IMG/VR virus record: IMGVR_UViG_3300036853_000113
Location: 1 to 61,626 of that record
Strand: one strand, 5' to 3'
DNA length: 61,626 nucleotides
DNA from: a virus
Part shown: positions 1 to 61,626 of the stretch, piece after piece
How the letters are laid out: the number at the start of each line of letters is the position of its first letter
Numbering within the stretch: position 1 is the first letter of the stretch
Program-made: the position numbers and the translations under genes
The notes under the pieces: generated by a model
Seen by the model: the letters and a program-made list of their open reading frames with translations, nothing else
What the model was told of the DNA's origin: nothing
The model's database searches: none

Positions 1-127
1 CTCGGCTTCGAACAACCTGCGCAGCGTCGCCGTGCTGACGCCCCAGATTTCGGCGAGTTCCTGCAAATGAAAGTGTCTCTCGATGGCGGTCGGCATTTCT
101 GAATCCTCCAGGTAATTGGAGTCGATT
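1..127. repeat. Terminal duplication, left copy (circularisation overlap)
   Basis: These 127 bases are identical to the last 127 bases of the window. The copy carries the 5' part (about 95 bases, minus strand) of the small HTH gene that is complete at the right end, so the left copy is a truncated duplicate of that gene and not a separate gene. The simplest reading is a circular or circularly permuted molecule cut open at this point. The length equals a common assembler k-mer size, so a true physical terminal repeat is not shown. Confidence 0.93.
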
Positions 128-161
128 CTTTTCAATCTGCGCAATGTGTGTCAATCGCGTG

Positions 162-182
162 CTTCCACAGTGTCTGTGGAAG
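162..182. promoter_or_regulatory. Perfect 9-bp dyad, candidate operator
   Basis: The two arms CTTCCACAG and CTGTGGAAG are perfect inverted repeats around a 3-base centre. A related imperfect dyad lies 243 bases downstream at 405-423. The absence of a following T run argues against a terminator, and the divergent-promoter position fits an operator for one of the nearby HTH proteins. Confidence 0.5.
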
Positions 183-404
183 GTGTCTCGACTTCCTGCG
201 CAGAATCAACACGCATAGCGCAATGTTCTTTTCAGAAAATAAACTTTTAGGGTTATCGCCTTTTCAACGTCTTGTGAGGTGCTGTGGGCGTTCCTGCGAC
301 CTCGCCTGCATGTTTCCCTATCCGCGTCCCCTGCGACGCCTCTCAGAGCATCCTGACGCGATGACGGCACTAAGCAACGAGCAGGTCGTACAGCCATTGT
401 GTCT

Positions 405-423
405 TTCCACAGAAGCTGTGAAT
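405..423. promoter_or_regulatory. Second, imperfect copy of the TTCCACAG dyad
   Basis: The left arm TTCCACAG matches the first dyad exactly. The right arm CTGTGAAT differs at two of eight positions and is again separated by 3 bases. It lies about 70 bases upstream of the excisionase-like start codon, where an operator could control that gene. Confidence 0.4.
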
Positions 424-491
424 AAATAAAGTGGCGTAGCCACACCAAGACTCATGGATGATGTATTGAGCTGCCGGGGAGAGCTTTAACT

Positions 492-767
492 ATGGGAGAG
501 ACAGAAGCGATACGAAAGAGACCGCACAAGAAGCCTGCGACAGAGAAGCGCGTAAGACCGGCTCTTGAGACGCCTCGCGACAGGACGATGCTCACGATGA
601 TGGAAGCAGCTGAGCTGATTCATTGCAGCCGCAGCCAGATATACCGGCTGATGCAGATGCCGCAGTTCCCGAAGTTTCGCGTGAACTCGATGGTGCGCAT
701 CCCGCGAGCTGCCTTCCTCGACTGGATCGATAAACACTCTGAAGGCACTGAGAGCGATGAAGGCTGA
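492..767 (+). CDS. Excisionase/AlpA-like helix-turn-helix protein
   Basis: This 91-residue protein has a basic N-terminus followed by a winged HTH_17-type fold. The core reads MEAAELIHCSRSQIYRLM, then a short wing and an IPRAAFLDWIDKH segment, the standard ending of AlpA/Xis-type proteins. Such proteins bind DNA and either help integrase excise a prophage or regulate its genes. A GGGGAG ribosome site lies about 9 bases before the ATG. On the circle it is the first rightward gene after the integrase region, which fits a recombination directionality factor. The exact role (excisionase or regulator) is inferred. Confidence 0.75.
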   Translation: MGETEAIRKRPHKKPATEKRVRPALETPRDRTMLTMMEAAELIHCSRSQIYRLMQMPQFPKFRVNSMVRIPRAAFLDWIDKHSEGTESDEG

Positions 768-834
768 CGACTGGCTCTTCATCGCTCTCGCGGCCTGCGC
801 CGTGACATGCGTCGCGTACCTTTTCACTTACTGA
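757..834 (+). CDS. 25-residue membrane microprotein
   Basis: A short frame opens inside the end of the HTH gene (11-base overlap) and codes for about four polar residues, one hydrophobic helix (WLFIALAACAVTCVAYLF) and two final residues. It ends in a convergent 7-base overlap with the stop of the leftward beta-helix gene. Translational coupling to the upstream gene would explain the weak ribosome site. There is no recognised family. The call rests on the clean transmembrane helix and the tight packing only. Confidence 0.4.
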   Translation: MKADDWLFIALAACAVTCVAYLFTY

Positions 835-2771
835 CTGACGGTTACGACTCCTGTCGGGCCCACAGTCAGGGTGTACGTTCCGGGTGCGAGCGTCTGCGTG
901 ACGGGGAACATCGTCACAGCAGGCGCGCTGACGGTTACGGTCCAGGGGGAACTGTAGGTCGACCCGATGCGCGCTTGCACGTTCGCAACGCCTGCAGCAA
1001 TCGCTGTCGCGACGCCAGCCTGATCGACTGCGAGCACGGCTGGGTTATTCGAGGTCCACAGAATTGCACCGTTGGCAATCGGCGTATCCGGTCCAGCGGA
1101 ATACTTCCCGATGGTGGTAAACGCGAGTGCCTTGCCGATGATCAGCTTATTGTCGGTGCTGTGCAGGTACGCACCTGTGAGGTTGCCGAGCGTGGGCGCA
1201 ACAGGCACAACAGGCACAACAGGGACGTCAGGCACCACAGGCGGGGGGATCGGACTGCCTGAGCCCGAGTAAGAGGCGCTCACCATCGGCGAAGGTACGA
1301 ACCCATATCCCTGCGCATAGCTTCTGGTGTTCGCGCCTGTGCCCCACATGCCGATCGCCTTGACGGTCGTGTTTCCTGCGACATTGAAGGGGCCGGTATA
1401 GAGCGAGCTGTTGACGGTCGGGGTCGAGCCGTCCGTGGTGAAGTAGATTGACGTGTTGCCGAGCGGCTGCGGACCGGACAGGTATCCGGCATCGGTGATG
1501 GTGACGAGGCCGGAATAGTTTCCTGACGCTGGCGAGATCGACGGCGCGACGCTCGTGACAGCAGCGACATTGGGGCCGGTGACGTTGCCGGTGAACCGCG
1601 CAGGCGTCCGGTCAGTCCCGCAGGGGAAGCCGTAGTTCTCGTTGATGATGTACTCGTTGCCGAATCCGCCCTGGACAGTGTTGTTCGACATGCTGCCGAC
1701 AGGGCCGCAACCGTAGGCGAGTCCCGACGCGCTGCCCGAAGAGTGCGCAGCCTGCAACAAGATGTGATCGTATGTCGCCAGATGACCCGCAGCTTCCATG
1801 CCATAGCCATAGCGCCCGGGTGAAGCGCTGGTGTTAAAGATCACGGTGTTGTTCGACACGTTCATGAACGGCGCGCTTGTGCCGTTGTAGCAGCACGCCA
1901 TCGAAATACCGAAGGAGCCGAAATACGGCTGGAACCAATCGTGTTCCGAGTTAAACTCCCAGTCTTCGCCGCTGACCTGCTGCGCCTGCTGCTCCCAAGA
2001 GATGCGGTGGATTTGGTTGAAATCGTTGTAGCGCACCGTTATGTTGCGATGGACGGCACCGCCTGGAGGCTCACAGGGATAACGCTGGTGGCCGTAATTC
2101 GGGCAGTTGATATGCACGCCTTCAGCGACGTGGAAGAACGTGTTGTTGGTAATCTGCCAGCCGTCAACCGACGAATAGACCACGATGCCGTTGCAGGCTC
2201 CGACCTGACTGTCTTCAGGCGAGTTGTGATTGGTCATCCCGTTCTGCGGCGAAATACAAGATGCGCTGTCTCCAAACTGATTCCAGTCAAAGACAGCGTT
2301 GGTGAGCATCGCCGCCGTATTGCTGCTCGTGTTGACGCTCTCAATCCAGACCGCCACATTGGACGCACCGCCGTTGCAACACGGCAGGTTGCCGAATTGG
2401 TTGTGCAGGAGATGCAGGTTGTCGAACGGGGTTTGAACATACAGGCCGCCGGAGTTCGCAAACTTCAGATATTGAATCGTCGTCGGCTGGCCACAGTTCG
2501 AGGCGTTGATGCGAAAAATCGACCCACCTTGACCAAACGTGGAATTTAAGACGGCTGGATTTCCAACAGGCCCGGAATAGGTCACGCCGCATTTGAGCGT
2601 GATAGGCGCAGTGACATCGAGGCGGGGAGGAAAGTTGACGACACTCCCAACAGCGGCGTTGCTGATGGTCGACTGGATCGTCGACTGATTCGCGCCAGCA
2701 GGGATGCTGACCTGCGCGAACGCGGGAAGGCAAAACAGAACGCAGAGTAACTGCGCGAGGAGCTTGTTCAC
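828..2771 (-). CDS. Secreted right-handed beta-helix protein with CHB_HEX and Big2-like domains
   Basis: This 647-residue protein starts at a GTG with a Sec signal peptide (KLLAQLLCVLFCLPAFA, cleavage expected before Gln20). Residues about 25-400 are rich in Asn/Gly/Ser and in NNT and NITV-type strands, as in pectate-lyase-like parallel beta helices. Residues about 410-475 look like a chitobiase C-terminal domain (YFTTDGSTPTVNSSLYTGPF). After a Pro/Val linker, residues about 550-615 resemble a bacterial Ig-like Big2 domain (LWTSNNPAVLAVDQAG). It is the last gene of the leftward structural operon. Tail spikes normally lack signal peptides, so a protein exported by the infected or lysogenic host is more likely. 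Polysaccharide binding or cleavage is plausible, but no active site can be named. Confidence 0.7.
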   Translation of the reverse strand: MNKLLAQLLCVLFCLPAFAQVSIPAGANQSTIQSTISNAAVGSVVNFPPRLDVTAPITLKCGVTYSGPVGNPAVLNSTFGQGGSIFRINASNCGQPTTIQYLKFANSGGLYVQTPFDNLHLLHNQFGNLPCCNGGASNVAVWIESVNTSSNTAAMLTNAVFDWNQFGDSASCISPQNGMTNHNSPEDSQVGACNGIVVYSSVDGWQITNNTFFHVAEGVHINCPNYGHQRYPCEPPGGAVHRNITVRYNDFNQIHRISWEQQAQQVSGEDWEFNSEHDWFQPYFGSFGISMACCYNGTSAPFMNVSNNTVIFNTSASPGRYGYGMEAAGHLATYDHILLQAAHSSGSASGLAYGCGPVGSMSNNTVQGGFGNEYIINENYGFPCGTDRTPARFTGNVTGPNVAAVTSVAPSISPASGNYSGLVTITDAGYLSGPQPLGNTSIYFTTDGSTPTVNSSLYTGPFNVAGNTTVKAIGMWGTGANTRSYAQGYGFVPSPMVSASYSGSGSPIPPPVVPDVPVVPVVPVAPTLGNLTGAYLHSTDNKLIIGKALAFTTIGKYSAGPDTPIANGAILWTSNNPAVLAVDQAGVATAIAAGVANVQARIGSTYSSPWTVTVSAPAVTMFPVTQTLAPGTYTLTVGPTGVVTVSQ

Positions 2772-2899
2772 TGGAGCAACGCTTTCTTCTCAAGAGGCGA
2801 GGGGGGAGGTACAGCGTACCTGACGCGAGGGAAAACCTAACTCAAGGGTACGCTCTTATTCTCTTCGCTGCGTTGCTTAGCAGTGAATCGCACCGAATT

Positions 2900-3259
2900 T
2901 CACCAAGGAGTGATAACTCCCGGTGCGGCACCGGCCTGTTGTGCAAGCGACTCCAGACCGTTGCGGTACGCCTTCACAGCATTCAGAATGCTCGTCAGGA
3001 GCGCTCCAGGGATGGGCAGGGTGGGTCCATTCCCTACTCTAAAAGTTCCTGCTGCCAGATCGAGGAGCAGAGACTGACCCTCTGTATACGCCGATGGAGT
3101 GAACACCCCTCCGCTGAATGTCCCGTAAGGAATCGCGATAGAGACGGACGGACCACTGAAATTAGTCAGTGCGCTGGTCACAGCGGCAGCAGGAGCCGTG
3201 TCCACGGTTGTCCCGCCAATGACAGTAGATGCAACAGATGCAGCTGCGAGAGTGATCAT
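2900..3259 (-). CDS. Small virion-associated or fibre-accessory protein, unknown
   Basis: This 119-residue protein starts at the ATG preceded by a GGAAGGA ribosome site; a longer frame upstream overlaps the fibre gene and is less likely. It is rich in Ala, Thr, Ser and Gly and has no charged clusters or clear domain. The gene lies directly downstream of the giant fibre gene in the same operon, a usual place for fibre chaperones or small fibre tips. I do not recognise the family. Confidence 0.6.
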   Translation of the reverse strand: MITLAAASVASTVIGGTTVDTAPAAAVTSALTNFSGPSVSIAIPYGTFSGGVFTPSAYTEGQSLLLDLAAGTFRVGNGPTLPIPGALLTSILNAVKAYRNGLESLAQQAGAAPGVITPW

Positions 3260-3284
3260 GCTTTTGTTCCTTCCCCATTCTTGA

Positions 3285-6200
3285 TTACGGCACAATGATC
3301 AGGTATTGCCATTGGTAAGTCGTGCTCGCAGCTAGCGCAGATGAGTTAGCCACAAGTTGAAATGCTGTGCCACTGAGACTCACCCAAGGCTGTTGGGTCG
3401 GCGCGAGGGATGTGGTCGCAATGGTATAGGTTCCGTTCGTGAGACCGGGGCTCAGCATCACTAGCGGCAGCGGGCTGCTGCCATACGCTGTATGGAACGT
3501 AACCGTCAACTGGGTGACAGCGGCGGTTGGGCCAGTGCCGGTTGTAAGCGTGATAATCCCTGCGCTATCAGTGCCGGAGATGGTACAGCTTGCGCCACTT
3601 CCGGCTCCCGCTGCAATCGCAATGGTAGGAGCAACCCCACCGGAAATGATGTGGCCTGTGATCGTCAGATTGCCTGCATTGTCGATGCGAAGACCGCTAG
3701 CACTGCCTGACTGTGGGCAGAGTGTGAAGCCTTGAGTAGCGTTTCCTGCACTGGTGGACCAGATAAGTCCAGCATCCCCGCCCTGCACCACTGCGTTGTA
3801 AGCACCATTGCCTTGATTTGAAAAAATCCGCAAGTTCGACGTGCCAGCGTTAAACCCTAGTTGCGCAACAGCGCTCAACGCGGTTCCGTTGAGCGTCAGA
3901 TTGCCGAGAGCATCGAACTTCGCGACTGTTACCCCGGTTGAAAGAAGGTCCAGCAGGTCCGCAGTCGGCGTCGCGTTCGTGTTGCTCAGAATCAGCGGAG
4001 TGCTGCCGGCGACCGACGTCGCTATGGTGAGGTTCGTGCTGTTGAAGGCGAGCGCAGGACAACCGCCGCCAGCGATGTTGTTGAACTGGACAGCATAGCC
4101 TGCCGCTGAGAAGACAGGAACGCCCGTCGCGCTGATCGAAAACTTGCTCGTGCCGTTGACGCCTAAGTCAAGCAACAGTCCTGCAAACCCCGAGGCTGCA
4201 TTGACGCCGATTGCTGTACCGGACGTGCTCCATGTTGTCCTCGCCGCTGTGCCCGCTGGCTGAACAAGAAGATTTGGCACATTCGTAGTTGCAGTACCGG
4301 CAACATTGGCAGCGCCGCTGATCAGCAGGAGAGCTGTGTTCGTCAGTCCTGTCGTGTTCAGAACCGGCATCGCTCCTGATGGCGTCGCCCATCCCAAGTC
4401 AGTCCAGGATGTGACTGCGCCCCCGTTGACGGTTGCAAGCAACGTCTCTGCTCCGGTTGTCCTGCCATAGATCGTGTAACCAGTAGCGCCCGGGACTGCG
4501 CTCCAGGTGACGGTAATTGTGTTAGCGATCCCGAGTCCGGTCGTGATGCTCGTCTCAGCTGATGGCAACGTCGTGCCTACAGCGTCGAAGGCCGCTACGC
4601 GGTAAAAGCGAGCTGTCGAGGCGGAAAGACTGCCACCAGTCGTCGAAGTGGTAAAGGTTCCGTTCACCGGAGTCGCAAGCTGCGTGACAGTCAATTCGTT
4701 GGGGGCAACCGTCGTCATCTGCCCCGAGGCATTGACGCGTCCAACGATGTTCCCTCTGCTGTCTTTGTAATCAACTAGGTCTGCTGTTTGCGGAGTTATC
4801 CCTTGCTTCAAACCAAGAATGACAATGCCGCCTGCGACAAGGCCGACATTTGGGTACGTCCAAGCTGCAGAGTACGCTCCGGCTGCGCCAAGCTTGTCCG
4901 CACTGATTACCCGGGGATTGGCGGCCAATGGGCCAACTCGCGTGGTCCAACCGGCAGGGGCAGAGAACGTCCCACCACTCTGGGCGGTGAATGCCACGGT
5001 GAGAATTAAATCATTTGCACCCGTCGTCGTGATCGGTCCAGCGGTGTACACCGCGTTATTCATGTTCGATGCCAGAATTGCCTGAACGTCCAGCGGAGAA
5101 ACGGTAGCAATTCCAGAATACTCGTGAATCAAAAGCTGATTCCCAGCCTGCTGAAGATTGGTGTTAATGGAGCACGTTCCACCGGCAACGTTGGTCGCCA
5201 CATAGACGGCAACATAAGAAGTTCCACTCTGTGACCCGGTCTGTGAAAGTAGGGTATAGGCGCTTCCAAGATTGTCATAAATGGCCGCAGGGCCTGCTTG
5301 CGCGCTATATGAAGAGTCGCTGTACTGAACGACCAGGATCAAGTTACCAGCCGTCACCGGGCTGTTGAACGTGACTGCCGCCCCGGACATGGACTGAACT
5401 TTTCCCTGGACGAACGTCGGCGTTGCGTTGGCTACCGTCGAGCCGCCAATCAGGAATGGAACGGTGCCTGCAGCTGGCGCGGTGAGCGTGATGGGGGCTG
5501 CCACTGAAGCTACAGCGCTGATGACTCCGGACGCGATGGTGATGGTCGTTCCGTCGATCTTGACGGCCCCCAGCGTCGTTGTGGTCGCGGTTGGCAAGTC
5601 TGTGCCGACAAGCGCGCGCAGGGAAGAGATGCCTGTCGATCCTGTCGGAGTCGCGAGGACTAAGCCCTGCGCTCCTGATGGCAACGTCCCTGCGGCACTG
5701 ATGACTCCAGCTGCAATTGTGACGGAGGTGCCGTCTATCTTCACGCCGCCGAGAGTCGTCGTCGTCGCAATCGGCAGACGCGCAGCAGGCAGAGTGCCGC
5801 TCGTGATATTCGAAGCGGACAATGTGCCCGTTACGGTCCCACTTACCGTAAGATTGCCGGTCTGGATCATGTTGCCGCTGGCATCGAGGCGCAGCCCACC
5901 AGTGCCGAATATAGGTACGATTGCGAGTGACCCGGGGTTGTTCCCGTCGATGCTGTACGTGATCGCGTTGTCTGTTGTCAGGATGACTGGATTCAAACTA
6001 AGCGGTGCTGCTTCTCCTGCTCCATACATGCTGATCCGGCCATTAGACGTCGAGCTGATCGCGGACAGAGCTAAGCCAGCCGCGATGAAGCTACCCGTAC
6101 CCGTCACATCCACGGAACCATTCAGCATGGTCAGACTGGTGACGACGAGAGTGCTGTTCAAGTTGACCGCACCGCTTGCCGTGAGCGTGGTTGTCGTTAT

Positions 6201-8336
6201 TCCTGCGCCGCTAAACGTCGTCGCGTTCATCGTGCCCGGAAGTCTCGCGGCGGCCAAGGTGCCACTGGAGATGTTGGTCGCGTTCAGGGCAGTTATGTTC
6301 GCTCCACTGAACGCCGCCGTGGCTGAACCTGTCCCCCCGTTCGCTACCGCGACAATGCCTGTTACGTTGGCGGCTGTTCCGGTTGTGTTCTGATTCAGTG
6401 TCGGGATGTCCGTTGCGACGAGAGCGCGCAGAGCAGCTATGCCAGTGGACGCGGCAGGCGTCGCCAGAATCAGACCTTGCGCTCCCGATGGAAGACTTGA
6501 TCCCGCCGCAGAGATGACGCCTGACGCTATTGTGACGGACGTGCCATCGACCTTGACGACTCCCGCGACCGACGTGCTCGCGACGGGAAGACTTGAAGAG
6601 ATGAGTTGGCTGGAGGAGTTGGTTCCCACGAAGGCAGCGCTCGCGGGTACAACTGCGCCGCCGACTTTTGAGACACCTGGGTTCGGATAGGTACCTGACA
6701 AGTCACCGCCTGCGGCTCCTGTCGGCGCACCGCCACCCGAAACGGCCGCTACAGCAGTCGTGACGAAGGCCGTCGTTGCAAGTTTGGTCGAGTTGTCTGA
6801 GGACGCAGCTGTGGGCGCGGTAGGTGTTCCTGTCAATGCAGGCGAGGCGAGGCGAGCGAGCAGCGCTGTGTCTGACAGGTTGGTGCTTGCGATAGAAGGC
6901 AGGTCAGCGAGCACGAGAGCGCGCAACGACACTGCGCCTGTCGCGCCGTTCGGTGTCGCGGCAACGAGGTTGCTTGCCCCCGTCAAAGCGGTTTGCTTGC
7001 TGTTGAAGGTTGTCCAGTCTGCGCTCGTGAGCAGACCCGTCACCGATGCAGTCGCGGTTGCAACTTGCGAAGACGGTATGAGGCCGCTTGAATCGAGCGA
7101 AGCATAACCGTTCGCGACGCCCTTATTCGCCGTCAACTCCCGCGCCGTTAAGTCGGTCGTCAGGTTCGTCACCTGTGACTCAGTGATCGCAGTTACCGCA
7201 ACGAGCTGAGCAGAAGAGTTGCTTCCGAGCAACGCAGCGCTGACAGGAATTGCGCCACCATTGACTTTCGCGACAGTCGGGTTCGGAAGAGTGCCGCTGA
7301 GGTCGCCGCCGACTGTACCTGAAGGTGCGCCTGCGACTGCGGAGATGACTCCTGCGCTGATCGTGATCGTCGTGTTATCGATCATCACCGCGCCAAGCGC
7401 TGTCGGAGTTGCAGTCGGCAATAACGATGGATCGACAGAACCGCTCGTCAGGTTGCCAGCATCGGAGGAGAACGCAGCTGCGATTGCGACAGCGGCTGTC
7501 TGCGCATCCGCAGCAGCGCCCGCTGCGTCGAAGTCTGTCGTGTCCATCGTCGCCGCTGTGCCAAGGCCGAGGTTCGTTCTCGCTGTCGACGCATCTGCTA
7601 CGTCTGACAGATTCGCGGCTTGCTGAAGACTCGCAGCAATCGCTGCTGCCTGCGCTGCGGCTGCCTCACCCGCTGCGTCGAAGTCCGTCGTCGCAGACAG
7701 TGCGGCTGTACCGAGGCCGAGATTGGTCCGTGCGGTCGCGACTGATGTGACATCGCTCAGGTTGTCAGACTTCTGCAAGCTGTCAGCAACAGCTGTTGTT
7801 AATGCTGCGAGAGCAGCTCCAACGACGTCGAAGGAGCCAGCCTGCGCCTGCACGAAGGCCGTCGTTGCAAGTTTGGTGGAGTTATCCGAGGTTGCCTGCG
7901 TGGGTGCGGTCGGTGCTCCAAGGAAGGCAGGAGACGCCAATCGTGCGAGCGCAGTTGAGTCGGACAGATCGGTGCTCGCAAGGCTCACAACGCCGACGTG
8001 CCCGTTGACCGACTGCACAGGTATGGCCGCAATCGCTGCTGCCTGCGCTGCGCTTGCTAGTCCAGCCGCATCGAAGTCCGCTGCGTTATGACTGAGGATG
8101 TCTCCGGGGGTGACGCCGCCGACAGTGACGATGGTTGGGTTCGGATAAGTGCCCGTTAGGTCGCCGCCAGCGGGTCCGCTCGCGCCTGTCACTCCAGGAG
8201 TAACGTCGACCCACGCTGTACCGCTGTCGCGAAACACTTGCTGCGTGTCGCTCGTGAAATACAGACGACCCGGCATCGAAGCTGCTGGCATGGCTGAAGC
8301 CGTGCCCATCAAGATGACCTGTTGTAGAGTGCTCAA
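3285..8336 (-). CDS. Giant repetitive tail fibre
   Basis: This 1,683-residue protein is built from low-charge beta-structured repeats. GGDLSGTYPNP-type blocks occur near residues 55, 345 and 545; STKLATTAFV blocks near 155 and 515; TARTNLGLGTAA blocks near 205 and 250; and several TATTLGAVKIDGTTITIASGVISA-like cycles follow, broken here by natural variation. These motifs are typical of siphovirus and myovirus side-fibre shafts. The N-terminal region (LYFTSDTQQVFRDSGTAW) resembles common fibre attachment ends, and the C-terminus is a hydrophobic YQWQYLIIVP. It should be the host-recognition fibre. The internal repeats could recombine and vary its length. Confidence 0.85.
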   Translation of the reverse strand: MSTLQQVILMGTASAMPAASMPGRLYFTSDTQQVFRDSGTAWVDVTPGVTGASGPAGGDLTGTYPNPTIVTVGGVTPGDILSHNAADFDAAGLASAAQAAAIAAIPVQSVNGHVGVVSLASTDLSDSTALARLASPAFLGAPTAPTQATSDNSTKLATTAFVQAQAGSFDVVGAALAALTTAVADSLQKSDNLSDVTSVATARTNLGLGTAALSATTDFDAAGEAAAAQAAAIAASLQQAANLSDVADASTARTNLGLGTAATMDTTDFDAAGAAADAQTAAVAIAAAFSSDAGNLTSGSVDPSLLPTATPTALGAVMIDNTTITISAGVISAVAGAPSGTVGGDLSGTLPNPTVAKVNGGAIPVSAALLGSNSSAQLVAVTAITESQVTNLTTDLTARELTANKGVANGYASLDSSGLIPSSQVATATASVTGLLTSADWTTFNSKQTALTGASNLVAATPNGATGAVSLRALVLADLPSIASTNLSDTALLARLASPALTGTPTAPTAASSDNSTKLATTAFVTTAVAAVSGGGAPTGAAGGDLSGTYPNPGVSKVGGAVVPASAAFVGTNSSSQLISSSLPVASTSVAGVVKVDGTSVTIASGVISAAGSSLPSGAQGLILATPAASTGIAALRALVATDIPTLNQNTTGTAANVTGIVAVANGGTGSATAAFSGANITALNATNISSGTLAAARLPGTMNATTFSGAGITTTTLTASGAVNLNSTLVVTSLTMLNGSVDVTGTGSFIAAGLALSAISSTSNGRISMYGAGEAAPLSLNPVILTTDNAITYSIDGNNPGSLAIVPIFGTGGLRLDASGNMIQTGNLTVSGTVTGTLSASNITSGTLPAARLPIATTTTLGGVKIDGTSVTIAAGVISAAGTLPSGAQGLVLATPTGSTGISSLRALVGTDLPTATTTTLGAVKIDGTTITIASGVISAVASVAAPITLTAPAAGTVPFLIGGSTVANATPTFVQGKVQSMSGAAVTFNSPVTAGNLILVVQYSDSSYSAQAGPAAIYDNLGSAYTLLSQTGSQSGTSYVAVYVATNVAGGTCSINTNLQQAGNQLLIHEYSGIATVSPLDVQAILASNMNNAVYTAGPITTTGANDLILTVAFTAQSGGTFSAPAGWTTRVGPLAANPRVISADKLGAAGAYSAAWTYPNVGLVAGGIVILGLKQGITPQTADLVDYKDSRGNIVGRVNASGQMTTVAPNELTVTQLATPVNGTFTTSTTGGSLSASTARFYRVAAFDAVGTTLPSAETSITTGLGIANTITVTWSAVPGATGYTIYGRTTGAETLLATVNGGAVTSWTDLGWATPSGAMPVLNTTGLTNTALLLISGAANVAGTATTNVPNLLVQPAGTAARTTWSTSGTAIGVNAASGFAGLLLDLGVNGTSKFSISATGVPVFSAAGYAVQFNNIAGGGCPALAFNSTNLTIATSVAGSTPLILSNTNATPTADLLDLLSTGVTVAKFDALGNLTLNGTALSAVAQLGFNAGTSNLRIFSNQGNGAYNAVVQGGDAGLIWSTSAGNATQGFTLCPQSGSASGLRIDNAGNLTITGHIISGGVAPTIAIAAGAGSGASCTISGTDSAGIITLTTGTGPTAAVTQLTVTFHTAYGSSPLPLVMLSPGLTNGTYTIATTSLAPTQQPWVSLSGTAFQLVANSSALAASTTYQWQYLIIVP

Positions 8337-8860
8337 TTTGGAACCCCCAGAACAGTGATCACGTCACCGCCCCCAAAGATGATGTTGTTCTGCCCGTCTG
8401 TCAGCACCTCGTCGTGCGTAGTCGAGCTTCCGCCGCCGCCCCCGCTGCCTGCTGTGCCGATGCCTCGCGCGCTGAAGTAGTTCGCTCCGTCCGTGAAGAT
8501 GCTCATGCTCTGAAACTGCGCTGCGCTGATTGCGCTTGCACCGTCGAGCGCGCGCGAGCCAGGGCTGATTGTTAGCGCGCCTGCTCCGATGTTGGCGGCA
8601 ACGACAGTCCACTGTGGAAAAGGGATCGAGGCCGGGAGTGTCAGCGTCACAGCTACCGCTGAATTGAACACGAGCAGCTTGCCGCAGTCCGAAGCAGTCG
8701 CCGTATAACTCGCGCTCTTCACCGCGACCCCCCCGGTGTTAGGAACACCGAGCGAGACTGATGTCAGTGGAACGCCGCCATCGGTCTGCGGCTGCGCATT
8801 CTGATAGCCGGGCGCGGCTGCTGGAGTCGAGCTATTGAGGAAGATCGCGAGTGAAGCCAT
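8333..8860 (-). CDS. Tail tip/fibre-linked structural protein
   Basis: This 175-residue protein starts at an ATG that sits at the end of the large tail-tip gene, and its stop overlaps the fibre start by 4 bases. The middle (residues 45-130) reads SASYTATASDCGKLLVFN, then VTLTLP and alternating hydrophobic strands, a pattern common in phage proteins that carry a small beta domain next to fibres. A poly-Gly linker follows near residue 135. The role, joining the tip to the fibre, is inferred from position. Confidence 0.6.
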   Translation of the reverse strand: MASLAIFLNSSTPAAAPGYQNAQPQTDGGVPLTSVSLGVPNTGGVAVKSASYTATASDCGKLLVFNSAVAVTLTLPASIPFPQWTVVAANIGAGALTISPGSRALDGASAISAAQFQSMSIFTDGANYFSARGIGTAGSGGGGGSSTTHDEVLTDGQNNIIFGGGDVITVLGVPN

Positions 8861-11800
8861 CAGTGACCGATCAGGAAGGACTCAGGCGCAGGCCAGCCAC
8901 CCGGTAAGGCAACGGCAGCAATGCCGATGCTGTTGACGTAGATCGCGCCCATGTAGATGAAGCCTTTCAGCCCGAGCTTCGCAGGCGTTGGCTCAGCGAA
9001 CACTTCGAGCGGAATACCGCTGCCTGAGTCGCCATAGAAATTCGGGTCTGCAATCGTCACGTAATACCACTGGTGTGTGGTCCCAGCAGGCGCAGGGATG
9101 GTCAGCGTGCGCGCGTTGTACTGAAGCGTGGTCGCGGCGAAGGCGACCGCTACAGCAGCCAGCTGGATCGTCGTCGAGTTCGGTTGAGTCAGCGCGACGG
9201 CTGGCGTGTTGCTGTAGGTCGTGTAACTCGGAACAGTCGACGTGCCGCCTGCGCCTGTGCCATCAGTCGCGCCTGTGCCGCTGGTCAGCGCGAAGCCCTG
9301 CGCAGAGAGTTCGTCGCTGGTATTCCATTCATAGACTGAAGGATCAGTTTCCTGCACATCAATCTCAGTGCCCAGCAGCGTTACCTCTTCGCCGTCGAGC
9401 TGCTGCTTGTTCAGCGTGAAGCGATGCGCGCTGACTTCCAACAGCTTGCCCGACCAGCCGAGCAGCGCCAGGTTCACCGCGAGGACATCAAGCGCCGTTG
9501 CCTGATAGAGCGCCATGTTGAACCGGAACGTCCCGGTGCCTTGCTGGCGACGCCTGAGCAGTTCTATTTTGCAAAGGCGTTGCGCGCAGGCGACAGAGAT
9601 CGTAAACGGGAGCTGGATGTCGAGCCAGCGCCTGACGCCGCCATCAGCTGCGAGGTTCGCATCGCCGAAAGGGAAGACAGGCGTGCCGCTCTGATAGCCG
9701 TGATCAAAATCCTGCGCATAAGGCGGAATGTCACTCGACTGCCAGTTATTGACCGGGCTGACATAGGTGCCCTTCACGCCGTTGTAGAGGTCACGGATTG
9801 GAAGCTTTGCCTTCCACTGAAACGGCCCTGCCGACATGTTGAGCGCGTCGATAGACAGATTGGCTCCGGCTCTACCCTCGCCCGGTGGATCAGTCGGCTG
9901 TGATGCGCTCGTGAAGTAGACCGCGATTGCCACACCAGAAAGTTTTACGAGTTGCGCTTCTCCGCCACCTTCACCGTAGATTGCTGCTGCAATCGTCGAG
10001 GCTGTTACAGCCTCCGCTGTGTTACCTAGACCAGAGGTGGACCCTAGATCGAGTAGCGGTAGGCAGACGGTAGGTGGAAACACAGGATTGTCTGTGGAGA
10101 GGTTCGGCGTGATGAACCCCGAGATGCCGTCCGGTGTGGTCATGTTGGGGAATTGCCACGCGTTCGCACCCGGACCAACTGCCGCAGTAAAAGCTCCGTC
10201 ACAGGGGCCTGGAGATTCTGCTGTTATCGTCGGCCACAGAGCTTGGATAACTGCATCAGCTGGCAGAACCGGCATCTGAAACCCGCTCCATTCGATGCCG
10301 ATAGTGCCTTGTGGATTGGCAGAAGTTCCGGGGTTGTAGCAGGCGCACGGATCACCCGGCACATAGCGGATGGTTTGAATCGCACCAGTACCGGGGGCGT
10401 TAGGATTTGCGGCTCCAGTCCAGGCCGCAATGACTACAACGCGGCTCGTCGGGTCTGGTGGAGCGGGATAGAGCCGTGTCTCGCATCCTTCATTCAGACC
10501 CGTGTTTACTGACGTTGGATACGCCCACGCTATCCGTTGACCATCGGGAATCGGAACGGGCGCAGGCAACGCGCCCGACGTCCCGTACCACGCAGCAGGC
10601 CAGATGATGTATTCGCCCGCAGAGTATGTCAGACGTCCTGCGCAGCTCGTCAGCATGTTCTGCAAAATCTCGCCGCGCTTCATGTTGAGCTGAAAACTGC
10701 CGTTGAGCGCATAGCGAGGCTCTGCGCCGCCTTGTGCGAGCGCGACCTGTTCGTCGCAGATATTCGCTGCTGCGATCAGTTGAGGAAGCGGGATGTCTGT
10801 TCCGTAGGCTGCGCCGAAACCGTAAACAGGATCGGCGAGGAAGTCAGCAATACAGAGCGCAGCGTTCTCGGTATAGCCAGCGGTCGAACTTCTCGCACCA
10901 CCGCTCGCGGCCTGAAATGAAGTCAGCGCAAGATTGATGTCATAGACTGCATGGCTCATGTCGTCGTGCGCGTCGCAGAAGGCCATGACCTGAACGTGCG
11001 TAATCGTCTGATTGCTCGGGAGCTGAACAGAGTCCCACCCCAGCTCGTGCGTCGGCGAGTTATAAAGCTGAGTCCACGATGCGCCGCTGTCGAACGAGTA
11101 CCAGATGCCTGCGCTTCGCAACGTGACCGGAGCATTGCTCGCAGTGACAGGAATCGCAGAGTAAACATTCAACCACCACGGATGCCCTGCAACAGACGGG
11201 TCAGTGTTCCCCGGCCAGTAACCTGTGAAGCTCCAGATGCAGCCAGCGTACTTGTGTTCGTGGTAGATGTTGACCGTCGCTGCTGTCGCGAGGTTGCTCT
11301 GCACGCCAGCAGCCGCGAGAGGATCGCACGCTGCGTCAGGCGAGCTATAGGGGTGCGTGGTGTCATTGTTCAGCCCCCAGTTCGTCGCCTCGCTTGACCC
11401 CATCTCATAGGGGCCAACGTGCGCGTTATTGCCCCAACCGTTCATGAAGGTCAGAGGCCGCGTGATGACGACATCACTCGCGCCGCTGCTGTCAGTCGCG
11501 CGAGGGTCGAAGATACCAGCCTTTCCGCTGACGTGGAACTTGATCGTCGGTAGACCGTTCGCAAAGATTGAATCAGAGTAATGCAGGCGCAGGAAGACAG
11601 AAGTCTTTCTGAGCAGCAGGCAGGTCGGGCCCCAGGGGTTATTCGCGTTTAACACAGGCGTCCGGCTGAGGTCGCCATCGTAAGGAGTGCCGTTCAGCAT
11701 ACCGGGAAACGTTGCCGTATGCTTTCCGAGCAGCACTTCCATGTGGACTTTCGCGCCATAGTTCGGCCACATCGTTTTCACGACGCCTGAGTTGGTGATG

Positions 11801-12408
11801 CTCGCGACCTGCGCCCCACCGCAGAGATATGTCATCTTCGTGGGGTTCACTAGCGTCATCGGAAACGTGCCGTTGAAGGTGCGATCCGACACGCTCTCAA
11901 CGATGAGAGAATCGCCATCCTGAAGATCAGTCACAGCGTGCGCGAGCTGCATCGTTACGATGTCATTGGTTCTGCTGATGCTGACGATAGAGACCGTCTG
12001 CTGTGTCGGCGGGAAAGAGCAGCCGTTAGCGTCGAGGCGCACGCGCTGCCCGTCGAAGAGAAGGGCGTCGACGCTCGCGCAGGGATGACCAGCGAGCACG
12101 ATGACCATATCGCACCACTGATTCTTGACGCCCCATTCCCCGACATAGACCATTGTGCCGCCTGTCGCAAAGCGGCCATAGCCGATAGTCCAGGGGTCGA
12201 CCGTTCCGCGGTGTGTGGTCGTCGTGCCGGTCAGCGGTCCCTTGCTGAGCAAGGTTCCGATACCAGCAATGACCATGCCGATGCCCGACGCGATGAGCAT
12301 CTCCGTGGCAGGCGTAGCGATGCCGCCTGACATGACCGTGAAGACTATTCCCGCAGCCACCATCGCCGCGCCTGCTGCTAAGTTGACCCACTTCATCAGA
12401 CACGCCAC
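8860..12408 (-). CDS. Tail-tip/central fibre protein (gpJ-like position)
   Basis: This 1,182-residue protein is the large tip protein of the tail module. Residues about 8-50 form a hydrophobic Gly/Ala-rich zipper (AAGAAMVAAGIVFTVMSGG). The long central region is beta-rich with many Trp and Asn residues. A segment near residue 545 (CIADFLADPVYGFG) and the gene order resemble gpJ or gene-transfer-agent hub proteins, which make first host contact and can help DNA cross the envelope. It overlaps the upstream NlpC/P60-like gene by 13 bases, as in many siphovirus tip cassettes. Family assignment is by order and size more than by motif. Confidence 0.75.
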   Translation of the reverse strand: MACLMKWVNLAAGAAMVAAGIVFTVMSGGIATPATEMLIASGIGMVIAGIGTLLSKGPLTGTTTTHRGTVDPWTIGYGRFATGGTMVYVGEWGVKNQWCDMVIVLAGHPCASVDALLFDGQRVRLDANGCSFPPTQQTVSIVSISRTNDIVTMQLAHAVTDLQDGDSLIVESVSDRTFNGTFPMTLVNPTKMTYLCGGAQVASITNSGVVKTMWPNYGAKVHMEVLLGKHTATFPGMLNGTPYDGDLSRTPVLNANNPWGPTCLLLRKTSVFLRLHYSDSIFANGLPTIKFHVSGKAGIFDPRATDSSGASDVVITRPLTFMNGWGNNAHVGPYEMGSSEATNWGLNNDTTHPYSSPDAACDPLAAAGVQSNLATAATVNIYHEHKYAGCIWSFTGYWPGNTDPSVAGHPWWLNVYSAIPVTASNAPVTLRSAGIWYSFDSGASWTQLYNSPTHELGWDSVQLPSNQTITHVQVMAFCDAHDDMSHAVYDINLALTSFQAASGGARSSTAGYTENAALCIADFLADPVYGFGAAYGTDIPLPQLIAAANICDEQVALAQGGAEPRYALNGSFQLNMKRGEILQNMLTSCAGRLTYSAGEYIIWPAAWYGTSGALPAPVPIPDGQRIAWAYPTSVNTGLNEGCETRLYPAPPDPTSRVVVIAAWTGAANPNAPGTGAIQTIRYVPGDPCACYNPGTSANPQGTIGIEWSGFQMPVLPADAVIQALWPTITAESPGPCDGAFTAAVGPGANAWQFPNMTTPDGISGFITPNLSTDNPVFPPTVCLPLLDLGSTSGLGNTAEAVTASTIAAAIYGEGGGEAQLVKLSGVAIAVYFTSASQPTDPPGEGRAGANLSIDALNMSAGPFQWKAKLPIRDLYNGVKGTYVSPVNNWQSSDIPPYAQDFDHGYQSGTPVFPFGDANLAADGGVRRWLDIQLPFTISVACAQRLCKIELLRRRQQGTGTFRFNMALYQATALDVLAVNLALLGWSGKLLEVSAHRFTLNKQQLDGEEVTLLGTEIDVQETDPSVYEWNTSDELSAQGFALTSGTGATDGTGAGGTSTVPSYTTYSNTPAVALTQPNSTTIQLAAVAVAFAATTLQYNARTLTIPAPAGTTHQWYYVTIADPNFYGDSGSGIPLEVFAEPTPAKLGLKGFIYMGAIYVNSIGIAAVALPGGWPAPESFLIGH

Positions 12409-12827
12409 GCGCGCAGAGCGCGATGAAAAGGAAGACGAACGAAGCCGCGATGGTAACAGGTGAGAATCTCGCAGCCATCAAGCGCGATGAGGCCGAGAGA
12501 GTATTCTCGTGACCGCTTCAGGAGAACAACGTCGCCGCGCTGCGCAAACGGGGGTCTGATTTTTAGCATGCCGAAATGTTCTGTAATTTCCTCTGTGACT
12601 TCGAGCAGTGATCCTGTGCCGCTGTTGAGCTGCATCAGCGCCTTCGCTCCTGCGCGGCTGTCATAGCGTTCGCGATAGTTCGCGGCGAGATCGATGTCGG
12701 TCATCTCGCGAATTGCGTCGCAGACGAACAAACCGCAGTCAAAGGTCCCGTAGTGGAAAACGGTCGTCGAGTTGCAGGTCAGATACCACTGAAGACGCTG
12801 CTGCCAATCAGGACGTCGCGCGAGCAT
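12396..12827 (-). CDS. NlpC/P60-like tail-tip peptidase (DUF6950 type)
   Basis: In this 143-residue protein the motif FDCGLFVCD near residue 30 is the Cys nucleophile region of NlpC/P60-fold proteins found just upstream of the J-like gene in many tails. The conserved start (LARRPDWQQRLQWYL) and the block RGDVVLLKR near residue 95 fit the same family. A catalytic His candidate is present in CYHRGFV near residue 125. It probably cuts or binds peptidoglycan at the tail tip during DNA entry. Confidence 0.72.
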   Translation of the reverse strand: MLARRPDWQQRLQWYLTCNSTTVFHYGTFDCGLFVCDAIREMTDIDLAANYRERYDSRAGAKALMQLNSGTGSLLEVTEEITEHFGMLKIRPPFAQRGDVVLLKRSREYSLGLIALDGCEILTCYHRGFVRLPFHRALRAWRV

Positions 12828-12830
12828 GAC

Positions 12831-13409
12831 TCACAGGTTGTTAACGCTGGCCGCTGTATGACCCCAGAAAATAGTCACGTCTTGGATCGAGTTAATAAAA
12901 CTCATGCCAGTGTCGCCGGGATAGTCGAGCTGCTGATCCTCGTTCGTGTATCGCCGGTCGACGGCGACGTTCATCTCGACGAGGCGATTTTCGCAGTTGA
13001 TCTGAATCGTCGCTGTCAGCCCGTCGACGTCGAGCGTCGGCTGATCGGTGCGACCTGACCACGCGACGATGGGCGAGTCGATCAGGATGTCGCCATTGAA
13101 GAGGCCGAGATAGACGATGACCGGCAGACCGACCTGACACTCGTCCGTGATGCCGTCGAGCAGCGCAGGGTCGAGGCCGCTCAGCGTCAGCACGACCCCC
13201 TTCGCTTCTACTGTCGTTCCTTCTTCAATCGTCCCGATAGTGCCGAGTGAGCCCATCCCGAGCCACGTCACGCCGTCCCAGACATAGGAGCCGATGCCGC
13301 TCCACATATAGGCTGTTGCGCTGAGGAACTGCACCTTTACAAAGAGTGCAGGCTGAATCGCCGAAGACGTGATTGCGGCAAGCTGTGCAGGCGTGATCGG
13401 GCGCGGCAT
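12831..13409 (-). CDS. Baseplate/hub-associated tail protein
   Basis: This 192-residue protein begins PRPITPAQLAAI and contains the sequence RRYTNEDQQLDYPGDTGMSF near residue 155. I associate that sequence with tail hub proteins (DUF2163-like neighbourhood) that lie between the distal tail protein and the NlpC-like peptidase. The start codon overlaps the previous stop (TAATG). It is one of four contiguous tail-tip genes. A structural role is likely; the detailed function is inferred from order. Confidence 0.65.
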   Translation of the reverse strand: MPRPITPAQLAAITSSAIQPALFVKVQFLSATAYMWSGIGSYVWDGVTWLGMGSLGTIGTIEEGTTVEAKGVVLTLSGLDPALLDGITDECQVGLPVIVYLGLFNGDILIDSPIVAWSGRTDQPTLDVDGLTATIQINCENRLVEMNVAVDRRYTNEDQQLDYPGDTGMSFINSIQDVTIFWGHTAASVNNL

Positions 13410-14029
13410 TACGCGAGCGCCTCGCGAATTTCAAATTGCATTCCGTAATATCGCGCTTCAGTTTCCGACCACTTTCGCGCGTTGCTCTTGAGACGAAACA
13501 GCCCCTGCGTGTTCGTCAGGATAAGAGGCGCTCCGTCAACAGGCGACTCCCGCAGGGGGGGCCAGATACTGATTGTCGCGTTCCCCGTAGCGTCTGCATC
13601 GGCTGCAAGCAGTGTCCGATAGAGCCTCTGACCAATCTGAAGCCAATCACCCGGCAGAAGCACGCCGACAGCGTTCGCGGTCCAGCCGCTGGTCGCGAGC
13701 GAGAAACCCTTCTGGCCGTCGCCGCTAACGAGAGGAGAACCTGCGGCACTACCAGCAGGCGCGGTCGCGAGAGGATCGCCCCACATAAAGACATTGAGCT
13801 GACCTCTCAGCCCCATGAGAAATGCAATCCACTGCTGCGCCTGTTTCTGTGTCAGAGGCGGCAGTGAGATAGACGCTTCGAGCCACCCCTGTTGCCAGTC
13901 CTGCGTCTGCTGCTGTGCCGTGAACGGTGACACGCTCACAGCAATGATGTCTGTTGCGGTAAACTCCACCGATTGAGCTGCAGCCGGATTGGTCGGCATA
14001 CTAAGGAGCTGCGCGCTGGGAATCGCCAT
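13409..14029 (-). CDS. Distal tail/minor tail protein
   Basis: This 206-residue protein follows the tape measure directly. Features shared with this phage family are the N-terminal SPFTAQQQTQDW block, the WIAFLMGLRGQLNVFMWGDP block near residue 70, and the C-terminal WSETEARYYGMQFEIREA. Such proteins form the first disc after the tape measure and attach the tip complex. Confidence 0.7.
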   Translation of the reverse strand: MAIPSAQLLSMPTNPAAAQSVEFTATDIIAVSVSPFTAQQQTQDWQQGWLEASISLPPLTQKQAQQWIAFLMGLRGQLNVFMWGDPLATAPAGSAAGSPLVSGDGQKGFSLATSGWTANAVGVLLPGDWLQIGQRLYRTLLAADADATGNATISIWPPLRESPVDGAPLILTNTQGLFRLKSNARKWSETEARYYGMQFEIREALA

Positions 14030-14034
14030 CGTCT

Positions 14035-17000
14035 TTACCGCCCTCCCGGAACACGTTTCGAGTGTTCCGCGCCTGCGTGCAACGCGCTGCTGACTGCAGA
14101 GCCATGCACTGCGATCAGCGCCTGTCTCGTGCGCTGCTCAGTCAGCACAGGATCAGTGCCGCGCGCGTCGATGGTGTAGTAGGCAGGCGCACCGCCAGAG
14201 CCTGACATCATGCGCTGAGAAGCGGCGTTGCTCGTGATGTTGCCCGACGCGCCTGTCAGAAGCTCAGGCCCCTGCTCGCCGACAAGATACGCGCTGCCAG
14301 GGGAAACGGATCCACCTTCCTTGTGAGGCGTCAGAAATGACCCGAACACTTTCGACAGAATGCCCATGAAGCCGCCGCCGCCTGCGCTCTTGCCACCGCT
14401 GTCACTGCTGCCTGAGTCGCTTCCAAGGCCATCGGATTCGAGTCCTGCAAAGCCGCCCAAGCCTGCGCCGTCGACGAGCTTGACCCAGAAGGGGCTGCTC
14501 TTCGAGCCGTCAGCCTTAGCGGTATCGCCAAGAAGTCCACCCAGTGTTTTACCTAACGCGCCTGTCTTTCCCAACGCAGCGATGCCCTTCTGCATGCCTG
14601 ACTTCAGCGTTGAGTCGAGCATCTGCTTGCCGATGTCTTTGAACATTGCGCCGAAGTCAGCCTTGCCGCCTGTCATCAGTTCCGTCAGGTTGGTCGATAG
14701 TTTCGTGAAGGTCGAGTTAAGCGCGTCGAAGATGATCGACGCTGCGGTCTGCGCCTGCTTTCGCATGTTCAGAAAGAACGCATCGACGCCAGCGCTGAGG
14801 CTGTCCTGCCGCAGCAGACTGTCAACGGTCTGATCAATCATCTTGTTGAAAAGTTCCTGCTGGCGCGCCGCGATTTGCAGCTGCTCACCGTAGCTGATCT
14901 TGCCATTCTTGAGTCTGCTCAACGCAGCGACTGCATTGTCGAGAGCAACACTCTCGCGCTTGTATTGCTCATGAGGCGAGAGCAGCGAGACAGCTTCCTG
15001 CGCGTCGCGCTCGTCCCACTCTGCTTCTGTCATTGCGACGGTTGCATCGCGCGTTTTGATCAGCTCGTCGCGCTGCGGCCCCAGCGCCATCGTCGCAATC
15101 TGGTAATTGATTCCGACCAGCTTCGCCTGAAGCGCTGCCTCCCGCTGCACGTTGATGTCCTCAAGCGTCGCAGATGTAACGAGCTGCTTCGAGGTCAACT
15201 CGCGGCCCATCGCTTCGAGGTTAGCGACAACCGCGACAGTCTCATCAGCCATCGCCTTCGCGTACAAGTCTTTGGCGCGCGCTGCAATCTGATCCGTGGT
15301 CGCACCTTGCTCTGTCAGCTCGTTTTCAGCCTGCGCTTGCGCGTTCTGTTTCGCGATGGCGTCGGTGCCCTGATAGATCGCATTGATCATGCGACCGGCC
15401 TGACTGACGCTGAGCGCCGTCGCGCGAGTCCCAGCTCCGATGAGGTCATTCATCTTCGCCATGTGCGCCTGATCAGAAAGCAGCGCCTCGCCATGCAGCA
15501 GCAGCTGTTTGGTCGATTCACTTACCAGCTTCGCGAAGTCTTTTGTTTGGCTGTGCGTTACTTTCGCGATCTCCTGACCTAGTTTCAGGATTTCGTCGTT
15601 TGCCTTGTTCGTTGCCATCGCCTTGCGCTGCGCTTCCTCGCCCAGCCCTGACGCTTCCAACGTGAGCTTCGAGTCTCTGAGTCGCTCCGCCATATTCGCG
15701 CGCGCCTGCGCGTCTGGATCTTCTGATTCTTTTCCCAGACCAGATGTGTCGGGTGATTCCTTCGCTTTCGGTTTAGGCGCTACAGTCCTGTCATCCCCGG
15801 AAGAAGCAGCCGCAAGCCGCTCGTTCTTTGCTTGATTGAGTGCGTCCACAGCCCACTGAGGCGTGAGCTTGCCCAGCGCGCGGTTGATCCACTCCATCGC
15901 CTTGCTCCACATCTTCGAGAGCGCAGCCTCAATCGCCTGCCCACCGATCAGCGTCATCAGTGAGTTCCAGAGGCTCTTGCATTTATCCACAAGCTTCATG
16001 AACTCGTCGCCGAAAGCGCGCACAACGTTCTTCATGACAATCCATGCGGCGTTCCAGGTATCGCGAATCTGGTACGTCTCGCCCTTCAGCGAGAAGACAG
16101 AGTTGCGGAACTTGTAGAGCACCGCGCCGAGCGCGATGATCGCCATCGCTGCAATCGTCCAGGGGTTGCTGAGCGCAGCCAGCATCAGCGCTTTGCTCGC
16201 GTTCCACGCACCTGAGACGACCATCGACAGGAAGCCGGGAATTGCTTGCAGCGCGCCGCCTAACGAGGCGAACATCGATGCAGGACTCAGCGCCTTGATC
16301 GCAGCGAGCGAGGTGCCGACGCCACCGAAGCCGGTCCTCACGCCGAGCGTAGCTGTCTCCATGAAAGTCAGCTCCTGCGTGGCTCTGCCGAAGGAGCTGC
16401 CCATCGCTGCGATAGACTCACCGAGTTTGGGGATCGTCGCTGCGACGTTTTTCATGCCCGTCATCTTGAGCACGAAGCCACTGATGCCAGCGCCCGCCTT
16501 CGCGAGTCCACCTCCAGCTATCAGGTCAGTGACCAGCGGGAGCGCGATGCGACTGAGCTGCAATGCGATCAGCGCTTCGAGCGCGATCTTCAACTCGTGC
16601 GCGTGCTCGGTGGCAAAGCTGAGAGCGTTACCGACTAAATGGATTGCAGAAGTGACGTTGCCGCCGAAGGATTTCGCGAGGCCCTGCAAGTCGCTGTTAT
16701 TCGCAATCTGTATCAGGCGATTCAGCAGTTCGTCGAGCGCAGGCAGGGTTGCCGCCATCAGCGAGAAACCCATCCCTTCGAAGACTGCCGAGAGGCGGTC
16801 TAGATTGTCGTGCGCACGCGCTGCAACCTCGCCGGTCGACGTCGAGAGCACCAACCCGAAACGGTGCGCTTCCTCGTTGACCTTATCCTGTTCCTCGCCG
16901 TACTGATTCAGCAGCGGCAGCAGCGCTGCCCCGCCCTTGCCGAAGAGCGCCATCGCGAGCGCCGTCTTGGCCGCGCCGTCTCCCAGGGTTGCGAACTTTT

Positions 17001-17463
17001 GCGACACGTCCTGCATGATGACGCCGGAGTCCTTCAGCTTTCCGTTGCTGTCGAGGAAGCTGACGCCAAGCCTGCCGAAGATTCGATCCAACTGGACGTT
17101 GCCGTTCTGCGCCTTGAAAGCGGCCTGACTCAGTTTTTCGAGGCCCTTAGTTATCGACTCCATCGAGACGTTGCTGAGCTTGCCAGCATAGCTGAGTTCA
17201 GAGAGCGTCTCGGTCGTCGTGCCGGCCGCCTGCGCAGCCTTCACCAGCGCGTCCGCGGTGTCGAGTGAACTCTTGATCAGTGCAATCGTCCCGGTCGCAA
17301 TCGCCGCCGCCATTGCGAGCCCTGCTGCCGTGATCTTCTCCAGCGAGCGCGTGATGTCCTTCGCAGTCTTCGCAGACAGCACCGCCATCTTTTCCATCCC
17401 CTGCGAGAAGGAAGCGGTATTCGCTTGCAGGTCGATAGTCAGCGTACCGATGATGACGCTCAT
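14035..17463 (-). CDS. Tail tape measure protein
   Basis: This 1,142-residue protein has a start typical of tape measures (LTIDLQANTASFSQGMEKM), long Ala- and Lys-rich helices, and hydrophobic patches near residues 45-65, 285-310 and 410-450. A Lys/Glu-rich coiled-coil segment runs through the middle, and a Gly/Ser-rich linker lies near residue 1065. It sets tail length; at about 0.15 nm per residue this predicts a tail near 170 nm, an estimate only. The start overlaps the chaperone frame by 4 bases. Its position after a G/GT-type chaperone pair and before the distal tail protein is canonical. Confidence 0.93.
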   Translation of the reverse strand: MSVIIGTLTIDLQANTASFSQGMEKMAVLSAKTAKDITRSLEKITAAGLAMAAAIATGTIALIKSSLDTADALVKAAQAAGTTTETLSELSYAGKLSNVSMESITKGLEKLSQAAFKAQNGNVQLDRIFGRLGVSFLDSNGKLKDSGVIMQDVSQKFATLGDGAAKTALAMALFGKGGAALLPLLNQYGEEQDKVNEEAHRFGLVLSTSTGEVAARAHDNLDRLSAVFEGMGFSLMAATLPALDELLNRLIQIANNSDLQGLAKSFGGNVTSAIHLVGNALSFATEHAHELKIALEALIALQLSRIALPLVTDLIAGGGLAKAGAGISGFVLKMTGMKNVAATIPKLGESIAAMGSSFGRATQELTFMETATLGVRTGFGGVGTSLAAIKALSPASMFASLGGALQAIPGFLSMVVSGAWNASKALMLAALSNPWTIAAMAIIALGAVLYKFRNSVFSLKGETYQIRDTWNAAWIVMKNVVRAFGDEFMKLVDKCKSLWNSLMTLIGGQAIEAALSKMWSKAMEWINRALGKLTPQWAVDALNQAKNERLAAASSGDDRTVAPKPKAKESPDTSGLGKESEDPDAQARANMAERLRDSKLTLEASGLGEEAQRKAMATNKANDEILKLGQEIAKVTHSQTKDFAKLVSESTKQLLLHGEALLSDQAHMAKMNDLIGAGTRATALSVSQAGRMINAIYQGTDAIAKQNAQAQAENELTEQGATTDQIAARAKDLYAKAMADETVAVVANLEAMGRELTSKQLVTSATLEDINVQREAALQAKLVGINYQIATMALGPQRDELIKTRDATVAMTEAEWDERDAQEAVSLLSPHEQYKRESVALDNAVAALSRLKNGKISYGEQLQIAARQQELFNKMIDQTVDSLLRQDSLSAGVDAFFLNMRKQAQTAASIIFDALNSTFTKLSTNLTELMTGGKADFGAMFKDIGKQMLDSTLKSGMQKGIAALGKTGALGKTLGGLLGDTAKADGSKSSPFWVKLVDGAGLGGFAGLESDGLGSDSGSSDSGGKSAGGGGFMGILSKVFGSFLTPHKEGGSVSPGSAYLVGEQGPELLTGASGNITSNAASQRMMSGSGGAPAYYTIDARGTDPVLTEQRTRQALIAVHGSAVSSALHAGAEHSKRVPGGR

Positions 17464-17819
17464 GCTGCTCCTCTCTTTGGTGGGGTTTTCTTGATGTGCG
17501 CGAAGGCCGCTCTGATGTCTTCGCCGGTCACAGGCTTCAACGGTTGCGGCGGCAACTTGTGAAGCATGAAGACTTCGGGATTGATCGGGTTATCAGGCCG
17601 ACAGAAGCCGTAGTTTGCAGTGGTGGCAGAAATGATGCCGACGAGCAGTTCTTCGCGCTGCAGCTGCTGGAGCTGCCGCTTGCGCAAGGCGTGAAGCATG
17701 CGCGGCGTCATTTCGAGCCACTCATCGTCTGACAGTTTCAGTTCCTGCCGCGCGACTGACCACGCATCGAGCCACGTCAGCGGCGGTCCTACACGACCGC
17801 CTGAGTAGGGTCCGCGGTG
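17460..17819 (-). CDS. Tail assembly chaperone extension, probably made by -1 frameshift
   Basis: The limits given are those of the open frame. An ATG at 17711 would give 83 residues. However, the same frame continues coherently upstream (VGPPLTWLDAWSVARQELKL, then SDDEWLEMTPRM) to the stop of the previous chaperone and has no ATG, GTG or TTG there. The frame is -1 relative to the upstream gene. This matches the lambda G/GT arrangement, in which the extension is made only as a fusion and binds the tape measure. I could not identify a clear X-XXY-YYZ slippery heptamer in the 30-base shift window (17789-17819). Confidence 0.65.
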   Translation of the reverse strand, partial: HRGPYSGGRVGPPLTWLDAWSVARQELKLSDDEWLEMTPRMLHALRKRQLQQLQREELLVGIISATTANYGFCRPDNPINPEVFMLHKLPPQPLKPVTGEDIRAAFAHIKKTPPKRGAA

Positions 17820-18142
17820 TCATCCTCTGGCGGCATCGACGCCGCCCACGCCTTCAGCAGACCTTCCTGAAGCAGCGCGATGTTCTGCGGCCCGATCAGG
17901 TCGCCGATCTGCTCTAGTGTGTACGTTGCTCCCGCGCGCTTCAAGGCGAGATACAGCAGCGCGCGGATCAGTGTCGCTGACGGGCGCACGATATTCGCCT
18001 CGCCTGTCAGCACGTTCAGCCCCGTCAACGCCTCGCAATCAATCAGCACGTTATGCGTGATGACGATCGGCCAGTTGACGCCATCGAGACGTATCTCCAC
18101 CTTCTCGATGAGCTTGTCTGCGATTGTCTTTTTCCCCGTCAT
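17789..18142 (-). CDS. Tail assembly chaperone (G-like)
   Basis: This 117-residue protein lies between the tail tube and tape measure genes. It has a beta-rich N-terminal half (KVEIRLDGVNWPIVITHN) and a helical C-terminal half, as in phage tail chaperones. Its stop is passed by an open -1 frame that continues as a coherent protein for over 100 codons. The chaperone coats the tape measure before tube assembly. Confidence 0.7.
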   Translation of the reverse strand: MTGKKTIADKLIEKVEIRLDGVNWPIVITHNVLIDCEALTGLNVLTGEANIVRPSATLIRALLYLALKRAGATYTLEQIGDLIGPQNIALLQEGLLKAWAASMPPEDDTADPTQAVV

Positions 18143-18155
18143 CAGACTCTCGCCT

Positions 18156-18605
18156 TTAGACCACAGTCTCTGTCACAGTGCCCGTCAGTTCGATGGTCAT
18201 TGTGAACTCGGTCAGCTTGCTCGGCTCGAAGGGGCCGGTATCATACTTCGACACGAAGCCTTCACCTGAAAGCGTGTAGACCTGCGTGCCCGAGTTGATC
18301 GGCGCGGTGATCTTGAAAGGAAACACGGAGCGACTCTCAGCCATGCCGAGAATGCTGAGCTGCGACGTGTCGCCGATGAAGTTGCCGCTCATCTCGACGG
18401 TGCCCGGTTTGATCAGACCCGGCAACTTTTCTTCAGTCGCGTTCGGGCTTTGAAGGTGCGTCGCGTCAATCGACGGGATGCTGGCGATGCTGGGCTTGAT
18501 GCTTTTCACTTCCGCCATCTGCACGTAATCGAGGGGGCTGACAGCAGGGTTGGCGATGGCGAAGGTTGCTAGATAGCCGATTGAGGCTTTGGTCGATGCA
18601 GTCAT
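18156..18605 (-). CDS. Major tail tube protein
   Basis: This 149-residue protein has its start chosen at the ATG with a GGAG site about 10 bases upstream; the longer frame upstream lacks coding character. Gene order (terminator, tube, chaperones, tape measure) and the pattern of alternating strands ending in TKLTEFTMTIELTGTVTETV fit a siphovirus tube subunit. It should polymerise as hexameric rings around the tape measure. Confidence 0.75.
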   Translation of the reverse strand: MTASTKASIGYLATFAIANPAVSPLDYVQMAEVKSIKPSIASIPSIDATHLQSPNATEEKLPGLIKPGTVEMSGNFIGDTSQLSILGMAESRSVFPFKITAPINSGTQVYTLSGEGFVSKYDTGPFEPSKLTEFTMTIELTGTVTETVV

Positions 18606-18702
18606 GGCGGTCAGTCTCCGTTGAAGGTGGAAGTGCAGAGCAAAATAGAAAAGGCCGCTCAGGATGAGCAGCCTCGGTGAACATTGTCGCGACGCGCCTG
18701 AC

Positions 18703-19095
18703 TTATCCAGACCAGACGAAATACTCAAGCATGCGGCGGAAGCTGCGCGCGTCAGGGTCAAAAATGTCGATGGTGTTCAAGTGAAAGATACCTTGCACGA
18801 ACGTTGCATCAGGGTCTGTGAGCGTTCCCCTGTAACCGTCGAGCACTGCGTCGATAGCGGCTGCGAGCGCGAGCGTGTCGTCAGCCGTCGCACCGTAACA
18901 GTCGACCTGAATGCGGCGCGAGCCTAATGTCTCAGGCCCTGAAAGCAGCGAACCACTGACCTCTGACACGACGAGATAACTCCAGCTCGGAAGAGCCAGG
19001 TCGGATGGTAATTGCGCGAGGAAGCCACCCTCCGCAGCAATCGCTTTCACTGCCGCATTACTCTGAATCAGCTCGACGAAACCCTGCTCAATCAT
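18703..19095 (-). CDS. Tail terminator/completion protein (DUF3168-like)
   Basis: This 130-residue protein has a helical start (VELIQSNAAVKAI) followed by the block LPSWSYLVVSEVSGS and later RRIQVDCYGATADDTLALA, the pattern of DUF3168 tail-terminator proteins. Its ATG overlaps the upstream stop (ATGA). It caps the tail tube and joins it to the head connector. Confidence 0.75.
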   Translation of the reverse strand: MIEQGFVELIQSNAAVKAIAAEGGFLAQLPSDLALPSWSYLVVSEVSGSLLSGPETLGSRRIQVDCYGATADDTLALAAAIDAVLDGYRGTLTDPDATFVQGIFHLNTIDIFDPDARSFRRMLEYFVWSG

Positions 19096-19529
19096 TTGTT
19101 CATCGTCGCTACGCCTTCACGCACGACCTCCGTGAAAGATTCCAGCGCAGCGTTATGCGCCTCGTCAAAGCCCGGTCGCATGTAAGGCTTCGCAATGTTG
19201 TGAACAGAGCCGACCTCAACAAAGAGGCCGTACAGGCCCGGTGACTGGTCATCGTCGCCAGCCTTCCACTCAGGCCCGATGATTGCTGTGCCTTGTTCTT
19301 CCTTTGCTGACAGCTTGTATTTCACCTTTATCGCGTCGCGCAGCTCACCCGGCTTGCGCTGCGGCGTGCCTTCGACGAGCACAGGAACCTTCGGCAGTAT
19401 CGCAGCGACCATCGTCTCCGCGCCTGCCTTGAGGCCCCTGCGTATCGTCTTCTTGGCTAGCTTGACGCCTGCGTTTGCGAGCGTCTGCTCGACGCCCTCG
19501 AGGCCGACGACGTTGACAGTAACCTCCAT
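19092..19529 (-). CDS. HK97 gp10-like neck/tail completion protein
   Basis: This 145-residue protein shows VNVVGLEGVEQTLAN at the start, a basic KKTIRRGLKAGAETM helix, and a C-terminal block YGLFVEVGSVHNIAKPYMRP. The last block is the signature I associate with HK97 gp10 family proteins, which sit at the head-tail junction. The start overlaps the previous stop (TAATG), so the pair is translationally coupled. Confidence 0.8.
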   Translation of the reverse strand: MEVTVNVVGLEGVEQTLANAGVKLAKKTIRRGLKAGAETMVAAILPKVPVLVEGTPQRKPGELRDAIKVKYKLSAKEEQGTAIIGPEWKAGDDDQSPGLYGLFVEVGSVHNIAKPYMRPGFDEAHNAALESFTEVVREGVATMNK

Positions 19530-19882
19530 TACTGCGGCCTTGCTCCCGGTGCCGGGTCAAGCTGCGGCTGCGCTGAAACGGCTTGCAGGTTGATCGGGCC
19601 GAAGGTGCGCTCATACTGCGCGAGGTTCTGCGCGAGCAGGTTGCAGACTGCCTTCGCCTGCTGGGGGCTGAGGTCTATCGCCTGAAACTCTTTGATGATG
19701 AGCTGCTCAGGAGTCTGCTCAGTGCGGCTGAAGTTGAGCCGAAAATCCCAGACACTGATTTGAACCTGCACGCTGTTGGCATAGCTTTCGCGATAGTCAG
19801 CGGCCTTTACGGTCGCGACGGTCAGCTGCTGGGGGGCTTGCGACGCAGGGGCTTCAACCTGACGGCGCGACTTGGTTTTCAT
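19529..19882 (-). CDS. DUF3467-like protein within the connector cluster
   Basis: This 117-residue protein starts at the ATG with an AAGGAG site 10 bases before it. The core (YANSVQVQISVWDFRLNF, then IDLSPQQAKAVCNLLAQNL and YERTFGPI) matches DUF3467, a small family also found on bacterial chromosomes. A DUF3467-type gene between connector genes is uncommon. It may be a structural or regulatory passenger; its function is unknown. Confidence 0.7.
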   Translation of the reverse strand: MKTKSRRQVEAPASQAPQQLTVATVKAADYRESYANSVQVQISVWDFRLNFSRTEQTPEQLIIKEFQAIDLSPQQAKAVCNLLAQNLAQYERTFGPINLQAVSAQPQLDPAPGARPQ

Positions 19883-19896
19883 AGTTTGTTTTCTCC

Positions 19897-20235
19897 TTAT
19901 TGATTCAGTTTCAGACCGAGGCAAGTCAGCACGAGAATAACGTTCCGCTCACCGGGGTTTTCAATCGACTGGATTATGTACGTTCCATTTTGCGCCTGCA
20001 CTTGCATGTTCGGAAGGATGCCGCTCTGCCAACGAATCTTCACCGTCAGATAGAGCTGGGTGACGTCCTGACCGGCCTTTAACACGTCAACGCCGCGCAC
20101 AGGATCGATAGACGCCCACGTCGTCACGAACGGCACCCAGGCCACGCCAGAGCCCGAGACGCCCGTCCTGCCACGCTGTTGAAGGATCGTGACCCGGTGA
20201 ATCATTTCTCCGGGGTCGATCTTCGGCCACTGCAT
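19897..20235 (-). CDS. Head closure/stopper protein (SPP1 gp16-like)
   Basis: This 112-residue protein begins with DPGEMIHRVTILQQ, the usual opening of phage head-tail joining proteins of this family, followed by WVPFVTTWASIDPVRG and a C-terminal QSIENPGERNVILVLTC strand. It closes the connector after packaging and docks the tail. Confidence 0.82.
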   Translation of the reverse strand: MQWPKIDPGEMIHRVTILQQRGRTGVSGSGVAWVPFVTTWASIDPVRGVDVLKAGQDVTQLYLTVKIRWQSGILPNMQVQAQNGTYIIQSIENPGERNVILVLTCLGLKLNQ

Positions 20236-20239
20236 CGGC

Positions 20240-20920
20240 TTACCTCGCCCTTACAAGCGAACCGTGCGAGAGGCATGACGTGACAGCATAGGGCCACTCA
20301 GCTGAATCGCTCGCGCCTCGTTCGAACGGAAGGCGATTGTTAAACCACGCAGAGACGAGCAGCTTCATGCCAGTCTTGATGCGCGCCCCCGGCCCTTGCC
20401 AGAAGGGGTCAGTCGACGAGTACCCGCTCGTGAAGCGGATCAGGATCGCTGAACTGGGCCAAGGCGTGAACGTCGGCCAAGTCCCGTTGTATGGCGGCGC
20501 GAGGATGCCCGGCCCTTTCAATGCGTCGACGATGTAATCAGCATCTGCCTGCATCGTGTGAACGACCTTGCTCGAATCGGTGTATTGCACGAGGTCGACT
20601 GACTGAAGAGGCGCAGCCAGCTCGATGCGGTAAGAGGGCCAATAGTCGAGGCTGAGGTCATACTGCTTCTGAACGAGGTCGCGGTTCTGTGCGATCTCTG
20701 CCTGCTCGCGCGCCGCCGAGATCAGCTCAGTCAGCTCTGCGTCTTCGCCGGGGTCTGTGGGCGAGCGTTGCGGAACCTTCAGAAAAGACTTGATTTCGTC
20801 GAGCGTGATCGGCTCTGTAAATATCTGCTGCGGCGACGTCACAGTCAGATTGAGGCTGCCGTAAGTTACGAGCGCACCGTATAGACCGAGGGTGCCAAAA
20901 GGAAAACCGTTGCTGCTCAT
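20240..20920 (-). CDS. Head-tail connector protein (gp6-like)
   Basis: This 226-residue protein contains EPITLDEIKSFLKVP near residue 35 and ELISAAREQAEIAQNRDLV near residue 65, the classic N-terminal helices of gp6-like connector proteins. The following strands give RIELAAPLQSVDLV. It binds the portal and starts the neck. The ATG overlaps the stop of the upstream glycosyltransferase by 4 bases. Confidence 0.82.
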   Translation of the reverse strand: MSSNGFPFGTLGLYGALVTYGSLNLTVTSPQQIFTEPITLDEIKSFLKVPQRSPTDPGEDAELTELISAAREQAEIAQNRDLVQKQYDLSLDYWPSYRIELAAPLQSVDLVQYTDSSKVVHTMQADADYIVDALKGPGILAPPYNGTWPTFTPWPSSAILIRFTSGYSSTDPFWQGPGARIKTGMKLLVSAWFNNRLPFERGASDSAEWPYAVTSCLSHGSLVRAR

Positions 20921-21624
20921 AGCGGAACCACCTCAAGAGGGCCTGCCCATTTGAAGGAAGAGTCAGCCGGGAAAAGGTCGCCAACGACCATGTGGCGATA
21001 CTGGTCTTCGAAAACGTTGTTGGGGTCGACCGAGTTGTACCAATGAAACTTCCTGATGCGATCCTCCCGGTGCATATAGCCGTAATGAAGCAGGCGCACA
21101 GCCAGCGGCGTCACGCTCGCGAGCAGCTGCGCAGGCGCTGACGAGCAGTGGAAGTTTCCACCGAAGGCGGTCCGTTTGAAAGTCAGCAGCGGACTCACGA
21201 GGCGAAACAGAGATGGACGCCGGAACGCCTTGTACCAGCGGTCGACTCGAATCTGTTGCTCGTTGTCCCAGAGATAAACAATGTGCGTCGATCCGCAGAC
21301 GACCTTCGCGTCTACTGCCTTGACGACCGCAGGCGCGTCATCCGGGTGAAGCGCCTCGTCGCCGTCGACCATCAGGCACGTATCACCCAGACGCGCACCC
21401 GATGCCCAGACTTTTGCCAGCAGATAGTCCTTGTCCCGCGCCTCGTGTATATCCTCGAAGGGCGACGCGAAGACTTCGCAGCCGAGCTGTCGACAGAGCA
21501 GCGCCGTCTCGTCTTCAGAGTTGTCGTCGAGGACGAAGACGTTATCGCAGACCAGCTGTATCGAGCGCACCACTCGCTCTATCCAGCGCGCCTCATTCCT
21601 GACCCGCAGCATGCCGTGGATCAA
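20917..21624 (-). CDS. Family 2 glycosyltransferase (third of three)
   Basis: The first conserved strand reads LIHGMLRVRNEARWIERV, so a start upstream of the first good ATG is needed. A TTG overlapping the previous stop (TTGA) gives 235 residues; a GTG 12 bases further upstream is the alternative. The block VFVLDDNSEDET and later CLMVDGDEALHPDD supply the nucleotide-binding and DXD-type acidic residues of GT-A enzymes. It transfers a sugar, probably to a capsid, neck or host surface target. Three linked GT genes between capsid and connector suggest a virion glycosylation function. Confidence 0.8.
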   Translation of the reverse strand: MIHGMLRVRNEARWIERVVRSIQLVCDNVFVLDDNSEDETALLCRQLGCEVFASPFEDIHEARDKDYLLAKVWASGARLGDTCLMVDGDEALHPDDAPAVVKAVDAKVVCGSTHIVYLWDNEQQIRVDRWYKAFRRPSLFRLVSPLLTFKRTAFGGNFHCSSAPAQLLASVTPLAVRLLHYGYMHREDRIRKFHWYNSVDPNNVFEDQYRHMVVGDLFPADSSFKWAGPLEVVPL

Positions 21625-22280
21625 GCCGCCCCCCACTTCTTGAGATATAGTGCCCAGTTCTGCGCATAAGAACGCGATGCGAGCGGGTCGCCTCTGAACG
21701 TGCTCGACAGACTCGCGTGGTCGACATAGCAGTGATCGAAGACACCGCACTTCAGACCGCCTGCTCTGACGCTCTCGCAGTAGTCGCGATCCTCGACGCC
21801 GTAGTCGAGACAGTACCGCTCGTCGAGCATGCCGACCCTCGCAATGGTCCTTCGCGGGATCAGCACGCAGACGAACGCGAAGTGTGGGACCTCGCGCAGC
21901 CCCCAGCCTCGCGGCTTCTGTAGCGGCTGGCCGGTCACGTTCGTGACAGCGCCGATGATGCCGTAGTCGAGATGCTCGCGCGCAACCTGCTGCATTGCTG
22001 AGAAGCCACCCATCGTCTCAAGCAGCGCATCGTCGTTCAATAAAATGACGTCGTTATTCCCAGACGAGAGCATCCCAAAATTGCAGTTTCGCGCATAGAT
22101 GAAGTCTAGAAATACCTCGCGCACACGATAGAAGTCAGACCTCGGTGGACTCCAGTCGTTCTCTTTGCTGCGATCCCAGACGACGATGATTTCGCAGTCA
22201 TCGTGCTGACGCACGGCATCCATGCACGGTATCAGGTTCGACATCGAGCGGCTTGGGATGACGACAGTCAGGTCACTCAT
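21621..22280 (-). CDS. Family 2 glycosyltransferase (second of three)
   Basis: This 219-residue protein starts MSDLTVVIPSRSMSNL, a GT2 first strand, with NDVILLNDDALLETMGGF supplying the acidic DD site near residue 80. YGVEDRDYCESVRAGGLKC near residue 170 is the usual ED-type catalytic-base region of this family. Its ATG overlaps the stop of a 41-residue gene (ATGA). The acceptor cannot be told from sequence. Confidence 0.85.
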   Translation of the reverse strand: MSDLTVVIPSRSMSNLIPCMDAVRQHDDCEIIVVWDRSKENDWSPPRSDFYRVREVFLDFIYARNCNFGMLSSGNNDVILLNDDALLETMGGFSAMQQVAREHLDYGIIGAVTNVTGQPLQKPRGWGLREVPHFAFVCVLIPRRTIARVGMLDERYCLDYGVEDRDYCESVRAGGLKCGVFDHCYVDHASLSSTFRGDPLASRSYAQNWALYLKKWGAA

Positions 22281-22402
22281 CTGCTTCCCCCAAACAGTGC
22301 TTCTCCTAACGGACCGAATATTGCTGTGACGAGTCGGATGGGCCAGGGGCGCTTTGGCGGTACTGGACTGCTGTCCGTGTTTTCGCGTTTACATGACTTC
22401 AT
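22277..22402 (-). CDS. 41-residue coupled small protein between glycosyltransferases
   Basis: The start and stop codons each overlap a neighbouring gene by 4 bases (ATGA on both sides), which is strong evidence that this short frame is translated. The protein has a polar N-terminus and a Pro-rich, weakly hydrophobic C-terminus (WPIRLVTAIFGPLGEALFGG) that may lie on a membrane. No family is recognised. It may help the flanking glycosyltransferases. Confidence 0.65.
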   Translation of the reverse strand: MKSCKRENTDSSPVPPKRPWPIRLVTAIFGPLGEALFGGSR

Positions 22403-22953
22403 TGGAGTCTCTTCCATGCCTCGGTCAAATACCTGGGGCTGGTGTTGTTCGAGTGAATCGTTGCGTGCATCAGCTCGCCTGCGTCCACGCTGACAAGTTG
22501 CTTTGCTCGACGCGCCGCCGCGACGAAGTAGTTGTCTTCACCGACCTGACGCGCCTCGAAGGGATGCTGCTGCCACCAGCTGCGCAGGTAGCAAAGCGAA
22601 GTACCCAGTGCATAGTCGTGCGTGCCCTGATACAGCCACCAATGCGTGCCATCGGTGAACCGCATCGAGTGATAACCGGTCACGCTGCACTTTTCCGACA
22701 GCCGCGCCACCTGATCAGCGACTCTTGCAGGAGCACTCCAGTCGTCATCGTCCCAGTGACAGATGACCTCGCCGCGCGCTCGTTCGCAGCCATAGTTGCG
22801 CTTCTCGCCGATGTTGCGCGTCTCAGCCAAATGAATCAGCTGAATGCGCGGGTCATCTGGAACGACGTCGCGCACGTCCTGCCCGTCTGACAGGATCAGG
22901 AGCAGGCTGCTGCGGTAAGTCTGCGTCAGAAAACTCTCGATGGCTTTCGGCAA
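22399..22953 (-). CDS. Family 2 glycosyltransferase (first of three), start unusual
   Basis: The TTG at 22953 gives 184 residues, but the coherent GT2 beginning VTCLCLTRNRKTWLPKAIES extends upstream in the same frame to a TGA near 23010. Only non-standard starts are available there. Downstream motifs are clear: LILSDGQDVRDV, ICHWDDDDWSAP (the metal-binding DDDD), VGEDNYFVAAARR and a final HATIHSNNTSP. The true N-terminus must come from a rare start codon, a programmed frameshift from the upstream gene, or a sequence error. It probably works with the two following glycosyltransferases. Confidence 0.8.
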   Translation of the reverse strand: MPKAIESFLTQTYRSSLLLILSDGQDVRDVVPDDPRIQLIHLAETRNIGEKRNYGCERARGEVICHWDDDDWSAPARVADQVARLSEKCSVTGYHSMRFTDGTHWWLYQGTHDYALGTSLCYLRSWWQQHPFEARQVGEDNYFVAAARRAKQLVSVDAGELMHATIHSNNTSPRYLTEAWKRLQ

Positions 22954-23191
22954 CCACGTCTTCCGGTTGCGCGTTAAACACAGACAGGTTACGAAACGGT
23001 GGCCGCGCGCTCACCGTGGGAGCTTCAGGCGTGATCACTTTCGTCTCGTACTCGACAGCAGGCGAGGCTGCGGTTCGCGCCATGTTCTTCCTGAGCAATA
23101 CCTGCGCTGTTTCGTCGCGCACTTCGAAGGGTTGGTCAGGTGCGACGCTGCCGTACTCGCCTCGCAGCTGCGTATTCGCAATCAGCTTCAC
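22853..23191 (-). CDS. Small head-region protein overlapping the glycosyltransferase
   Basis: The GTG start overlaps the stop of the small membrane protein gene (GTGA), giving 112 residues: KLIANTQLRGEYGSVAPDQP, then FEVRDETAQVLLRKNMAR and YETKVITPEAP. This resembles short phage proteins located after the major capsid gene. The last 30-50 codons overlap the glycosyltransferase frame and become Arg/Pro-rich, so the true C-terminus may be shorter or may shift frame. Confidence 0.6.
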   Translation of the reverse strand: MKLIANTQLRGEYGSVAPDQPFEVRDETAQVLLRKNMARTAASPAVEYETKVITPEAPTVSARPPFRNLSVFNAQPEDVVAESHREFSDADLPQQPAPDPVRRAGRARRRSR

Positions 23192-23343
23192 AGACGCAGG
23201 CCCCCGCGAACGAAGACGAGATACAGGATGATCAGCAGCAGGATGAAACCGAGGCCACCGCCGCCATAGTAGCCCGCTCCTGGCCCCATCCGATAGCCGC
23301 CGAAGCAGACGAGAAGCAGCAAGATGACAAGGATAATGAGCAT
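23188..23343 (-). CDS. DUF3309-like small membrane protein
   Basis: This 51-residue protein has two hydrophobic helices (LIILVILLLLVCFGG and GFILLLIILYLVF) joined by a Gly/Tyr-rich loop, the layout of DUF3309. I placed the start at the ATG 6 bases after an AAGGAG site. It is an inner-membrane peptide of unknown role. Its location just after the capsid gene is unusual for a lysis protein. Confidence 0.65.
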   Translation of the reverse strand: MLIILVILLLLVCFGGYRMGPGAGYYGGGGLGFILLLIILYLVFVRGGLRL

Positions 23344-23430
23344 CATTTTCTCCTTCATATTGAGTTGAAAAATACGGAGCTGCTTCCCCATGGCAAGGAG
23401 CAGCTCCGTTGGAAGCCAACAGGCAAACGG

Positions 23431-24654
23431 TTAAGCGTGGAAGGGCGAAGTGCTGAACGATCCGCTGACGAACGCATTCGGGCGTTTGGTCAACAGCGCC
23501 AAGCGCTTCTCTGCCCTGATCGCGACGAGGTTGCGCAGGAAGTAATCCTGATTCTCCGTCGAGATTTCCACTTGCATTTCCATGCGGTCACGAATCTCGC
23601 AGGCAATGGGGTTGCCGTTGCCGACGAGGAAGTGACCCGGTGCAATCGTGGTCGTGTACACCACGTCGAGGCCGAACAAGCGAGGCGTCGCGTTCACTTG
23701 CGGATCGCCAAGGATGTACCGACCGAAGCCATCTTTCGTCAAACGAATCGTCCACCAGTCGTTCGTGTTGAGCACGACGAAGGTCGGGTCGATCTCGTTT
23801 GCAGCATTGATCTGCTGCACCGCTGTGCCGATGACGTCGATATAGGTCCAGCCATGTGCCGATTGCAGCTGACTCGGCAGATACGCCGCAGCCTGCGGTA
23901 AGAGGCCATGAAGGTTTTCGCCCGTATCATCACCGGCTAAGAGTTGGTTTTCCTCCTCCAAGTTGATGTAGTACGGAAGCGAAGACTGAATGAGGCCGAG
24001 CAGTTCGCCGAAGTCGTCGAGTACCTGCTTGGTCGCGGGGAGCCACGTTGCGATCAGGCGAACCTTCTCGCTGATCGACGTGAAGGTGAGCGCGTTCTCA
24101 GGTTTGAGACTCGCTTCAGGAACCATCCCGCCTAGTCCTAGCGGCGTGCTGACTTTCACGAAGTCGACAACCTGCATGGTGGTAGGCCGCGAGGAAAGCA
24201 GGTCCCGCAGCTTTAGTACCTGCCTCGCCTCGGTCGTGACGCCGGGAGAGCGGTCGATCTGCAACACCCCCGAGGTCGCGACGCCAAGCGGTGAGAGAGG
24301 ATCGCCCCCAGACGTGCCGGTCGCCGTCGCGCTGATGATGTTCTTACGGTTCATCAGCTCGATGACGTCGCGCCCCTTCAGGTGCAGCACTGCGCTGCCA
24401 CGCTTGTCCTTCATCAGCCGCTGAATGCTCTCGCACTCCTTGACTGTTTTGACGAGCGTCGGGCCTTCGCCATGATCGGCAATCTGCTTGTTGGCTAGCT
24501 TCACATCAAGCGCGTCGACCTGCGCCTGAAGCTCGACCAGCGTGGTTTTGGTTGAGTCGAGTGTGGCTCCGAGCGTTTTCTTTTCGTCGGCAGCCTTCTC
24601 GAAATGGGTCTTCAGCTCTGCCTGCAGAGCTGTCAACTGTTCTGTAAGTTCCAT
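23431..24654 (-). CDS. Major capsid protein, HK97 fold
   Basis: This 407-residue protein starts at the ATG with an AAGGA site 8 bases upstream. The N-terminal 100 residues are a coiled-coil delta domain (TEQLTALQAELKTHFEKAAD), expected to be removed by the upstream protease. The body shows ATWLPATKQVLDDFGELLGL, the E-loop and spine region, then WWTIRLTKDGFGRYILGDP and the C-terminal RAEKRLALLTKRPNAFV. These are classic HK97-family capsid blocks. The neighbours (protease, portal) agree. Confidence 0.95.
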   Translation of the reverse strand: MELTEQLTALQAELKTHFEKAADEKKTLGATLDSTKTTLVELQAQVDALDVKLANKQIADHGEGPTLVKTVKECESIQRLMKDKRGSAVLHLKGRDVIELMNRKNIISATATGTSGGDPLSPLGVATSGVLQIDRSPGVTTEARQVLKLRDLLSSRPTTMQVVDFVKVSTPLGLGGMVPEASLKPENALTFTSISEKVRLIATWLPATKQVLDDFGELLGLIQSSLPYYINLEEENQLLAGDDTGENLHGLLPQAAAYLPSQLQSAHGWTYIDVIGTAVQQINAANEIDPTFVVLNTNDWWTIRLTKDGFGRYILGDPQVNATPRLFGLDVVYTTTIAPGHFLVGNGNPIACEIRDRMEMQVEISTENQDYFLRNLVAIRAEKRLALLTKRPNAFVSGSFSTSPFHA

Positions 24655-24689
24655 ATCGATGTCCTTCTTAGTGCTGTGATTTCCCGCAC

Positions 24690-25757
24690 TCACGCCTTCG
24701 GGATCAGCGCCCTCATGTTGAGGAGTTGTGTTGCGGCTGCCGAGTGATCAGTTACGACCGGCTCGGACTTTACTTCCGGTACGGCTGCTGCGCCTTTTGA
24801 AGTGTCGTCGTCGTCATCTTCCTCGTCGTCGTCTTCGGCTCCATCGGGCAGCAGTGTCCCGAAAATATCTGCCAGGCCCTTGATGTGTTCGTGGGCTTGG
24901 TCCAAAGCTTTTTTGGTAGTCGCGCTGAACTTCGCGCCCTTCTTCACTTCCTCCGGCGTCAGCGGAAGAGGCGCAGAGGGCGCAGCCTTCATCCTGCTCG
25001 ACAGCAGCGAGCCGAAGCTCTTCTCTTCTGCGTGCAGCGCGCTCATCATTTCCATGTCGCCGAAGACTGACTCCAGCCAGTCGAGGTACTGCGGCAGATA
25101 CGCCATGTACGCTTCAGAGAACTGATCAATCGTGGCCTTCGATGCGGTGATCTTGTCAGCCTTGGTTAGACCGCTGCCCCACGTCACAGACCCCAGCGAC
25201 TGAAAGAGCGCAGCGCGCATCTGGTATCCGGCGTCCTGCAATTGAATCTCGCTCAGCTCTTCGTTGAAGTCGCCCTTCGTTTCAGCTGCGCCTGCTCCTG
25301 CGCGCATCTTCACTGACGTGATCATCGCCATCTCGTTCATCGGGAACGTGACGATGCTTCCCTCCCACAGCCTGATTTCTTTCAGGCGGCGCACGCCGTT
25401 CTCGACTGAATCCTTGATGGTGTCGAAGCCGATAGACAGGCCCTTGATGACGCGCGCTTTGATGAGGATGTAAGCGCGCTTGGCGTCGTCCAGCTCCATC
25501 AGCAACTCGCCTTTCACCTTCAGCGCTTCCGGCGTGTCGATCAGTGTCAGGGTGCCGATGGGCTTCTCGGAGTTGTGCTGCCACAGCATCGGTACAGTCC
25601 CGCCGCGCTCCTTGATCGTCTTCGCGAACGCCCCCGGCTCGATAAGGTCACCACCGAGATCGAGGTTGTTATAGACAGCGAGGTCGCCCTCGAAGGTGCC
25701 GTCTTCCGCAAGCGACTTGATCTGAAGCTGGATGGGCTTGCCTTTAGTTGCTGGCAT
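24690..25757 (-). CDS. Prohead protease (S78, HK97-like) with acidic C-terminal extension
   Basis: In this 355-residue protein the N-terminal 150 residues hold the S78 core: GTFEGDLAVYNNLDLGGDLI, then VPMLWQHNSEKPIG with the catalytic His, and KGLSIGFDT with the catalytic Ser. The C-terminal half is helical with a stretch of about a dozen acidic residues near 310-320. It may act as a fused scaffold domain. It cleaves the capsid delta domain during maturation. Confidence 0.9.
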   Translation of the reverse strand: MPATKGKPIQLQIKSLAEDGTFEGDLAVYNNLDLGGDLIEPGAFAKTIKERGGTVPMLWQHNSEKPIGTLTLIDTPEALKVKGELLMELDDAKRAYILIKARVIKGLSIGFDTIKDSVENGVRRLKEIRLWEGSIVTFPMNEMAMITSVKMRAGAGAAETKGDFNEELSEIQLQDAGYQMRAALFQSLGSVTWGSGLTKADKITASKATIDQFSEAYMAYLPQYLDWLESVFGDMEMMSALHAEEKSFGSLLSSRMKAAPSAPLPLTPEEVKKGAKFSATTKKALDQAHEHIKGLADIFGTLLPDGAEDDDEEDDDDDTSKGAAAVPEVKSEPVVTDHSAAATQLLNMRALIPKA

Positions 25758-25801
25758 GAGTGTTCCTTTCGGGTCGTAATTACGGTGTAACTAGAGGGTT
25801 C

Positions 25802-27169
25802 TTATTCGCTGATCCGCACAAGCTGCGGCGACTGCGCAGGCGCAACTGCAGGTGCGTTCGGCGGCGGCACGGTCTGCATGTTGAGCTGTATATAGTGCCC
25901 GTCACCACCCTTAAACGGGTTCATGTCTTCCATGTTGCGGACCTCGTTGTCACTCGCAACGCCGTTCTGGAGCATGATCGAGTAGCCTTGCATGCGCGTC
26001 AGAAAGTCGCCGCGCAGCAGTTCGCTCGTGTTGTGCTTGAAGTAGTAGCCCTTCGACTTTTCATCGGAGGTCAGAACACAGCGCCACAAGTCCTGTTCCC
26101 ATCGGGTAAACCACGACTGCATTGTGACCTTGATGAACTCCAGCGCGAGCTGCTCAATGTTGGAGAACGTCGCGCGACTCAGGTCACCAACGAGATGCGG
26201 ACTGACAAGGAACCACCGACAGATTTCGTGAATGTCGAAGAGGCGCGTTTCGATCATCTGCTGGTCGACTGCACTGAGGCCGACCTGCTTGTACTTCATG
26301 TCGTTCTCTAGAATCGGAGCCTTGTGCGGCTCTGAGTAAACCGATTCCCAGTCTGCGCGAAACTTTGCGAAGTCAGTATCTTTGGCGAAGTTGTGCGCCT
26401 TCTCCAACACGTAAGGCACGCGCCCACCGTTCGCGTAGAACCGCGCGACGTTGCGCTCTGCTGCAAGCGCAGTGCCGAAGCTCTGCCGCGCCATCGTGAT
26501 GACGGAGTAACCGCGCAGGCCGTCCCAGCCCAGGCCCCGTATGTGCAGGATGTCCTGCGGCTTTCCTGGCGTCAGGGGGTAAGTCGTGTCTTTGTTATCG
26601 GCGCGCACGATGTACACCAGACGGCGCTGACCGTCCCTCTCGCGGTCGATGCTGACCTGCTCAGGGTTCAGGCCATGCAGCTCGACAGCAACGCCTGTGC
26701 CGCTCCTGCGAACGATCTGCGCGTAGCCGTTGCCGGTCAGCAGCGTGTGACTCGTGCGACTCTCTTTGAAGCTCATCGCAGTCGTCTCGTCGTTCGGCGA
26801 GTTGCGCAATGCTGAGAACATCGGCTTATCAGTCGCCAGCTCCTTGCCATTGCCTCCGTCTTGCAGCATCACTAGCGGCGTCGCACCCTGCGTCTCGCTG
26901 ATGAGGCGATTGCACGCCCAGACGACCGAGTGAGCCATCGACGACTCAAGCGAGACGACTTCACCTGATGCAGCAGGCGCGCCGCCAGAGAGCAGCGCAT
27001 AGAGACGCGGGAAGCCGTTGCGTGCGTACCAGCCGACGTTGGATGCATCAAACGAAACGTTCCCGGCTGTCTTCGCTCCCTCGATGTCAAGCGCGAGCGT
27101 CTCATCGCCCATCCCTGCGCGCAGCGTCTTAACGACGCTCTTTACTGCGTCTGCGATTGCTGGGAACAC
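25802..27169 (-). CDS. Portal protein, HK97 family
   Basis: This 455-residue protein starts at a GTG that shares its first base with the terminase stop. Family blocks visible are SMAHSVVWACNRLISETQG, LLTGNGYAQIVRRSGTG, DILHIRGLGWDGLRGYSV, and RWFLVSPHLVGDLSRATFSN with the following IEQLALEF. A Pro/Ala-rich tail ends the protein. It forms the dodecameric DNA channel at the packaging vertex. Confidence 0.93.
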   Translation of the reverse strand: MFPAIADAVKSVVKTLRAGMGDETLALDIEGAKTAGNVSFDASNVGWYARNGFPRLYALLSGGAPAASGEVVSLESSMAHSVVWACNRLISETQGATPLVMLQDGGNGKELATDKPMFSALRNSPNDETTAMSFKESRTSHTLLTGNGYAQIVRRSGTGVAVELHGLNPEQVSIDRERDGQRRLVYIVRADNKDTTYPLTPGKPQDILHIRGLGWDGLRGYSVITMARQSFGTALAAERNVARFYANGGRVPYVLEKAHNFAKDTDFAKFRADWESVYSEPHKAPILENDMKYKQVGLSAVDQQMIETRLFDIHEICRWFLVSPHLVGDLSRATFSNIEQLALEFIKVTMQSWFTRWEQDLWRCVLTSDEKSKGYYFKHNTSELLRGDFLTRMQGYSIMLQNGVASDNEVRNMEDMNPFKGGDGHYIQLNMQTVPPPNAPAVAPAQSPQLVRISE

Positions 27170-28854
27170 TATCCGACGCTCCGTAATCCTGTGTACGTAA
27201 CCAAGTCGGACTGCGCGACAAGGCCACGATTGAGAAGAGTCACCGTAGCCGCAATGCCGTCGATGCGCTTCGATGACTTCAAGCGCTCAGGCTTCGACGG
27301 TTGGCAATTGTCCTTCTTGTCGTACTGGAGTTGGAGACAGGCCGCGTGCCAGTTATAGACCGGGTTGTTGCCGTGGCGAATCTTCTGATCGAGGTACTGC
27401 GACAGAATGAACTTGGTGGGGTAGCCCAGCTGCATGAAGTTCTGTTGCACCTCGACAGCATCGATCCCCTCGTCTACCAGCTCCATCGCCTCAGTGCGAA
27501 AGTTGCAGCGGTCGAAGGCGAGGTCGTGCATCTCGAACATCTCTTTCCCCCACCGGATACGCTTCTTGACTTCGCGCAGGTCGATGCCGTTGCCGGGAGT
27601 GGCCTCGACGAACCCGCGCGCAATCCAGTCTGCGAACGGCAGGCGGCAGATTCGCTCCAGCTGCGGAACCCTTTCCTCGGGCACCCAAAAAAACGGCAGG
27701 AAGGTCCAGACGTCGCAGCCTTCAAACGGTGGAAAGCCGAAGACGACGCTCGTAAAGTCAGTCGTCCATGAAGCGTCAACGCCCACCCAGCAAGGCTTAT
27801 CGAGCAGGCCCCACTTGCGAATCAGCATGTCGACGTCATAGGTCGGCCACGTCCTGAGATCAACATCCCCGCCGCATAGCTGCCATTTCGTCATGTCGAT
27901 GATCGGCTCCTGTTGCATTGCGATGGGAAGGTTCAGGTGATAGCGCAGAAACTTCGACTTCTGCGCAGGCTGTGCGAGCGCCTTCGACAGCTCGCGCACA
28001 ATGGCTGTGTCTTTCAGGAAGCCGCCGTTATCCTCGTGGCTGGGGTTAGCAGCGACGCGCGCCTCGCGGGACTTCCAGTATTCGGGGTCTGCGTCGAGTT
28101 TCTTTTTGTCAGCTTCCCAGATTGCGGAATAGAAACCCGGCACTGATAACGCGCCTGTGAGAACTTGCTTGGCGACCTCGTACTCCTGAAACCACAGCTG
28201 CGATTCGTACTCAGCCCCCGCGGTCGTGATCGCCAAGTCGAGAGGCTGACTGCGTGAAATTTGGCCCTTGGTCGTGACGTCGTAAAGCGTTTCCGCCTTC
28301 GATGACTTCCAGCGGTGCATCTCGTCTCTGATCAGCAGGCTCGGTCTGATGCCGTCCTGGACGTCGCCGTCAGCTGAGAGCACCTGATAGCTTCCGCCGC
28401 CGTCACGCCTGACGATGCGCTTGGTGCTCGGGATAACCTTCAGGCGCGCTCGCAGGTCAGGGTTCGCGTTGACGAGCATCGCCGCAGCCTTGAAGACGAT
28501 CCCGGCCTGCTCTTTCGCAGCCGCTGCGCCGTAGGCTTCAGGGTTCAGCTCGTCTTCCATCAAGATGTGATAGATCGGCAAGCCGCCTGTAAGGAACGAC
28601 TTTCCATTCTGCTTCGCTGTCGAGACGTAGCCGCGCTGATACTGTCGCGTGCCGTCCTCGACTGTGACGGTCCCGAAGATGTCGCGGATTACTTTGCGGT
28701 GCCACCCCAGCAGCTTGTAACCAAGCGGCGGGTAGAGTATCTGCGAATAGAACCGCTCGACCTTGCACCCCCTGCACATCGGACCCTTGCGGTGCATCTC
28801 GCACCACGTATCGGCCTTGCAGTATGAACAGGTGTCAGGTTTGTACTCACCCAC
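27169..28854 (-). CDS. Terminase large subunit (Terminase_1 family)
   Basis: In this 561-residue protein the ATPase part has a Walker A variant STAKQNGKSF near residue 80 and a Walker B SLLIRDEMHRW near residue 170. The nuclease part begins CWVGVDASWTTDFT near residue 345, and the family-typical SKRIDGIAATVTLLNR sits near the C-terminus. The N-terminus carries five cysteines (residues 9-30: CSYCKADTWC then CRGC), a probable zinc site. It pumps DNA into the prohead and cuts it. The start overlaps the small subunit gene by 8 bases. Confidence 0.94.
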   Translation of the reverse strand: MGEYKPDTCSYCKADTWCEMHRKGPMCRGCKVERFYSQILYPPLGYKLLGWHRKVIRDIFGTVTVEDGTRQYQRGYVSTAKQNGKSFLTGGLPIYHILMEDELNPEAYGAAAAKEQAGIVFKAAAMLVNANPDLRARLKVIPSTKRIVRRDGGGSYQVLSADGDVQDGIRPSLLIRDEMHRWKSSKAETLYDVTTKGQISRSQPLDLAITTAGAEYESQLWFQEYEVAKQVLTGALSVPGFYSAIWEADKKKLDADPEYWKSREARVAANPSHEDNGGFLKDTAIVRELSKALAQPAQKSKFLRYHLNLPIAMQQEPIIDMTKWQLCGGDVDLRTWPTYDVDMLIRKWGLLDKPCWVGVDASWTTDFTSVVFGFPPFEGCDVWTFLPFFWVPEERVPQLERICRLPFADWIARGFVEATPGNGIDLREVKKRIRWGKEMFEMHDLAFDRCNFRTEAMELVDEGIDAVEVQQNFMQLGYPTKFILSQYLDQKIRHGNNPVYNWHAACLQLQYDKKDNCQPSKPERLKSSKRIDGIAATVTLLNRGLVAQSDLVTYTGLRSVG

Positions 28855-29365
28855 ACAGCTTCATTTCCAGCGGGTCGATTGCGCCGGGATTGCCGTCACC
28901 CCCGCTCTCAATACGACTGCGCGAAGAGGGAGTCAGACCAAACTCACGCCGCTCGATGATTACGCGATTCGCCAGATTTCTGATCGTGCTCATCGCGAGC
29001 CGTCCGCTCGTCATGCTGAACACCTGATAAAGCGCGCCGCCCGGAAGCTTCTTGCCTTCCTCGCGGGCCCTTTTCTCAAGCATGCGCGCCATGTCCCAAA
29101 TTCCCGCATACAGCTCGACGAGCATCGCCTCATCCTCGGCCAATTGCCATAGAGCCTGCTTGTCGACGCGCGCCAGCACGCCAACACCTTGCATCTCTGC
29201 GACAAGCTCATTCCAGATAGATTTAGCGGCGCGACTCGTGCGTGCTGGCTTCTCTGGCGCGCTCGTGGCATAGACTGGCTCGTTGGCAGGGTAGGGACGA
29301 CGCGATGGGTTGCCTTCATACTTGCGCAGCGCTGTCGGCTTCGGCGCCGGTCCTCTCACGCCCAT
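28847..29365 (-). CDS. Terminase small subunit (P27 family)
   Basis: This 172-residue protein opens with GPAPKPTALRKYEGNPSRRP, the P27-family signature. The helical block SIWNELVAEMQGVGVLARVD and the following LWQLAEDEAMLVELY form the DNA-recognition domain. An AGGAG site precedes the ATG by 13 bases. Pairing with a Terminase_1 large subunit and a nearby HNH nuclease is typical of phages that cut at cos sites, though no cos site was located. Confidence 0.92.
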   Translation of the reverse strand: MGVRGPAPKPTALRKYEGNPSRRPYPANEPVYATSAPEKPARTSRAAKSIWNELVAEMQGVGVLARVDKQALWQLAEDEAMLVELYAGIWDMARMLEKRAREEGKKLPGGALYQVFSMTSGRLAMSTIRNLANRVIIERREFGLTPSSRSRIESGGDGNPGAIDPLEMKLCG

Positions 29366-29409
29366 AAGATTCGAGTTGCTCCTTTTTTCTGCGGTAACAT
29401 CGTGGAGTC

Positions 29410-29769
29410 GTGAGCACTGTAACCGGATGTCGCTGCATCACTCTTCACGCACACTGGGCCGAAGCTATCTTTGCGCTCGGCAAGGATGTCGAGAATCGCA
29501 CCTGGGCGACCGACTATCGCGGCACCCTGGCCATTCATGCAGGCGCGATCATCGATCGCAGCATCTGTGCGACTCTTCACTTGAACCCAAATAAGTTGTG
29601 TCGCTCGGCCATCATTGGCACCGTCGAACTGGTTAACTGTGTTCGCGACTCGCGCTCTAAGTGGGCGATGGCCGCGCACTATCACTGGGTGCTGGCGCAT
29701 CCGCGCCGCCTAGACCGAATCATCAGACGTCACGGTCAGCAAGGGCTTTACACCGTAACGCTTGACTAA
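29410..29769 (+). CDS. ASCH-domain (PUA-like) protein
   Basis: This 119-residue protein starts at GTG on the opposite strand to all its neighbours. The block DVENRTWATDYRGTLAIHAG near residue 26 is the defining signature of the ASCH fold, and the later GTVELVNCVRDS strand fits as well. ASCH/PUA-like domains bind modified RNA or DNA bases, and some cut acetylated cytidine. The gene is wedged between the terminase small subunit (divergent) and an ABC ATPase-GNAT gene (convergent, 4-base overlap). That position suggests a partner role in base modification or its recognition. Confidence 0.75.
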   Translation: MSTVTGCRCITLHAHWAEAIFALGKDVENRTWATDYRGTLAIHAGAIIDRSICATLHLNPNKLCRSAIIGTVELVNCVRDSRSKWAMAAHYHWVLAHPRRLDRIIRRHGQQGLYTVTLD

Positions 29770-30893
29770 GCCGCGAGCAACCGCTGCGCCGTCGCCAGAT
29801 CCATAGGTGCACCAACATATTCAAATACCGCGCAGGGACGTCCACCGAAGCCGCCCATTTCGGGGCTATTGGGAATTGTTGACGTCGTGCCTACCCGATG
29901 GCTGTAGGTGCCTCCGCGCTTTTCCAAAGACCATAATTCTCGGCGTTGCGCGAACGACCGAATCAGCGCAGGGTGCGCCGGATACATACGAAAGCGAAAC
30001 CCAGCAGAGCGATAAGCTGCCCCGAGTTTCGTCGCAAGGATGAGAGCCAGTCCGAGTCCCTGCCAATCCGGTAGCGTCACGAGTCGAGAAATACCCTTGA
30101 CGTTCTTCGCTCTAGGGTGCGGTCGATGGAGCACAGCGCAGAAGCTCGCTGCTCGACCATTCGCGAACAAGCAATAGCACGACGCCGCATGATTCAGTTC
30201 TGCCGTCAGATAGTGAAACGGAGAGAAGAGCTTCCAGTAGTCGTACTTGACGCGACGAATTTCAATGTCAATGGGTGGTCTTGGTTGAAGTGACCTCCGT
30301 GCAAAGTGCATCGTTGCTGGCTCCAGAATCCAGTCAGGTTGCAGCCAGTCCAGAATGTCGTAATGACACGACGCGGCAACAAAGCGCGGCTTGCCATGCT
30401 TACGAACATATTTCTGAACGGCATGAGCGCCGATCTGCGCTACCTGACGGTCGACCACCGATGTGAACTCATCCATCACGATTAGCGGCTCTCTCGTGAG
30501 AAGACGCCGCGCCAGTTCGACGCGAAACTTCTCACCATTTGAGAGCACAGAGAAGGGTCGCATCCATGCCGGGATCGTATTGAAACCGACCGACTGACAA
30601 ATTTCCGAAATGTTCTGCATCGAATGCGACGGGTCGAAGTCATCGATCACGCTCTTCGCTGACCACTGGAGTTGTTCAGGAGCAGCGAAGATGCGGCTGA
30701 GAATCGACGACTTGCCACAGCCGGAAGGTCCCACGATGAGGCCGACATTCCAGTCAAACGACTCGATGGGACAGTCGCCCTTGAACTCAATGCGTGCGCG
30801 CTCCGATGCCGGAACGTCGAACATCGCTTCTAGCTGCTTGACGCGAATCGTGCGGTCGATCTGCGTCTGAACTACGAAATCAATAACAGGCAC
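29766..30893 (-). CDS. ABC-type ATPase fused to a GNAT acetyltransferase-like domain
   Basis: This 375-residue protein starts at GTG, overlapping the ParB-like gene by 22 bases. Residues 45-190 are an ABC ATPase: Walker A GPSGCGKSS near residue 54, signature LSNGEKFRVELARRLL near residue 117, and Walker B PLIVMDEFTS near residue 136. Residues about 205-350 look like a GNAT fold (LVTLPDWQGLGLALILATKL supplies the acyl-CoA loop). There are no membrane parts. Such fusions sit beside ParB-like genes in other phages and recall the Mom-type acyltransferase that modifies adenine in phage Mu DNA; that link is an inference. Confidence 0.78.
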   Translation of the reverse strand: MPVIDFVVQTQIDRTIRVKQLEAMFDVPASERARIEFKGDCPIESFDWNVGLIVGPSGCGKSSILSRIFAAPEQLQWSAKSVIDDFDPSHSMQNISEICQSVGFNTIPAWMRPFSVLSNGEKFRVELARRLLTREPLIVMDEFTSVVDRQVAQIGAHAVQKYVRKHGKPRFVAASCHYDILDWLQPDWILEPATMHFARRSLQPRPPIDIEIRRVKYDYWKLFSPFHYLTAELNHAASCYCLFANGRAASFCAVLHRPHPRAKNVKGISRLVTLPDWQGLGLALILATKLGAAYRSAGFRFRMYPAHPALIRSFAQRRELWSLEKRGGTYSHRVGTTSTIPNSPEMGGFGGRPCAVFEYVGAPMDLATAQRLLAA

Positions 30894-31510
30894 TTTAGCC
30901 CTTCTCCTTCGAGGCGCTGCATGATCTGCGCCTGATGCTTCTCGCTTTCACACTCGACAATGACGCGATAGGAGAGACCCGGCTCCTGCGTCATGCCTTT
31001 AAGCGGCTTCGACCCATCAAAGAGCGCGCTCAACTCGGTCGGGTTCCAGAGCTGGGTGAGGTCGATTTCGCTCTCCAGAGACTTGAGAATTGCAGTGTCC
31101 CATTCGAGCGACACTTCACCAGTTCGGTTGTCAGCAACCGCGAGTGCCTTCGCTGTCGCGTCCGTGTCAAGATCCAGGTCCATGCGCTGCACAGCGACAA
31201 GCTGCTTGCCGTTCGTCCGCACGACTAAAACGTCGTCAAAACCCGCCTTACCCGCCTGCGCCGCTGTCTTATTTCCAGCAATGATGCGGCCATGTTTGTC
31301 AATAAGAATCGACCGCCCCGCCCCAAAGTCGCGCAGTGACGACTCAACCAGAACGCCTCCGCGCTTGGTTCCTCGATTCGCGTTGCGCTTGTCAGGTAGC
31401 AGTTCTCCCAGCTTTAACGTGCCCATAGTCGCTGGAGTGCTCGCGGACGTCACCTTGCTCGTGCCAGACGTCACCTTACGTCGTTTCCCGCCACGCACTG
31501 CGACTGTCAT
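30872..31510 (-). CDS. ParB/Srx-fold protein
   Basis: In this 212-residue protein, KLGELLPDKRNANRGT, FGAGRSILIDKHGRIIAGNK and KALAVADNRTGEVSLEWD are the ordered motifs of the ParB N-terminal (ParB/sulfiredoxin-like) fold. The GRSILIDKHGRIIAGN block is the nucleotide/phosphate-binding region. A Lys/Arg/Ser-rich N-terminal tail precedes it. There is no ParA gene here, so plasmid-type partition is unlikely. Coupling to the ABC ATPase-GNAT gene suggests a shared DNA-modification or CTP/ATP-dependent function. AGGAG lies 9 bases before the ATG. Confidence 0.8.
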   Translation of the reverse strand: MTVAVRGGKRRKVTSGTSKVTSASTPATMGTLKLGELLPDKRNANRGTKRGGVLVESSLRDFGAGRSILIDKHGRIIAGNKTAAQAGKAGFDDVLVVRTNGKQLVAVQRMDLDLDTDATAKALAVADNRTGEVSLEWDTAILKSLESEIDLTQLWNPTELSALFDGSKPLKGMTQEPGLSYRVIVECESEKHQAQIMQRLEGEGLKCLLLIS

Positions 31511-31615
31511 ACGACTGAAATCTCCTAAAACCTGCGAAAGTTAGCGAAAGGGCTGACGCGAGGTTCTGGAACAGAAGCTCTAGGGATTTGAGCCCCCCTC
31601 CCCCTCCCTCAGCCG

Positions 31616-31783
31616 TCAGTCTCTGCCCATCATGACGTTTGAGCTGTCGAACGGGTCGTGGTAGTCAGCGAGCAGGCCGTCCTTGGATCGTGGCACCTTG
31701 GTTGCGAACCATTTCTTCTGGTCTATCGCCCATGCAGCGGCCTTGGCGTCAATCGCACTGTTGACCTCTTCGAGTGTCATCAT
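31616..31783 (-). CDS. 55-residue protein, unknown
   Basis: A short frame begins at two adjacent ATGs overlapping the stop of the holin-like gene (ATGATG) and ends in a normal TGA. The protein (MTLEEVNSAIDAKAAAWAI, then FDSSNVMMGRD at the end) is charged and helical at the start. It is supported by tight coupling and by an AAGGAG site about 14 bases upstream. No family is recognised. It lies at the end of the lysis cassette. Confidence 0.6.
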   Translation of the reverse strand: MMTLEEVNSAIDAKAAAWAIDQKKWFATKVPRSKDGLLADYHDPFDSSNVMMGRD

Positions 31784-32187
31784 GGTGTTGGCTTCGCTCC
31801 TTCCTCAAGGCTGAAGGCGTCCATCGTCATCCACGCGCCTGTGACGTACCGCTCAATCTGTGCCTGCGTCGGGTTCGCCACGCCGTGATCCTTCAGCAGC
31901 TTCAGTGCGATAGGTTCGAGCTGCTGCATGACGAACGCAGCCTTCGCGAGGCCGGTGCCTGATGCGCCGTTGGTTGCAACTGCTGATGCAATCTCTGTGT
32001 TCTTGATGAGGGAGACGGCCTCGTTGTAGAGCGGCACAGCCCAAGGGATCGACGCTGCCAGCACGAGGTCTGCTAGCGGCTGCAGACCGACAACGACCTC
32101 GCCTGCGACGTGACCGACTTCTGAGGGATGTTTGAATGCAAAGACGAACTTCAGCCCAACTGCTTTCAGGATGCTAATGGGTGTCAT
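31780..32187 (-). CDS. Holin-like or lysis-cassette membrane-associated protein
   Basis: This 135-residue protein starts at the ATG overlapping the HNH stop (ATGA), with a strong GGAAGGAG site. An amphipathic start (ISILKAVGLKFVFAFKHP) is followed by a hydrophobic segment PLADLVLAASIPWAVPLYNE. The C-terminal half is helical with NPTQAQIERYVTGAW. It lies two genes after the lysozyme. A holin role is suggested by position and hydrophobicity, but the membrane segments are weak. Confidence 0.5.
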   Translation of the reverse strand: MTPISILKAVGLKFVFAFKHPSEVGHVAGEVVVGLQPLADLVLAASIPWAVPLYNEAVSLIKNTEIASAVATNGASGTGLAKAAFVMQQLEPIALKLLKDHGVANPTQAQIERYVTGAWMTMDAFSLEEGAKPTP

Positions 32188-32681
32188 GGAACTTGCTCCT
32201 TCCGTCTCCCGGTCGTTGGTACGTTGTCGCGCAGCGTCTTCGCACCGTGACATTCATTGCAGCGCGTTCTGTAGTTGTCGAGGTCGCGCCTAAGATCAGG
32301 ACGGCGCTCGATGGGTATCTGGTGATCAGCGTGGAGATGTCTGTCGTTACGGTTGTAGCGCCTGCGCAGTTCTTCGAGAATGACATCGAGCGGCGGTTCG
32401 TCGAGGTCATAGAGCTGACTGTCACGCACGCAATCAGGCATCCAGCCACAGTCAACGCAGCACCAGTTGTCACGTATGAAGCACAGCAGGCGCAGGCGAC
32501 GATGCACGTCATCGTAGCCGCGTGCTGTCGATGTCTCACGCGAGGCGTCGAGCACCTGATGACGCTTCCGTTCGCAGGCGTCACAGCGAGCTGTCTCTGT
32601 CAGGTTCCTGCACCCGACTGTTCCGCAGGGGCGACGAGGTACGCGACGGCCTGCCTGCGTTACTGCACTATTACGTCGCAA
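32184..32681 (-). CDS. HNH endonuclease (packaging-associated type)
   Basis: This 165-residue protein starts at a TTG that overlaps the lysozyme stop by 11 bases; no better start exists before the domain. Cys pairs at CGTVGCRN, CDACER, CVDCGW and CNECHG form zinc sites around the core HADHQIPIERRPDLRRDLDN. HNH proteins near terminase genes stimulate cos cleavage in several siphoviruses. Here it lies about 3 kb from the terminase, within the lysis cassette. Confidence 0.82.
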   Translation of the reverse strand: MRRNSAVTQAGRRVPRRPCGTVGCRNLTETARCDACERKRHQVLDASRETSTARGYDDVHRRLRLLCFIRDNWCCVDCGWMPDCVRDSQLYDLDEPPLDVILEELRRRYNRNDRHLHADHQIPIERRPDLRRDLDNYRTRCNECHGAKTLRDNVPTTGRRKEQVP

Positions 32682-33222
32682 CGCATTGACTGAACTGCTT
32701 TCTCGCCCAGTCGTTCCTTGCGTCGCTGATGCCCTTGCGATGACACTGCTGCGCAGCGATAGACCAGCGCTGAAGATTCACAGCCTTACAAAAGCCGGTG
32801 TACTCGTGACCGAGCTTGGTCGCGCCGAGATTGAAGTGCATATCGAGCAGCCCGACTTTCGCCGCCAGGGGATAGGTGTAGAACATCGGGAACAGGTTCG
32901 CCAGCTCGACAGCAGACTCTGCGAGAGTCGCGCGCAGCGTGATGTTGATGGTCGCATCGTCGAGCAGCAGCGATGCACTGCGTCGATACGCAGCTGCGAT
33001 CATTCCCGGCTTCAACGCTTTCACGATGCCGAAGTCAGCGATGATCTCATCTGTCTCTGCGAGTTCAGCATTGGGTCGACGAAACGGCAACTTGACCGCG
33101 CTCATGATGTTCGGCAACATCTGCCCGACGCCTGCTGTGACGTTGCCGCGCGTGTCGAGATACATCCAGTGAACTCGACCTTCCCAGATGCTGACCTGTT
33201 CCACTGCGTCGTCAAGATACAT
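32671..33222 (-). CDS. Endolysin, lysozyme-like muramidase (GH24-type)
   Basis: In this 183-residue protein the N-terminal block VSIWEGRVHWMYLDTRGNVT and the following AGVGQML contain the E...D...T catalytic triad spacing of T4-type lysozymes (Glu near 14, Asp near 23, Thr near 29). A long C-terminal helical domain follows, with FYTYPLAAKVGLLDMHFNLG, a usual muramidase core. There is no signal peptide, so release depends on a holin. It is translated just after the membrane-anchored coiled-coil gene. Confidence 0.82.
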   Translation of the reverse strand: MYLDDAVEQVSIWEGRVHWMYLDTRGNVTAGVGQMLPNIMSAVKLPFRRPNAELAETDEIIADFGIVKALKPGMIAAAYRRSASLLLDDATINITLRATLAESAVELANLFPMFYTYPLAAKVGLLDMHFNLGATKLGHEYTGFCKAVNLQRWSIAAQQCHRKGISDARNDWARKQFSQCVAT

Positions 33223-33236
33223 TCAGCTTGGCCTTC

Positions 33237-33965
33237 TCAATGACTCGGTGGCTTCATGGCTAAGATCACCGTTACAAGCGCCGACACGACAGAAATGATG
33301 ACGGCGACTGTTGCGAGCATCAGGTGCCAGTTGACTTTTGTCGTGTCCACAGTGCGCTCTACTCCAGTAGAGCGGCCATCGTTGCGATCCTGCCACGCCT
33401 GCATCACGGTAAGCTGTTGGGTCATGGACTTGAACTGCTGTTCCACCTCGATCCGCGTCACATAGGTGGACTGATCTCTTCGCTGTGCGTCGATCTTGTC
33501 GTTTACGTTTTGAACGAGAGCTTCAATTTGAGGGCGGGGCATGAACGTTGCTGTCTGATCGGTCAGACTCTTGCGAAATTCATTCACTGACTCGAAGCGC
33601 TTCTCTGCCGCCAACGCAGCTTTTTCAATCGCTCTCTCACTGGCCGTAAACGCGATGGCAGTATTTTCTTTTAGAGCGGCAAGCTGGGCACGCGAAGTCT
33701 CTTCCAACGACTTGAACTGCGACTCATATTTGTCGTCTTTGAGGTGGATCACTTCCCGCAAACTCGCTTGCGTCAACTCCGCGTTCTGAAACATGACCAT
33801 ATATCGCTGGTCATTGTGCGCCATCAGCTCTCGGACTAACAGAACGCCAGCGTCTGACGTGTGCTGAAGAGCCAGAATATGGCGCAACAGATACACCCGC
33901 AGCGTGTCGAATGACCATGTTGAATTAGAAATCGGTATTTCTGCGTCCGTGATCAGTTCGGACAT
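33237..33965 (-). CDS. Coiled-coil protein with C-terminal membrane anchor
   Basis: This 242-residue protein has long Glu/Ala/Lys-rich helices at residues 65-185 (AALKENTAIAFTASERAIEK, then AALAAEKRFESVNEFRK) and one C-terminal transmembrane helix (LMLATVAVIISVVSALVTVI). Related proteins are common upstream of phage endolysins. It may act in lysis (holin or pinholin partner) or in membrane sensing. A GAGG site precedes the ATG. Confidence 0.65.
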   Translation of the reverse strand: MSELITDAEIPISNSTWSFDTLRVYLLRHILALQHTSDAGVLLVRELMAHNDQRYMVMFQNAELTQASLREVIHLKDDKYESQFKSLEETSRAQLAALKENTAIAFTASERAIEKAALAAEKRFESVNEFRKSLTDQTATFMPRPQIEALVQNVNDKIDAQRRDQSTYVTRIEVEQQFKSMTQQLTVMQAWQDRNDGRSTGVERTVDTTKVNWHLMLATVAVIISVVSALVTVILAMKPPSH

Positions 33966-33987
33966 TGTTGGACCTCGCTGTTTCCTC

Positions 33988-34332
33988 TTACACGCGCCGC
34001 CTGCGCAGCATAAGGGGGCAGTGGTCGCCCACCTTCAGCATTCCGACGTTCGGCCATGCGCGCACTTTGCGACGTGCCCAGAATGCGTGATGTATGCCTG
34101 ACTCGCCTGCGTTGTCCCGGCTGCAGTTCGCCGACAGGGTGCAGGGACTGATGTGCTGGCTTCCTTCAGGCGCAGGCGTCGATTCGAGCAGTAGACGGAA
34201 GCGATGCGTCTTTGAGCGGACCGGCGTCAGGCGCTCGACGATGCCGCGCGTGATGTAGTTATCCATTTCGGAATAAGAGACATGCGCGATCTCGACGTCG
34301 TTCATGTCGCACAGTACGGCGCGTTTCGCCAT
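33988..34332 (-). CDS. Hypothetical protein at the head of the late operon
   Basis: This 114-residue basic protein (MAKRAVLCDMNDVEIAHVSY and a final LMLRRRRV) is the first clear frame of the leftward operon. A GTG at 34419 would add 29 residues and cannot be excluded. A central block RSKTHRFRLLLEST and two Cys/His pairs (ISPCTLSANC, GIHHAFW) hint at a metal site. The position near the divergent promoter region would suit a late regulator, but there is no family evidence. Confidence 0.5.
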   Translation of the reverse strand: MAKRAVLCDMNDVEIAHVSYSEMDNYITRGIVERLTPVRSKTHRFRLLLESTPAPEGSQHISPCTLSANCSRDNAGESGIHHAFWARRKVRAWPNVGMLKVGDHCPLMLRRRRV

Positions 34333-34667
34333 CGTTTCGACCTGCTTTTCGTGTGAAGAGAGGTTTCCCGTTGCATCGTCACCCGTCTCGCCGATGAATG
34401 CAGCCTGTGGGAATCTCACGCTGCGCGGTATGCAACTGCTCTGTTAGCTGCGACTATACAACGCTTTAACCCGATGCTGCGACTTATCAGTTTTTCCACT
34501 GTTGCACGCATCGCTCTGTGGTGTTACGGTGTCGAGACTTTCGCAAAGCGCAGTTAGCTCGCAAGGCGCATAAACATTGAGCGAAACGCAATAGACGCAA
34601 TAGACAGACGAGACATCCTGACACATTTAGGGACGATAGAAACATACGGAACAAAGGAGCAACTTAG
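34333..34667. promoter_or_regulatory. Divergent promoter region between late (leftward) and early (rightward) operons
   Basis: The left third may be the N-terminal extension of the leftward gene; the rest (34420-34667) has no gene. It holds a short tandem repeat near 34583-34605 (ACGCAATAG twice, then ACAGACGAG) and A-rich DNA before the first early gene. The divergent layout means both major promoters should be here. No convincing -35/-10 pair could be chosen. Confidence 0.4.
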
Positions 34668-34925
34668 ATGGAGACTATGGAACAAGCTGAAGCATCTGTG
34701 ACCACCACTGCTGCCGTCGACCTGTCGACCGTATCCACCTCGGCACTTGCTTCAGAGCTTGGTCGTCGCTCGTGGCAAGAGCGCGCGTCGCGGCAGATAT
34801 TCTCACCGTGCAAGTTCTGCGGCCTTCCTTACGGCGTGCGAGCCATGAAGACGCATATCCCAACCTGCACTCGCAACCCGACGCGGCGCAGCCTGCGCAG
34901 GAAGCTGGTCGACAATGCCCAGTGA
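34668..34925 (+). CDS. Small zinc-finger-like protein, first early gene
   Basis: In this 85-residue protein the motif CKFCGLPYGVRAMKTHIPTC near residue 48 has the C-x2-C...H-x3-C spacing of a C2HC zinc knuckle, in a basic C-terminal half (RRSLRRKLV). A strong AAAGGAG site lies 9 bases before the ATG. It is the first gene of the rightward operon and overlaps the next gene by 11 bases. A nucleic-acid-binding early regulator is a reasonable guess. Confidence 0.7.
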   Translation: METMEQAEASVTTTAAVDLSTVSTSALASELGRRSWQERASRQIFSPCKFCGLPYGVRAMKTHIPTCTRNPTRRSLRRKLVDNAQ

Positions 34926-36099
34926 CACCGCTACGACGACAGAGAACGGCAACAACCTCGCGCTTCAGATTCCCGGCGAGGCAAACATCGCGAGCAGCAC
35001 AGCGCGCGTGCAGGCTGAGACGCAGGCCGCAATCATGGTGTCGCAGCGCTTCCGCCGCAGCGAATCGCAGGCGCGTCAGGAACTGCTCACCGCAGTCAAG
35101 GCGTCGCCCAGGTTGGCAGAGAAGGCGACCTATAGCTTCCCTCGAGGGAAGAAGCAGGATCCGGTCACGAAAGAATGGGTCGAGAACATCGTCAGCGGCC
35201 CGTCGACGTACATTGCGCGCGAGGCTGCTCGTGTCTGGGGCAACCTCGTCTACGGCACAGAGATTGTTCGCGAGACGGACAACGAGCGCCAGATTCGCAG
35301 CTACGCATGGGACATGCAAAGCAACATGCGCTGCGTGGCTGAGGCTACTTTCAAAAAGCTGATTCAGCGTAACCGCTGGGTCACCAAGAACAATCAGCGC
35401 GAGAAGATCGTCGAGTGGGTCGAGCCTGATGAGCGTGACCTGCGCGAGCTGTCGAACAAGTACGCCTCGATTGGCGAGCGTAACTGCATTCTGAAAGTCA
35501 TCCCAGCGCACCTGATTGACGAGGTGCTCGAAGCCGCAGCACAGTCGACGAAAGAGGAAGCGGCGAAACATCCCGAAGCCGTGCGTGCGAAGCTCGCAGA
35601 CGCCTTCCTGTCGATTGGCGTCAGCGTGGCGATGCTGGAGGACTACCTTCAGCACCCGCTCAAGGAAACGACGCCTGACCAGATCACGACGCTGCGCTCG
35701 ATGTTCACGGCGATGCGCGAAGGCACGGCGGTCTGGGATGACTTCAGGATTTCGACGACACTCCCGACCGAGGAAGAGGTTCCGCAGCTGCCTCAGTTAC
35801 GCGAGCTGGCGAAGAAACTGCACTGGAACGAGGCGAAGCTCAGCAGCGAAATTGGGCGCAATTTGACCGACATCAGCAAGCTCGTGGCTGCGATGTCTGA
35901 ACTGGCAGCGAAGGCTTCTGCGCCCAAGGCCGCTACTGCGAGTGCCAGCGAGAACAAGCAAGCAGCCGCGCCACAAGCGCAGACTACAGCGACTGCTGAC
36001 GCATCTGCACCCAAGTCAGAAATTCTCCCCCCTGCTGAAAAGCGCACATCACCAAAGACGTCCGCACAAGGCAAACTTGGCGGCCCACAGGATTTCTGA
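34915..36099 (+). CDS. Recombination-associated protein (annealing-protein candidate)
   Basis: The core of this 394-residue protein includes RFRRSESQARQELLTAVKAS, LAEKATYSFPRGKK, STYIAREAARVWGNLVYGTE, YAWDMQSNMRCVAEATF and GERNCILKVIPAHLID. These blocks belong to a widespread phage family that usually sits beside a PD-(D/E)XK nuclease, as it does here. By analogy with RecT/RecE pairs it may be the single-strand annealing partner. The last 70 residues are Ala/Pro/Lys-rich and disordered. No catalytic motif is seen, so function is inferred from context. Confidence 0.6.
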   Translation: MPSDTATTTENGNNLALQIPGEANIASSTARVQAETQAAIMVSQRFRRSESQARQELLTAVKASPRLAEKATYSFPRGKKQDPVTKEWVENIVSGPSTYIAREAARVWGNLVYGTEIVRETDNERQIRSYAWDMQSNMRCVAEATFKKLIQRNRWVTKNNQREKIVEWVEPDERDLRELSNKYASIGERNCILKVIPAHLIDEVLEAAAQSTKEEAAKHPEAVRAKLADAFLSIGVSVAMLEDYLQHPLKETTPDQITTLRSMFTAMREGTAVWDDFRISTTLPTEEEVPQLPQLRELAKKLHWNEAKLSSEIGRNLTDISKLVAAMSELAAKASAPKAATASASENKQAAAPQAQTTATADASAPKSEILPPAEKRTSPKTSAQGKLGGPQDF

Positions 36100-36113
36100 G
36101 GAGTCACACGACC

Positions 36114-36401
36114 ATGCCCTTTCCCGAAGATGAGATTGCTGAAGTACAGTCGCCAATAGCGAGACCAATAGCGAAACACCTTCGCATCGCGCGCGAGCTG
36201 GTCGGGTTAGACCCGATCTGTGCTCCCGGCCCCGTTCTCCGCACGCCTGCCTTAAACGAGATACAACTCACTGCCTATCGCGTGTGGCAACTCGCAGGCG
36301 AACCACTCGACGACGAGAAGGAAACGCTCACCATCTGGCTTGCCGCTGAAGAGGTGTTGCAGCACCTGCCCGAACCGTACCCGATTCCAACCGAAGGTTA
36401 A
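36114..36401 (+). CDS. DUF2934-like small protein
   Basis: This 95-residue protein contains IQLTAYRVWQLAGEPLDDEK followed by LTIWLAAEEVL, close to the AYELW...G...W..AE pattern of DUF2934, a family frequent in Acidobacteriota and proteobacteria. A GAGGAG site precedes the ATG. It lies between the annealing-protein candidate and the nuclease; its function is unknown. Confidence 0.6.
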   Translation: MPFPEDEIAEVQSPIARPIAKHLRIARELVGLDPICAPGPVLRTPALNEIQLTAYRVWQLAGEPLDDEKETLTIWLAAEEVLQHLPEPYPIPTEG

Positions 36402-36408
36402 AACACGT

Positions 36409-37527
36409 ATGCCTGGACCGTCTCTTCATCTCGCTGTTACGACGCCGACAGAGCCGCCGCCACTTTCGCAATCGATGTACGAGGCGATGGCGTGTCCGGC
36501 GTCGTATCAGGCGCAATACATTCACGGCATTCAATCGCCGCCGAATGAGTTCTCCGTACTCGGCCAGGAGTGCCACCACGCGATGTCGGTCTACACTGCA
36601 CATCTGCGCGCCTCTGATCTCAGCGAAGACTGGGATTACTTCATGACGCTGCTGCCTTATTTCACCATTGAGGCGCAGGAGATTCTTTCAGGCTTCATCG
36701 GTTCGATGAAGTTCAACCCGCAGACGATCCTGACGACGGAGATGCGGTTCTATGACGAGGATGCAGCTGGCACGCCTGACCTCGTGACGATGGAGTCGCC
36801 GGAAAACGCGACGATCTTGGACTATAAAAACTACTTCGAAATGATTGACCCTGACACGTTTCAATCGAAGCTCTATCCCCTTCTGCTCTTCCGTCACAAC
36901 CCCAATTTGAAGACAGTTCGCTTCGTGCTCGTCTTCCTGCGCTACGGTCGCACGCGCGAGGTTATATGGACGCGCGAACAGGTGCCGATGCTGGAGCGCA
37001 CGCTTCGCGATGCGCGAGTCAGACAGAAGGAACTGCACAACATCGAAGGACTGGCGCAGGCTATCCCCGGAAAGACTTGCGAATATTGCCCACTGCTGCG
37101 CACAGCTCGCTGTCAGGTGAACGACTGGAATCCCTACGCGACGATGACCGATGAAGAGCGCCTGCGGTACGTCATTTACACCCGCGCAGCACTCGCATCG
37201 AGCACTGCGATTCTCAGGCAGGCGACGCGCTTCAGAGCAATTACGGTTGCCGATGGGAATGGCAAGCAGTATGAAGCGCGTTTCGTGGCCGGCGAAAAGC
37301 GCACGCTGCCGCTGATGCCGACGCTGAAGGTCATCGAGCAGCACGCAGACGAGTCAGGCGAAGACTTGACCGACAAGCTGATGGTGTCGAAGACGTCACT
37401 CGGTAGCCTGCGCAGCGCGAAGAAGCGCGTGCTGCTGGATCAGGCGCTGCGCGACATTGAGCTAGTGAAACCTGTCACCGCATTCAAGATCAGCCGCATA
37501 AACCCAGAGCATCCTGACGAGGAGTAA
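36409..37527 (+). CDS. PD-(D/E)XK exonuclease with Fe-S cluster motif (Cas4/AddB-like)
   Basis: This 372-residue protein has a nuclease core GTPDLVTM (Asp near 124) followed by ATILDYKNYFEM, the D-x-K pair of PD-(D/E)XK nucleases. A cysteine near residue 29 (EAMACPASYQ) and the cluster CEYCPLLRTARC at 224-235 give the four-Cys layout of Cas4/AddB Fe-S nucleases. It probably resects DNA ends for the upstream annealing-protein candidate. Its stop is followed directly by the first repeat array. The start is the ATG after AAGG. Confidence 0.82.
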   Translation: MPGPSLHLAVTTPTEPPPLSQSMYEAMACPASYQAQYIHGIQSPPNEFSVLGQECHHAMSVYTAHLRASDLSEDWDYFMTLLPYFTIEAQEILSGFIGSMKFNPQTILTTEMRFYDEDAAGTPDLVTMESPENATILDYKNYFEMIDPDTFQSKLYPLLLFRHNPNLKTVRFVLVFLRYGRTREVIWTREQVPMLERTLRDARVRQKELHNIEGLAQAIPGKTCEYCPLLRTARCQVNDWNPYATMTDEERLRYVIYTRAALASSTAILRQATRFRAITVADGNGKQYEARFVAGEKRTLPLMPTLKVIEQHADESGEDLTDKLMVSKTSLGSLRSAKKRVLLDQALRDIELVKPVTAFKISRINPEHPDEE

Positions 37528-37705
37528 CGCGCCAGCGAGTGAAAGTTATCCATAACCCGCCGAGAGCACCAATGAAGGCGAGTGAGCCACAATCCGCGAG
37601 AGCACCATGGGTAATGAGCGAACCATGTCCGGCGAGAGCACCAACAACGGAGAGTGAACCACCGAGGATGAGAGCACCAGAAAACATGAGTGAACCCGAT
37701 GACAA
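37528..37705 (+). repeat. Family A repeat array 1 (18-bp step, alternating 10-mers)
   Basis: Eight clear units start at 37562, 37580, 37598, 37616, 37634, 37652, 37670 and 37688, all exactly 18 bp apart. They alternate GAGAGCACCA and GAGYGARCCA, each followed by 8 unrelated bases. Weaker units ending in CCA precede them back to the stop of the nuclease gene. The last unit ends directly before the ATG of the next gene at 37699. There is no dyad or terminator, and the orientation matches transcription. Confidence 0.9.
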
Positions 37706-37944
37706 CCACAAACACAGCAACGATTGAGCGCGAGATTGACGACTTCTACGCTTCGGCCCTGCGCTACGGCGAAGTGATTCGCGTGTCGACGCGCCGCAAG
37801 GCCCTCGAGGAAGTTCTTTCGCTCGCGCGCGAGTGCCCGACCATCGACACATTCGTCGTCATCCTTCGCGACCTAATCAATCAAGGCGCAGTCGTAGCGC
37901 CGCCACCGCCACACAGACCAGCAAGGAGACATGCTGCCCGATGA
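37699..37944 (+). CDS. Hypothetical protein, 81 residues
   Basis: It starts at the ATG immediately after the repeat array; a GTG three codons upstream lies in the last repeat unit. The sequence IEREIDDFYASALRYGEVIR and ARECPTIDTFVVILRDLIN is helical and acidic, ending in a Pro/Arg/His tail. Its stop overlaps the start of the Rad50-like gene (ATGA), implying coupled translation. No family is recognised. Confidence 0.6.
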   Translation: MTTTNTATIEREIDDFYASALRYGEVIRVSTRRKALEEVLSLARECPTIDTFVVILRDLINQGAVVAPPPPHRPARRHAAR

Positions 37945-39824
37945 AAGTGAGCAAAGCAAAGTTGAAACATTTCCGCAGCCACCGCCATACTGTGCTGCAA
38001 TTCGAGCGCGTGAACTTCCTTCGCGGCCTGAACAAGAGTGGGAAGTCGAGCGTCGCGCAGGCAATCGAGATGGCTCTCAGTGGCCGCTGCTCGCTGACTG
38101 ATGAAGGCGGCAGAGGCTGGGAGCAGCTCATCGAAGAAGGTGCGCAGACAGCCACGATCGTGCTGGAGTGTCCTGCGTTCACGGTCACGCTGACGCTCGA
38201 CCGCACAGTCGGTCGCACGTTCAAGGTCGAGCTTCCCGGCACGACCATCCTCGGCAAGCAGGCGCAGGATTGGCTCGCAGAGAAGATTGCGCCGCCTGAC
38301 GTGATCAATGCCGCCCTGAACGCATGGCGCTTCATTCGCATGGACGAGAAAGATCAGGCGTCACTACTAGCGCGCGTTCTGCTGCCTGCGAAGCTGGAGC
38401 TAAGTCAGGAAGTATCCGACTGGCTCGGTGCAAACCGCCTGTCGGTGGTCGAGCGCCCGACACTCTTCGCCACCATCGAGGCGACGCATAAGGCCATCAG
38501 CTTCGCGCGGACTGAGGTTAATCGCAAGCTGCGCGACCTGAAGGCGATTGTCGAGCCCGATGAGGTCACAGGCAGTCGTGATGCAGTCAAGGCGAAGCTT
38601 GGCGACTTGCAGGCGCAGCAGACCGAAGCGAACCGGAAGCTGCTCGCGCTGTCGACGCGCGAGACTGCTGACCGGATGACCGCTGACCAGAAACTGATGT
38701 ACGAGCGAGACATCGACGCGCGCACGAAGGTGCTTACCGAGCTTCCCCCGCTCCTGTCGGCGAAAGCAGTCGAGAAGCTCGAAGCAGCTGCCCGGCTGGG
38801 GGTTCGTCACGCAGAGGTCCGCGCGTTGTTAGCTGCTGAGCGCCTCGCCCTGACGTCGGCTGAGCAGGACGTGGAGAAGCTCAGCAAGGACGACGAAACA
38901 GGCGTCTGCCCTACCTGCAAGGCCACGCTGACAGAAGCCTCGCGCAAGGCTATGTTCGCTCCGTACATGAGCAGGCTGAACGACGTTCACGCCACCATCA
39001 AGCGCTTAGAGAAGGAACTGAAAGACACCAGCGACAGCGAAGAAGCAGCGGCCCAGCTCGCGGCCCACAAGAACGAGGTACGACGTCGCGAGGAACTGCG
39101 CGAGACGCTGGAGCAGCTGCGGGAACGTCACGCCACACTCTTCGCTGTGAGAGAGCGCGAGCCGCTCGACTTCACTGAGACGGCTGAGCAGTTGCAGACA
39201 GAACTCGAAGCCTTGAAGCAGCGCATCATTCGCGGCCTCGATGTGCTGGTGAAGATGGTCGAGGCCGAGGAAGCTGTCAAGCTCTACAAGTCGCAGATGG
39301 CAGAGCGCCAGAAGGCCGAAGCCAGGTTGTCCGAGCTGGAGAAACTGCTCGACTACTTCGGCCCCAGCGGTATCAAGGCGAAGCTCATCGCAGAGCGCCT
39401 GAGCCTCTTTACAGAGCGCGTGAACGCTGTCCTGCAATGGTGGGGTTATTCACTTTCATTCACTATCGAGCCCTACAGTCTGCGCATCACTGAGGCCGAT
39501 ACCCCGCACATCAGCCTGACACCGAATCAGCTGAGCGAAAGTGAGAGTTACCGGCTTGGCATCGCCTTCGCGGTTGCAATCGCGCAGTGGACCGGCCTGC
39601 GGTTTCTCATCGCCGACGCAGCTGACATCCTCGACAAGTATGACAAGTGGAACTTGGCGCAGGCGCTGCTGGAGTCTGACCTCGACCAAGCCATCGTAAC
39701 GTCGACCGGCATCGCTCCTGTGTTCGAAGCAGAGGGTACGGCCTTTTACACGCTGTCGAAAACAGGCGGCATCACGGCAACAGAACTGGACGCGCAGACA
39801 AGTCTCGCGACAACGAGCGTATGA
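37941..39824 (+). CDS. Rad50/SbcC-like ATPase with zinc hook
   Basis: This 627-residue protein has Walker A LRGLNKSGKSS near residue 30, two long coiled-coil arms, and a zinc-hook motif GVCPTCKATL near residue 322. The ABC-type signature LSESESYRLG lies near 530 and Walker B RFLIADAADILDKYD near 555. The residue after the Walker B aspartate is Ala instead of the catalytic Glu, so ATP turnover may be altered. No SbcD/Mre11 partner is visible; the nearby Cas4-like nuclease could substitute. It likely acts in DNA end processing during recombination-dependent replication. Confidence 0.82.
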   Translation: MKVSKAKLKHFRSHRHTVLQFERVNFLRGLNKSGKSSVAQAIEMALSGRCSLTDEGGRGWEQLIEEGAQTATIVLECPAFTVTLTLDRTVGRTFKVELPGTTILGKQAQDWLAEKIAPPDVINAALNAWRFIRMDEKDQASLLARVLLPAKLELSQEVSDWLGANRLSVVERPTLFATIEATHKAISFARTEVNRKLRDLKAIVEPDEVTGSRDAVKAKLGDLQAQQTEANRKLLALSTRETADRMTADQKLMYERDIDARTKVLTELPPLLSAKAVEKLEAAARLGVRHAEVRALLAAERLALTSAEQDVEKLSKDDETGVCPTCKATLTEASRKAMFAPYMSRLNDVHATIKRLEKELKDTSDSEEAAAQLAAHKNEVRRREELRETLEQLRERHATLFAVREREPLDFTETAEQLQTELEALKQRIIRGLDVLVKMVEAEEAVKLYKSQMAERQKAEARLSELEKLLDYFGPSGIKAKLIAERLSLFTERVNAVLQWWGYSLSFTIEPYSLRITEADTPHISLTPNQLSESESYRLGIAFAVAIAQWTGLRFLIADAADILDKYDKWNLAQALLESDLDQAIVTSTGIAPVFEAEGTAFYTLSKTGGITATELDAQTSLATTSV

Positions 39825-40282
39825 CGAAAACAGAGTACGCGGAATATCTTCAATCCGAGCACTGGAAACGACTTCGACGTGAGGCGATTACTGACTGTCC
39901 TGAGTGCTTTCGCTGCGGGATTCCGCGCGACCTTGCGCGGGAGATTTATGACCAGGACTTACACGTTCATCACAAGCGATACAACCTCTGGCGTGAAGAC
40001 CTGAGTGATTTAGAAGTGCTGTGTCGCCGTTGTCATGACATCGAGACACACGGCGGCACGAGGATTCGACAGGCTCCCGGTTACCCCGCGCCAGATCTGC
40101 GACAGGTGATCTCCGAGCCTCCGTGTGAAGTCGTGGTGTATCGCAGCGGCTTCGGTCATCCGGTTATTAGACAGGCTGCTGGCGTCGGAGAACTTGAGGA
40201 CGCCCGCATCTATCTGCGGCAAGGCGATTTGCCGAGACTGATTCGCGCGCTAGTTGCCCTGGAGCGTGGTCGTGCTGAATGA
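39821..40282 (+). CDS. HNH endonuclease
   Basis: In this 153-residue protein the order CPECFRCGI, LHVHHKRYNLWREDLSDLEV and LCRRCHDIETHGG gives two Cys pairs around the catalytic HH, a standard HNH core. The N-terminus (YLQSEHWKRLRREAI) is also typical. The ATG overlaps the upstream stop and its own stop overlaps the initiator start (ATGA both times). It may be a replication/recombination nuclease or a free-standing homing-type gene. Seamless coupling argues for an integrated role. Confidence 0.82.
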   Translation: MTKTEYAEYLQSEHWKRLRREAITDCPECFRCGIPRDLAREIYDQDLHVHHKRYNLWREDLSDLEVLCRRCHDIETHGGTRIRQAPGYPAPDLRQVISEPPCEVVVYRSGFGHPVIRQAAGVGELEDARIYLRQGDLPRLIRALVALERGRAE

Positions 40283-41196
40283 CAACTTACAGAATCCCAA
40301 TCAGCAATGGGATCTTCGCTCATCGTAAGCGGATCGGGGCAGCGATATGGGTATTTCTGTGGCTGATCGACAAGACGACGAAAGAGGTGGAAGCAGTGGA
40401 CGGTGAAAGCATGGACGGCTTGGTATTCGGTGGTCGCCCGGTCACGATGAGCGCAGTCGCCGGAGACCTACAAATGTCGATCAACGGCGTCCGTGATCAG
40501 CTTAGTCAGCTTTTGAAAGGTGGTTATATCCGGGCGATTCAACATGGTGCCGGAATTGCAAATGGGTACGCAGTTCTTAACTCGAAAAAATGGGGCAGGA
40601 GCGGTACCCACGAGGAAGAGTCTGAAGCTGTAGTAGACCCCACCGGAAAACTGGAGGGGTCCACCGGAAAAGTAGAGGGGCCACCCATCGGAAAAGTAGA
40701 GGGGGTCCACCGGAAAACTGTGGGGGGTCCACCGGAAAACTGTGGGGGGTCCACCGGAAAACTCCCACAGCATAATAGGAAAGACAATACAAACAATACA
40801 AAACAATCCAATACAACCAACGGAGAGTTGACGGGGGATCTGACTCTGTTCGGTGACGACTTCCTGACTCCCGAGCAGGCGAAGGCTCGTGCGGAGTCTG
40901 AAGCGCTAGCTAAGGTCTGGAATCACTACCTCGAACAGACTGGCCGCAACAGCAACATTTACGAGTTCTCCGAGTCGCGACGCGATAAGGGTCTGCTTCG
41001 CCTGAGAGAGTGCGCACAGAAGGCTGGTGGCGACTACGACAAAGCCGCCCAGCTGATGTGTGTCTCTATCGACGCGCTCGTTGCTTCCGACTGGCACGCG
41101 GGCCGTGATCCGAGAACTCACGGTAAACGATACCTCGATTGGGAACGCAACTTGTTCAAGAGCTATGACCAGATGGAAAAGTGGTGGAACGAATGA
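40279..41196 (+). CDS. Replication initiator, lambda O-like, with internal origin repeats
   Basis: This 305-residue protein has an N-terminal winged helix at residues 1-100 (GAAIWVFLWLIDKTTKEVEA, then VTMSAVAGDLQMSINGVRDQ with LSQLLKGGYIRAI). A low-complexity linker at 115-190 is coded by six DNA iterons and an A-rich stretch. The C-terminal helical domain at 200-305 is LAKVWNHYLEQTGRNSNIYE and YLDWERNLFKSYDQ. Carrying the origin inside the initiator gene is the plan of lambda O. The downstream primase-helicase overlaps by 4 bases. It should bind the iterons and load the helicase. Confidence 0.82.
   Translation: MTTYRIPISNGIFAHRKRIGAAIWVFLWLIDKTTKEVEAVDGESMDGLVFGGRPVTMSAVAGDLQMSINGVRDQLSQLLKGGYIRAIQHGAGIANGYAVLNSKKWGRSGTHEEESEAVVDPTGKLEGSTGKVEGPPIGKVEGVHRKTVGGPPENCGGSTGKLPQHNRKDNTNNTKQSNTTNGELTGDLTLFGDDFLTPEQAKARAESEALAKVWNHYLEQTGRNSNIYEFSESRRDKGLLRLRECAQKAGGDYDKAAQLMCVSIDALVASDWHAGRDPRTHGKRYLDWERNLFKSYDQMEKWWNE
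40640..40825 (+). repeat. Six iterons plus A-rich stretch: candidate replication origin
   Basis: Units of the form CCACCGGAAAAST-GNGGGGGT begin at 40640, 40661, 40685, 40707, 40729 and 40751, with steps of 21, 24, 22, 22 and 22 bp. The last two full units are identical. Because 22 is not a multiple of 3, the repeats are translated in changing frames, so the DNA sequence and not the protein repeat is conserved. From about 40771 to 40825 follows a stretch very rich in A and nearly free of G and T on this strand, a likely unwinding element. Confidence 0.8.
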
Positions 41197-42953
41197 CGCT
41201 GAGCTTCGAACAGATTCGCGCATACTTCGAGCACCTGTTGCCGGGTCAGCGGATCGGAACGCGCAATAAGCTTTCGGTGAAGTGTCCCTTCCATGACGAC
41301 CGCACGCCCTCGATGACGTTGTTCCTTGATGGAGCTGGAGGCGCGCACTGCAACGGCTGCGGCGCTGGTGGAAACATCTTCCAGCTTGAGGCGAGGCGCT
41401 CTGGCTGCACGCTGGCGGAGGCGGAAGCGAAGGTCGCGGAGATCACTGGAGCACGCGCGTCCTTCGGCAGCTATGCAAAACTGGGCCCTGTCATTGCCGC
41501 TTACGACTACCGTGACAGCGACTGGGTAGTGCTCTATCAGAAACGCCGCTATCAGCCTGAAGGCGAGCCAAAGACGTTCCGCGTATATCGGCCAACTGAT
41601 TCGGGTAACTGGGTCAGCGGCATCGACGCACCTGATGAGCCACCCACAAAGCGCGTGCTCTACAACCTACCGTTGCTCATCACGGCGAATGTTGCCATTG
41701 TCTGCGAGGGTGAGAAGGACTGCGAGAACGTCGCTCACTGCGGACTCTGGACACAGCGCAGCACTCTTCGTGCCGCGACAACCTGCAACTTCGACGGCGC
41801 ATGGCGAACAGGAGAAAAGGCAAAGTGGCTACCACACTACAATCCGTTTTTCGCAGGCAAGCTGGTTATCGTGTTCGTCGACAATGACGAGTCAGGCACA
41901 GTCTGGTCGCAGACTGTTGCGGCAAGCATTTACCCGTATGCGTATCAGGTGAAGATCGTCACGCTGCCGGGACTACCGGAAAAGGGCGACGTCTCCGACT
42001 GGCTTCTCACCCACACAACAGTAGAACTTGAAGAGCAGATAGGGCGCGCGAGGGCATGGCGTCCACTGGTTGAGCAGCGCGCGTTCAGTATGTTTCAGGA
42101 CGCTGTAGAGTTCGCGGCTGAGGCCGACAAAACAGTCGACTGGCTCGTGACTGGCGTCATCCCCAGAGCAGGCAACGGAATCATCGGCGGCCATCCCAAG
42201 GCTTCAAAGAGTTTCACTGCGTTAGACATCGCGATTGCCGCGAGCTGTGGTGCTCCCTGGATGGGACATGCGATCTCGACTCGTGTACGGACGGCAGTTG
42301 TCAGCCGCGAAGATGAACCGGGTCTAACGCAACGCCGAATCAAAAAGCTCATCTGCGGTCGACCGGAATATCAACAGCTTGAAGGTTGGTGCCTGCTCAA
42401 CACGCGACGCCACACAGCCGACTTCAAGGTCACCAACGATCAGCAGATGGACTTGCTCATCGAGCAACTGGGACGCTTCAACGCGCAACTCGTCGTGCTC
42501 GACGTCTTCCGCACAATTCACGACGCTGAAGAAAACGACAACACTGAAGTGGCACGCGTGCTAGCGAAGGTTACGCGCATTCAGACTGAGCTTCGCTGTG
42601 CAGTCGCGCTCGTTCATCACATCGCCAAGGTCGACGAAGGCGACATCTTTAAGGGCCTCCGCGGAGCGAGCGCGATTCACGGATGGATGGAGTGGGGAAT
42701 CGGCATCAGTATCAGTAACCCAGAGAGCGAGGACAGAGCGGAGTACATCCGCCGCGCGGAGTTTGAAAGTAAAGAAGGCGCAGCGTCTCCGGTTTACTTC
42801 CAGATTTCAGAGTCTGCTGACAACTCCTCGGTCGAGCTGCGAAGCGTTCCCAGACCGGATAAGAAGACGACCGCGAAGCGTTCAGTTGCGTCGCAGAACA
42901 CAACCAACGCGTTGCTCTTACTGCCAGAGCGTGAGCGAAGGGATTTGATGTGA
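41193..42953 (+). CDS. Primase-helicase (CHC2 zinc finger, TOPRIM, RepA-type ATPase)
   Basis: This 586-residue protein has its start at the ATG overlapping the initiator stop (ATGA). The zinc finger is CPFHDD...HCNGCG (Cys31, His34, Cys53, Cys56). The TOPRIM domain shows NVAIVCEGEKDCENV and IVFVDNDESG near residues 175-235. The C-terminal RecA-like ATPase has GIIGGHPKASKSFTALDIAI near residue 330, AQLVVLDVFRTIHD near 435 and AVALVHHIAK near 475. It combines primer synthesis and DNA unwinding at the replication fork. Confidence 0.9.
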   Translation: MTLSFEQIRAYFEHLLPGQRIGTRNKLSVKCPFHDDRTPSMTLFLDGAGGAHCNGCGAGGNIFQLEARRSGCTLAEAEAKVAEITGARASFGSYAKLGPVIAAYDYRDSDWVVLYQKRRYQPEGEPKTFRVYRPTDSGNWVSGIDAPDEPPTKRVLYNLPLLITANVAIVCEGEKDCENVAHCGLWTQRSTLRAATTCNFDGAWRTGEKAKWLPHYNPFFAGKLVIVFVDNDESGTVWSQTVAASIYPYAYQVKIVTLPGLPEKGDVSDWLLTHTTVELEEQIGRARAWRPLVEQRAFSMFQDAVEFAAEADKTVDWLVTGVIPRAGNGIIGGHPKASKSFTALDIAIAASCGAPWMGHAISTRVRTAVVSREDEPGLTQRRIKKLICGRPEYQQLEGWCLLNTRRHTADFKVTNDQQMDLLIEQLGRFNAQLVVLDVFRTIHDAEENDNTEVARVLAKVTRIQTELRCAVALVHHIAKVDEGDIFKGLRGASAIHGWMEWGIGISISNPESEDRAEYIRRAEFESKEGAASPVYFQISESADNSSVELRSVPRPDKKTTAKRSVASQNTTNALLLLPERERRDLM

Positions 42954-43216
42954 TGAGACCGAAGACGTTACACGAGATGTGGCTGCACTTCGCTCTGATG
43001 ACGCTCGACGCGCGAGCGACTCAGGCGCAGATTGACGATACAGAGACTGCGTTCAAAGCTGGCGCGTCGTGCGTTCTGTTGGAGCAGTTCAACGTTGTCG
43101 CTGAGCTTCCAGACGCCGAAGGGTCGACAGCGCTGCGCGACTGGCTTCGCGAGTCGAACGAGCATTTCGCGAAGTATCGCACACCGAAGGAATCGAGAGA
43201 GAACACCCATGACTGA
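42953..43216 (+). CDS. Hypothetical protein, 87 residues
   Basis: It starts at the ATG that shares one base with the primase-helicase stop (TGATG). A helical, acidic protein (LHEMWLHFALMTLDARATQA, STALRDWLRESNEHF). The end overlaps the next gene by 8 bases. Tight coupling to replication genes suggests an accessory replication role, but no family is recognised. Confidence 0.6.
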   Translation: MRPKTLHEMWLHFALMTLDARATQAQIDDTETAFKAGASCVLLEQFNVVAELPDAEGSTALRDWLRESNEHFAKYRTPKESRENTHD

Positions 43217-43436
43217 CGACATTATCCTCGCACGCTTTGAGGCCATTGAAGACGACCTCCGCACCCTTCACGCAACCTTCGACGGCGCTCTGGTCGACAT
43301 GAACGACGTCACAGGCAAACTGAACAGCGTCATCACAGGCACGCTGGCAGGTAACGAACGCACCGAGCAGTTCATGGACGCGATGAACGTCATGCTGGCG
43401 CGCATCACGCTGATTTTGGACTCACTGAAGAAATGA
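43209..43436 (+). CDS. Hypothetical helical protein, 75 residues
   Basis: It starts at an ATG inside the previous gene's end. The sequence (DDIILARFEAIEDDLRTLHA, MDAMNVMLARITLILDSLKK) has heptad-like hydrophobic spacing and could form a short coiled coil. Directly after its stop comes the first pentamer array. There is no family match in memory. Confidence 0.55.
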   Translation: MTDDIILARFEAIEDDLRTLHATFDGALVDMNDVTGKLNSVITGTLAGNERTEQFMDAMNVMLARITLILDSLKK

Positions 43437-43565
43437 TCATGTCGCGGTAGGGCCAGCCTGGGCCCGGTATGGCGTGACTGGGCACGGCGGGGCAAGGCGA
43501 GGGCTCGCGTCCTCAGAGGCGCGAGCACAACACTAACGAACGATCTCACGGCGAAAGAGAGAGCT
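43437..43565 (+). repeat. Family B module 1: GGCNN pentamer run plus hairpin
   Basis: After the stop of the preceding gene, pentamers in register read GGTAG GGCCA GCCTG GGCCC GGTAT GGCGT GACTG GGCAC GGCGG GGCAA GGCGA. They end in a hairpin with arms GCTCGCG (43503-43509) and CGCGAGC (43520-43526) and an inner CCTC/GAGG pairing. An A/C-rich tail (CACAACACTAACGAACG) leads to the next gene. GG every five bases also fits a two-tier G-quadruplex pattern in RNA. Confidence 0.85.
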
Positions 43566-43570
43566 TCCCA

Positions 43571-44206
43571 ATGTACAAAACACTAACGCGCACTCTTGTT
43601 GGCGTTTCTCCGCTACTGATGCACAACGGACGGTTGGCGAATCCGCTGGATCCTATTGCAAAGATGATGAAAGAGGTCACGTCAAAGCGGAAAAAAACAG
43701 ATGACGATTACGAGCTGATGTCGAACATTGAGTGGCTGGGTTCGATCTACACCACCGATGACCTCACGGTCAAGATTCAGGGCTACAAGGTAACGGTCGC
43801 GTGCTTCGGCCAACTCTGTATTCCGGGGGAAAACGTGGCGGCGTTGCTAGCGTTCGCCGGAGCCAAGTCACGCCGGAAGCAGGCGTTCACCGCAGGAATT
43901 TTAATCGAGGGCGACTTCCCGTTGCAGCTGGCTAGTTCGCTGAGCATTCCCGAGATATTCGCAAAACCGGGTTATCGCCTCATCGAAGGAGTGCGCGTTG
44001 GGAACTCTCGTGTGATGCGGACACGCGCTATCTTTCGTTCGTGGAAGCTCCCCCTTCGGATTCAGTATCTTCCGCAGTTGCTTAATCCCCGCGAAGTAGA
44101 TGAGACGCTCATCCTCGGTGGTCAGATCGGAGGGCTCGGAGACTATCGCCCGAAGTATGGCCGGTTCTCTGTGGAGAATGTCGCAGGAGAGGCGCAGGCG
44201 GCCTAA
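43571..44206 (+). CDS. Conserved phage protein of unknown function
   Basis: This 211-residue protein starts TLTRTLVGVSPLLMHNGRLA, followed by DPIAKMMKEVTSKRKKTDDD and later CIPGENVAALLAFAGAKSRR, GDFPL, VMRTRAIFRSWKLPLRIQYL and a final LGDYRPKYGRFSVE. I recognise this block order from many siphovirus genomes, where the protein is uncharacterised. The basic first third would suit nucleic acid binding. It lies between two groups of pentamer modules. Confidence 0.7.
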   Translation: MYKTLTRTLVGVSPLLMHNGRLANPLDPIAKMMKEVTSKRKKTDDDYELMSNIEWLGSIYTTDDLTVKIQGYKVTVACFGQLCIPGENVAALLAFAGAKSRRKQAFTAGILIEGDFPLQLASSLSIPEIFAKPGYRLIEGVRVGNSRVMRTRAIFRSWKLPLRIQYLPQLLNPREVDETLILGGQIGGLGDYRPKYGRFSVENVAGEAQAA

Positions 44207-44362
44207 ACAGAATAGACGGTTGCATCAGGGCAAGGTGTGAGCGTGGCTTGGTAAGGCGGTGGCGATGGCGCGGCTGGGCGGGGTATGGCAGGATCCGGTT
44301 TGGCATGGTTTGGTTCGGAACCGCGTTCCCAGGAGCGCGGAAGTTTAGTAAGTCAGTCTCAC
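44207..44362 (+). repeat. Family B module 2: pentamer run plus hairpin
   Basis: From about 44229 the sequence steps GGCAA GGTGT ... GGCTT GGTAA GGCGG, one irregular 7-base step, then GGCGC GGCTG GGCGG GGTAT GGCAG GATCC GGTTT GGCAT GGTTT GGTTC. It ends at about 44322-44341 in a hairpin with arms CCGCGTTCC and GGAGCGCGG (one G-T pair). The tail GAAGTTTAGTAAGTCAG follows. It has the same design as module 1 with different variable bases. Confidence 0.85.
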
Positions 44363-44492
44363 ACGCGGCGGGACACGGCTTGGCGTGGCGGGGCTAGGCG
44401 GGGATCGGCACGACTAGGCGGGGCAAGGCAGGGACCCGCGCTCTCAGAAGCGCGGAAAGTTTAAGAAACGATTTCCTCGAACTTCTCGTTCA
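44363..44492 (+). repeat. Family B module 3: pentamer run plus hairpin
   Basis: A run in perfect 5-bp register: GGCGG GACAC GGCTT GGCGT GGCGG GGCTA GGCGG GGATC GGCAC GACTA GGCGG GGCAA GGCAG. The hairpin arms CCGCGCT and AGCGCGG (about 44437-44456) enclose CTCAGA. The tail is AAAGTTTAAGAAACGATT. No gap or insertion breaks the period over 13 units, although most third to fifth bases vary. Confidence 0.87.
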
Positions 44493-44655
44493 TGGCTTGG
44501 TGGGAACGAGGTGCGGCACGGCGGGGTGAGGCCCGATGAGGCCCGGTATGGCAGTGTAAGGCGTGGCCCGGCTGGGTGTGGAATGGCCTGGTGTGGTGTG
44601 GCAGGGGGCCGCGTTTTCCGGAACGCGGTCACAACTAAACAAACGGAGATGGGAA
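44493..44655 (+). repeat. Family B module 4: longest pentamer run plus hairpin
   Basis: About 22 pentamers run from GGCTT GGTGG through GGCAC GGCGG GGTGA GGCCC GATGA GGCCC GGTAT to GGTGT GGTGT GGCAG, with one 6-base step. The hairpin arms CCGCGTT and AACGCGG (about 44610-44629) enclose TTCCGG. The tail CACAACTAAACAAACGGAG resembles that of module 1 and provides the GGAG ribosome site of the next gene. Confidence 0.85.
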
Positions 44656-45099
44656 ATGCAATCACGGTATCCACTCGACTGGGAGTTACTACAAAAGGGC
44701 GACGTGCTCGACGCTGAGACGCTGAAGGATATAACTGGAAAGACGCCGGGAAGTGATGAGTTTCGATTCGCGTGCATGGGCCTGCAAGCATTGATTCAGG
44801 AGAAGACAGGCTTCACTGTGAAGCTGCCGAGTGATAACTCACTGCGCGTGTTGACAGACCCAGAGGCAGCAGCGCACAACGAGCGCCTGTTCTGGCAATT
44901 CATGCGGTCGATGGTTACACGCCACACCCTGAACTGCTCTGTCGACGTCGACAATCTAGAGGCGACACAGCGAGCGCAGCATGACCGCACGCTGCTTGCT
45001 CAATCGCGTTACGTATCAGCAGTGGCGCAGACGACGAAAGAGATTGTGCTTGCAAGAAATCCTCCCGAGCCAGAACCGCTCGACGATGGAACGCGATGA
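44656..45099 (+). CDS. Hypothetical protein, 147 residues
   Basis: The start is the ATG after the module 4 tail; a longer GTG-started frame would run back through the pentamer array and is rejected. Visible blocks: YPLDWELLQKGDVLDAETLK, FACMGLQALIQEKTG and ERLFWQFMRSMVTRHTLNCS. It is helical and resembles phage proteins placed before HNH nucleases, but no function is known. The stop overlaps the next start (ATGA). Confidence 0.62.
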   Translation: MQSRYPLDWELLQKGDVLDAETLKDITGKTPGSDEFRFACMGLQALIQEKTGFTVKLPSDNSLRVLTDPEAAAHNERLFWQFMRSMVTRHTLNCSVDVDNLEATQRAQHDRTLLAQSRYVSAVAQTTKEIVLARNPPEPEPLDDGTR

Positions 45100-45617
45100 T
45101 CACGACGAAGGCATTCAATGAGGTCACCGCGCAGAAGCGTCGCTCGATGGCGGCGCGGCTGAAGCCTCGTTACTGGAAGTCAGGCAAGCGCGCAGGCATG
45201 GTGCGCACGCCAGGGTGCGAGCTGCCGTTCAGCCTGCACCAGTTTCGCCAGTGGGCAATGGAGAAGGTCGGCCTCGGCATCGTGTCATGTCACTACTGCC
45301 CTCGGCCTGTCGATGTGTTGAGCTTCGAGCCGGATCACTATGTACCGATCGCACTCGGCGGAAGCTTCGGCCTCGACAACCTTGTGGTGAGCTGTAGCGA
45401 CTGCAACAAAATGAAGGACTCGATGCTGCCGCAGGATTTCATCGACCTGATGAAGTTCCTCGAAACAAATATGTCGCGAGTGAGTGCGAACAACGTCACG
45501 AAGCGCCTGCGAGCTGGCTCGATGGGCATCAAAAACAGATTTCATAAACCGTCAGTTGAGGGAGCGAAGAAACCGCCTGCGCCTGTCGCGACGACGCAGG
45601 AGATGGATTTCTTCTAG
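45096..45617 (+). CDS. HNH endonuclease
   Basis: In this 173-residue protein, CHYCPRPVDVLSFEPDHYVP, IALGGSFGLDNLVVSCSDCN and KMKDSMLP form a clear HNH core with two Cys pairs and the catalytic DH. The N-terminal half is very basic (KPRYWKSGKRAG). The last residues (EMDFF) end at a TAG that lies in a degenerate repeat unit: array 2 of family A starts at once. It is one of three HNH genes in this genome. Confidence 0.85.
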   Translation: MITTKAFNEVTAQKRRSMAARLKPRYWKSGKRAGMVRTPGCELPFSLHQFRQWAMEKVGLGIVSCHYCPRPVDVLSFEPDHYVPIALGGSFGLDNLVVSCSDCNKMKDSMLPQDFIDLMKFLETNMSRVSANNVTKRLRAGSMGIKNRFHKPSVEGAKKPPAPVATTQEMDFF

Positions 45618-46196
45618 CCATCTTCCTAGCGAGCACCAGAAGAACTGAGCGAGCCATGTAACCCAATAGCACCACGAGACAGTGAGCGAGCCAAGCACAG
45701 CGAGAGAGCACCAGCAAATGAGAGCGAGCCATAACATGCGCGAGCACCAGATAAGTCGAGCGCACAGCCGGATGACATGCGAGCACCAATAACGGAGAGC
45801 GAGCCACGAGACGTGAGAGCACCAACAACCCAGAGCGTCAGCCACTTCACTTGCGAGTACCAATCATGCGGAGCGCAGCCATGAGAAAGGAGAGCACCAA
45901 GATTGCTGAGTGAGCCAAGATGCCTGAGAGCACCAGAAAAAGAGAGCGCAGCCAAACAGCGCGAGGGCACCAATGGTAAGGAGCGAGCCCGGATATGGCG
46001 AGAGTGCCAACAGGAGTGAGCGAGCCAACACAGTAGAGAGCGCCAGGAAGAAAGAGCGCAGCCACAATGAACGCGAGCACCAGCGCTCCAGAGCGAGCCA
46101 ATGTAGTAGAGGGCGCCATTGACGCCGAGCGAGTCAAGCAATTCGAGAGCACCCAGAGCACAGAACGATACCAGTTACACAAAGGAGCGCAACACC
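45615..46196 (+). repeat. Family A repeat array 2 (largest, about 30 units)
   Basis: Alternating cores GAGAGCACCA (variants GCGAGCACCA, GAGAGCGCCA, GAGGGCGCCA) and GAGCGAGCCA (variants GAGCGCAGCCA, GAGTGAGCCA) run without interruption from 45629 to about 46173. Spacers are nearly always exactly 8 bases. Where a core is longer by one to three bases, the step grows to 19-21 but the spacer stays 8. The spacer sequences share nothing. The array fills the whole gap between two genes and merges into the ribosome site of the next one. Confidence 0.93.
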
Positions 46197-47108
46197 ATGA
46201 CTGATCTTGTTTTAGAGCCGCTGCAACGTCTTACGAAAGACCTTGCGAACGCCTCCATCACCCTCACCGTCCGCGAGGCGCGTTACCTCGTCGATGCTTA
46301 CTACATGCTTCAGGAGAATCGCATCGCTGCTGATCATCAGGTGCGCACGCTCATTAAGGGCGACGAGCCGCATCAGGTGATTGAATGGCTCGCGGCTCAG
46401 AATGAAGGGCTTGAGCACCAGATCAAGCGCGCGCTCGACAAGTGGACGGACGGCAATCCTGTCGGCGTGTGGGCGAAAAGCATCTGCGGTATCGGTCCTG
46501 TCATCAGTGCAGGACTGCTCGCGCACATCGACATTGCCGGATGCCCCACGGTCGGCCACATCTGGAGCTTCGCCGGTCTGGACCCGACGAAGAAGTGGAA
46601 CAAGGGCGAGAAGCGGCCATACAACGCATCGTTGAAGTCGCTCGTCGCATTCAAGCTGGGCGAGTCGTTCGTCAAGGTTCAGGCGAATCAGAACGACATC
46701 TACGGGAAGGTATATGTCGAGCGGAAGAAGCTGGAGCAGGAACGCAACGAGGCGCAGCTCTTCGCAGCGCAGGCGAAGGTCGGGCTGGAGCGCGTAAAGA
46801 AGACGACGGACGCGCATAAATACTACAAAGAAGGCAAGCTGCCGCCAGCGCAGATACACGCACGAGCACGACGCTATGCGGTGAAGCTCTTCCTCGCGCA
46901 TTACCACGCGGCTGCGTTCTTCTCGCGCTTCGACATGATGCCGCCGTTTCCGTATGCTTTCAGTCATCTCAAGAGCCACGTACATTTTCTTGCACCGCCT
47001 AACTGCCATTTGATCGAAGGCATGCCGGCTGCGCTTGCACGTTATGAGCGCGAGCTACTGGAGAGTCAGGCAACCAAAGCCGTCGAGAGTACCCAGATTG
47101 CTGAGTGA
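46197..47108 (+). CDS. Helix-hairpin-helix protein related to the IS110 transposase C-terminal domain
   Basis: The middle of this 303-residue protein reads VWAKSICGIGPVISAGLLAH, DIAGCPTVGHIWSFAGLDPT and KKWNKGEKRPYNASLK, close to the Transposase_20 (IS116/IS110/IS902) helix-hairpin-helix block. Two expected transposase features are missing. No N-terminal RuvC-like DEDD domain is visible, and the usual Ser-Ser-Gly catalytic loop is replaced by KKWNKGEK. The C-terminal third (IHARARRYAVKLFLAHYHAA) is basic and helical. Similar proteins occur in other phages. Family A arrays lie on both sides, and its last codons and stop are themselves repeat units. Confidence 0.75.
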   Translation: MTDLVLEPLQRLTKDLANASITLTVREARYLVDAYYMLQENRIAADHQVRTLIKGDEPHQVIEWLAAQNEGLEHQIKRALDKWTDGNPVGVWAKSICGIGPVISAGLLAHIDIAGCPTVGHIWSFAGLDPTKKWNKGEKRPYNASLKSLVAFKLGESFVKVQANQNDIYGKVYVERKKLEQERNEAQLFAAQAKVGLERVKKTTDAHKYYKEGKLPPAQIHARARRYAVKLFLAHYHAAAFFSRFDMMPPFPYAFSHLKSHVHFLAPPNCHLIEGMPAALARYERELLESQATKAVESTQIAE

Positions 47109-47368
47109 GCCACGCATGACGGAGAGCACCACAAACCGTGAGCGAACCAAGTAGGTTGAGAGCACCCGGAACGACGAGTGAGCCATCACGCGGGAGAGCA
47201 CCACAAAACACGAGCGCAGCCAGAACTCCTGCGAGCACCAAGAATAGAGCGAGCCAATGATTCGGAGAGCACCAGTTGGGAGTGAGCGAGCCAAAGAAAA
47301 AAGGAGAGCACCACCAATGCAGAGTGAGCCAGCGACCAAGATAGCACCGGAGCAGGAGAGCGCGATCA
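47085..47368 (+). repeat. Family A repeat array 3, extending into both flanking genes
   Basis: About sixteen units start at 47085 and 47103 (inside the 3' end and stop codon of the previous gene), then 47122, 47140, 47158, 47176, 47194, 47212, 47231, 47247, 47265, 47284 and 47304. Further units at 47322, 47340 and 47358 lie inside the next coding sequence. Steps are 18-20 bp except one of 16. The conserved 10-mers appear in coding DNA as the codons for ESTQIAE at the C-terminus and QSEPATKIAPEQESA at the N-terminus. Confidence 0.9.
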
Positions 47369-47673
47369 CAAGGATCATCGCCTTCCTTTACGACCTGTAT
47401 GTCAACAAGTGTCTAGAGTCACTCGCGCGGAAGGACCGGCTGAACTACGTGCGCGCATCGAGCAACACGCGCTTGGAACTGGAGTGGGTGCGCTATACAG
47501 ACAGTCCAGATTGTCTGCTGATGATCCGAAAGCGCTACGCTGACGGGTCGACGGCGCGTATCGTCCTGACGGAACGCGAGGCAGAGGTCATCTTGCAGCT
47601 TCATGCGGAGCCGCACACGATCAACGAATTAGCAACGACTGGAGCAGAAAGGAAAAAGATTCATGCGTGCTGA
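47317..47673 (+). CDS. Hypothetical protein whose first codons are repeat units
   Basis: This 118-residue protein starts at the ATG with GGAG about 10 bases upstream, inside a family A core. Its body (ITRIIAFLYDLYVNKCLESL, RLELEWVRYTDSPDCLLMIR, EREAEVILQLHAEPHTINEL) is a normal mixed helix and strand protein without a known family. The first 17 residues come from three repeat units (SEP, IAPEQESA). It overlaps the next gene by 11 bases. Confidence 0.62.
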   Translation: MQSEPATKIAPEQESAITRIIAFLYDLYVNKCLESLARKDRLNYVRASSNTRLELEWVRYTDSPDCLLMIRKRYADGSTARIVLTEREAEVILQLHAEPHTINELATTGAERKKIHAC

Positions 47674-48331
47674 AGAAACGTTCTTTCGAGGTTATCGCCG
47701 CGAGACACTGATCACTGGGGCGACGGTGCTATGCAACGCAGCAGGCGAGAAGCGACTGAAGCTGTCGATGAGCCTGCCGCTGTCGGGTGATCAGCTTGTC
47801 GGGATGCCATCGTGGGTTGGTGAGCCTTTCGCAATCATCGCCAAGCCGGAATACAAAGTGAAGTCTATCAACTGCACGACAGAGCTTGACCCGATGATCC
47901 TGCACGTCTTCGCGTTGCCGGAAGGCGAGAAAGAGATCATGACTCTGCACTCGGTGCGCCTGTGCAGCTTCAGAATCGAGCGCGAAACCGACGAGGAGTA
48001 TCCGCCGATAGCGCTCAACTTCAGCACATACGTTCCCGGCACTGGGAAATTTCTGAAGTTTGCAGATGACTACTTCGAGAAGTCAATCTTCATTCGGTAC
48101 GAGGCTGCGCAGCAGAGCCTTCTCGACGACAACCCCAACCAACAACCTGTCGACCCGGCTCCGCTACTGATGCCGCCGAACGGAGCAGCGTCGAAGCCAC
48201 CCAGCGATGACTTCGAAGAAGACAGGAAGGCTGCGAATGATTCTGCGCTGGACCCTGAATTTGAAATGCCGAAGCCAGCGGCAGCAGCGAGACGAGCGAA
48301 ACGTGCTCCTGTCGAAGTCGGCGTTCAATAA
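47663..48331 (+). CDS. Hypothetical protein with acidic disordered C-terminus
   Basis: The N-terminal 145 residues of this 222-residue protein form strands (ETLITGATVLCNAAGEKRLK, RLCSFRIERETDEEYPPIAL, FSTYVPGTGKFLKFADDYFE). The rest is Pro/Asp/Glu-rich and ends in a basic tail (ARRAKRAPVEV). This layout recalls single-strand binding proteins with an acidic tail, but the order is not typical and no motif supports it. Array 4 follows its stop. Confidence 0.55.
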   Translation: MRAEETFFRGYRRETLITGATVLCNAAGEKRLKLSMSLPLSGDQLVGMPSWVGEPFAIIAKPEYKVKSINCTTELDPMILHVFALPEGEKEIMTLHSVRLCSFRIERETDEEYPPIALNFSTYVPGTGKFLKFADDYFEKSIFIRYEAAQQSLLDDNPNQQPVDPAPLLMPPNGAASKPPSDDFEEDRKAANDSALDPEFEMPKPAAAARRAKRAPVEVGVQ

Positions 48332-48516
48332 CCACGAGGGGCTGAGAGCACCAAACGATGCGAGTGAGCCAAGTAGCCAGAGAGCGCCAAGGTCGGCGAG
48401 TGAGCCAGTGACCATGAGAGCACCATTGCACTACGCGCGAACCAATTACGCCGCGAGCACCACACTTGTCGAGTGAGCCAGGATGTCTGAGAGCACCACA
48501 CACGGAGAGCGCATTT
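48332..48516 (+). repeat. Family A repeat array 4
   Basis: Units start at 48344, 48362, 48380, 48398, 48416, 48435, 48453, 48471 and 48489, with a last partial one at 48507. All steps are 18 bp except one of 19. The A/B alternation is kept throughout. There is no gene in most of this interval; a small protein gene may begin near its end. Confidence 0.9.
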
Positions 48517-48540
48517 CCGTATATCTACCGCTGGCACCGC

Positions 48541-48672
48541 ATGGACCGCAAGGATCAGAGGCTGCGCGTGCTAGCGCGGGGAAAGATGAACAGCGTGCTC
48601 GTCGAGTTCGAAGGCGGTTACATCGCAGTGACGAGTGGGAATGCACTACGCAAGGCGAAGGCGCAGACCTGA
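48541..48672 (+). CDS. 43-residue basic protein
   Basis: The frame RKDQRLRVLARGKMNSVLVE, FEGGYIAVTSGNALRKAK has the look of a small conserved phage beta protein. The start is uncertain: the ATG at 48541 is chosen, but a TTG at 48466 within the repeat array would give 68 residues. The stop is followed immediately by the next start codon (TGAATG). Its function is unknown. Confidence 0.5.
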   Translation: MDRKDQRLRVLARGKMNSVLVEFEGGYIAVTSGNALRKAKAQT

Positions 48673-48756
48673 ATGTTGATACCAGAACCAGTGCATACGT
48701 GGCTGTGGTTCTTCTGTCTTGGCGCTTTCGTGTGCTACCTGATCATGCGGAGATAG
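48673..48756 (+). CDS. 27-residue membrane miniprotein
   Basis: The ATG directly follows the previous stop. The protein is a single transmembrane helix (WLWFFCLGAFVCYLIM) with a short periplasmic-side start and two final arginines, which orient the C-terminus to the cytoplasm. It is supported by the clean helix and by coupling. The role is unknown; superinfection exclusion or envelope modification are common for such peptides. Confidence 0.5.
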   Translation: MLIPEPVHTWLWFFCLGAFVCYLIMRR

Positions 48757-48780
48757 AACGAAAAAGGAGAAGCAATTGTT

Positions 48781-50106
48781 ATGTCGATTCTCAATCTGAA
48801 TTACGTTCTGTGGGATGAAGTGAAGAAGGCAAAGGTAGCAGGCTGGCCGCTACCGGCAACGTCTGCTGACCTCTACGCATACCAGCGCATCGAGCGAGCT
48901 GCACCGGAATACAAGAAGGCAGGCTTCACAGCTGCGCTCTTTCAACCGAGTCAGCGGGGGGCTGCTGGCAGATTCTCGAATGGCTACGACAAGAAGGACG
49001 ACTACGAACTGGACGGCACTTCATGGGGCGACGGCGCAATGGGCATCGCAGCTGTGAGCGCGCTGCACGATGAAGGCATGAAGGTCTACGGCGATTTGGT
49101 TCTGCATCAGATGAGCGGCTATCCGCGACAGCAGTACACGACACCGCGGTTCCCCAAAGACCCAACCTGCTTTGCGTGGACGCCGGGCGCAGTCAGGTGG
49201 CCGGGCAACGTCGCTCCTGACTCGGTGCCTGATCCCAAGGGCGGCTACCCTGACGGTGATCTCTGCGCGTATGACCAACCGAATCGCTATATGTGGAACG
49301 GTGCAATTGCAGCGACGATCTGGCTCGCAGATGAGATGGGCTTTGACGGCTTCCGCATTGACGAGGCGAAAGACTTGCACGCGGATTTTCTGCGCGCTCT
49401 GATGGATACGCAGAGACTCCATAACAAGTTTTTCTTCGGAGAATACTTCGACGGCAATCCCTTCGCGCTTGCAGGTTGGGTCAACTACTGGATGCACCGC
49501 AGAGCGTCTGCGCTCGACTTCATGTTTAAGTTCAACGTCGGGCGCATCTGTAACAACGCAGGTAATGTGTGGATGGGTGAGCTGTCGCGCATTGGCCTCA
49601 ATATGATTGAGCCTTTCAAGGCTGTCACCTTCCTCGAATCGCACGACACAGACACGACACCCGGCGAGCAGATCATTTCTAACAAGATGCTCGGCTACGA
49701 CATCATGCTCACTTTCCCTGGCGAGCCGATGGTCTATTACCGCGACTGGTCGACCGACGCGCACTGCTACGGGATGAAGGAACGAATCAACAACGGGCTA
49801 TGGATTCATCAGCACCTCGCGCAAGGCGATTTCGTCACTCGTCATGCGGAGTATCAAACCTTTGCGCACGAGCGCCTCGGTCGAGGGAAGGCACCCGGCT
49901 GCATCTGTCTGTTCAACAACGATCCTTACAACGCGCACACCATCACTGTTCAGACTCGGCACCCGCGCGACACGAGGCTGCACGAGTTTACCGGCAATGC
50001 AGGTTACTCTGCCGACGTGTGGACTGATTGGTGGGGCTGCATCACTGCGACGGTCCCGCGCAACGTCAACGGCTGCAACTCTCTCGTTTACGCACCCTAC
50101 CTGTAA
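48781..50106 (+). CDS. Family 13 glycoside hydrolase (alpha-amylase-like)
   Basis: In this 441-residue protein the conserved regions are easy to see. Region II GFDGFRIDEAKD has the nucleophile Asp194. Region III KFFFGEYFDG has the acid/base Glu221. Region IV VTFLESHDTDTTP has Asp289. Region I, normally DxxxNH, reads YGDLVLHQ, so the usual His is Gln110 and substrate binding may differ. There is no signal peptide. AAGGAG lies before the ATG. It should hydrolyse or rearrange alpha-glucans: an auxiliary metabolic gene using host glycogen, or a virion enzyme. Confidence 0.88.
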   Translation: MSILNLNYVLWDEVKKAKVAGWPLPATSADLYAYQRIERAAPEYKKAGFTAALFQPSQRGAAGRFSNGYDKKDDYELDGTSWGDGAMGIAAVSALHDEGMKVYGDLVLHQMSGYPRQQYTTPRFPKDPTCFAWTPGAVRWPGNVAPDSVPDPKGGYPDGDLCAYDQPNRYMWNGAIAATIWLADEMGFDGFRIDEAKDLHADFLRALMDTQRLHNKFFFGEYFDGNPFALAGWVNYWMHRRASALDFMFKFNVGRICNNAGNVWMGELSRIGLNMIEPFKAVTFLESHDTDTTPGEQIISNKMLGYDIMLTFPGEPMVYYRDWSTDAHCYGMKERINNGLWIHQHLAQGDFVTRHAEYQTFAHERLGRGKAPGCICLFNNDPYNAHTITVQTRHPRDTRLHEFTGNAGYSADVWTDWWGCITATVPRNVNGCNSLVYAPYL

Positions 50107-50131
50107 AAGTCGCTCGTCGGAGGTTCCTCAG

Positions 50132-52006
50132 ATGAACTGGCTCAAGTCGCTCGTCGCAGTCATGCTGCTGACAGGATCGCTGTCAGCGCAGCAGATGGTT
50201 CCCTGGCTCACTCGCGCAGCTGACAATCAGCAGAGCGGGTGGAACTCTCACGAGACGCTACTCACGCAGGCGCTCATCGCCTCGAAGGGCGTCACGCGCA
50301 GGACCATCATCCCGGTGACAGGCGACGCGCGAGGCATGGAAGCGCAGCCGCTGATCCTGCCTGCTGTCTCGACGCCGCGAGGCGTGCGCGACGTCATGGT
50401 GCTTCCTTCGATGGCGAACGTCGTGCGAGGCGTCGATGCGCACGACGGCACAGGTATCTGGTCGACCTCGCTCGGCGCTCCTGTAACCGGCTCGCCGATG
50501 ATCGACATGCATGGTATCAATCAGCACTGGGGCTGTCTCTCGACCGGCGTAATCGACGCGACGACTCGCAGGCTGTATCAGGTCTGTTGGGCTTCTCCTG
50601 ACGGCTCTGGGAGCCCCCTGACGGCACGCTATTACATGAACGTGCTGAACGTGGGCGATGGAAGTATCGTGGGCGCGCCGATTCTCATTCAAGGCACGAG
50701 CCAGAGCGACGACTTCAATGCGCAGATGAGGAAGCAGCGCGCCTCGCTCGTCGAGGCAACCGTCGCAGGCGTCAGGACCGTCTTCGGGTGCGCTGGGACC
50801 GTCTCAGAGACGTCGAGGGGCTCGGCAGGCTATTGCTTCGCCTTCGACGTCAAGAGCAACACCCTGACAGCTCTGACAGCGCTCACCGCAGGCCAAGGCG
50901 CAGGCGTCTGGATGTCAGGCGCATCTCCTTCTGCTGACAAGGACGGGAACCTCTTCCTCGTGACCGGCAACGGTGCCTTCGACGGGGTAACTCAGCTCGG
51001 CGAGACGTTTCTCAAGCTGACATATATCCCGCCGACACCGAGCACGCCTGCGAGTCTGACAGTCACTGATCACTGGACGCCTTGGACAGACCTCTCGCGC
51101 GCCGGTCAGGTCGCACCCCCCGGTCCGAAGCTCGCAGGCGCACACGCGCCTTCTGAGGCGCTGCGGCAGCCTGTCGGTGGCGGCATGTCGATGTCACTGC
51201 GCAACGCTCGTGCGCGCATCAGCATGACCGCTGACGGCCCCTTGCTGCTCGTCTATCCGCAGATGGCACAAGGCGCATGGGCTGATCAGGATTGGGGATC
51301 GGCAGGGCCTGCGTGTCTGTTTCAGATAGGCGTCTGCATCGTTACAGGGAAGGACGGTATCGCGTACCCGATCAAGGCTTACGCGATGGGCGGCACGACT
51401 CTCGCAGACCTGGCTCACTCGAAAACTAATTGCGCGAAGCTCGCTGCGCCGCCTGTGTGGGCGACGATGAATCCCGGCCCCGTCGATCCTTGTCCGACGA
51501 ACACTGCGACACTGAACTTCTTTCCTCGCGGCGTGACAGCTCACCTCCACATGACGCCAGTTCAGATGTATGATCCGCTCCTGCAATCGTGGACGCTCTT
51601 CCTGTGGGGCGAGAACTCTCAACTACACAAGTGGAAGGTGAGCGACACAGGCGCGATGACTTACGTCGCGCAGAGTCACGAGTTCGCGAGCGCTGATGCG
51701 AGAGGAACCTCACCGGGGGGAATGACGGGCGGATTTTGCGCGGGGTCGAGCAACGGCGGTGATCCTAACAGCGCCATCCTCGTCTGCACAATTCCCTACG
51801 GAAACGCAAACGCAGTCGTCGGCCCCGGTCGCATGCTGGTCTACGATCCCATCCACCTCGCAGCTGATGGCTCTTTGAAAGTTCTATGGGACTCGCAGCG
51901 ATGGGGTGTGGCGTTTCTGTTCAATAAGTTTGATCCTCCGCTGATCGACGGCGGCGAGGTCATCGTTCCAAACTACAATGGCGGCGTCGACGTTTACGCG
52001 CCCTGA
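50132..52006 (+). CDS. Secreted beta-propeller-like protein (PQQ-type repeats)
   Basis: This 624-residue protein starts at the ATG after GGAGG, with a Sec signal peptide (NWLKSLVAVMLLTGSLSA) cleaved near residue 20. The body has repeated blade-like segments such as NVVRGVDAHDGTGIWSTSLG, ARYYMNVLNVGDGSIVGAPI and GYCFAFDVKSNTLTAL, the VxAxDxxTGxxxW pattern of PQQ-like propellers, though no enzyme residues are recognised. It follows the GH13 gene by 25 bases in the same direction. Export to the periplasm or surface is expected, and a polysaccharide-related or adhesion role is possible. Confidence 0.68.
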   Translation: MNWLKSLVAVMLLTGSLSAQQMVPWLTRAADNQQSGWNSHETLLTQALIASKGVTRRTIIPVTGDARGMEAQPLILPAVSTPRGVRDVMVLPSMANVVRGVDAHDGTGIWSTSLGAPVTGSPMIDMHGINQHWGCLSTGVIDATTRRLYQVCWASPDGSGSPLTARYYMNVLNVGDGSIVGAPILIQGTSQSDDFNAQMRKQRASLVEATVAGVRTVFGCAGTVSETSRGSAGYCFAFDVKSNTLTALTALTAGQGAGVWMSGASPSADKDGNLFLVTGNGAFDGVTQLGETFLKLTYIPPTPSTPASLTVTDHWTPWTDLSRAGQVAPPGPKLAGAHAPSEALRQPVGGGMSMSLRNARARISMTADGPLLLVYPQMAQGAWADQDWGSAGPACLFQIGVCIVTGKDGIAYPIKAYAMGGTTLADLAHSKTNCAKLAAPPVWATMNPGPVDPCPTNTATLNFFPRGVTAHLHMTPVQMYDPLLQSWTLFLWGENSQLHKWKVSDTGAMTYVAQSHEFASADARGTSPGGMTGGFCAGSSNGGDPNSAILVCTIPYGNANAVVGPGRMLVYDPIHLAADGSLKVLWDSQRWGVAFLFNKFDPPLIDGGEVIVPNYNGGVDVYAP

Positions 52007-52223
52007 GCCTTCTTTCTTGCGCACTAAGTCGCCGGGGTCTAATAAAGATCAGCTTGAACCAGCCGTTTAGGAATCCAGCAACGCCAATCACAACATGGCC
52101 AAACACGTTGGGCTTGACCGCGATGCCGTTAAGTTGCAACGCCCACAGGAGCAGGTCGACGAGCGTATAGGCGACGCAGAAGCCTCTGACGCCCCACCAC
52201 AAGCGGTGCCTCATGGCTACCAA
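51960..52223 (-). CDS. Small membrane protein with basic tail
   Basis: This 87-residue protein has two hydrophobic helices (GFCVAYTLVDLLLWALQL and VFGHVVIGVAGFLNGWF) followed by an Arg-rich tail. Its end overlaps the propeller gene by 47 bases in a convergent arrangement, so the last 15 residues may be a chance extension. It is the final gene of the leftward accessory operon. Confidence 0.5.
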   Translation of the reverse strand: MVAMRHRLWWGVRGFCVAYTLVDLLLWALQLNGIAVKPNVFGHVVIGVAGFLNGWFKLIFIRPRRLSAQERRLRARKRRRRHCSLER

Positions 52224-52227
52224 GATG

Positions 52228-52470
52228 TCAGTACCAGATGAAGGTCAGCTCGGCCCAGTTGTTAAGGTTGGGGTTTGACATCTGCAAGTGATAGCTCATC
52301 GCCTCGAATTGTCGAGCGTTGAAGAGCGTCTGATAGGCCACGTCCTTCGAGTGCTCGCCATCTGTCTCGACGTCCTTCGAGGTGTAGATGAAGCGCTTGG
52401 TGTACTCAGGCATCGCTTGCCCAGGTATCACGCCTGCGCGCACTTCCCACGCCGCTTTCAGTGCTTCCAT
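52228..52470 (-). CDS. Hypothetical protein, 80 residues
   Basis: The ATG directly follows the stop of the upstream membrane peptide, with GGAAGGAAGG as ribosome site. The sequence (IPGQAMPEYTKRFIYTSKDV, AYQTLFNARQFEAMSYHLQM) suggests a small soluble alpha/beta protein. There is no known family. Confidence 0.58.
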   Translation of the reverse strand: MEALKAAWEVRAGVIPGQAMPEYTKRFIYTSKDVETDGEHSKDVAYQTLFNARQFEAMSYHLQMSNPNLNNWAELTFIWY

Positions 52471-52581
52471 TTATTCCTTCCTTCCGTCGGACACCACCAC
52501 TTTCATCATGCCTGCACAGTACAACACGACCAGCAGAGTACAAACGATGACGCCTGCGAAAAACCCGAGCAAAAAGTTCAT
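52471..52581 (-). CDS. 36-residue membrane peptide
   Basis: The short frame codes for one long transmembrane helix (FLLGFFAGVIVCTLLVVLY) and a charged tail (VVVSDGRKE). AGGAGGG lies about 9 bases before the ATG, and the stop touches the next start (TAAATG). It is typical of phage membrane miniproteins; the role is unknown. Confidence 0.6.
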   Translation of the reverse strand: MNFLLGFFAGVIVCTLLVVLYCAGMMKVVVSDGRKE

Positions 52582-52661
52582 CGCTTTCAACCCTCCTCTG
52601 GCCTGCCAGCAGCGTCAGCGTGCCTCCCCCAAGGACGCCGACGCTTCCGGCAGCTCGCCGG

Positions 52662-52874
52662 TCACCCGGCAGCTTGATCTCGCTCGATGTCGTCGTGAAA
52701 CCTGTGACAGTTTCCGCAGTAGCGGTGTGCGATGTCCTGCGGGTGGTAAGAGATCATGCCACAGTGCGGGCACTTGATTCGAGGAGAACCTTCCAGACGC
52801 TTCGCGAATTGTTTGCAGATGACGCCTGCTGCGAAAGCGACGACAGCACAGACGAGCAATTCTGGATGTTGCAT
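52662..52874 (-). CDS. Membrane-anchored zinc-ribbon protein
   Basis: This 70-residue protein has an N-terminal hydrophobic helix (ELLVCAVVAFAAGVIC) followed by a zinc ribbon: IKCPHCGMISYHPQDIAHRY then CGNCHRFH. The CPHCGM...YCGNCH pattern is common in small phage and plasmid proteins. The start codon follows the upstream stop at once. A membrane-linked regulator or anti-host factor is possible. Confidence 0.65.
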   Translation of the reverse strand: MQHPELLVCAVVAFAAGVICKQFAKRLEGSPRIKCPHCGMISYHPQDIAHRYCGNCHRFHDDIERDQAAG

Positions 52875-52875
52875 T

Positions 52876-53100
52876 CTATTCGCGCTCCAGTTCGTACACC
52901 TCACCTGTCACAGCGTTGGTGACAGTTCCTTGCTCAATCAGCAGCGGGATGAAGCCCCCCATCAAGCCGTCGCCTGCACGGACGAATCCCTCTGGCGTGA
53001 GGCCGACTGACTTGCCATTTTCAGAGACGATTGCTACCACCGCCCTCGTCCACTCTTCATCGCCTGCGCGCCTGATGCGCACGAAGTCGCCGCGCTTCAT
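52876..53100 (-). CDS. Small conserved accessory protein (SH3-like)
   Basis: This 74-residue protein starts at an ATG overlapping the upstream stop (ATGA). The sequence MKRGDFVRIRRAGDEEWTRA then VGLTPEGFVRAGDGL and VTGEVYELE gives short strands like an SH3-type barrel. I associate this pattern with small phage proteins of unknown role. Confidence 0.58.
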   Translation of the reverse strand: MKRGDFVRIRRAGDEEWTRAVVAIVSENGKSVGLTPEGFVRAGDGLMGGFIPLLIEQGTVTNAVTGEVYELERE

Positions 53101-53471
53101 GTTCGCGCCTTCCCTTCCATCCTGGCGAACACAAAGGGCGCATCCTGCCACTTGCGCATGAACGCGTGCAGGTCGCCATCGTTTAACAGCTCAAAGGAGT
53201 ACGGCTTGGGCAGCTTCGAGCGCGCAATCAGTTCCTGAACGATCAGGCGCACGGACGCGATCATGTAAGCTCTCGTGCCCTTCGCCTTCAGTTCGTACCA
53301 GCTCTTTTCATCAGTCGAGTCAAAAGGCTTTTCGTCTTTGTAATACCGGAATCGATACGTCATTTCGTAGTCAGAGTCAGGCGTGATCTCCCGCAACCCT
53401 GCCAGCCAATCGACGTCTTCCGCAAGGACCACGAACCAAGCGCCGACAATCTTCTCGTCAAACAGAATCAT
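53097..53471 (-). CDS. Hypothetical protein, 124 residues
   Basis: This alpha/beta protein (WFVVLAEDVDWLAGLREI, YEMTYRFRYYKDEKPF, RAYMIASVRLIVQELIARSK) is coupled to both neighbours by overlaps (4 and 14 bases). The acidic N-terminal half and Tyr-rich strands do not match a family I know. Confidence 0.58.
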   Translation of the reverse strand: MILFDEKIVGAWFVVLAEDVDWLAGLREITPDSDYEMTYRFRYYKDEKPFDSTDEKSWYELKAKGTRAYMIASVRLIVQELIARSKLPKPYSFELLNDGDLHAFMRKWQDAPFVFARMEGKART

Positions 53472-53685
53472 CGCCCATCAACTCTTTCCGATTCAGCGAG
53501 GCCGTCGCCATCATCAGCCCCTTCTCCGTGTAGACGCGCGCCATGTCCAGCGTCAGCCAGAGCAGCGTCTCGTTGCTCCCGTCCGTCTCTTCGAGGATGA
53601 CGCGCTCAGCAGCTGCAACAGCCTTAGCGATTATGTTCATGCGCGTGATTTCGCGCTCCTCTCGTTCCTCTCGTGACAGCATCAT
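53458..53685 (-). CDS. Hypothetical helical protein, 75 residues
   Basis: A charged N-terminal helix (SREEREEREITRMNIIAKA) is followed by amphipathic helices (ETLLWLTLDMARVYTEKGLM). It overlaps both neighbours in the operon. No domain is recognised. Confidence 0.55.
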   Translation of the reverse strand: MMLSREEREEREITRMNIIAKAVAAAERVILEETDGSNETLLWLTLDMARVYTEKGLMMATASLNRKELMGDDSV

Positions 53686-53969
53686 TGAACCTCTTTCCTC
53701 GTCGCGACGATGACGTCGCCAAGAATCGACCAGCCGGGATAACCCCCTGCCTGCGCGTACAGTGCTGACGCGATACCGTTGACTGGCGGTTCTGGCGTCT
53801 TACAGTGGGCGTCGTCGTCGCAGACCATCAGCCGACCGTCTGCCAGCTTTACAACGTCGATGCAGTCGCAGCCGAGGAAGCTATGGATTTCGCGCAGAGT
53901 GAAGCCTTCCTTCGGGTCGAGGGGGAAGACTTCAATTTTGCTGCCGTCAGTTCTGATCAGTGTCGCCAT
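53682..53969 (-). CDS. DUF3846-like protein
   Basis: This 95-residue protein starts at the ATG of TLIRTDGSKIEVFPLDPKEG; the long upstream frame is a shadow of the next gene. The order GFTLREIHSFLGCDCIDVVK, LADGRLMVCDDDAH and NGIASALYAQAGGYPG closely follows DUF3846, a small family in phages and plasmids of unknown function. Confidence 0.68.
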   Translation of the reverse strand: MATLIRTDGSKIEVFPLDPKEGFTLREIHSFLGCDCIDVVKLADGRLMVCDDDAHCKTPEPPVNGIASALYAQAGGYPGWSILGDVIVATRKEVQ

Positions 53970-53973
53970 TGTT

Positions 53974-54537
53974 TTACGGTTGAAAATATTCCTGCTCTGG
54001 GTCACCGTCCTTGCGTCGCCAGCCTGTATGAAGCTCGCGAAACCAGCCGTCAGGCGGTCGCGTGTCAGGCGCAGGATTCTCCCACTCTTCCATTGCTTCG
54101 AGCGCATCACGCAGGCTCGGGTAACACCACGACCCGGTAGGACCGTAGTCGTACCTCGATTTGCAGTACAGCAGACGACCGTTGCCGGTAATCGTCCTGT
54201 AGACAGCAACGAGGCCGTCGTCAGGCAGGATGCGCTTGTGCGGGTACTGCGCCGCAGCGTCGAAGATCGTCTCTTCGAGTGCGCCATCTGCTGACAGGTC
54301 GCGCATAAACTTCTCACTTTTTAGGAGTCCTTCGGCGAGCACCTGCGCCGGAACAGCAAACGTGCCATCCATCAGCTTCTGCCTGCTCCTGGCGACGAGC
54401 GCCTGAACTTCAGGGTCGCTGTTGCCATGCTGCTCTTCTATGAAGCGCTCCAGCATCTGTCTCATATAAGCGAAGCGCTCCTCGTCCTTAGACCGCTCTC
54501 TCACCAGCACGAAGTCATCATCGTCTTCTCTGCTCAT
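53974..54537 (-). CDS. Hypothetical acidic protein, first gene of the leftward accessory operon
   Basis: This 187-residue protein has an acidic start (SREDDDDFVLVRERSKDEER) and a helical middle. A C-terminal half reads GNGRLLYCKSRYDYGPTGSW then CYPSLRDALEAMEEWENPAP and PPDGWFRELHTGWRRKDGDP, the latter like small phage proteins that report on Trp-rich beta folds. No function can be named. Confidence 0.58.
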   Translation of the reverse strand: MSREDDDDFVLVRERSKDEERFAYMRQMLERFIEEQHGNSDPEVQALVARSRQKLMDGTFAVPAQVLAEGLLKSEKFMRDLSADGALEETIFDAAAQYPHKRILPDDGLVAVYRTITGNGRLLYCKSRYDYGPTGSWCYPSLRDALEAMEEWENPAPDTRPPDGWFRELHTGWRRKDGDPEQEYFQP

Positions 54538-54847
54538 AGCACGCTTCCCCCTCCCCTACATAATATGGTAAAGCTTTCCTCGCTGAGCCCAAAGTCCAGA
54601 CGCAGCTCCTGTTGCGTATCGGAAACATAGGCGTGCAATCGTCAATAAATACGCATGCAGTCGTCATGCAAGCCAATCTTTCGATACCTGCACCCAGAAG
54701 CGTCACCGGCCTCCCCTTAACATCCAACAGCACAAAGCAGCAAGTTTTCCCATGCGTCTTATTCTGCCATTATTTTATAAAAGTGCTCCACAGATTAAGT
54801 TGATGGGGTTAATATCTCTGAGTGTCAGAAAGGAGCCATAAGCGCTC
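54538..54847. promoter_or_regulatory. Divergent promoter region of the two accessory operons
   Basis: No gene is seen in these 310 bases. Two direct repeats, GTGCAATCGTCA (54633-54644) and ATGCAGTCGTCA (54655-54666), lie 22 bp apart, two helical turns, as expected for cooperative operator sites. The right half is AT-rich (ATTATTTTATAAAAG near 54770). AAGGAG precedes the rightward start. Control of both operons by one regulator is an inference. Confidence 0.45.
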
Positions 54848-55315
54848 ATGGCTGTTTCACTTCGATATAGCTGCTCTTATTGTCCCGACAGGTTCACGAC
54901 TGAGCGCGGAAAGAACATCCACCTCGCTCGCCGCCATAAGGACGTCAGCACGTCAGCGTCTAACCCCCTCGCCTGCCCTGAATGTGGCCGGGACGACTTC
55001 AATGACACTAAGCATCTCGGTCGGCATCGCCGGTTCGAGCATAAGGTAATTGGTCGCGCTGCTAGAGCAATGATGAAGAAAATGACTGCGATTGAAAGGA
55101 CTATCCCCAGCAATGAAACGAGCAGCAGCAGCACAGGAAGCACAGCCGCCGCGCCCCCAGCTCCTTCCCCCGAAGCAATCCAAGCGGTCACTTATGCGCT
55201 TGCCGTCGGGGCTGTCAAAGAGTTCTGCCGCCACCATGCTGAAGAGCATGGCATCCCTTCGCGAGAGTTCACCCGGCGATTCGCTGAATTATTTCTTCGT
55301 GAGACGCGCCGGTAG
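54848..55315 (+). CDS. Protein with two C2H2 zinc fingers
   Basis: The first finger of this 155-residue protein is CSYCPDRFTTERGKNIHLAR with RH (Cys9, Cys12, His25, His30). The second is CPECGRDDFNDTKHLGRHRR with FEH (Cys43, Cys46, His60, His65). Both have the eukaryote-like C-x2-C-x12/13-H-x4-H spacing. A Ser/Pro/Ala linker and a helical domain (VTYALAVGAVKEFCRHHAEE) follow. Paired C2H2 fingers are rare in bacterial DNA. As first gene of the rightward accessory operon it may be a transcription regulator. Confidence 0.75.
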   Translation: MAVSLRYSCSYCPDRFTTERGKNIHLARRHKDVSTSASNPLACPECGRDDFNDTKHLGRHRRFEHKVIGRAARAMMKKMTAIERTIPSNETSSSSTGSTAAAPPAPSPEAIQAVTYALAVGAVKEFCRHHAEEHGIPSREFTRRFAELFLRETRR

Positions 55316-55439
55316 ATACGTCGGAGCATCCTGCATCTGCCCCCACTGCGGTGATCGACCTCCGCGTGGAATGAAAAACAACCGCTGGCGATGGCTTGCC
55401 ATGCACGAAGTCGCCCAACACAACAGGCCACAACCGTAA
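55299..55439 (+). CDS. 46-residue C2H2-like mini-protein
   Basis: A GTG inside the previous gene's end opens a frame with SCICPHCGDRPPRG and WLAMHEVAQHNR: two cysteines, then two histidines five residues apart. This repeats the finger theme of the gene it overlaps. The ribosome site is poor, so translation would depend on coupling. A frame remnant is the alternative. Confidence 0.42.
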   Translation: MRRAGRYVGASCICPHCGDRPPRGMKNNRWRWLAMHEVAQHNRPQP

Positions 55440-55490
55440 ATCGCTCACGCAGCTCTCACCGGTACGACAGGGGCCGGAGGTCCCTTCTCG

Positions 55491-55811
55491 GTGCTATTCG
55501 CTCAAATAAATATTGATGAACTGAAACAGACGATCTGGCTGATCGTCCTTGAGGCTGCCAATCTACAACGAATGCAGGTCGCCGACCCGATAAACCTCGA
55601 AGCAGACAGTCGCGGCGGTCTGATTCACACTCCCAAGTATCCAGACAATATGAGCGTTCTCGTCGCCTATGAGTGGGACACCGGACCTATCGACCAGCTC
55701 TCACTCTCTGGCGACCTATACAGCTTCCTTGACCACCTTGAGCGAGGCCGCAGACGCCTCAGCAATGGCGGTTTCGGCTACGTGCTCAAGGCTCATGGAG
55801 TCCAAACATGA
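55491..55811 (+). CDS. Hypothetical protein, 106 residues
   Basis: It starts at a GTG 9 bases after GGAGG. The sequence (LKQTIWLIVLEAANLQRMQV, PDNMSVLVAYEWDTGPIDQL, FLDHLERGRRRLSNGGFGYV) is a small alpha/beta protein. The stop overlaps the next start (ATGA). No family is known. Confidence 0.58.
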   Translation: MLFAQINIDELKQTIWLIVLEAANLQRMQVADPINLEADSRGGLIHTPKYPDNMSVLVAYEWDTGPIDQLSLSGDLYSFLDHLERGRRRLSNGGFGYVLKAHGVQT

Positions 55812-56077
55812 ACGGCGAGAGATCGGACCCGAACGAGGTCGGGCGCGCTCTCGCGCCGAGAGAACTTATCGAGCGCACAGTCGTTTGCGTTGCGCGCGAG
55901 GATCGTCCAAGCTTTATGACGCTCTGGGTCGAGCAAGTCACGAAAGATCACATCGTCTTTCAGGCTGGCGCTGCTCGTCCTGTCATCCATTTCATCGTGA
56001 TGCGCCGCCCTGACGACACGCTCGTCGACGACGAAGGCAAGCGCATCCTCGTTCATGAATATCTCGGAGAGGTGTAA
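55808..56077 (+). CDS. Tandem duplicate protein, copy 1
   Basis: This 89-residue protein has blocks SDPNEVGRALAPRELIERTV, LWVEQVTKDHIVFQAG and DDTLVDDEGKRILVHEYLGE. The next gene codes for a clear paralogue with about half its residues identical. The fold looks like a small beta sheet with one helix; its function is unknown. Confidence 0.65.
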   Translation: MNGERSDPNEVGRALAPRELIERTVVCVAREDRPSFMTLWVEQVTKDHIVFQAGAARPVIHFIVMRRPDDTLVDDEGKRILVHEYLGEV

Positions 56078-56081
56078 CCGC

Positions 56082-56357
56082 ATGGTCGGGATCGAAGAAT
56101 CTGACCCAAACGAGATCGGGCGCGCTCTTTCGGCGAACGAACTTATTGAGCGCACAATCGTATGCGTCTCTCTCGACGAAACTCACACACAGTTCGCCTC
56201 GTTCTGGGTCGAGCATGTCGCCGAAGATTATGTTGCTTTTCTGGCAAACGCTGCTCAGCCTGCTATGCATTTCATGGTGATGCGCTTTGCTGATGACACA
56301 CTCGTCGACGCCGACGGCAAGCGTGTCGCCGTTCGCGAGTATCTAGGAGAGGAGTAA
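56082..56357 (+). CDS. Tandem duplicate protein, copy 2
   Basis: This 91-residue protein starts at the ATG after GGAGAGG. It matches copy 1 from SDPNEIGRALSANELIERTI to VREYLGEE at the end, with the largest changes in the middle (SLDETHTQFASFWVEHVAED). The pair arose by local duplication and has diverged, so both copies are probably kept by selection. Confidence 0.65.
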   Translation: MVGIEESDPNEIGRALSANELIERTIVCVSLDETHTQFASFWVEHVAEDYVAFLANAAQPAMHFMVMRFADDTLVDADGKRVAVREYLGEE

Positions 56358-56360
56358 ACA

Positions 56361-56639
56361 ATGCGCATAGTTGAAGCCGGGGCCCCGACACCGCAGTATT
56401 GGCTATATGAAACAGGTGGCCTGCTCTCGACAGCAGTGATGGCCTACCTGCGCAACGAGCCGATGACCGCAGACGATATAACTCTGATGCGCCGCTACCT
56501 GACGCAGTGGATCACGTCACCTGTGTGGCGAGGCCCCGGCGTCGACAAGCTGCGCCTCGACGTCCACGATATTCGCAGCAGAGCTGACATCGACGCGTGG
56601 CTCTATCGCGCGCTTGAGGAAAACATCGACCCACTCTGA
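56361..56639 (+). CDS. Hypothetical protein, 92 residues
   Basis: A GGAGAGGAG site lies before the ATG. Blocks: GGLLSTAVMAYLRNEPMTAD and LRLDVHDIRSRADIDAWLYR. The helical C-terminus resembles small phage proteins of unknown function. It lies in an unbroken run of short accessory genes. Confidence 0.55.
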   Translation: MRIVEAGAPTPQYWLYETGGLLSTAVMAYLRNEPMTADDITLMRRYLTQWITSPVWRGPGVDKLRLDVHDIRSRADIDAWLYRALEENIDPL

Positions 56640-56656
56640 CAGGGGAGATACAGGTT

Positions 56657-56854
56657 ATGACACCGTACACTGGTGGACTGCGCGTTTCCCTCAAAGAAAC
56701 GCACCGTCAGGCGACGCTGCTCGGGCTAGCGGTGCTGTGCTTACAGCGCCCTGGCTGGGAAGAAATGCTGGGAGAGATTGCCGATCAGCTACATGGTCGA
56801 CAGATGTGGCGCGAGTTTATGCGGCAGAATGCTGACACGGTGCAACGACTATGA
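56657..56854 (+). CDS. Hypothetical helical protein, 65 residues
   Basis: GGGGAG lies about 11 bases before the ATG. The protein (LKETHRQATLLGLAVLCLQR, EMLGEIADQLHGRQMWREFM) is all helix and overlaps the next start by 4 bases. No family is known. Confidence 0.52.
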   Translation: MTPYTGGLRVSLKETHRQATLLGLAVLCLQRPGWEEMLGEIADQLHGRQMWREFMRQNADTVQRL

Positions 56855-57495
56855 AGAGTCCTGTCGCATTACCGAGAGACATGCAGCACTTGCCTGTCGA
56901 CGAGAAGCGCGGATTCGTCGTGCCTTGGTTCGTGCAATGGATCAACGGAGAACCTGAGTTTCGCGTGATGGATCGCCGGAAGTTCTATCAGGCAATCGAG
57001 GAGCATCTCTGCTGGGTCTGCGGTCGTAAGCTGCGCAGCAATCGAAACCCTTTCGTTGTTGGTCCGATGTGCGGAGTGAATCGAGTCAGCTCAGAGCCGC
57101 CGAGTCATCCTGCCTGCGCGCGTTACTCTGCGATGGCGTGCCCGTTTCTTAGCATGCCGAAGATGAGACGTCGTGAGGACGAGCTGATGGCGACTGTGAA
57201 AGTGGCTGGCATCGGCATCAAGCGCAATCCCGGCGTCGCGCTGCTGTGGTTCTCTGACTTCTCGACCTTTGACGATGGCAAAGGCGGCACGCTCTTCAAT
57301 CTGCGCGAGCCTTCAGCGACAGAGTGGTACTGCGAAGGACGACCTGCGACGCGGGAAGAGGTTTTCGCCTCGATTACTTCCGGCCTGCCCATCCTGCAAG
57401 AGACGGCCGAGCAAGACGGTCACGAGGCAGTGCTGCTGCTGCGTCGACAGACTGCGCGCCTGATGCGCTACCTGCCGCAAACGCAGGCGTGGTGA
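56851..57495 (+). CDS. Conserved phage zinc-binding protein
   Basis: This 214-residue protein has order FVVPWFVQWINGEPEFRVMD, HLCWVCGRKLRSN, FVVGPMCGVNRVSSEPPSHP, CARYSAMACPFLSMPKMRRR. This Cys-rich layout is frequent in phage accessory regions and I recognise it as an uncharacterised family. Four to six cysteines and a histidine would bind metal. Its role is unknown. Confidence 0.68.
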   Translation: MKSPVALPRDMQHLPVDEKRGFVVPWFVQWINGEPEFRVMDRRKFYQAIEEHLCWVCGRKLRSNRNPFVVGPMCGVNRVSSEPPSHPACARYSAMACPFLSMPKMRRREDELMATVKVAGIGIKRNPGVALLWFSDFSTFDDGKGGTLFNLREPSATEWYCEGRPATREEVFASITSGLPILQETAEQDGHEAVLLLRRQTARLMRYLPQTQAW

Positions 57496-57505
57496 GCGAA
57501 CAACT

Positions 57506-57757
57506 ATGCAGACGCCTCGACAATGGAGTGCGCTTCAGTTCCTCGCAGCTCTGGAGCCGCTACTCACCGGCACCTGTCCACAGTGCAGCGACGGGCTGAA
57601 AACGCGCGCCGCTTTCATTTCTATTCACTCGCTGGAGTTCGGTGACGCCTGCGCCGGTCAGGGGCGCTGCCTGCAGCTAATGATTCCGTACTGTCCTCGA
57701 TGCGAGCCTGTGCCCGAGGGCTTCGGCTGTATTCACGCGAGGTTGTTCACACCATGA
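57506..57757 (+). CDS. Small Cys-rich protein
   Basis: This 83-residue protein has CPQCSDG near residue 24 and YCPRCEPVPEGFGCIH near 63, a likely zinc ribbon. The ribosome site is weak. The stop overlaps the next start (ATGA). It has the same zinc-ribbon character as several neighbours. Confidence 0.55.
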   Translation: MQTPRQWSALQFLAALEPLLTGTCPQCSDGLKTRAAFISIHSLEFGDACAGQGRCLQLMIPYCPRCEPVPEGFGCIHARLFTP

Positions 57758-58035
57758 GAATCATCATTCGGCTTTTCATCGAAGGCGTACTCGCCGATGT
57801 CGACGAGGTTGACGCAGCTACACCCGACGACTTCGGAGAGATCTTGCCAGCTTTAGCACTCAAGCACGCTCTGATGGTGGGGAAGACGCGACGCCACATG
57901 ACCGAATTTGAGTTCACAGGGTTGCCGGAAGGGGAACGTTTCATGCGTGTCGGCTCGGACCAGCGCCAGATGGTCGAACCAATGCGGGTCATCATGCTCG
58001 ACCGACACACAATGGAGAAGCACCGTGACAATTGA
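57754..58035 (+). CDS. Hypothetical protein, 93 residues
   Basis: It starts at the overlapping ATG. A beta-rich start (RIIIRLFIEGVLADVDEVD) is followed by a helix (EILPALALKHALMVGKTRRH). It ends in an 11-base overlap with the next gene. No family is known. Confidence 0.55.
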   Translation: MRIIIRLFIEGVLADVDEVDAATPDDFGEILPALALKHALMVGKTRRHMTEFEFTGLPEGERFMRVGSDQRQMVEPMRVIMLDRHTMEKHRDN

Positions 58036-58345
58036 CGACGACGAAAAGTGGTTGAGAGATTTCTTCAAACACGCGAAGGAAGAAATGCTCCCGAAGATGA
58101 AGGGGTCAGCGCTCAGCGTCGTTATCGCGGCTGAACCCGACATCAAGCTGTGCCTCGAAGTCGGCGCGGCAGTTCTTTACGACAAGCCGATCGTGGTCGT
58201 ATTGCCGAAGGGTCGTGCGGTGGGCGCGAATCTGAAGCGCATCGCCTCAGTCATCGTTGAAGGCGAGATAGGCGACCCGGATTTTTCTCAGCGCCTTCAG
58301 GATGCTCTAAAGGCAGTCACCGACAACGACATCAGGGCGAAGTGA
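58025..58345 (+). CDS. Nucleoside 2-deoxyribosyltransferase-like protein
   Basis: This 106-residue protein starts at a GTG inside the previous gene's end. The core ALSVVIAAEPDIKLCLEVGA, VLYDKPIVVVLPKGRA and LKRIASVIVEGE follows the Rossmann-like pattern of the nucleoside deoxyribosyltransferase family (A.ElG.A....KPI). It is shorter than typical enzymes, so it may be a stand-alone binding version. A nucleotide-salvage or signalling role is inferred. Confidence 0.6.
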   Translation: MTIDDDEKWLRDFFKHAKEEMLPKMKGSALSVVIAAEPDIKLCLEVGAAVLYDKPIVVVLPKGRAVGANLKRIASVIVEGEIGDPDFSQRLQDALKAVTDNDIRAK

Positions 58346-58357
58346 GTCTTCTGTCCA

Positions 58358-58597
58358 ATGTATGAGCGAGTCAGCACGACGAAGCACAACGGTGAGCTGC
58401 ACGTCGAGGTCAGAGCAATCTGCGAAGGCGGCTGCAATCGCACCTTTGACTTCCTCGTGCCGCTCGACGACTGGCAGAAGTGGCAATCAGGCGCGCTGAT
58501 TCAAGTCGCGCTGAAGTCAGTTCACAAAGACTTGCGCGAACTGCTGATTTCAGGTCTGTGCGGTTCGTGCTTCGACAACCTAATGAGTGAGGAGTGA
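58358..58597 (+). CDS. Hypothetical Cys-containing protein, 79 residues
   Basis: Blocks VEVRAICEGGCNRTFDFLVP and LLISGLCGSCFDNLM hold two Cys pairs that could bind one metal ion. It lies in the accessory operon with GGAGTG after its end serving the next gene. Its function is unknown. Confidence 0.58.
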   Translation: MYERVSTTKHNGELHVEVRAICEGGCNRTFDFLVPLDDWQKWQSGALIQVALKSVHKDLRELLISGLCGSCFDNLMSEE

Positions 58598-58604
58598 AAG
58601 AGAA

Positions 58605-58805
58605 ATGGCGGTAGGTCCCGGCAAGTATGATGCGGCCTGCACAAAGGTCCGCGAAGAGACAGGCGGCTCCGTGCTGCTCTGCGTAATCAGTGGCATCTAC
58701 GGCAGCGGGTTCTCAGTGCAGGCGACGCCGTATGTCGCGGCTCACATCGTTGAGATACTGCGTTCGACAGCTGACCAGATCGAGCAGTCGATACCGAGGG
58801 CGTAA
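58605..58805 (+). CDS. Hypothetical protein, 66 residues
   Basis: It starts at an ATG after GAGGAG. The sequence (CTKVREETGGSVLLCVISGI, ATPYVAAHIVEILRSTADQI) suggests one strand pair and one helix. No family is recognised. Confidence 0.55.
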   Translation: MAVGPGKYDAACTKVREETGGSVLLCVISGIYGSGFSVQATPYVAAHIVEILRSTADQIEQSIPRA

Positions 58806-58809
58806 CGCG

Positions 58810-59055
58810 ATGCCGAGAGAACAGTCCATCGAAGACCTTATCCGCTTCATTCGCGAGCACAGTCATCCTGTCACATCAGATACGCGCCTCGACTACATCG
58901 TCGGCAGTCGGTGCGCTTACGTCGAAGGCTCTGAGGCGTTCGCCTGCTCGATGTGCGGGCGCACAGTCTACCTGTCGGACGGAGCGCAGATGAAGAAGCT
59001 GCGGCCAGAGATTCCAGTCGCTTGCCTGGAATGCGTCGTTAGGGAGGTCAAGTGA
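58810..59055 (+). CDS. Zinc-ribbon-like protein, 81 residues
   Basis: IEDLIRFIREHSHPVTSDTR is followed by FACSMCGRTVYLSDGAQMKK and VACLECVVREV; the two CxxC pairs form a zinc-ribbon candidate. It is part of the same small-gene operon. A nucleic-acid-binding role is plausible but not shown. Confidence 0.58.
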   Translation: MPREQSIEDLIRFIREHSHPVTSDTRLDYIVGSRCAYVEGSEAFACSMCGRTVYLSDGAQMKKLRPEIPVACLECVVREVK

Positions 59056-59056
59056 A

Positions 59057-59251
59057 ATGAAAAACCTGGAGTCAGGATCGACATCGCTCAGTGCGACAGC
59101 GTGGGTGTATCGAGAGACGCATCAGTCCATCTGCATTCACCAGAAGCGCAGTGAACCCTACATCGAAGAAAAGCAGATTGTCATTCTGAACGCGGAAGAG
59201 ATGTGGGAACTGTATCAGTATTTGCAACGAGTGCTGGAGGTCGAGCGATGA
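59057..59251 (+). CDS. Hypothetical protein, 64 residues
   Basis: AGGGAGG lies before the ATG. A beta-rich start is followed by a helix (EEMWELYQYLQRVLEVE). The stop overlaps the next start (ATGA), tying it to the HTH gene. Its function is unknown. Confidence 0.52.
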   Translation: MKNLESGSTSLSATAWVYRETHQSICIHQKRSEPYIEEKQIVILNAEEMWELYQYLQRVLEVER

Positions 59252-59508
59252 AGCGACGAATCTTTTCCCTACCGGCAGGCGCGCTCGACCCGGAGAAGGT
59301 CATCGCCGCGCGCGAACTGCTCGACTGGACACCGAAAGAATTAGCCGAGGCCGCTGACGTCAATCTCGCGCTGCTCTGTCGCTTCGAGCGCGGACAGGTC
59401 GCAGTGCAGGACATTGAAGATTCTGAACTGCTGCGCGCCATCTTCTACACGTTGCGACGTCACGGCGTCTTCTTTAAGGAAGCAGGCCCGGTCAGGTTTA
59501 CTTCTTAG
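59248..59508 (+). CDS. XRE-family helix-turn-helix protein
   Basis: In this 86-residue protein the HTH is VIAARELLDWTPKELAEAAD then VNLALLCRFERGQVAVQ, a Cro/CI-type fold with a short C-terminal YTLRRHGVFFKEAG typical of single-domain XRE regulators. It ends the rightward accessory operon and meets the leftward HTH gene in an 11-base convergent overlap. It may regulate lysogeny or the accessory operons. The short length argues against a full CI repressor with cleavage domain. Confidence 0.75.
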   Translation: MKRRIFSLPAGALDPEKVIAARELLDWTPKELAEAADVNLALLCRFERGQVAVQDIEDSELLRAIFYTLRRHGVFFKEAGPVRFTS

Positions 59509-59809
59509 GCGTCAGGCGTTCCCGCACCCGCTTGGCCACCTCTTCCGGTATCCGCATTTGAGGATGCTTTCGTCCTGGGATGTACATCACTCCAGGCTCG
59601 TTCTTGAACATTTGCCGAACAGTAGAAGGCCCCACGTGCCACAGATCGGCCAACGTCGCGACCTTGAAGATTTTCTCTTCCTGCTCTCTGTAATGGACCA
59701 GCCTACTTTCGAGCTGATTTATCCTCTCCAGCAATGCCTCGACGACCCTGCGCATTGCCTCTTCTATCTCTTCTTTTGTTGCCACATTTCCAGCATTTTC
59801 CGTGTGCAT
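59498..59809 (-). CDS. HTH protein with coiled-coil N-terminus
   Basis: This protein has about 103 residues (a GTG- or ATG-type extension to 59830 is possible). An N-terminal coiled coil (IEEAMRRVVEALLERINQLE) precedes an HTH, FKVATLADLWHVGPSTVRQM with FKNEPGVMYIPGRKHPQMRI. This core is clearly related to the small HTH protein at 61371-61595 (shared L-x-W-V-S/G-x-x-T-V/L-R pattern, GV..I.G and RIPE.VA.RV). It may dimerise and bind the palindromes at its own start. Confidence 0.68.
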   Translation of the reverse strand: MHTENAGNVATKEEIEEAMRRVVEALLERINQLESRLVHYREQEEKIFKVATLADLWHVGPSTVRQMFKNEPGVMYIPGRKHPQMRIPEEVAKRVRERLTPKK

Positions 59810-60028
59810 GTTTTGTGCACAAATTACCATAATTCAGCGCGATTTGAGTAAAAGCGCGTGAATCTACGTGCACACGAAATCAGTAAGTTATAGATTTTAT
59901 AGGGTGTTAGGAGCTTCTCGAAGTATAACTACACCATTTTTTAACTCTACTGTTTTCAGTTGTTTACGGTGATCGTAGAAACCCGTGTGTCGCTTTTGTG
60001 CCTCTTTTCTACTATAATTAGCCTCACC
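59810..60028. promoter_or_regulatory. AT-rich region before integrase: operator palindromes and possible attP
   Basis: A perfect palindrome TTTGTGCACAAA lies at 59812-59823, three bases from the leftward HTH start. Related GTGTGCA sites occur near 59802 and, inverted, at 59866-59877. From 59880 to 59960 the DNA is much more AT-rich than the rest of the genome. A minus-strand frame there ends in LKNGVVILREAPNTL, which could be a captured host gene end. TATAAT at 60013-60018 lies just 11 bases before the integrase ATG, implying a very short leader. The attP call is a guess from position. Confidence 0.42.
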
Positions 60029-61435
60029 ATGAAGACCTCCAGCGAAGATAAATACCAACTGAAATCGCCGCAAGCAATCGTCAAAGCCTATACCCGGCAC
60101 ACAGCGAAATGCCCTCATAGACGAAAGAAGAACTTCAACCAGTGCTCTTGCGCGAAACATCTCAGCATCAGGCTTCGCGGGCAGCAGCCGGTCAGACGGA
60201 CGCTAAACACACCGTCTTGGGCAGACGCGAAAAAGGAAGCCGATAAGGTCATCGAATCGCTCGATCCGAAAAACCAGCGGCTGGCCGAACTGGAGCGCGA
60301 GAAAACGAAACGTGTCTTCGCTCGCGTATCGCTCGCCGAATCAATCACGCGTTTCCTCGAAACCAAGCGACAGGAATTGGCGAAGGACTCCAGAACGCCG
60401 AATCAATATAAGGTTGCAACCAATATGCTGACTGTCTGGGCGAAGGAGCGCAGCGTCACGCATCTAGACGAGATCAAGGACACGGACCTGGAACGCTGGT
60501 ACTGGCAGACGGATGTACCGACAGCTTGGGGTCGGTTGAAGGAGAGCACCCGTTCCCAGCGCTGGACCATGCTGCGCAGCTTCTTTCTTTTCTGTAAAAC
60601 TCGACGGCTGATCGACGACAACCCCATCGCGCTGATTAAGAAGTGCAAGGCGGACAAGTCGGTCCAGGGTCCTTACTCTGTAGCACAGGAAGAGCAGCTA
60701 CTTCAGGCAGCGCTTTCGCTTCCCATTCCCTACTCAATTCCGCGCCGCGACAAGGCGGTCTATCGTCAGCGCCTCTTTGCCTTTATCTTGCTCCTGCGCT
60801 ATACCGGCTCTGACGTCTGCGACGCGATGGAGTTCAGACCGGAACGAATCAGGAGCCAGGAAATTGATGGCGAGCTGGCATTCAGCTACAGCTACTTCCG
60901 GCGAAAGACGCGAAACAGCAAAGCGCACCGAATCCCCTGCGTCATGGAACTGCCTGACTGGGTGGCGAAGACTCTCCTAAACGTTCCCCTGTCGTCGACC
61001 GATTCCGCGGAACTGCCATTCCGCGGCCAAGGTCAACTGCGCTCCGATTTCTGGTCAGCTCCGATCATGCGCTGCTTGACACAGGCCGGGATTACGCACG
61101 TCTCCTGCGGCAAGGGAAACGACAACGTCGAGCGCTTCCATACAGCGAACGTGAAGCAGCTGCGCCACACCTTTGCCGTCCGACAGCTGAGTCTGGGTTA
61201 TTCCTGGGAAGAAGTCGCCGGTATGCTAGGCCACACCGATACCGAGATGATGCGGATTCACTACGCGCCGTTTGTTGACGAGCTCTATACTGCGACGGTT
61301 GCGCGACAGGCAAGAATGCGGAGAGCTGCCGAGGGCTCGACGCGGAAAGCACTCTCAGCGAACCACGGTCTCACCCTCGTTTCCCCAGCTTCGCGTGAAC
61401 TCGCTCAGCTACGCTTTCCGGAATCCGCATCGTGA
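60029..61435 (+). CDS. Tyrosine-family integrase
   Basis: This 468-residue protein has an N-terminal zinc-like motif (CPHRRKKNFNQCSC near residue 20), a SAM-like core-binding domain at 115-225 (LAESITRFLETKRQELAKDS) and a catalytic domain at 235-430. Seen catalytic residues are Lys376 and Arg379 (VKQLRHTFA), His402 (LGHTD) and Tyr412 (HYAPF). The first Arg, expected in a TGLR-type motif, is not there: the sequence is RYTGSDVCDAMEF. The ATG at 60029 is chosen over a TTG at 59960. It inserts the phage into the host chromosome. Confidence 0.85.
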   Translation: MKTSSEDKYQLKSPQAIVKAYTRHTAKCPHRRKKNFNQCSCAKHLSIRLRGQQPVRRTLNTPSWADAKKEADKVIESLDPKNQRLAELEREKTKRVFARVSLAESITRFLETKRQELAKDSRTPNQYKVATNMLTVWAKERSVTHLDEIKDTDLERWYWQTDVPTAWGRLKESTRSQRWTMLRSFFLFCKTRRLIDDNPIALIKKCKADKSVQGPYSVAQEEQLLQAALSLPIPYSIPRRDKAVYRQRLFAFILLLRYTGSDVCDAMEFRPERIRSQEIDGELAFSYSYFRRKTRNSKAHRIPCVMELPDWVAKTLLNVPLSSTDSAELPFRGQGQLRSDFWSAPIMRCLTQAGITHVSCGKGNDNVERFHTANVKQLRHTFAVRQLSLGYSWEEVAGMLGHTDTEMMRIHYAPFVDELYTATVARQARMRRAAEGSTRKALSANHGLTLVSPASRELAQLRFPESAS

Positions 61436-61595
61436 AGTAGCTACGCTTGAGCTTGCGCCCGACACGGCGCGAGGGCTGCCCGATCAACAGGACGCCGTCC
61501 TCGGCTTCGAACAACCTGCGCAGCGTCGCCGTGCTGACGCCCCAGATTTCGGCGAGTTCCTGCAAATGAAAGTGTCTCTCGATGGCGGTCGGCAT
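61371..61595 (-). CDS. Small HTH protein
   Basis: This 74-residue protein has an HTH, LQELAEIWGVSTATLRRLFE, then DGVLLIGQPSRRVGRKLKRS and YFTMRIPESVAERV. This is the same fold and wording as the leftward HTH protein at 59498-59809, without its coiled coil. The 3' end overlaps the integrase end by 65 bases in convergent orientation, and the 5' end lies in the 127-bp terminal duplication. It may be a regulator of integration or excision acting on the dyads at 162-182 and 405-423. Confidence 0.7.
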   Translation of the reverse strand: MPTAIERHFHLQELAEIWGVSTATLRRLFEAEDGVLLIGQPSRRVGRKLKRSYFTMRIPESVAERVHAKLGKRG

Positions 61596-61626
61596 TTCTG
61601 AATCCTCCAGGTAATTGGAGTCGATT
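61500..61626. repeat. Terminal duplication, right copy
   Basis: Identical to bases 1-127. The small HTH gene begins inside it and reads cleanly across 61500, so joining the two ends restores one continuous intergenic region between that gene and the excisionase-like gene. This supports circularity. Confidence 0.93.

Follow-up and report, generated by a model that had tools for sequence, protein, structure and literature searches.

A GGY-NN repeat locus in a tailed phage genome is very probably a VIPR system

Introduction

Four runs of short repeats, each closed by a hairpin, lie around 44 kb in the window analyzed here (the 61,626 nucleotides of IMG/VR record IMGVR_UViG_3300036853_000113), and raise the question of whether they are regulatory sites, purely structural elements, or RNAs with a partner protein. 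VIPR (Viral Interference Programmable Repeat) is a CRISPR-related phage weapon described in a 2026 preprint, made up by the phage RAMP protein Vipr, the accessory gene vap, and vrRNAs featuring 9-16 GGY/NN pentamers and a 3' tail (PMC13142463). The NN dinucleotides pair with double-stranded DNA, one base of the target being skipped at each unit; Vipr coats the vrRNA via the GGY triplets, transcription of the target is blocked, and vap enhances protection (PMC13142463). VIPR systems have been sorted into seven types, and proposed as a possible ancestor of CRISPR with a non-contiguous guide code (PMC13142463). The locus belongs to this known, very recent kind of system: its best explanation, very probably the correct one, is a VIPR locus of a tailed phage in the order vrRNA1 - vipr - vrRNA2 - vrRNA3 - vrRNA4 - vap.

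Results and discussion

Anatomy of the repeat modules

The original prediction had described four same-strand modules sharing one plan (a run, a hairpin, an A-rich stretch), and this plan is present in the sequence. The modules span 43446-44640 and are made of GGY-NN pentamers, the variable regions being:

43446..43500, + strand, vrRNA1 variable region: 11 pentamers, 9 GGY; run picked up by chain scoring
44229..44316, + strand, vrRNA2 variable region: 17 units, 15 GGY; three units 6 bases long
44367..44431, + strand, vrRNA3 variable region: 13 pentamers, 10 GGY
44494..44604, + strand, vrRNA4 variable region: 22 units, 18 GGY

The NN series of vrRNA1 reads AG CA TG CC AT GT TG AC GG AA GA. The core of vrRNA4 (44510..44604) is formed by 19 pentamers in perfect register, the three further units at 44494-44509 being less regular. 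The 5-bp register originally proposed holds overall, but not strictly, as three units of vrRNA2 (GGTGTG, GGCGGT, GGCGAT) and one of vrRNA4 (GAACGA) are 6 bases long, and some units lack GG. Steps of 6 bases are rare: across all Vipr loci they account for 1 out of 463 strictly flanked steps. GGCGGT and GGCGAT lie back to back at 44255-44266.

GG pairs at lag 5 number 37 in the 44207-44655 interval, where dinucleotide shuffles give 14.1 +/- 3.4 (at most 26, n=2000), and the autocorrelation proposed as a check is thus confirmed. The excess is strong in vrRNA2 (12 vs. 3.9) and vrRNA4 (15 vs. 5.0) taken alone, mild in vrRNA1 (7 vs. 3.1 +/- 1.5) and vrRNA3 (9 vs. 4.8 +/- 1.9) when compared to their own GG-rich shuffles; the case for the latter two as modules is therefore made by their common plan and by comparison between loci.

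Each of the four runs is closed by a GC-rich hairpin with a stem of 7-10 bp, followed by an A-rich stretch, so that a structured 3' tail follows the repeats in 4/4 runs:

43503..43526, + strand, vrRNA1 3' tail hairpin: GCTCGCGTC-CTCAGA-GGCGCGAGC, then ACAACACTAACGAAC; fold z -2.4
44321..44340, + strand, vrRNA2 tail hairpin: CCGCGTTC-CCAG-GAGCGCGG
44436..44455, + strand, vrRNA3 tail hairpin: CCGCGCT-CTCAGA-AGCGCGG
44607..44630, + strand, vrRNA4 tail hairpin: GGCCGCGTTT-TCCG-GAACGCGGTC

Stem sequences differ, and loops share CTCAG/CCAG/TCCG. The region found no match in Rfam, nor among phages by blastn. Other tandem repeats reside in the window at 1195-1242 (9-base unit GGCACAACA, 5.3 copies) and 40640-40763 (22-base unit CCACCGGAAAACTGGAGGGGGT, 5.6 copies).

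The vipr and vap genes

The original prediction had overlooked the protein gene located between vrRNA1 and vrRNA2, which is part of the system. A second gene follows vrRNA4:

43571..44206, + strand, vipr: 211 aa, predicted RAMP-fold guide-RNA-binding protein (homology and AF2; phrog_4652)
44656..45099, + strand, vap (VIPR accessory): 147 aa, homologous to the phrog_5926 family, which follows vipr in Felixounavirus

As judged by homology and predicted fold, 43571-44206 encodes a Vipr protein. The product matches 36pp_D, the SUSP1 Vipr protein, with E=1e-23 in a pairwise phmmer comparison, and E=2.9e-62 when the family profile is used. Its AlphaFold (AF2) model has a pLDDT of 92, and the top 50 PDB matches of the model found by Foldseek are all CRISPR RAMP proteins or complexes, the best (E 8.7e-5) being Csm subunits. 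The glycine loop GLGDYRPKYGRF, typical of RAMPs, is conserved, residues G184, G188 and G197 being invariant in 53 sequences. The locus hence encodes a RAMP homologue with RRM core and G-loop, as VIPR systems do. Neither Vipr nor vap has a model in Pfam, NCBIfam or PADLOC. The notion that the RNA is bound through its repeat by a protein found support: the partner would be Vipr, encoded next to the runs, given its homology and the pull-down of SUSP1 vrRNAs with Vipr in the preprint (PMC13142463).

The vap product matches phrog_5926 in profile comparison (hhalign, 95%, E=2.7e-8), is 71% identical to the vap of the nearest relative, and is akin to the family that neighbours the type II Vipr in SUSP1-like phages. 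The gene at 44656-45099 is thus a nearby vap, homologous to the one placed after vipr in Felixounavirus and others; a small second gene follows vipr in most Vipr loci. The AF2 model (pLDDT 87) has no significant match among PDB folds, and DNA binding by vap is only suggested.

Vipr loci in other phages

Vipr relatives were found in IMG/VR contigs, in Felixounavirus, and in phages of Pseudomonas, Gordonia and Mycobacterium. Their identity is about 31-45%, except for one close relative at 66% (locus L012). In an automatic scan, same-strand GGY-NN runs were detected near vipr in 82 out of 89 loci. In the nearest relative the NN dinucleotides differ, the GGY plan and the tail hairpins being alike. 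Tandem GGY-NN repeats with constant GGY and hypervariable NN are hence found, and the constraint expected in related phages was borne out, GGY being kept and NN varied in the nearest relative and in most other Vipr loci. The bases at positions 4-5, originally taken as free, are instead the informative ones, and constitute the guide.

A clade lacking GGY runs (L073-L076 and L079) has G(C/T)T-NN pentamers (GYT-NN) upstream, as in L075 at 3400-3750; this is a variant repeat consensus. In L015 (4001-4552) the vipr frame is broken at codon 127 and no GGY run is found nearby, the gene being in decay or frame-shifted. In Gordonia phage MakoManhole (L008, 2985-3150), pentamer runs are separated by a repeated T-arm-like hairpin (GGTGGGGTTCGACTCC[CT]CACC).

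Vipr identity, GGY-NN runs flanking the gene in most loci, and the vap homologue together identify the locus as a VIPR system. All the defining features of VIPR that can be tested in sequence are present. The identification draws directly on the anatomy of the locus, the homology and fold of the protein, a layout conserved among loci, and a statistical match between guides and a capsid gene (see below).

Two other explanations had been weighed before the Vipr match, and were dropped in view of the RAMP neighbour, the linkage to vipr, and the capsid matches. The repeats might be G-quadruplex-forming or purely structural, with no protein partner, as GG pairs recurring every five bases could suggest. 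Formation of quadruplexes does not need C/T at position 3, though, and entire modules, the tail hairpin aside, do not fold better than shuffled sequence (z about -1); moreover, neither the strict linkage to vipr in 82 out of 89 loci nor the codon-phased matches to the capsid gene would be explained, which makes this idea barely credible. Nor is it needed, once GGY triplets are explained as Vipr-binding spacers.

TRAP binds about 11 NAG triplets separated by spacers of 2-3 nt. The runs could accordingly be cis-acting sites on the phage's own mRNAs, at which a TRAP-like repeat-binding protein autoregulates the operon by attenuation; the five-base register, the 11 units of vrRNA1, the hairpin placed right after each run, and the location of runs upstream of vipr and vap would all fit. 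Yet the conserved protein nearby is of RAMP type rather than a TRAP ring, no terminator-like T run is found 3' of the four hairpins, and the arrays of other phages precede the genes, follow them, or flank them. Since, in addition, NN dinucleotides are hypervariable between relatives and spell capsid-gene sequence, attenuation is very unlikely.

Probable target of the guides

For the VIPR locus, the guides were decoded by the published 1-nt skip rule (PMC13142463), and the whole contig of G001 was scanned with all four guides at skips 0, 1, 2 and 3. G001, which carries the L012 locus, is the nearest relative with a full contig, a syntenic sibling with a 62-kb genome, 66-73% identical to this phage at the nucleotide level in structural genes. 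With skip 1, the best place in the sibling genome is the HK97 major capsid gene for both vrRNA2 (24/34 bases) and vrRNA4 (27/38 bases); skips 0, 2 and 3 gave nothing in the G001 genome. The two capsid sites are 267 bases apart, and share strand and codon phase. The skipped bases are codon wobble bases, as in SUSP1 targets (PMC13142463). The match is partial at the unit level (9/17 for vrRNA2, 12/19 for vrRNA4), and therefore identifies a gene family, not a phage. No target was found for vrRNA1 and vrRNA3. Specification of a DNA target by NN dinucleotides at 1-nt skip is hence seen for vrRNA2 and vrRNA4, as a partial match only.

When the order of dinucleotides was shuffled, the score was reached within the sibling capsid gene in 0/4000 trials for each of the two guides, and genome-wide in G001 in 2/1000 (vrRNA2) and 0/1000 (vrRNA4). 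Guides of other phages have their best match in the sibling capsid gene in 4 out of 211 cases, close to the 2% expected, and no such guide of comparable length attains an equal score. Decoded as codons, vrRNA2 reads [DE][KN][IM][KN]GL[IM]P[HQ]ASP[FL][KN]TT[FL] (sibling capsid: ENLHGLITQASGFNTAL), and vrRNA4 reads LTT[RS][IM]T[HQ]GT[FL]L[IM]GSGSPVA (sibling capsid: YTTSIASGTFLVGSGSPIA). Five units of vrRNA2, located 5' of its two mid-array 6-base units, stay in step with the sibling capsid, three of them fully (F, N, T). As register is kept beyond the 6-base units, the sequence suggests that the extra base can be looped out. The capsid gene was reached after several pattern scans, and the vrRNA2 result alone is therefore not free of selection; the independent part of the evidence is the vrRNA4 result, along with the untouched 5' units of vrRNA2.

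The same two places match less well in the capsid gene of the phage itself:

23434..24693, - strand, own HK97-type major capsid gene: PF05065, E=5.9e-35; homologous sites at 23870 and 23603

Here 22/34 bases (vrRNA2) and 25/38 bases (vrRNA4) are matched, with 9/4000 and 4/4000 shuffles reaching the score. Since the own gene fits less well, the bearer of the true target would most likely be another close relative. Altogether, vrRNA2 and vrRNA4 appear to be antisense to two motifs of the capsid protein, and a capsid gene is the probable target.

An exact target was found neither in IMG/VR nor in 85k genomes by patterns of 8-9 units at skip 1. Patterns from the centres of vrRNA4 and vrRNA1 gave 0 hits in IMG/VR; none of the hits obtained with the vrRNA3 pattern (6), the vrRNA4 3' block (8) and, in genomes, the vrRNA4 5' block (14) extends. 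A second vrRNA2 pattern gave nine hits, two of them capsid genes, and again none extends. The 21 IMG/VR hits of the 8-unit vrRNA2 pattern fall into two protein families, HK97 capsid proteins and a protein with an NMKGLIPQG motif. The latter (DDQFAELAKGGDYIGRMQLYTKSKANMKGLIPQGHYG..., L097-L117), common in IMG/VR, has eight coded residues in common with the vrRNA2 decode; it was discarded as target, as the match does not extend. Decoded peptides had no match in Pfam. By tblastn against phages, the vrRNA4 peptide had no match, and the vrRNA2 peptide a single one, to the major capsid protein of a Klebsiella phage (E=6, by itself not significant). An all-against-all guide search in the fetched Vipr loci gave matches at chance level only, and guides from L012, L013, L014, L016 and L018 gave nothing convincing in four related genomes, the one marginal match being L013 4916 in window 4222 (21/26).

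The guides of the VIPR locus might act on something else, such as a satellite or a host gene, the capsid match being due to chance, or left over from guides that had been copied from the own capsid gene. The missing exact target and the weak match of the own gene would be in line with this, as would the published guides, which mostly match satellites in the SUSP1 clade and prophage regulators in the P. fulva clade (PMC13142463). Two independent guides converge on one gene, though, which makes up about 2% of the genome, and the capsid sites follow the published skip and share strand and codon phase; we consider a target other than the capsid gene rather unlikely.

Proposed mechanism

By analogy with the published VIPR system, transcription of the modules, an RNA-protein complex, DNA binding and silencing may be expected. 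The modules would each yield a small guide transcript, whose variable GGY-NN portion is followed by a hairpin tail at the 3' end. In the manner of Cas7-type RAMPs along crRNA, Vipr subunits would align with the GGY triplets, leaving the NN dinucleotides unbound and able to pair with double-stranded DNA as NNxNNxNN, with one skipped base per unit. Once on the DNA, the complex would keep the target gene from being transcribed. For two guides out of four, the aim would be a pair of conserved motifs in the major capsid gene of a closely related competitor, and silencing of the capsid in a co-infecting or superinfecting sibling would exclude sibling phages or superinfecting relatives. Which phage is targeted, and what is gained, we infer from the present analysis.

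Neighbourhood

VIPR (43.4-45.1 kb) adjoins a second system, TIGR-Tas (45.6-48.5 kb), located 0.5 kb downstream:

45096-45617, HNH endonuclease gene, between vap and the TIGR array
45618-46200, 47105-47260 and 48340-48500, TIGR array on both sides of tas: alternating boxes GAGCGAGCCA / GAGAGCACCA
46197-47108, Tas protein gene: NCBIfam NF052498 TIGR_Tas_endo, E=4e-59, 200 bits vs. a cut-off of 100; 9mty_A, E=1e-11

The TIGR array proceeds by 18-base steps, with boxes ending in CCA and spacers of about 9 bases, and is probably another of the repeat families that had been distinguished from the sequence. The HNH gene could serve VIPR, TIGR-Tas, or neither. A dual-spacer target search with the TIGR array, the query set including truncated spacers, gave nothing above control. 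Tas was found in none of 42 other records of Vipr-bearing phages, many of them being fragments, and is absent from the sibling G001.

We give about even chances to the fuller picture of two unrelated RNA-guided systems side by side, in which VIPR would serve superinfection exclusion against a sibling capsid at two sites, tolerating partial identity to the own capsid, and 6-base units may loop out the extra base with the register kept. The adjacency of VIPR and TIGR-Tas suggests that more than one RNA-guided weapon is stacked in some phages. As natural sequence from an unrelated phage lineage, the locus supports the 1-nt skip rule; the VIPR target it points to is structural, a sibling's major capsid gene. 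Decoded guides turn the question of whom this phage fights into a sequence search.

Comparison with known systems

The RAMP fold and the glycine-rich loop are shared with Class 1 CRISPR RAMPs (Csm3/Cas7; Foldseek E about 1e-4 to 1e-3). The locus differs in having a single small RAMP, with TM-scores of 0.4-0.5; no CRISPR repeats are found at the locus, and no cas match from Pfam or NCBIfam in the neighbouring genes searched, which sets it apart from Class 1 CRISPR-Cas. TIGR-Tas similarly features phage-borne RNA-guided DNA recognition and short repeats, but has alternating edge/loop repeats, contiguous 9-nt spacers and a Nop-domain protein, that is, a different protein and a different code (PMC12045711). 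Edge/loop repeats with 9-nt spacers are absent at 43437-44655, and present at 45618-46200 and beyond.

The VIPR systems of Escherichia phage SUSP1 and of the P. fulva prophage (PMC13142463; PDB 36pp) have in common with this locus homologous Vipr and the vap family, an array split into one upstream vrRNA and three lying farther down, GGY-NN repeats with a structured 3' tail, and targets read with a 1-nt skip that falls on wobble bases. Yet vap comes directly after vipr there, after the vrRNA array here; published vrRNAs have 9-16 regular pentamers, whereas vrRNA4 has 19-22 units, and vrRNA2 has 17, some 6 bases long; tails are simple hairpins here, with differing stem sequences; and the target inferred here is a capsid gene, while the word "capsid" is absent from the main text of the preprint, as is any mention of TIGR. 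Relative to that main text, the locus adds the capsid gene as a probable target, units of 6 bases, the arrangement vrRNA-vipr-vrRNA3x-vap, and a TIGR-Tas system alongside.

What the first reader, a model, noticed from the sequence alone, without database searches (positions are those of the whole stretch)
45615..47368. A transposase-derived HhH protein sits between the two largest family A arrays
The product of 46197-47108 has the helix-hairpin-helix core of the IS110 C-terminal domain but lacks the DEDD domain and the Ser-Ser-Gly loop. It is flanked by about 30 repeat units upstream and about 16 downstream. IS110 enzymes recognise structured non-coding RNA from sequence next to their gene. 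A domesticated relative beside long non-coding arrays is a candidate for the protein that binds them.
Basis: partly seen in the sequence, partly recalled or inferred. Interest (0 to 1): 0.82.

Follow-up and report, generated by a model that had tools for sequence, protein, structure and literature searches.

The report
Phage RNA-guided TIGR-TasA system, reprogrammed fast
The gene between the arrays belongs to a recently described family of phage proteins that are steered by short guide RNAs made from repeat arrays; related phages keep the machinery but swap the guides very quickly, and what the guides aim at is still unknown.

Summary
In detail: 46197-47108 encodes a solo Nop/HhH protein between two arrays of alternating 10-nt repeats with 8-nt variable spacers and a 36-nt period. 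It is a TIGR-TasA locus. TIGR-Tas was published in 2025 (PMC12045711), so the kind is known and this locus is a new member. Evidence: the family profile finds TasR (E 5.8e-23) and TasH before any IS110 enzyme. The model (pLDDT 89) matches TasH and TasR at Z 18-19.5 and IS110 enzymes at 12.6. 51 of 61 array-bearing viral records encode the family. 75 of 80 loci chosen by protein alone carry a ~36-nt-period array, against 22 of 460 control segments. New beyond that paper, as far as searched: guides turn over far faster than tas. Sharing falls from about 40% at 97% or more tas identity to chance below 80%. Turnover is by whole tigRNA units, some born by duplication and divergence. In cultured mycobacteriophages with 96-98% identical tas, 0-2 of 10 guides match while stems stay conserved. 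No targets above chance were found in own genome or relatives. Binding, processing and function are untested.

The parts
46197..47108 (+). tasA gene: solo Nop/HhH protein, 303 aa, no nuclease domain; its stop codon TGA lies inside an edge repeat (GAGTGAGCCA)
45615..46162 (+). upstream TIGR array, about 30 alternating repeats (about 15 units); starts at the stop codon of the preceding HNH gene
47085..47365 (+). downstream TIGR array, about 16 repeats; overlaps the last codons of tasA and the likely start (47317) of the next gene
48344..48513 (+). third TIGR array, about 9 repeats
37562..37679 (+). distal TIGR array, 7 repeats, about 8.5 kb upstream of tasA
45797..45832 (+). one example 36-nt unit: edge GAGCGAGCCA, spacer A, loop GAGAGCACCA, spacer B; edge and loop assigned from duplicated pairs and breakpoints in relatives
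45096..45617 (+). neighbouring HNH endonuclease gene; probably not part of the system

Best explanation
This is a TIGR-TasA locus. The arrays are transcribed with the phage operon and cut into 36-nt tigRNAs, each with two spacers of 8 variable nt between box-C-like CCA ends. A TasA dimer holds one tigRNA and uses spacer A against one DNA strand and spacer B against the other to bind and bend a roughly 16-18 bp target without cutting it. I infer that the target lies outside the phage's own genome (a competing mobile element or the host) and that binding blocks its transcription or replication. Guides are replaced quickly, as whole units, while protein and repeats are kept. Shown here: protein family, fold, array anatomy, association, turnover, absence of self-targets above chance. 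From the published TIGR-Tas work: processing and dual-strand targeting. Inferred: expression, the non-cutting block, and the target class (that last step about 0.4 likely).
For: Profile of 33 homologues: TasR 9mty E 5.8e-23, TasH E 7.7e-13, IS621 E 8.9e-5. Model pLDDT 89.3, pTM 0.86; Foldseek's ten best PDB hits are all TasH or TasR chains; VIA Z 19.5 TasH, 17.8 TasR, 12.6 and 12.5 IS110 enzymes, 7.2 archaeal Nop5. The structural match begins at model residue 21-26 for Tas structures, so there is no room for an N-terminal HNH or RuvC. The array has two alternating conserved repeats both ending in CCA and 9-nt inter-repeat stretches whose first base is A in 82-85% and the other 8 nearly random. 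51 of 61 array-bearing viral records have the family at E <= 1e-3 (42 of 50; 9 of 11). 75 of 80 protein-chosen loci show a 35-38-nt period versus 22 of 460 controls. Array and tas are on one strand, the array often about 15 nt from the ORF end. Turnover by units.
Against: No RNA, binding or target evidence. The window's repeats are less regular than in many relatives and no terminator-like site beyond chance was found near its arrays, so its array could be partly decayed. No target was found, so 'outside the own genome' rests on absence. Across all array-bearing records, exact matches in the published geometry with gaps 0-2 (loop = GAGAGCACC register) were 7, against 2, 6, 3 and 1 or so in four shuffles and 1-3 in the other geometries: a small excess that I read as noise but cannot exclude.
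Confidence: 0.9

Rival explanations
1. The guides act on the phage's own genome: TasA is an RNA-guided regulator or replication or packaging aid of its own DNA.
For: Arrays sit between co-directional phage genes; TasA is predicted in print to bend DNA. 13 of 32 records also hold arrays more than 3 kb from tas.
Against: No exact self-target in the published geometry in 32 records, and counts at 1-3 mismatches equal shuffled pairs and wrong geometries. The window has none at up to 1 mismatch. Mycobacteriophages: no exact or 1-mismatch site in six 50-kb genome stretches. Microcystis phage: none at 2 mismatches or fewer in 100 of 108 kb. Guides change while the backbone stays.
Confidence: 0.12
2. 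It is a domesticated IS110 transposase that uses the arrays as bridge-RNA-like substrate for recombination.
For: PF02371 hit over the gathering score; phrog_4285 is labelled transposase; IS621 and ISCro4 are second-best structural matches.
Against: No DEDD domain, no Ser-Ser-Gly; TasR and TasH are closer in sequence and fold.
Confidence: 0.03
3. The upstream HNH gene acts in trans, making this a split TasH that cuts its targets.
For: The HNH gene abuts the upstream array; a homologue lies 1.2 kb from tas in G031 and 1.0 kb in G038.
Against: Only 11 of 32 records have a homologue at all and in only 3 (window, G031, G038) is it near tas; in G009, G041 and G057 it lies 30-90 kb away.
Confidence: 0.06
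4. The arrays are protein-coding repeats (the minus strand reads as Gly-Ser-Leu / Gly-Ala-Leu hexads) and the neighbour is incidental.
For: Long minus-strand frames cross the arrays.
Against: Stops occur in all six frames of many relatives' arrays; frame-breaking spacings; arrays recur near tas.
Confidence: 0.01

Closest known systems
TIGR-TasA, dual-repeat type (Flavonifractor FpTIGR; PMC12045711)
   Same: Solo Nop protein, arrays of alternating edge and loop repeats upstream and downstream, 36-nt units, CCA-ending repeats, truncated edge at the array start.
   Different: More and longer arrays, dispersed arrays more than 3 kb from tas in 13 of 32 records, the first edge often fused to the tas stop codon (22 of 47 contexts), fast guide turnover measured here.
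TIGR-TasH (Salicola phage CGphi29) and TIGR-TasR (9mty)
   Same: Nop fold, closest solved structures; C-terminal motif aligned with TasR.
   Different: No HNH or RuvC domain here.
TIGR stem-loop arrays (PMC12045711, section 9 and Fig. 7 legend)
   Same: The mycobacteriophage relatives of the same PHROG have palindromic units with two spacers.
   Different: The window has the dual-repeat form.
IS110 bridge-RNA recombinases (IS621, ISCro4)
   Same: RNA-binding HhH/Nop fold.
   Different: No DEDD catalytic domain, no Ser-Ser-Gly, array instead of a single bridge RNA.

Membership tests
TIGR-Tas | Nop-domain protein related to TasR/TasH | tested here: met
TIGR-Tas | Adjacent array of two alternating 8-12-nt repeats with short spacers, about 36-nt unit | tested here: met
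TIGR-Tas | Box C (CCA) shared by edge and loop repeats | tested here: met
   Both repeats end in CCA; in place of the TasR-type box D 'UG' both repeats start with GAG
TIGR-Tas | Array ends in a truncated edge repeat and a rho-independent terminator | tested here: inconclusive
   Truncated start edge seen; no terminator above chance near the window arrays; clear terminator-like end in the Microcystis phage
TIGR-Tas | 36-nt tigRNA bound by Tas; dual-strand guided DNA binding | not testable with these tools
   Needs RNA pull-down and binding assays
TIGR-TasA subtype | No nuclease domain | tested here: met
   Only about 21 residues precede the aligned Nop region; Pfam finds no nuclease
IS110 transposase | N-terminal DEDD (RuvC-like) domain | tested here: not met
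IS110 transposase | C-terminal Ser-Ser-Gly catalytic loop | tested here: not met
   Absent from the translated sequence
IS110 transposase | Element ends and bridge RNA | not tested
   -
CRISPR-Cas | Cas1/Cas2 adaptation genes | not tested
   No dedicated search was run

The most novel reading that the evidence does not exclude
TIGR-TasA is a nuclease-free guide system under strong selection for guide renewal: phages keep Tas and the repeat scaffold but rewrite the spacers, by whole-unit gain and loss, duplication with divergence and in-slot replacement, within about 2% divergence of the tas gene and without recognised adaptation genes, to out-compete other mobile elements or the host.
Probability: 0.35. 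Interest if true: 0.85.

Novelty: new member of a known kind. Interest (0 to 1): 0.58.

Why it matters
The discovery paper leaves open what TIGR guides target, where spacers come from and what nuclease-free TasA does. The comparisons put numbers on guide turnover and show its unit. Cultured mycobacteriophages grown on M. smegmatis carry a relative with hypervariable guides, which makes those questions testable at the bench.

Tried and rejected
Protein-coding arrays: rejected by stops in all frames in many relatives. HNH as partner: rejected as a general component. Self-targets and targets in other array-bearing records: 1,972 adjacent spacer pairs in both registers over 2.1 Mb plus loci, four distinct geometries, shuffled pairs: no convincing enrichment. 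Targets of four natural guide pairs in all of IMG/VR: Thor units 4 and 5 no hit; two Microcystis phage pairs one hit each, in contigs without nucleotide similarity to any held phage record, read as chance. Sharing of whole units between unrelated phages: none that I saw; the sharing groups look like relatives or copies of one record. Rfam: no match in the window. CRISPR-like polarity of new spacers: shared spacers have mean relative position 0.45, unshared 0.52, no clear polarity. A looser de novo period scan had too many false positives (105 of 465 controls) and was replaced. The TurkishDelight hit is a full IS110-type protein (phrog_2199 best), not a Tas. One search (strict E limit) found no phage homologue; (E up to 1) did.

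Limits: the 80 protein-chosen loci include near-duplicates and some contigs already found by the array pattern. The turnover pairs share loci and are not independent. Spacer slots in the mycobacteriophages were set by me from box C and the following conserved CG, partly guided by where the alignment varies. Before the unit comparison I dropped records G061, G062 and G024 as copies and added 35 hand-picked loci. Most fetched records were not checked for hallmark phage genes beyond homology to window genes. The target rule's strand order was derived by me from the published overhang and C-5 rule, hence the other geometries as controls.

Full report
What is there. The window is a 61,626-base virus record. 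The gene 46197-47108 encodes 303 aa. Pfam sees only the HhH part of Transposase_20 (E 2.5e-4); phrog_4285 covers residues 8-259 (E 4.6e-47). It lies between two same-strand arrays, and two further arrays sit at 48344-48513 and 37562-37679. The arrays alternate GAGCGAGCCA and GAGAGCACCA with 8-nt variable spacers, one unit being 36 nt. In 129 sequences (overlapping loci included) the parser found 2,012 and 1,912 nine-nt inter-repeat stretches after the two repeats; the first base is A in 85% and 82%, the other eight positions are close to random.

The arrays are widespread in viruses. A three-repeat pattern hits 76 stretches (61 records by my count of the listing) of IMG/VR and only 3 stretches, from two metagenome-assembled genomes, in 257 Gb of bacterial and archaeal genomes. 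Some relatives are almost perfectly regular: L063 has about 50 units directly after its tas gene.

The protein goes with the arrays. Of the 61 array-bearing viral records 51 encode phrog_4285 (42 of 50, 9 of 11; the other records were chosen otherwise). The ten misses are 4.4-57 kb long; several are short pieces, or hits with only a single pattern match and no long array. In reverse, 80 loci chosen only by similarity to the protein (near-copies included) gave 75 with a 35-38-nt period over 216 nt near the gene at identity 0.50 or more, against 22 of 460 control segments. One of the five misses, L263, has a short array upstream by eye, and another, L249, has 7 array repeats. Near arrays are on the tas strand and often start about 15 nt from the ORF end. 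In 22 of 47 stop-codon contexts the tas stop codon is part of the first, truncated edge repeat and a loop repeat follows; 13 of 47 have no loop repeat within 32 nt. In the window tas ends inside GAGTGAGCCA.

Family. A profile of 33 homologues finds TasR 9mty (E 5.8e-23) and TasH (7.7e-13) before IS621 (8.9e-5) and ISCro4 (7.1e-4). The AlphaFold model has pLDDT 89.3 and pTM 0.86. Foldseek's ten best PDB hits are TasH or TasR chains. VIA gives Z 19.5 for TasH, 17.8 for TasR (193 residues, 2.4 A), 12.6 and 12.5 for IS110 enzymes and 7.2 for Nop5. The aligned part starts at residue 21-26, so no nuclease domain precedes it: TasA. All features of TIGR-Tas (PMC12045711; I read parts 1-3 of the text, the Discussion, two methods sections, figure legends and searched passages) that can be tested by sequence are met, except a terminator, which is inconclusive in the window.

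What is different. In 13 of 32 records (two of them copies of one phage, G002 and G061) arrays also lie more than 3 kb from tas, some on the other strand.

Guide turnover. G041 and G057 are about 94-99% identical over most long aligned blocks, yet share 23 of 75 and 86 unique spacers. Over 75 dereplicated loci the shared fraction of the smaller spacer set averages 0.40 at tas nucleotide identity of 97% or more (2 pairs), 0.14 at 94-97% (2), 0.25 at 90-94% (6), 0.07 at 85-90% (14), 0.05 at 80-85% (6) and 0.001 below 80% (666 pairs). The few pairs at high identity make the upper bins rough. In eight pairs of relatives, boundaries between shared and unshared spacers fall in the GAGCGAGCC repeat 91 times and in the GAGAGCACC repeat 30 times, while shared neighbours span them 39 and 59 times (Fisher p 1.2e-7; pairs not independent). 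So the whole unit (edge, A, loop, B) is what is gained and lost. Exactly duplicated adjacent pairs in the 32 records point the same way (5 against 1; two of the five are one pair in the copies G002 and G061). Within one source 29 unit pairs differ at 4 or fewer of 16 spacer positions; column-shuffled nulls give 1.5 on average and 7 at most (1,166 units, 63 sources). Some guides therefore arise by duplication and divergence of units.

Cultured relatives. Microcystis phage Mvi-JY20 has a clean nine-unit dual-repeat array with a terminator-like end after its phrog_4285 gene. 77 Mycobacterium phage records are among the 85 hits of Thor gp72, which is phrog_4285 at E 1e-128; one of the 85 hits covers only 10% of the query. 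Upstream of gp72 lie five palindromic units, each with two spacers, like the published stem-loop TIGR form. The label 'transposase' hides this. In six phages with 96.2-98.2% identical tas genes, 0-2 of 10 spacers are identical; spacer columns average 0.39 identity and stem, loop and linker columns 0.89. SarFire has the same array as Thor. The spacer slots were set by me from the boxes and the alignment. The locus lies between a Cas4-family exonuclease (labelled exonuclease in some records) and the immunity-repressor region.

Targets. With the published rule (A on one strand, B on the other, gap 0-2) no exact self-target occurs in 32 records, and near-matches equal shuffled and wrong-geometry counts. 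Across all array-bearing DNA a small excess of exact matches in that geometry over shuffles and other geometries is not convincing. The window, the Microcystis phage and six mycobacteriophages give none better than background. Own-genome regulation is therefore unlikely, and guides probably point at DNA not sampled here.

Novelty. The locus is a new member of TIGR-Tas. Searches of the held library returned no paper that by its listing treats guide turnover or natural TIGR targets; subscription journals and preprints are mostly not held. PMC12385481 was only searched for passages; other papers were seen only as search listings.

Noticed in passing
43441-43515, 44257-44336, 44357-44446, 44500-44629: Four G-rich tracts of a five-base period (GGCNN-like), apparently each followed by a GC hairpin (read by eye) and a gene or the next tract; not found by the same scan in the two nearest relatives G062 and G031.
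   Followed up: partly
L018:105-2225 (minus strand): A 707-aa Tas protein with a large insertion in the conserved KTLC/WKIGESF motif that reads like an intein (ends ...VHN before Cys; recognised from recall, no family search).
   Followed up: no
L329:2216-3259 (Mycobacterium phage Thor): Cultured mycobacteriophages carry a stem-loop TIGR-like array and tas gene, usually annotated as hypothetical protein or transposase, beside a Cas4-family exonuclease and the immunity repressor.
   Followed up: partly
L331:2510-3600 (Microcystis phage Mvi-JY20): Cultured cyanophage with a clean nine-unit dual-repeat TIGR array and terminator-like end.
   Followed up: partly
48781-50106: Glycosidase-like gene (alpha-amylase catalytic domain hit below the Pfam cut-off) in a phage genome.
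   Followed up: no
L126 (Gemmatimonadetes MAG) and L083/L084 (Candidatus Solibacter MAG): The only genome-collection hits of the array pattern; could hint at hosts, or be mis-binned phage contigs.
   Followed up: no
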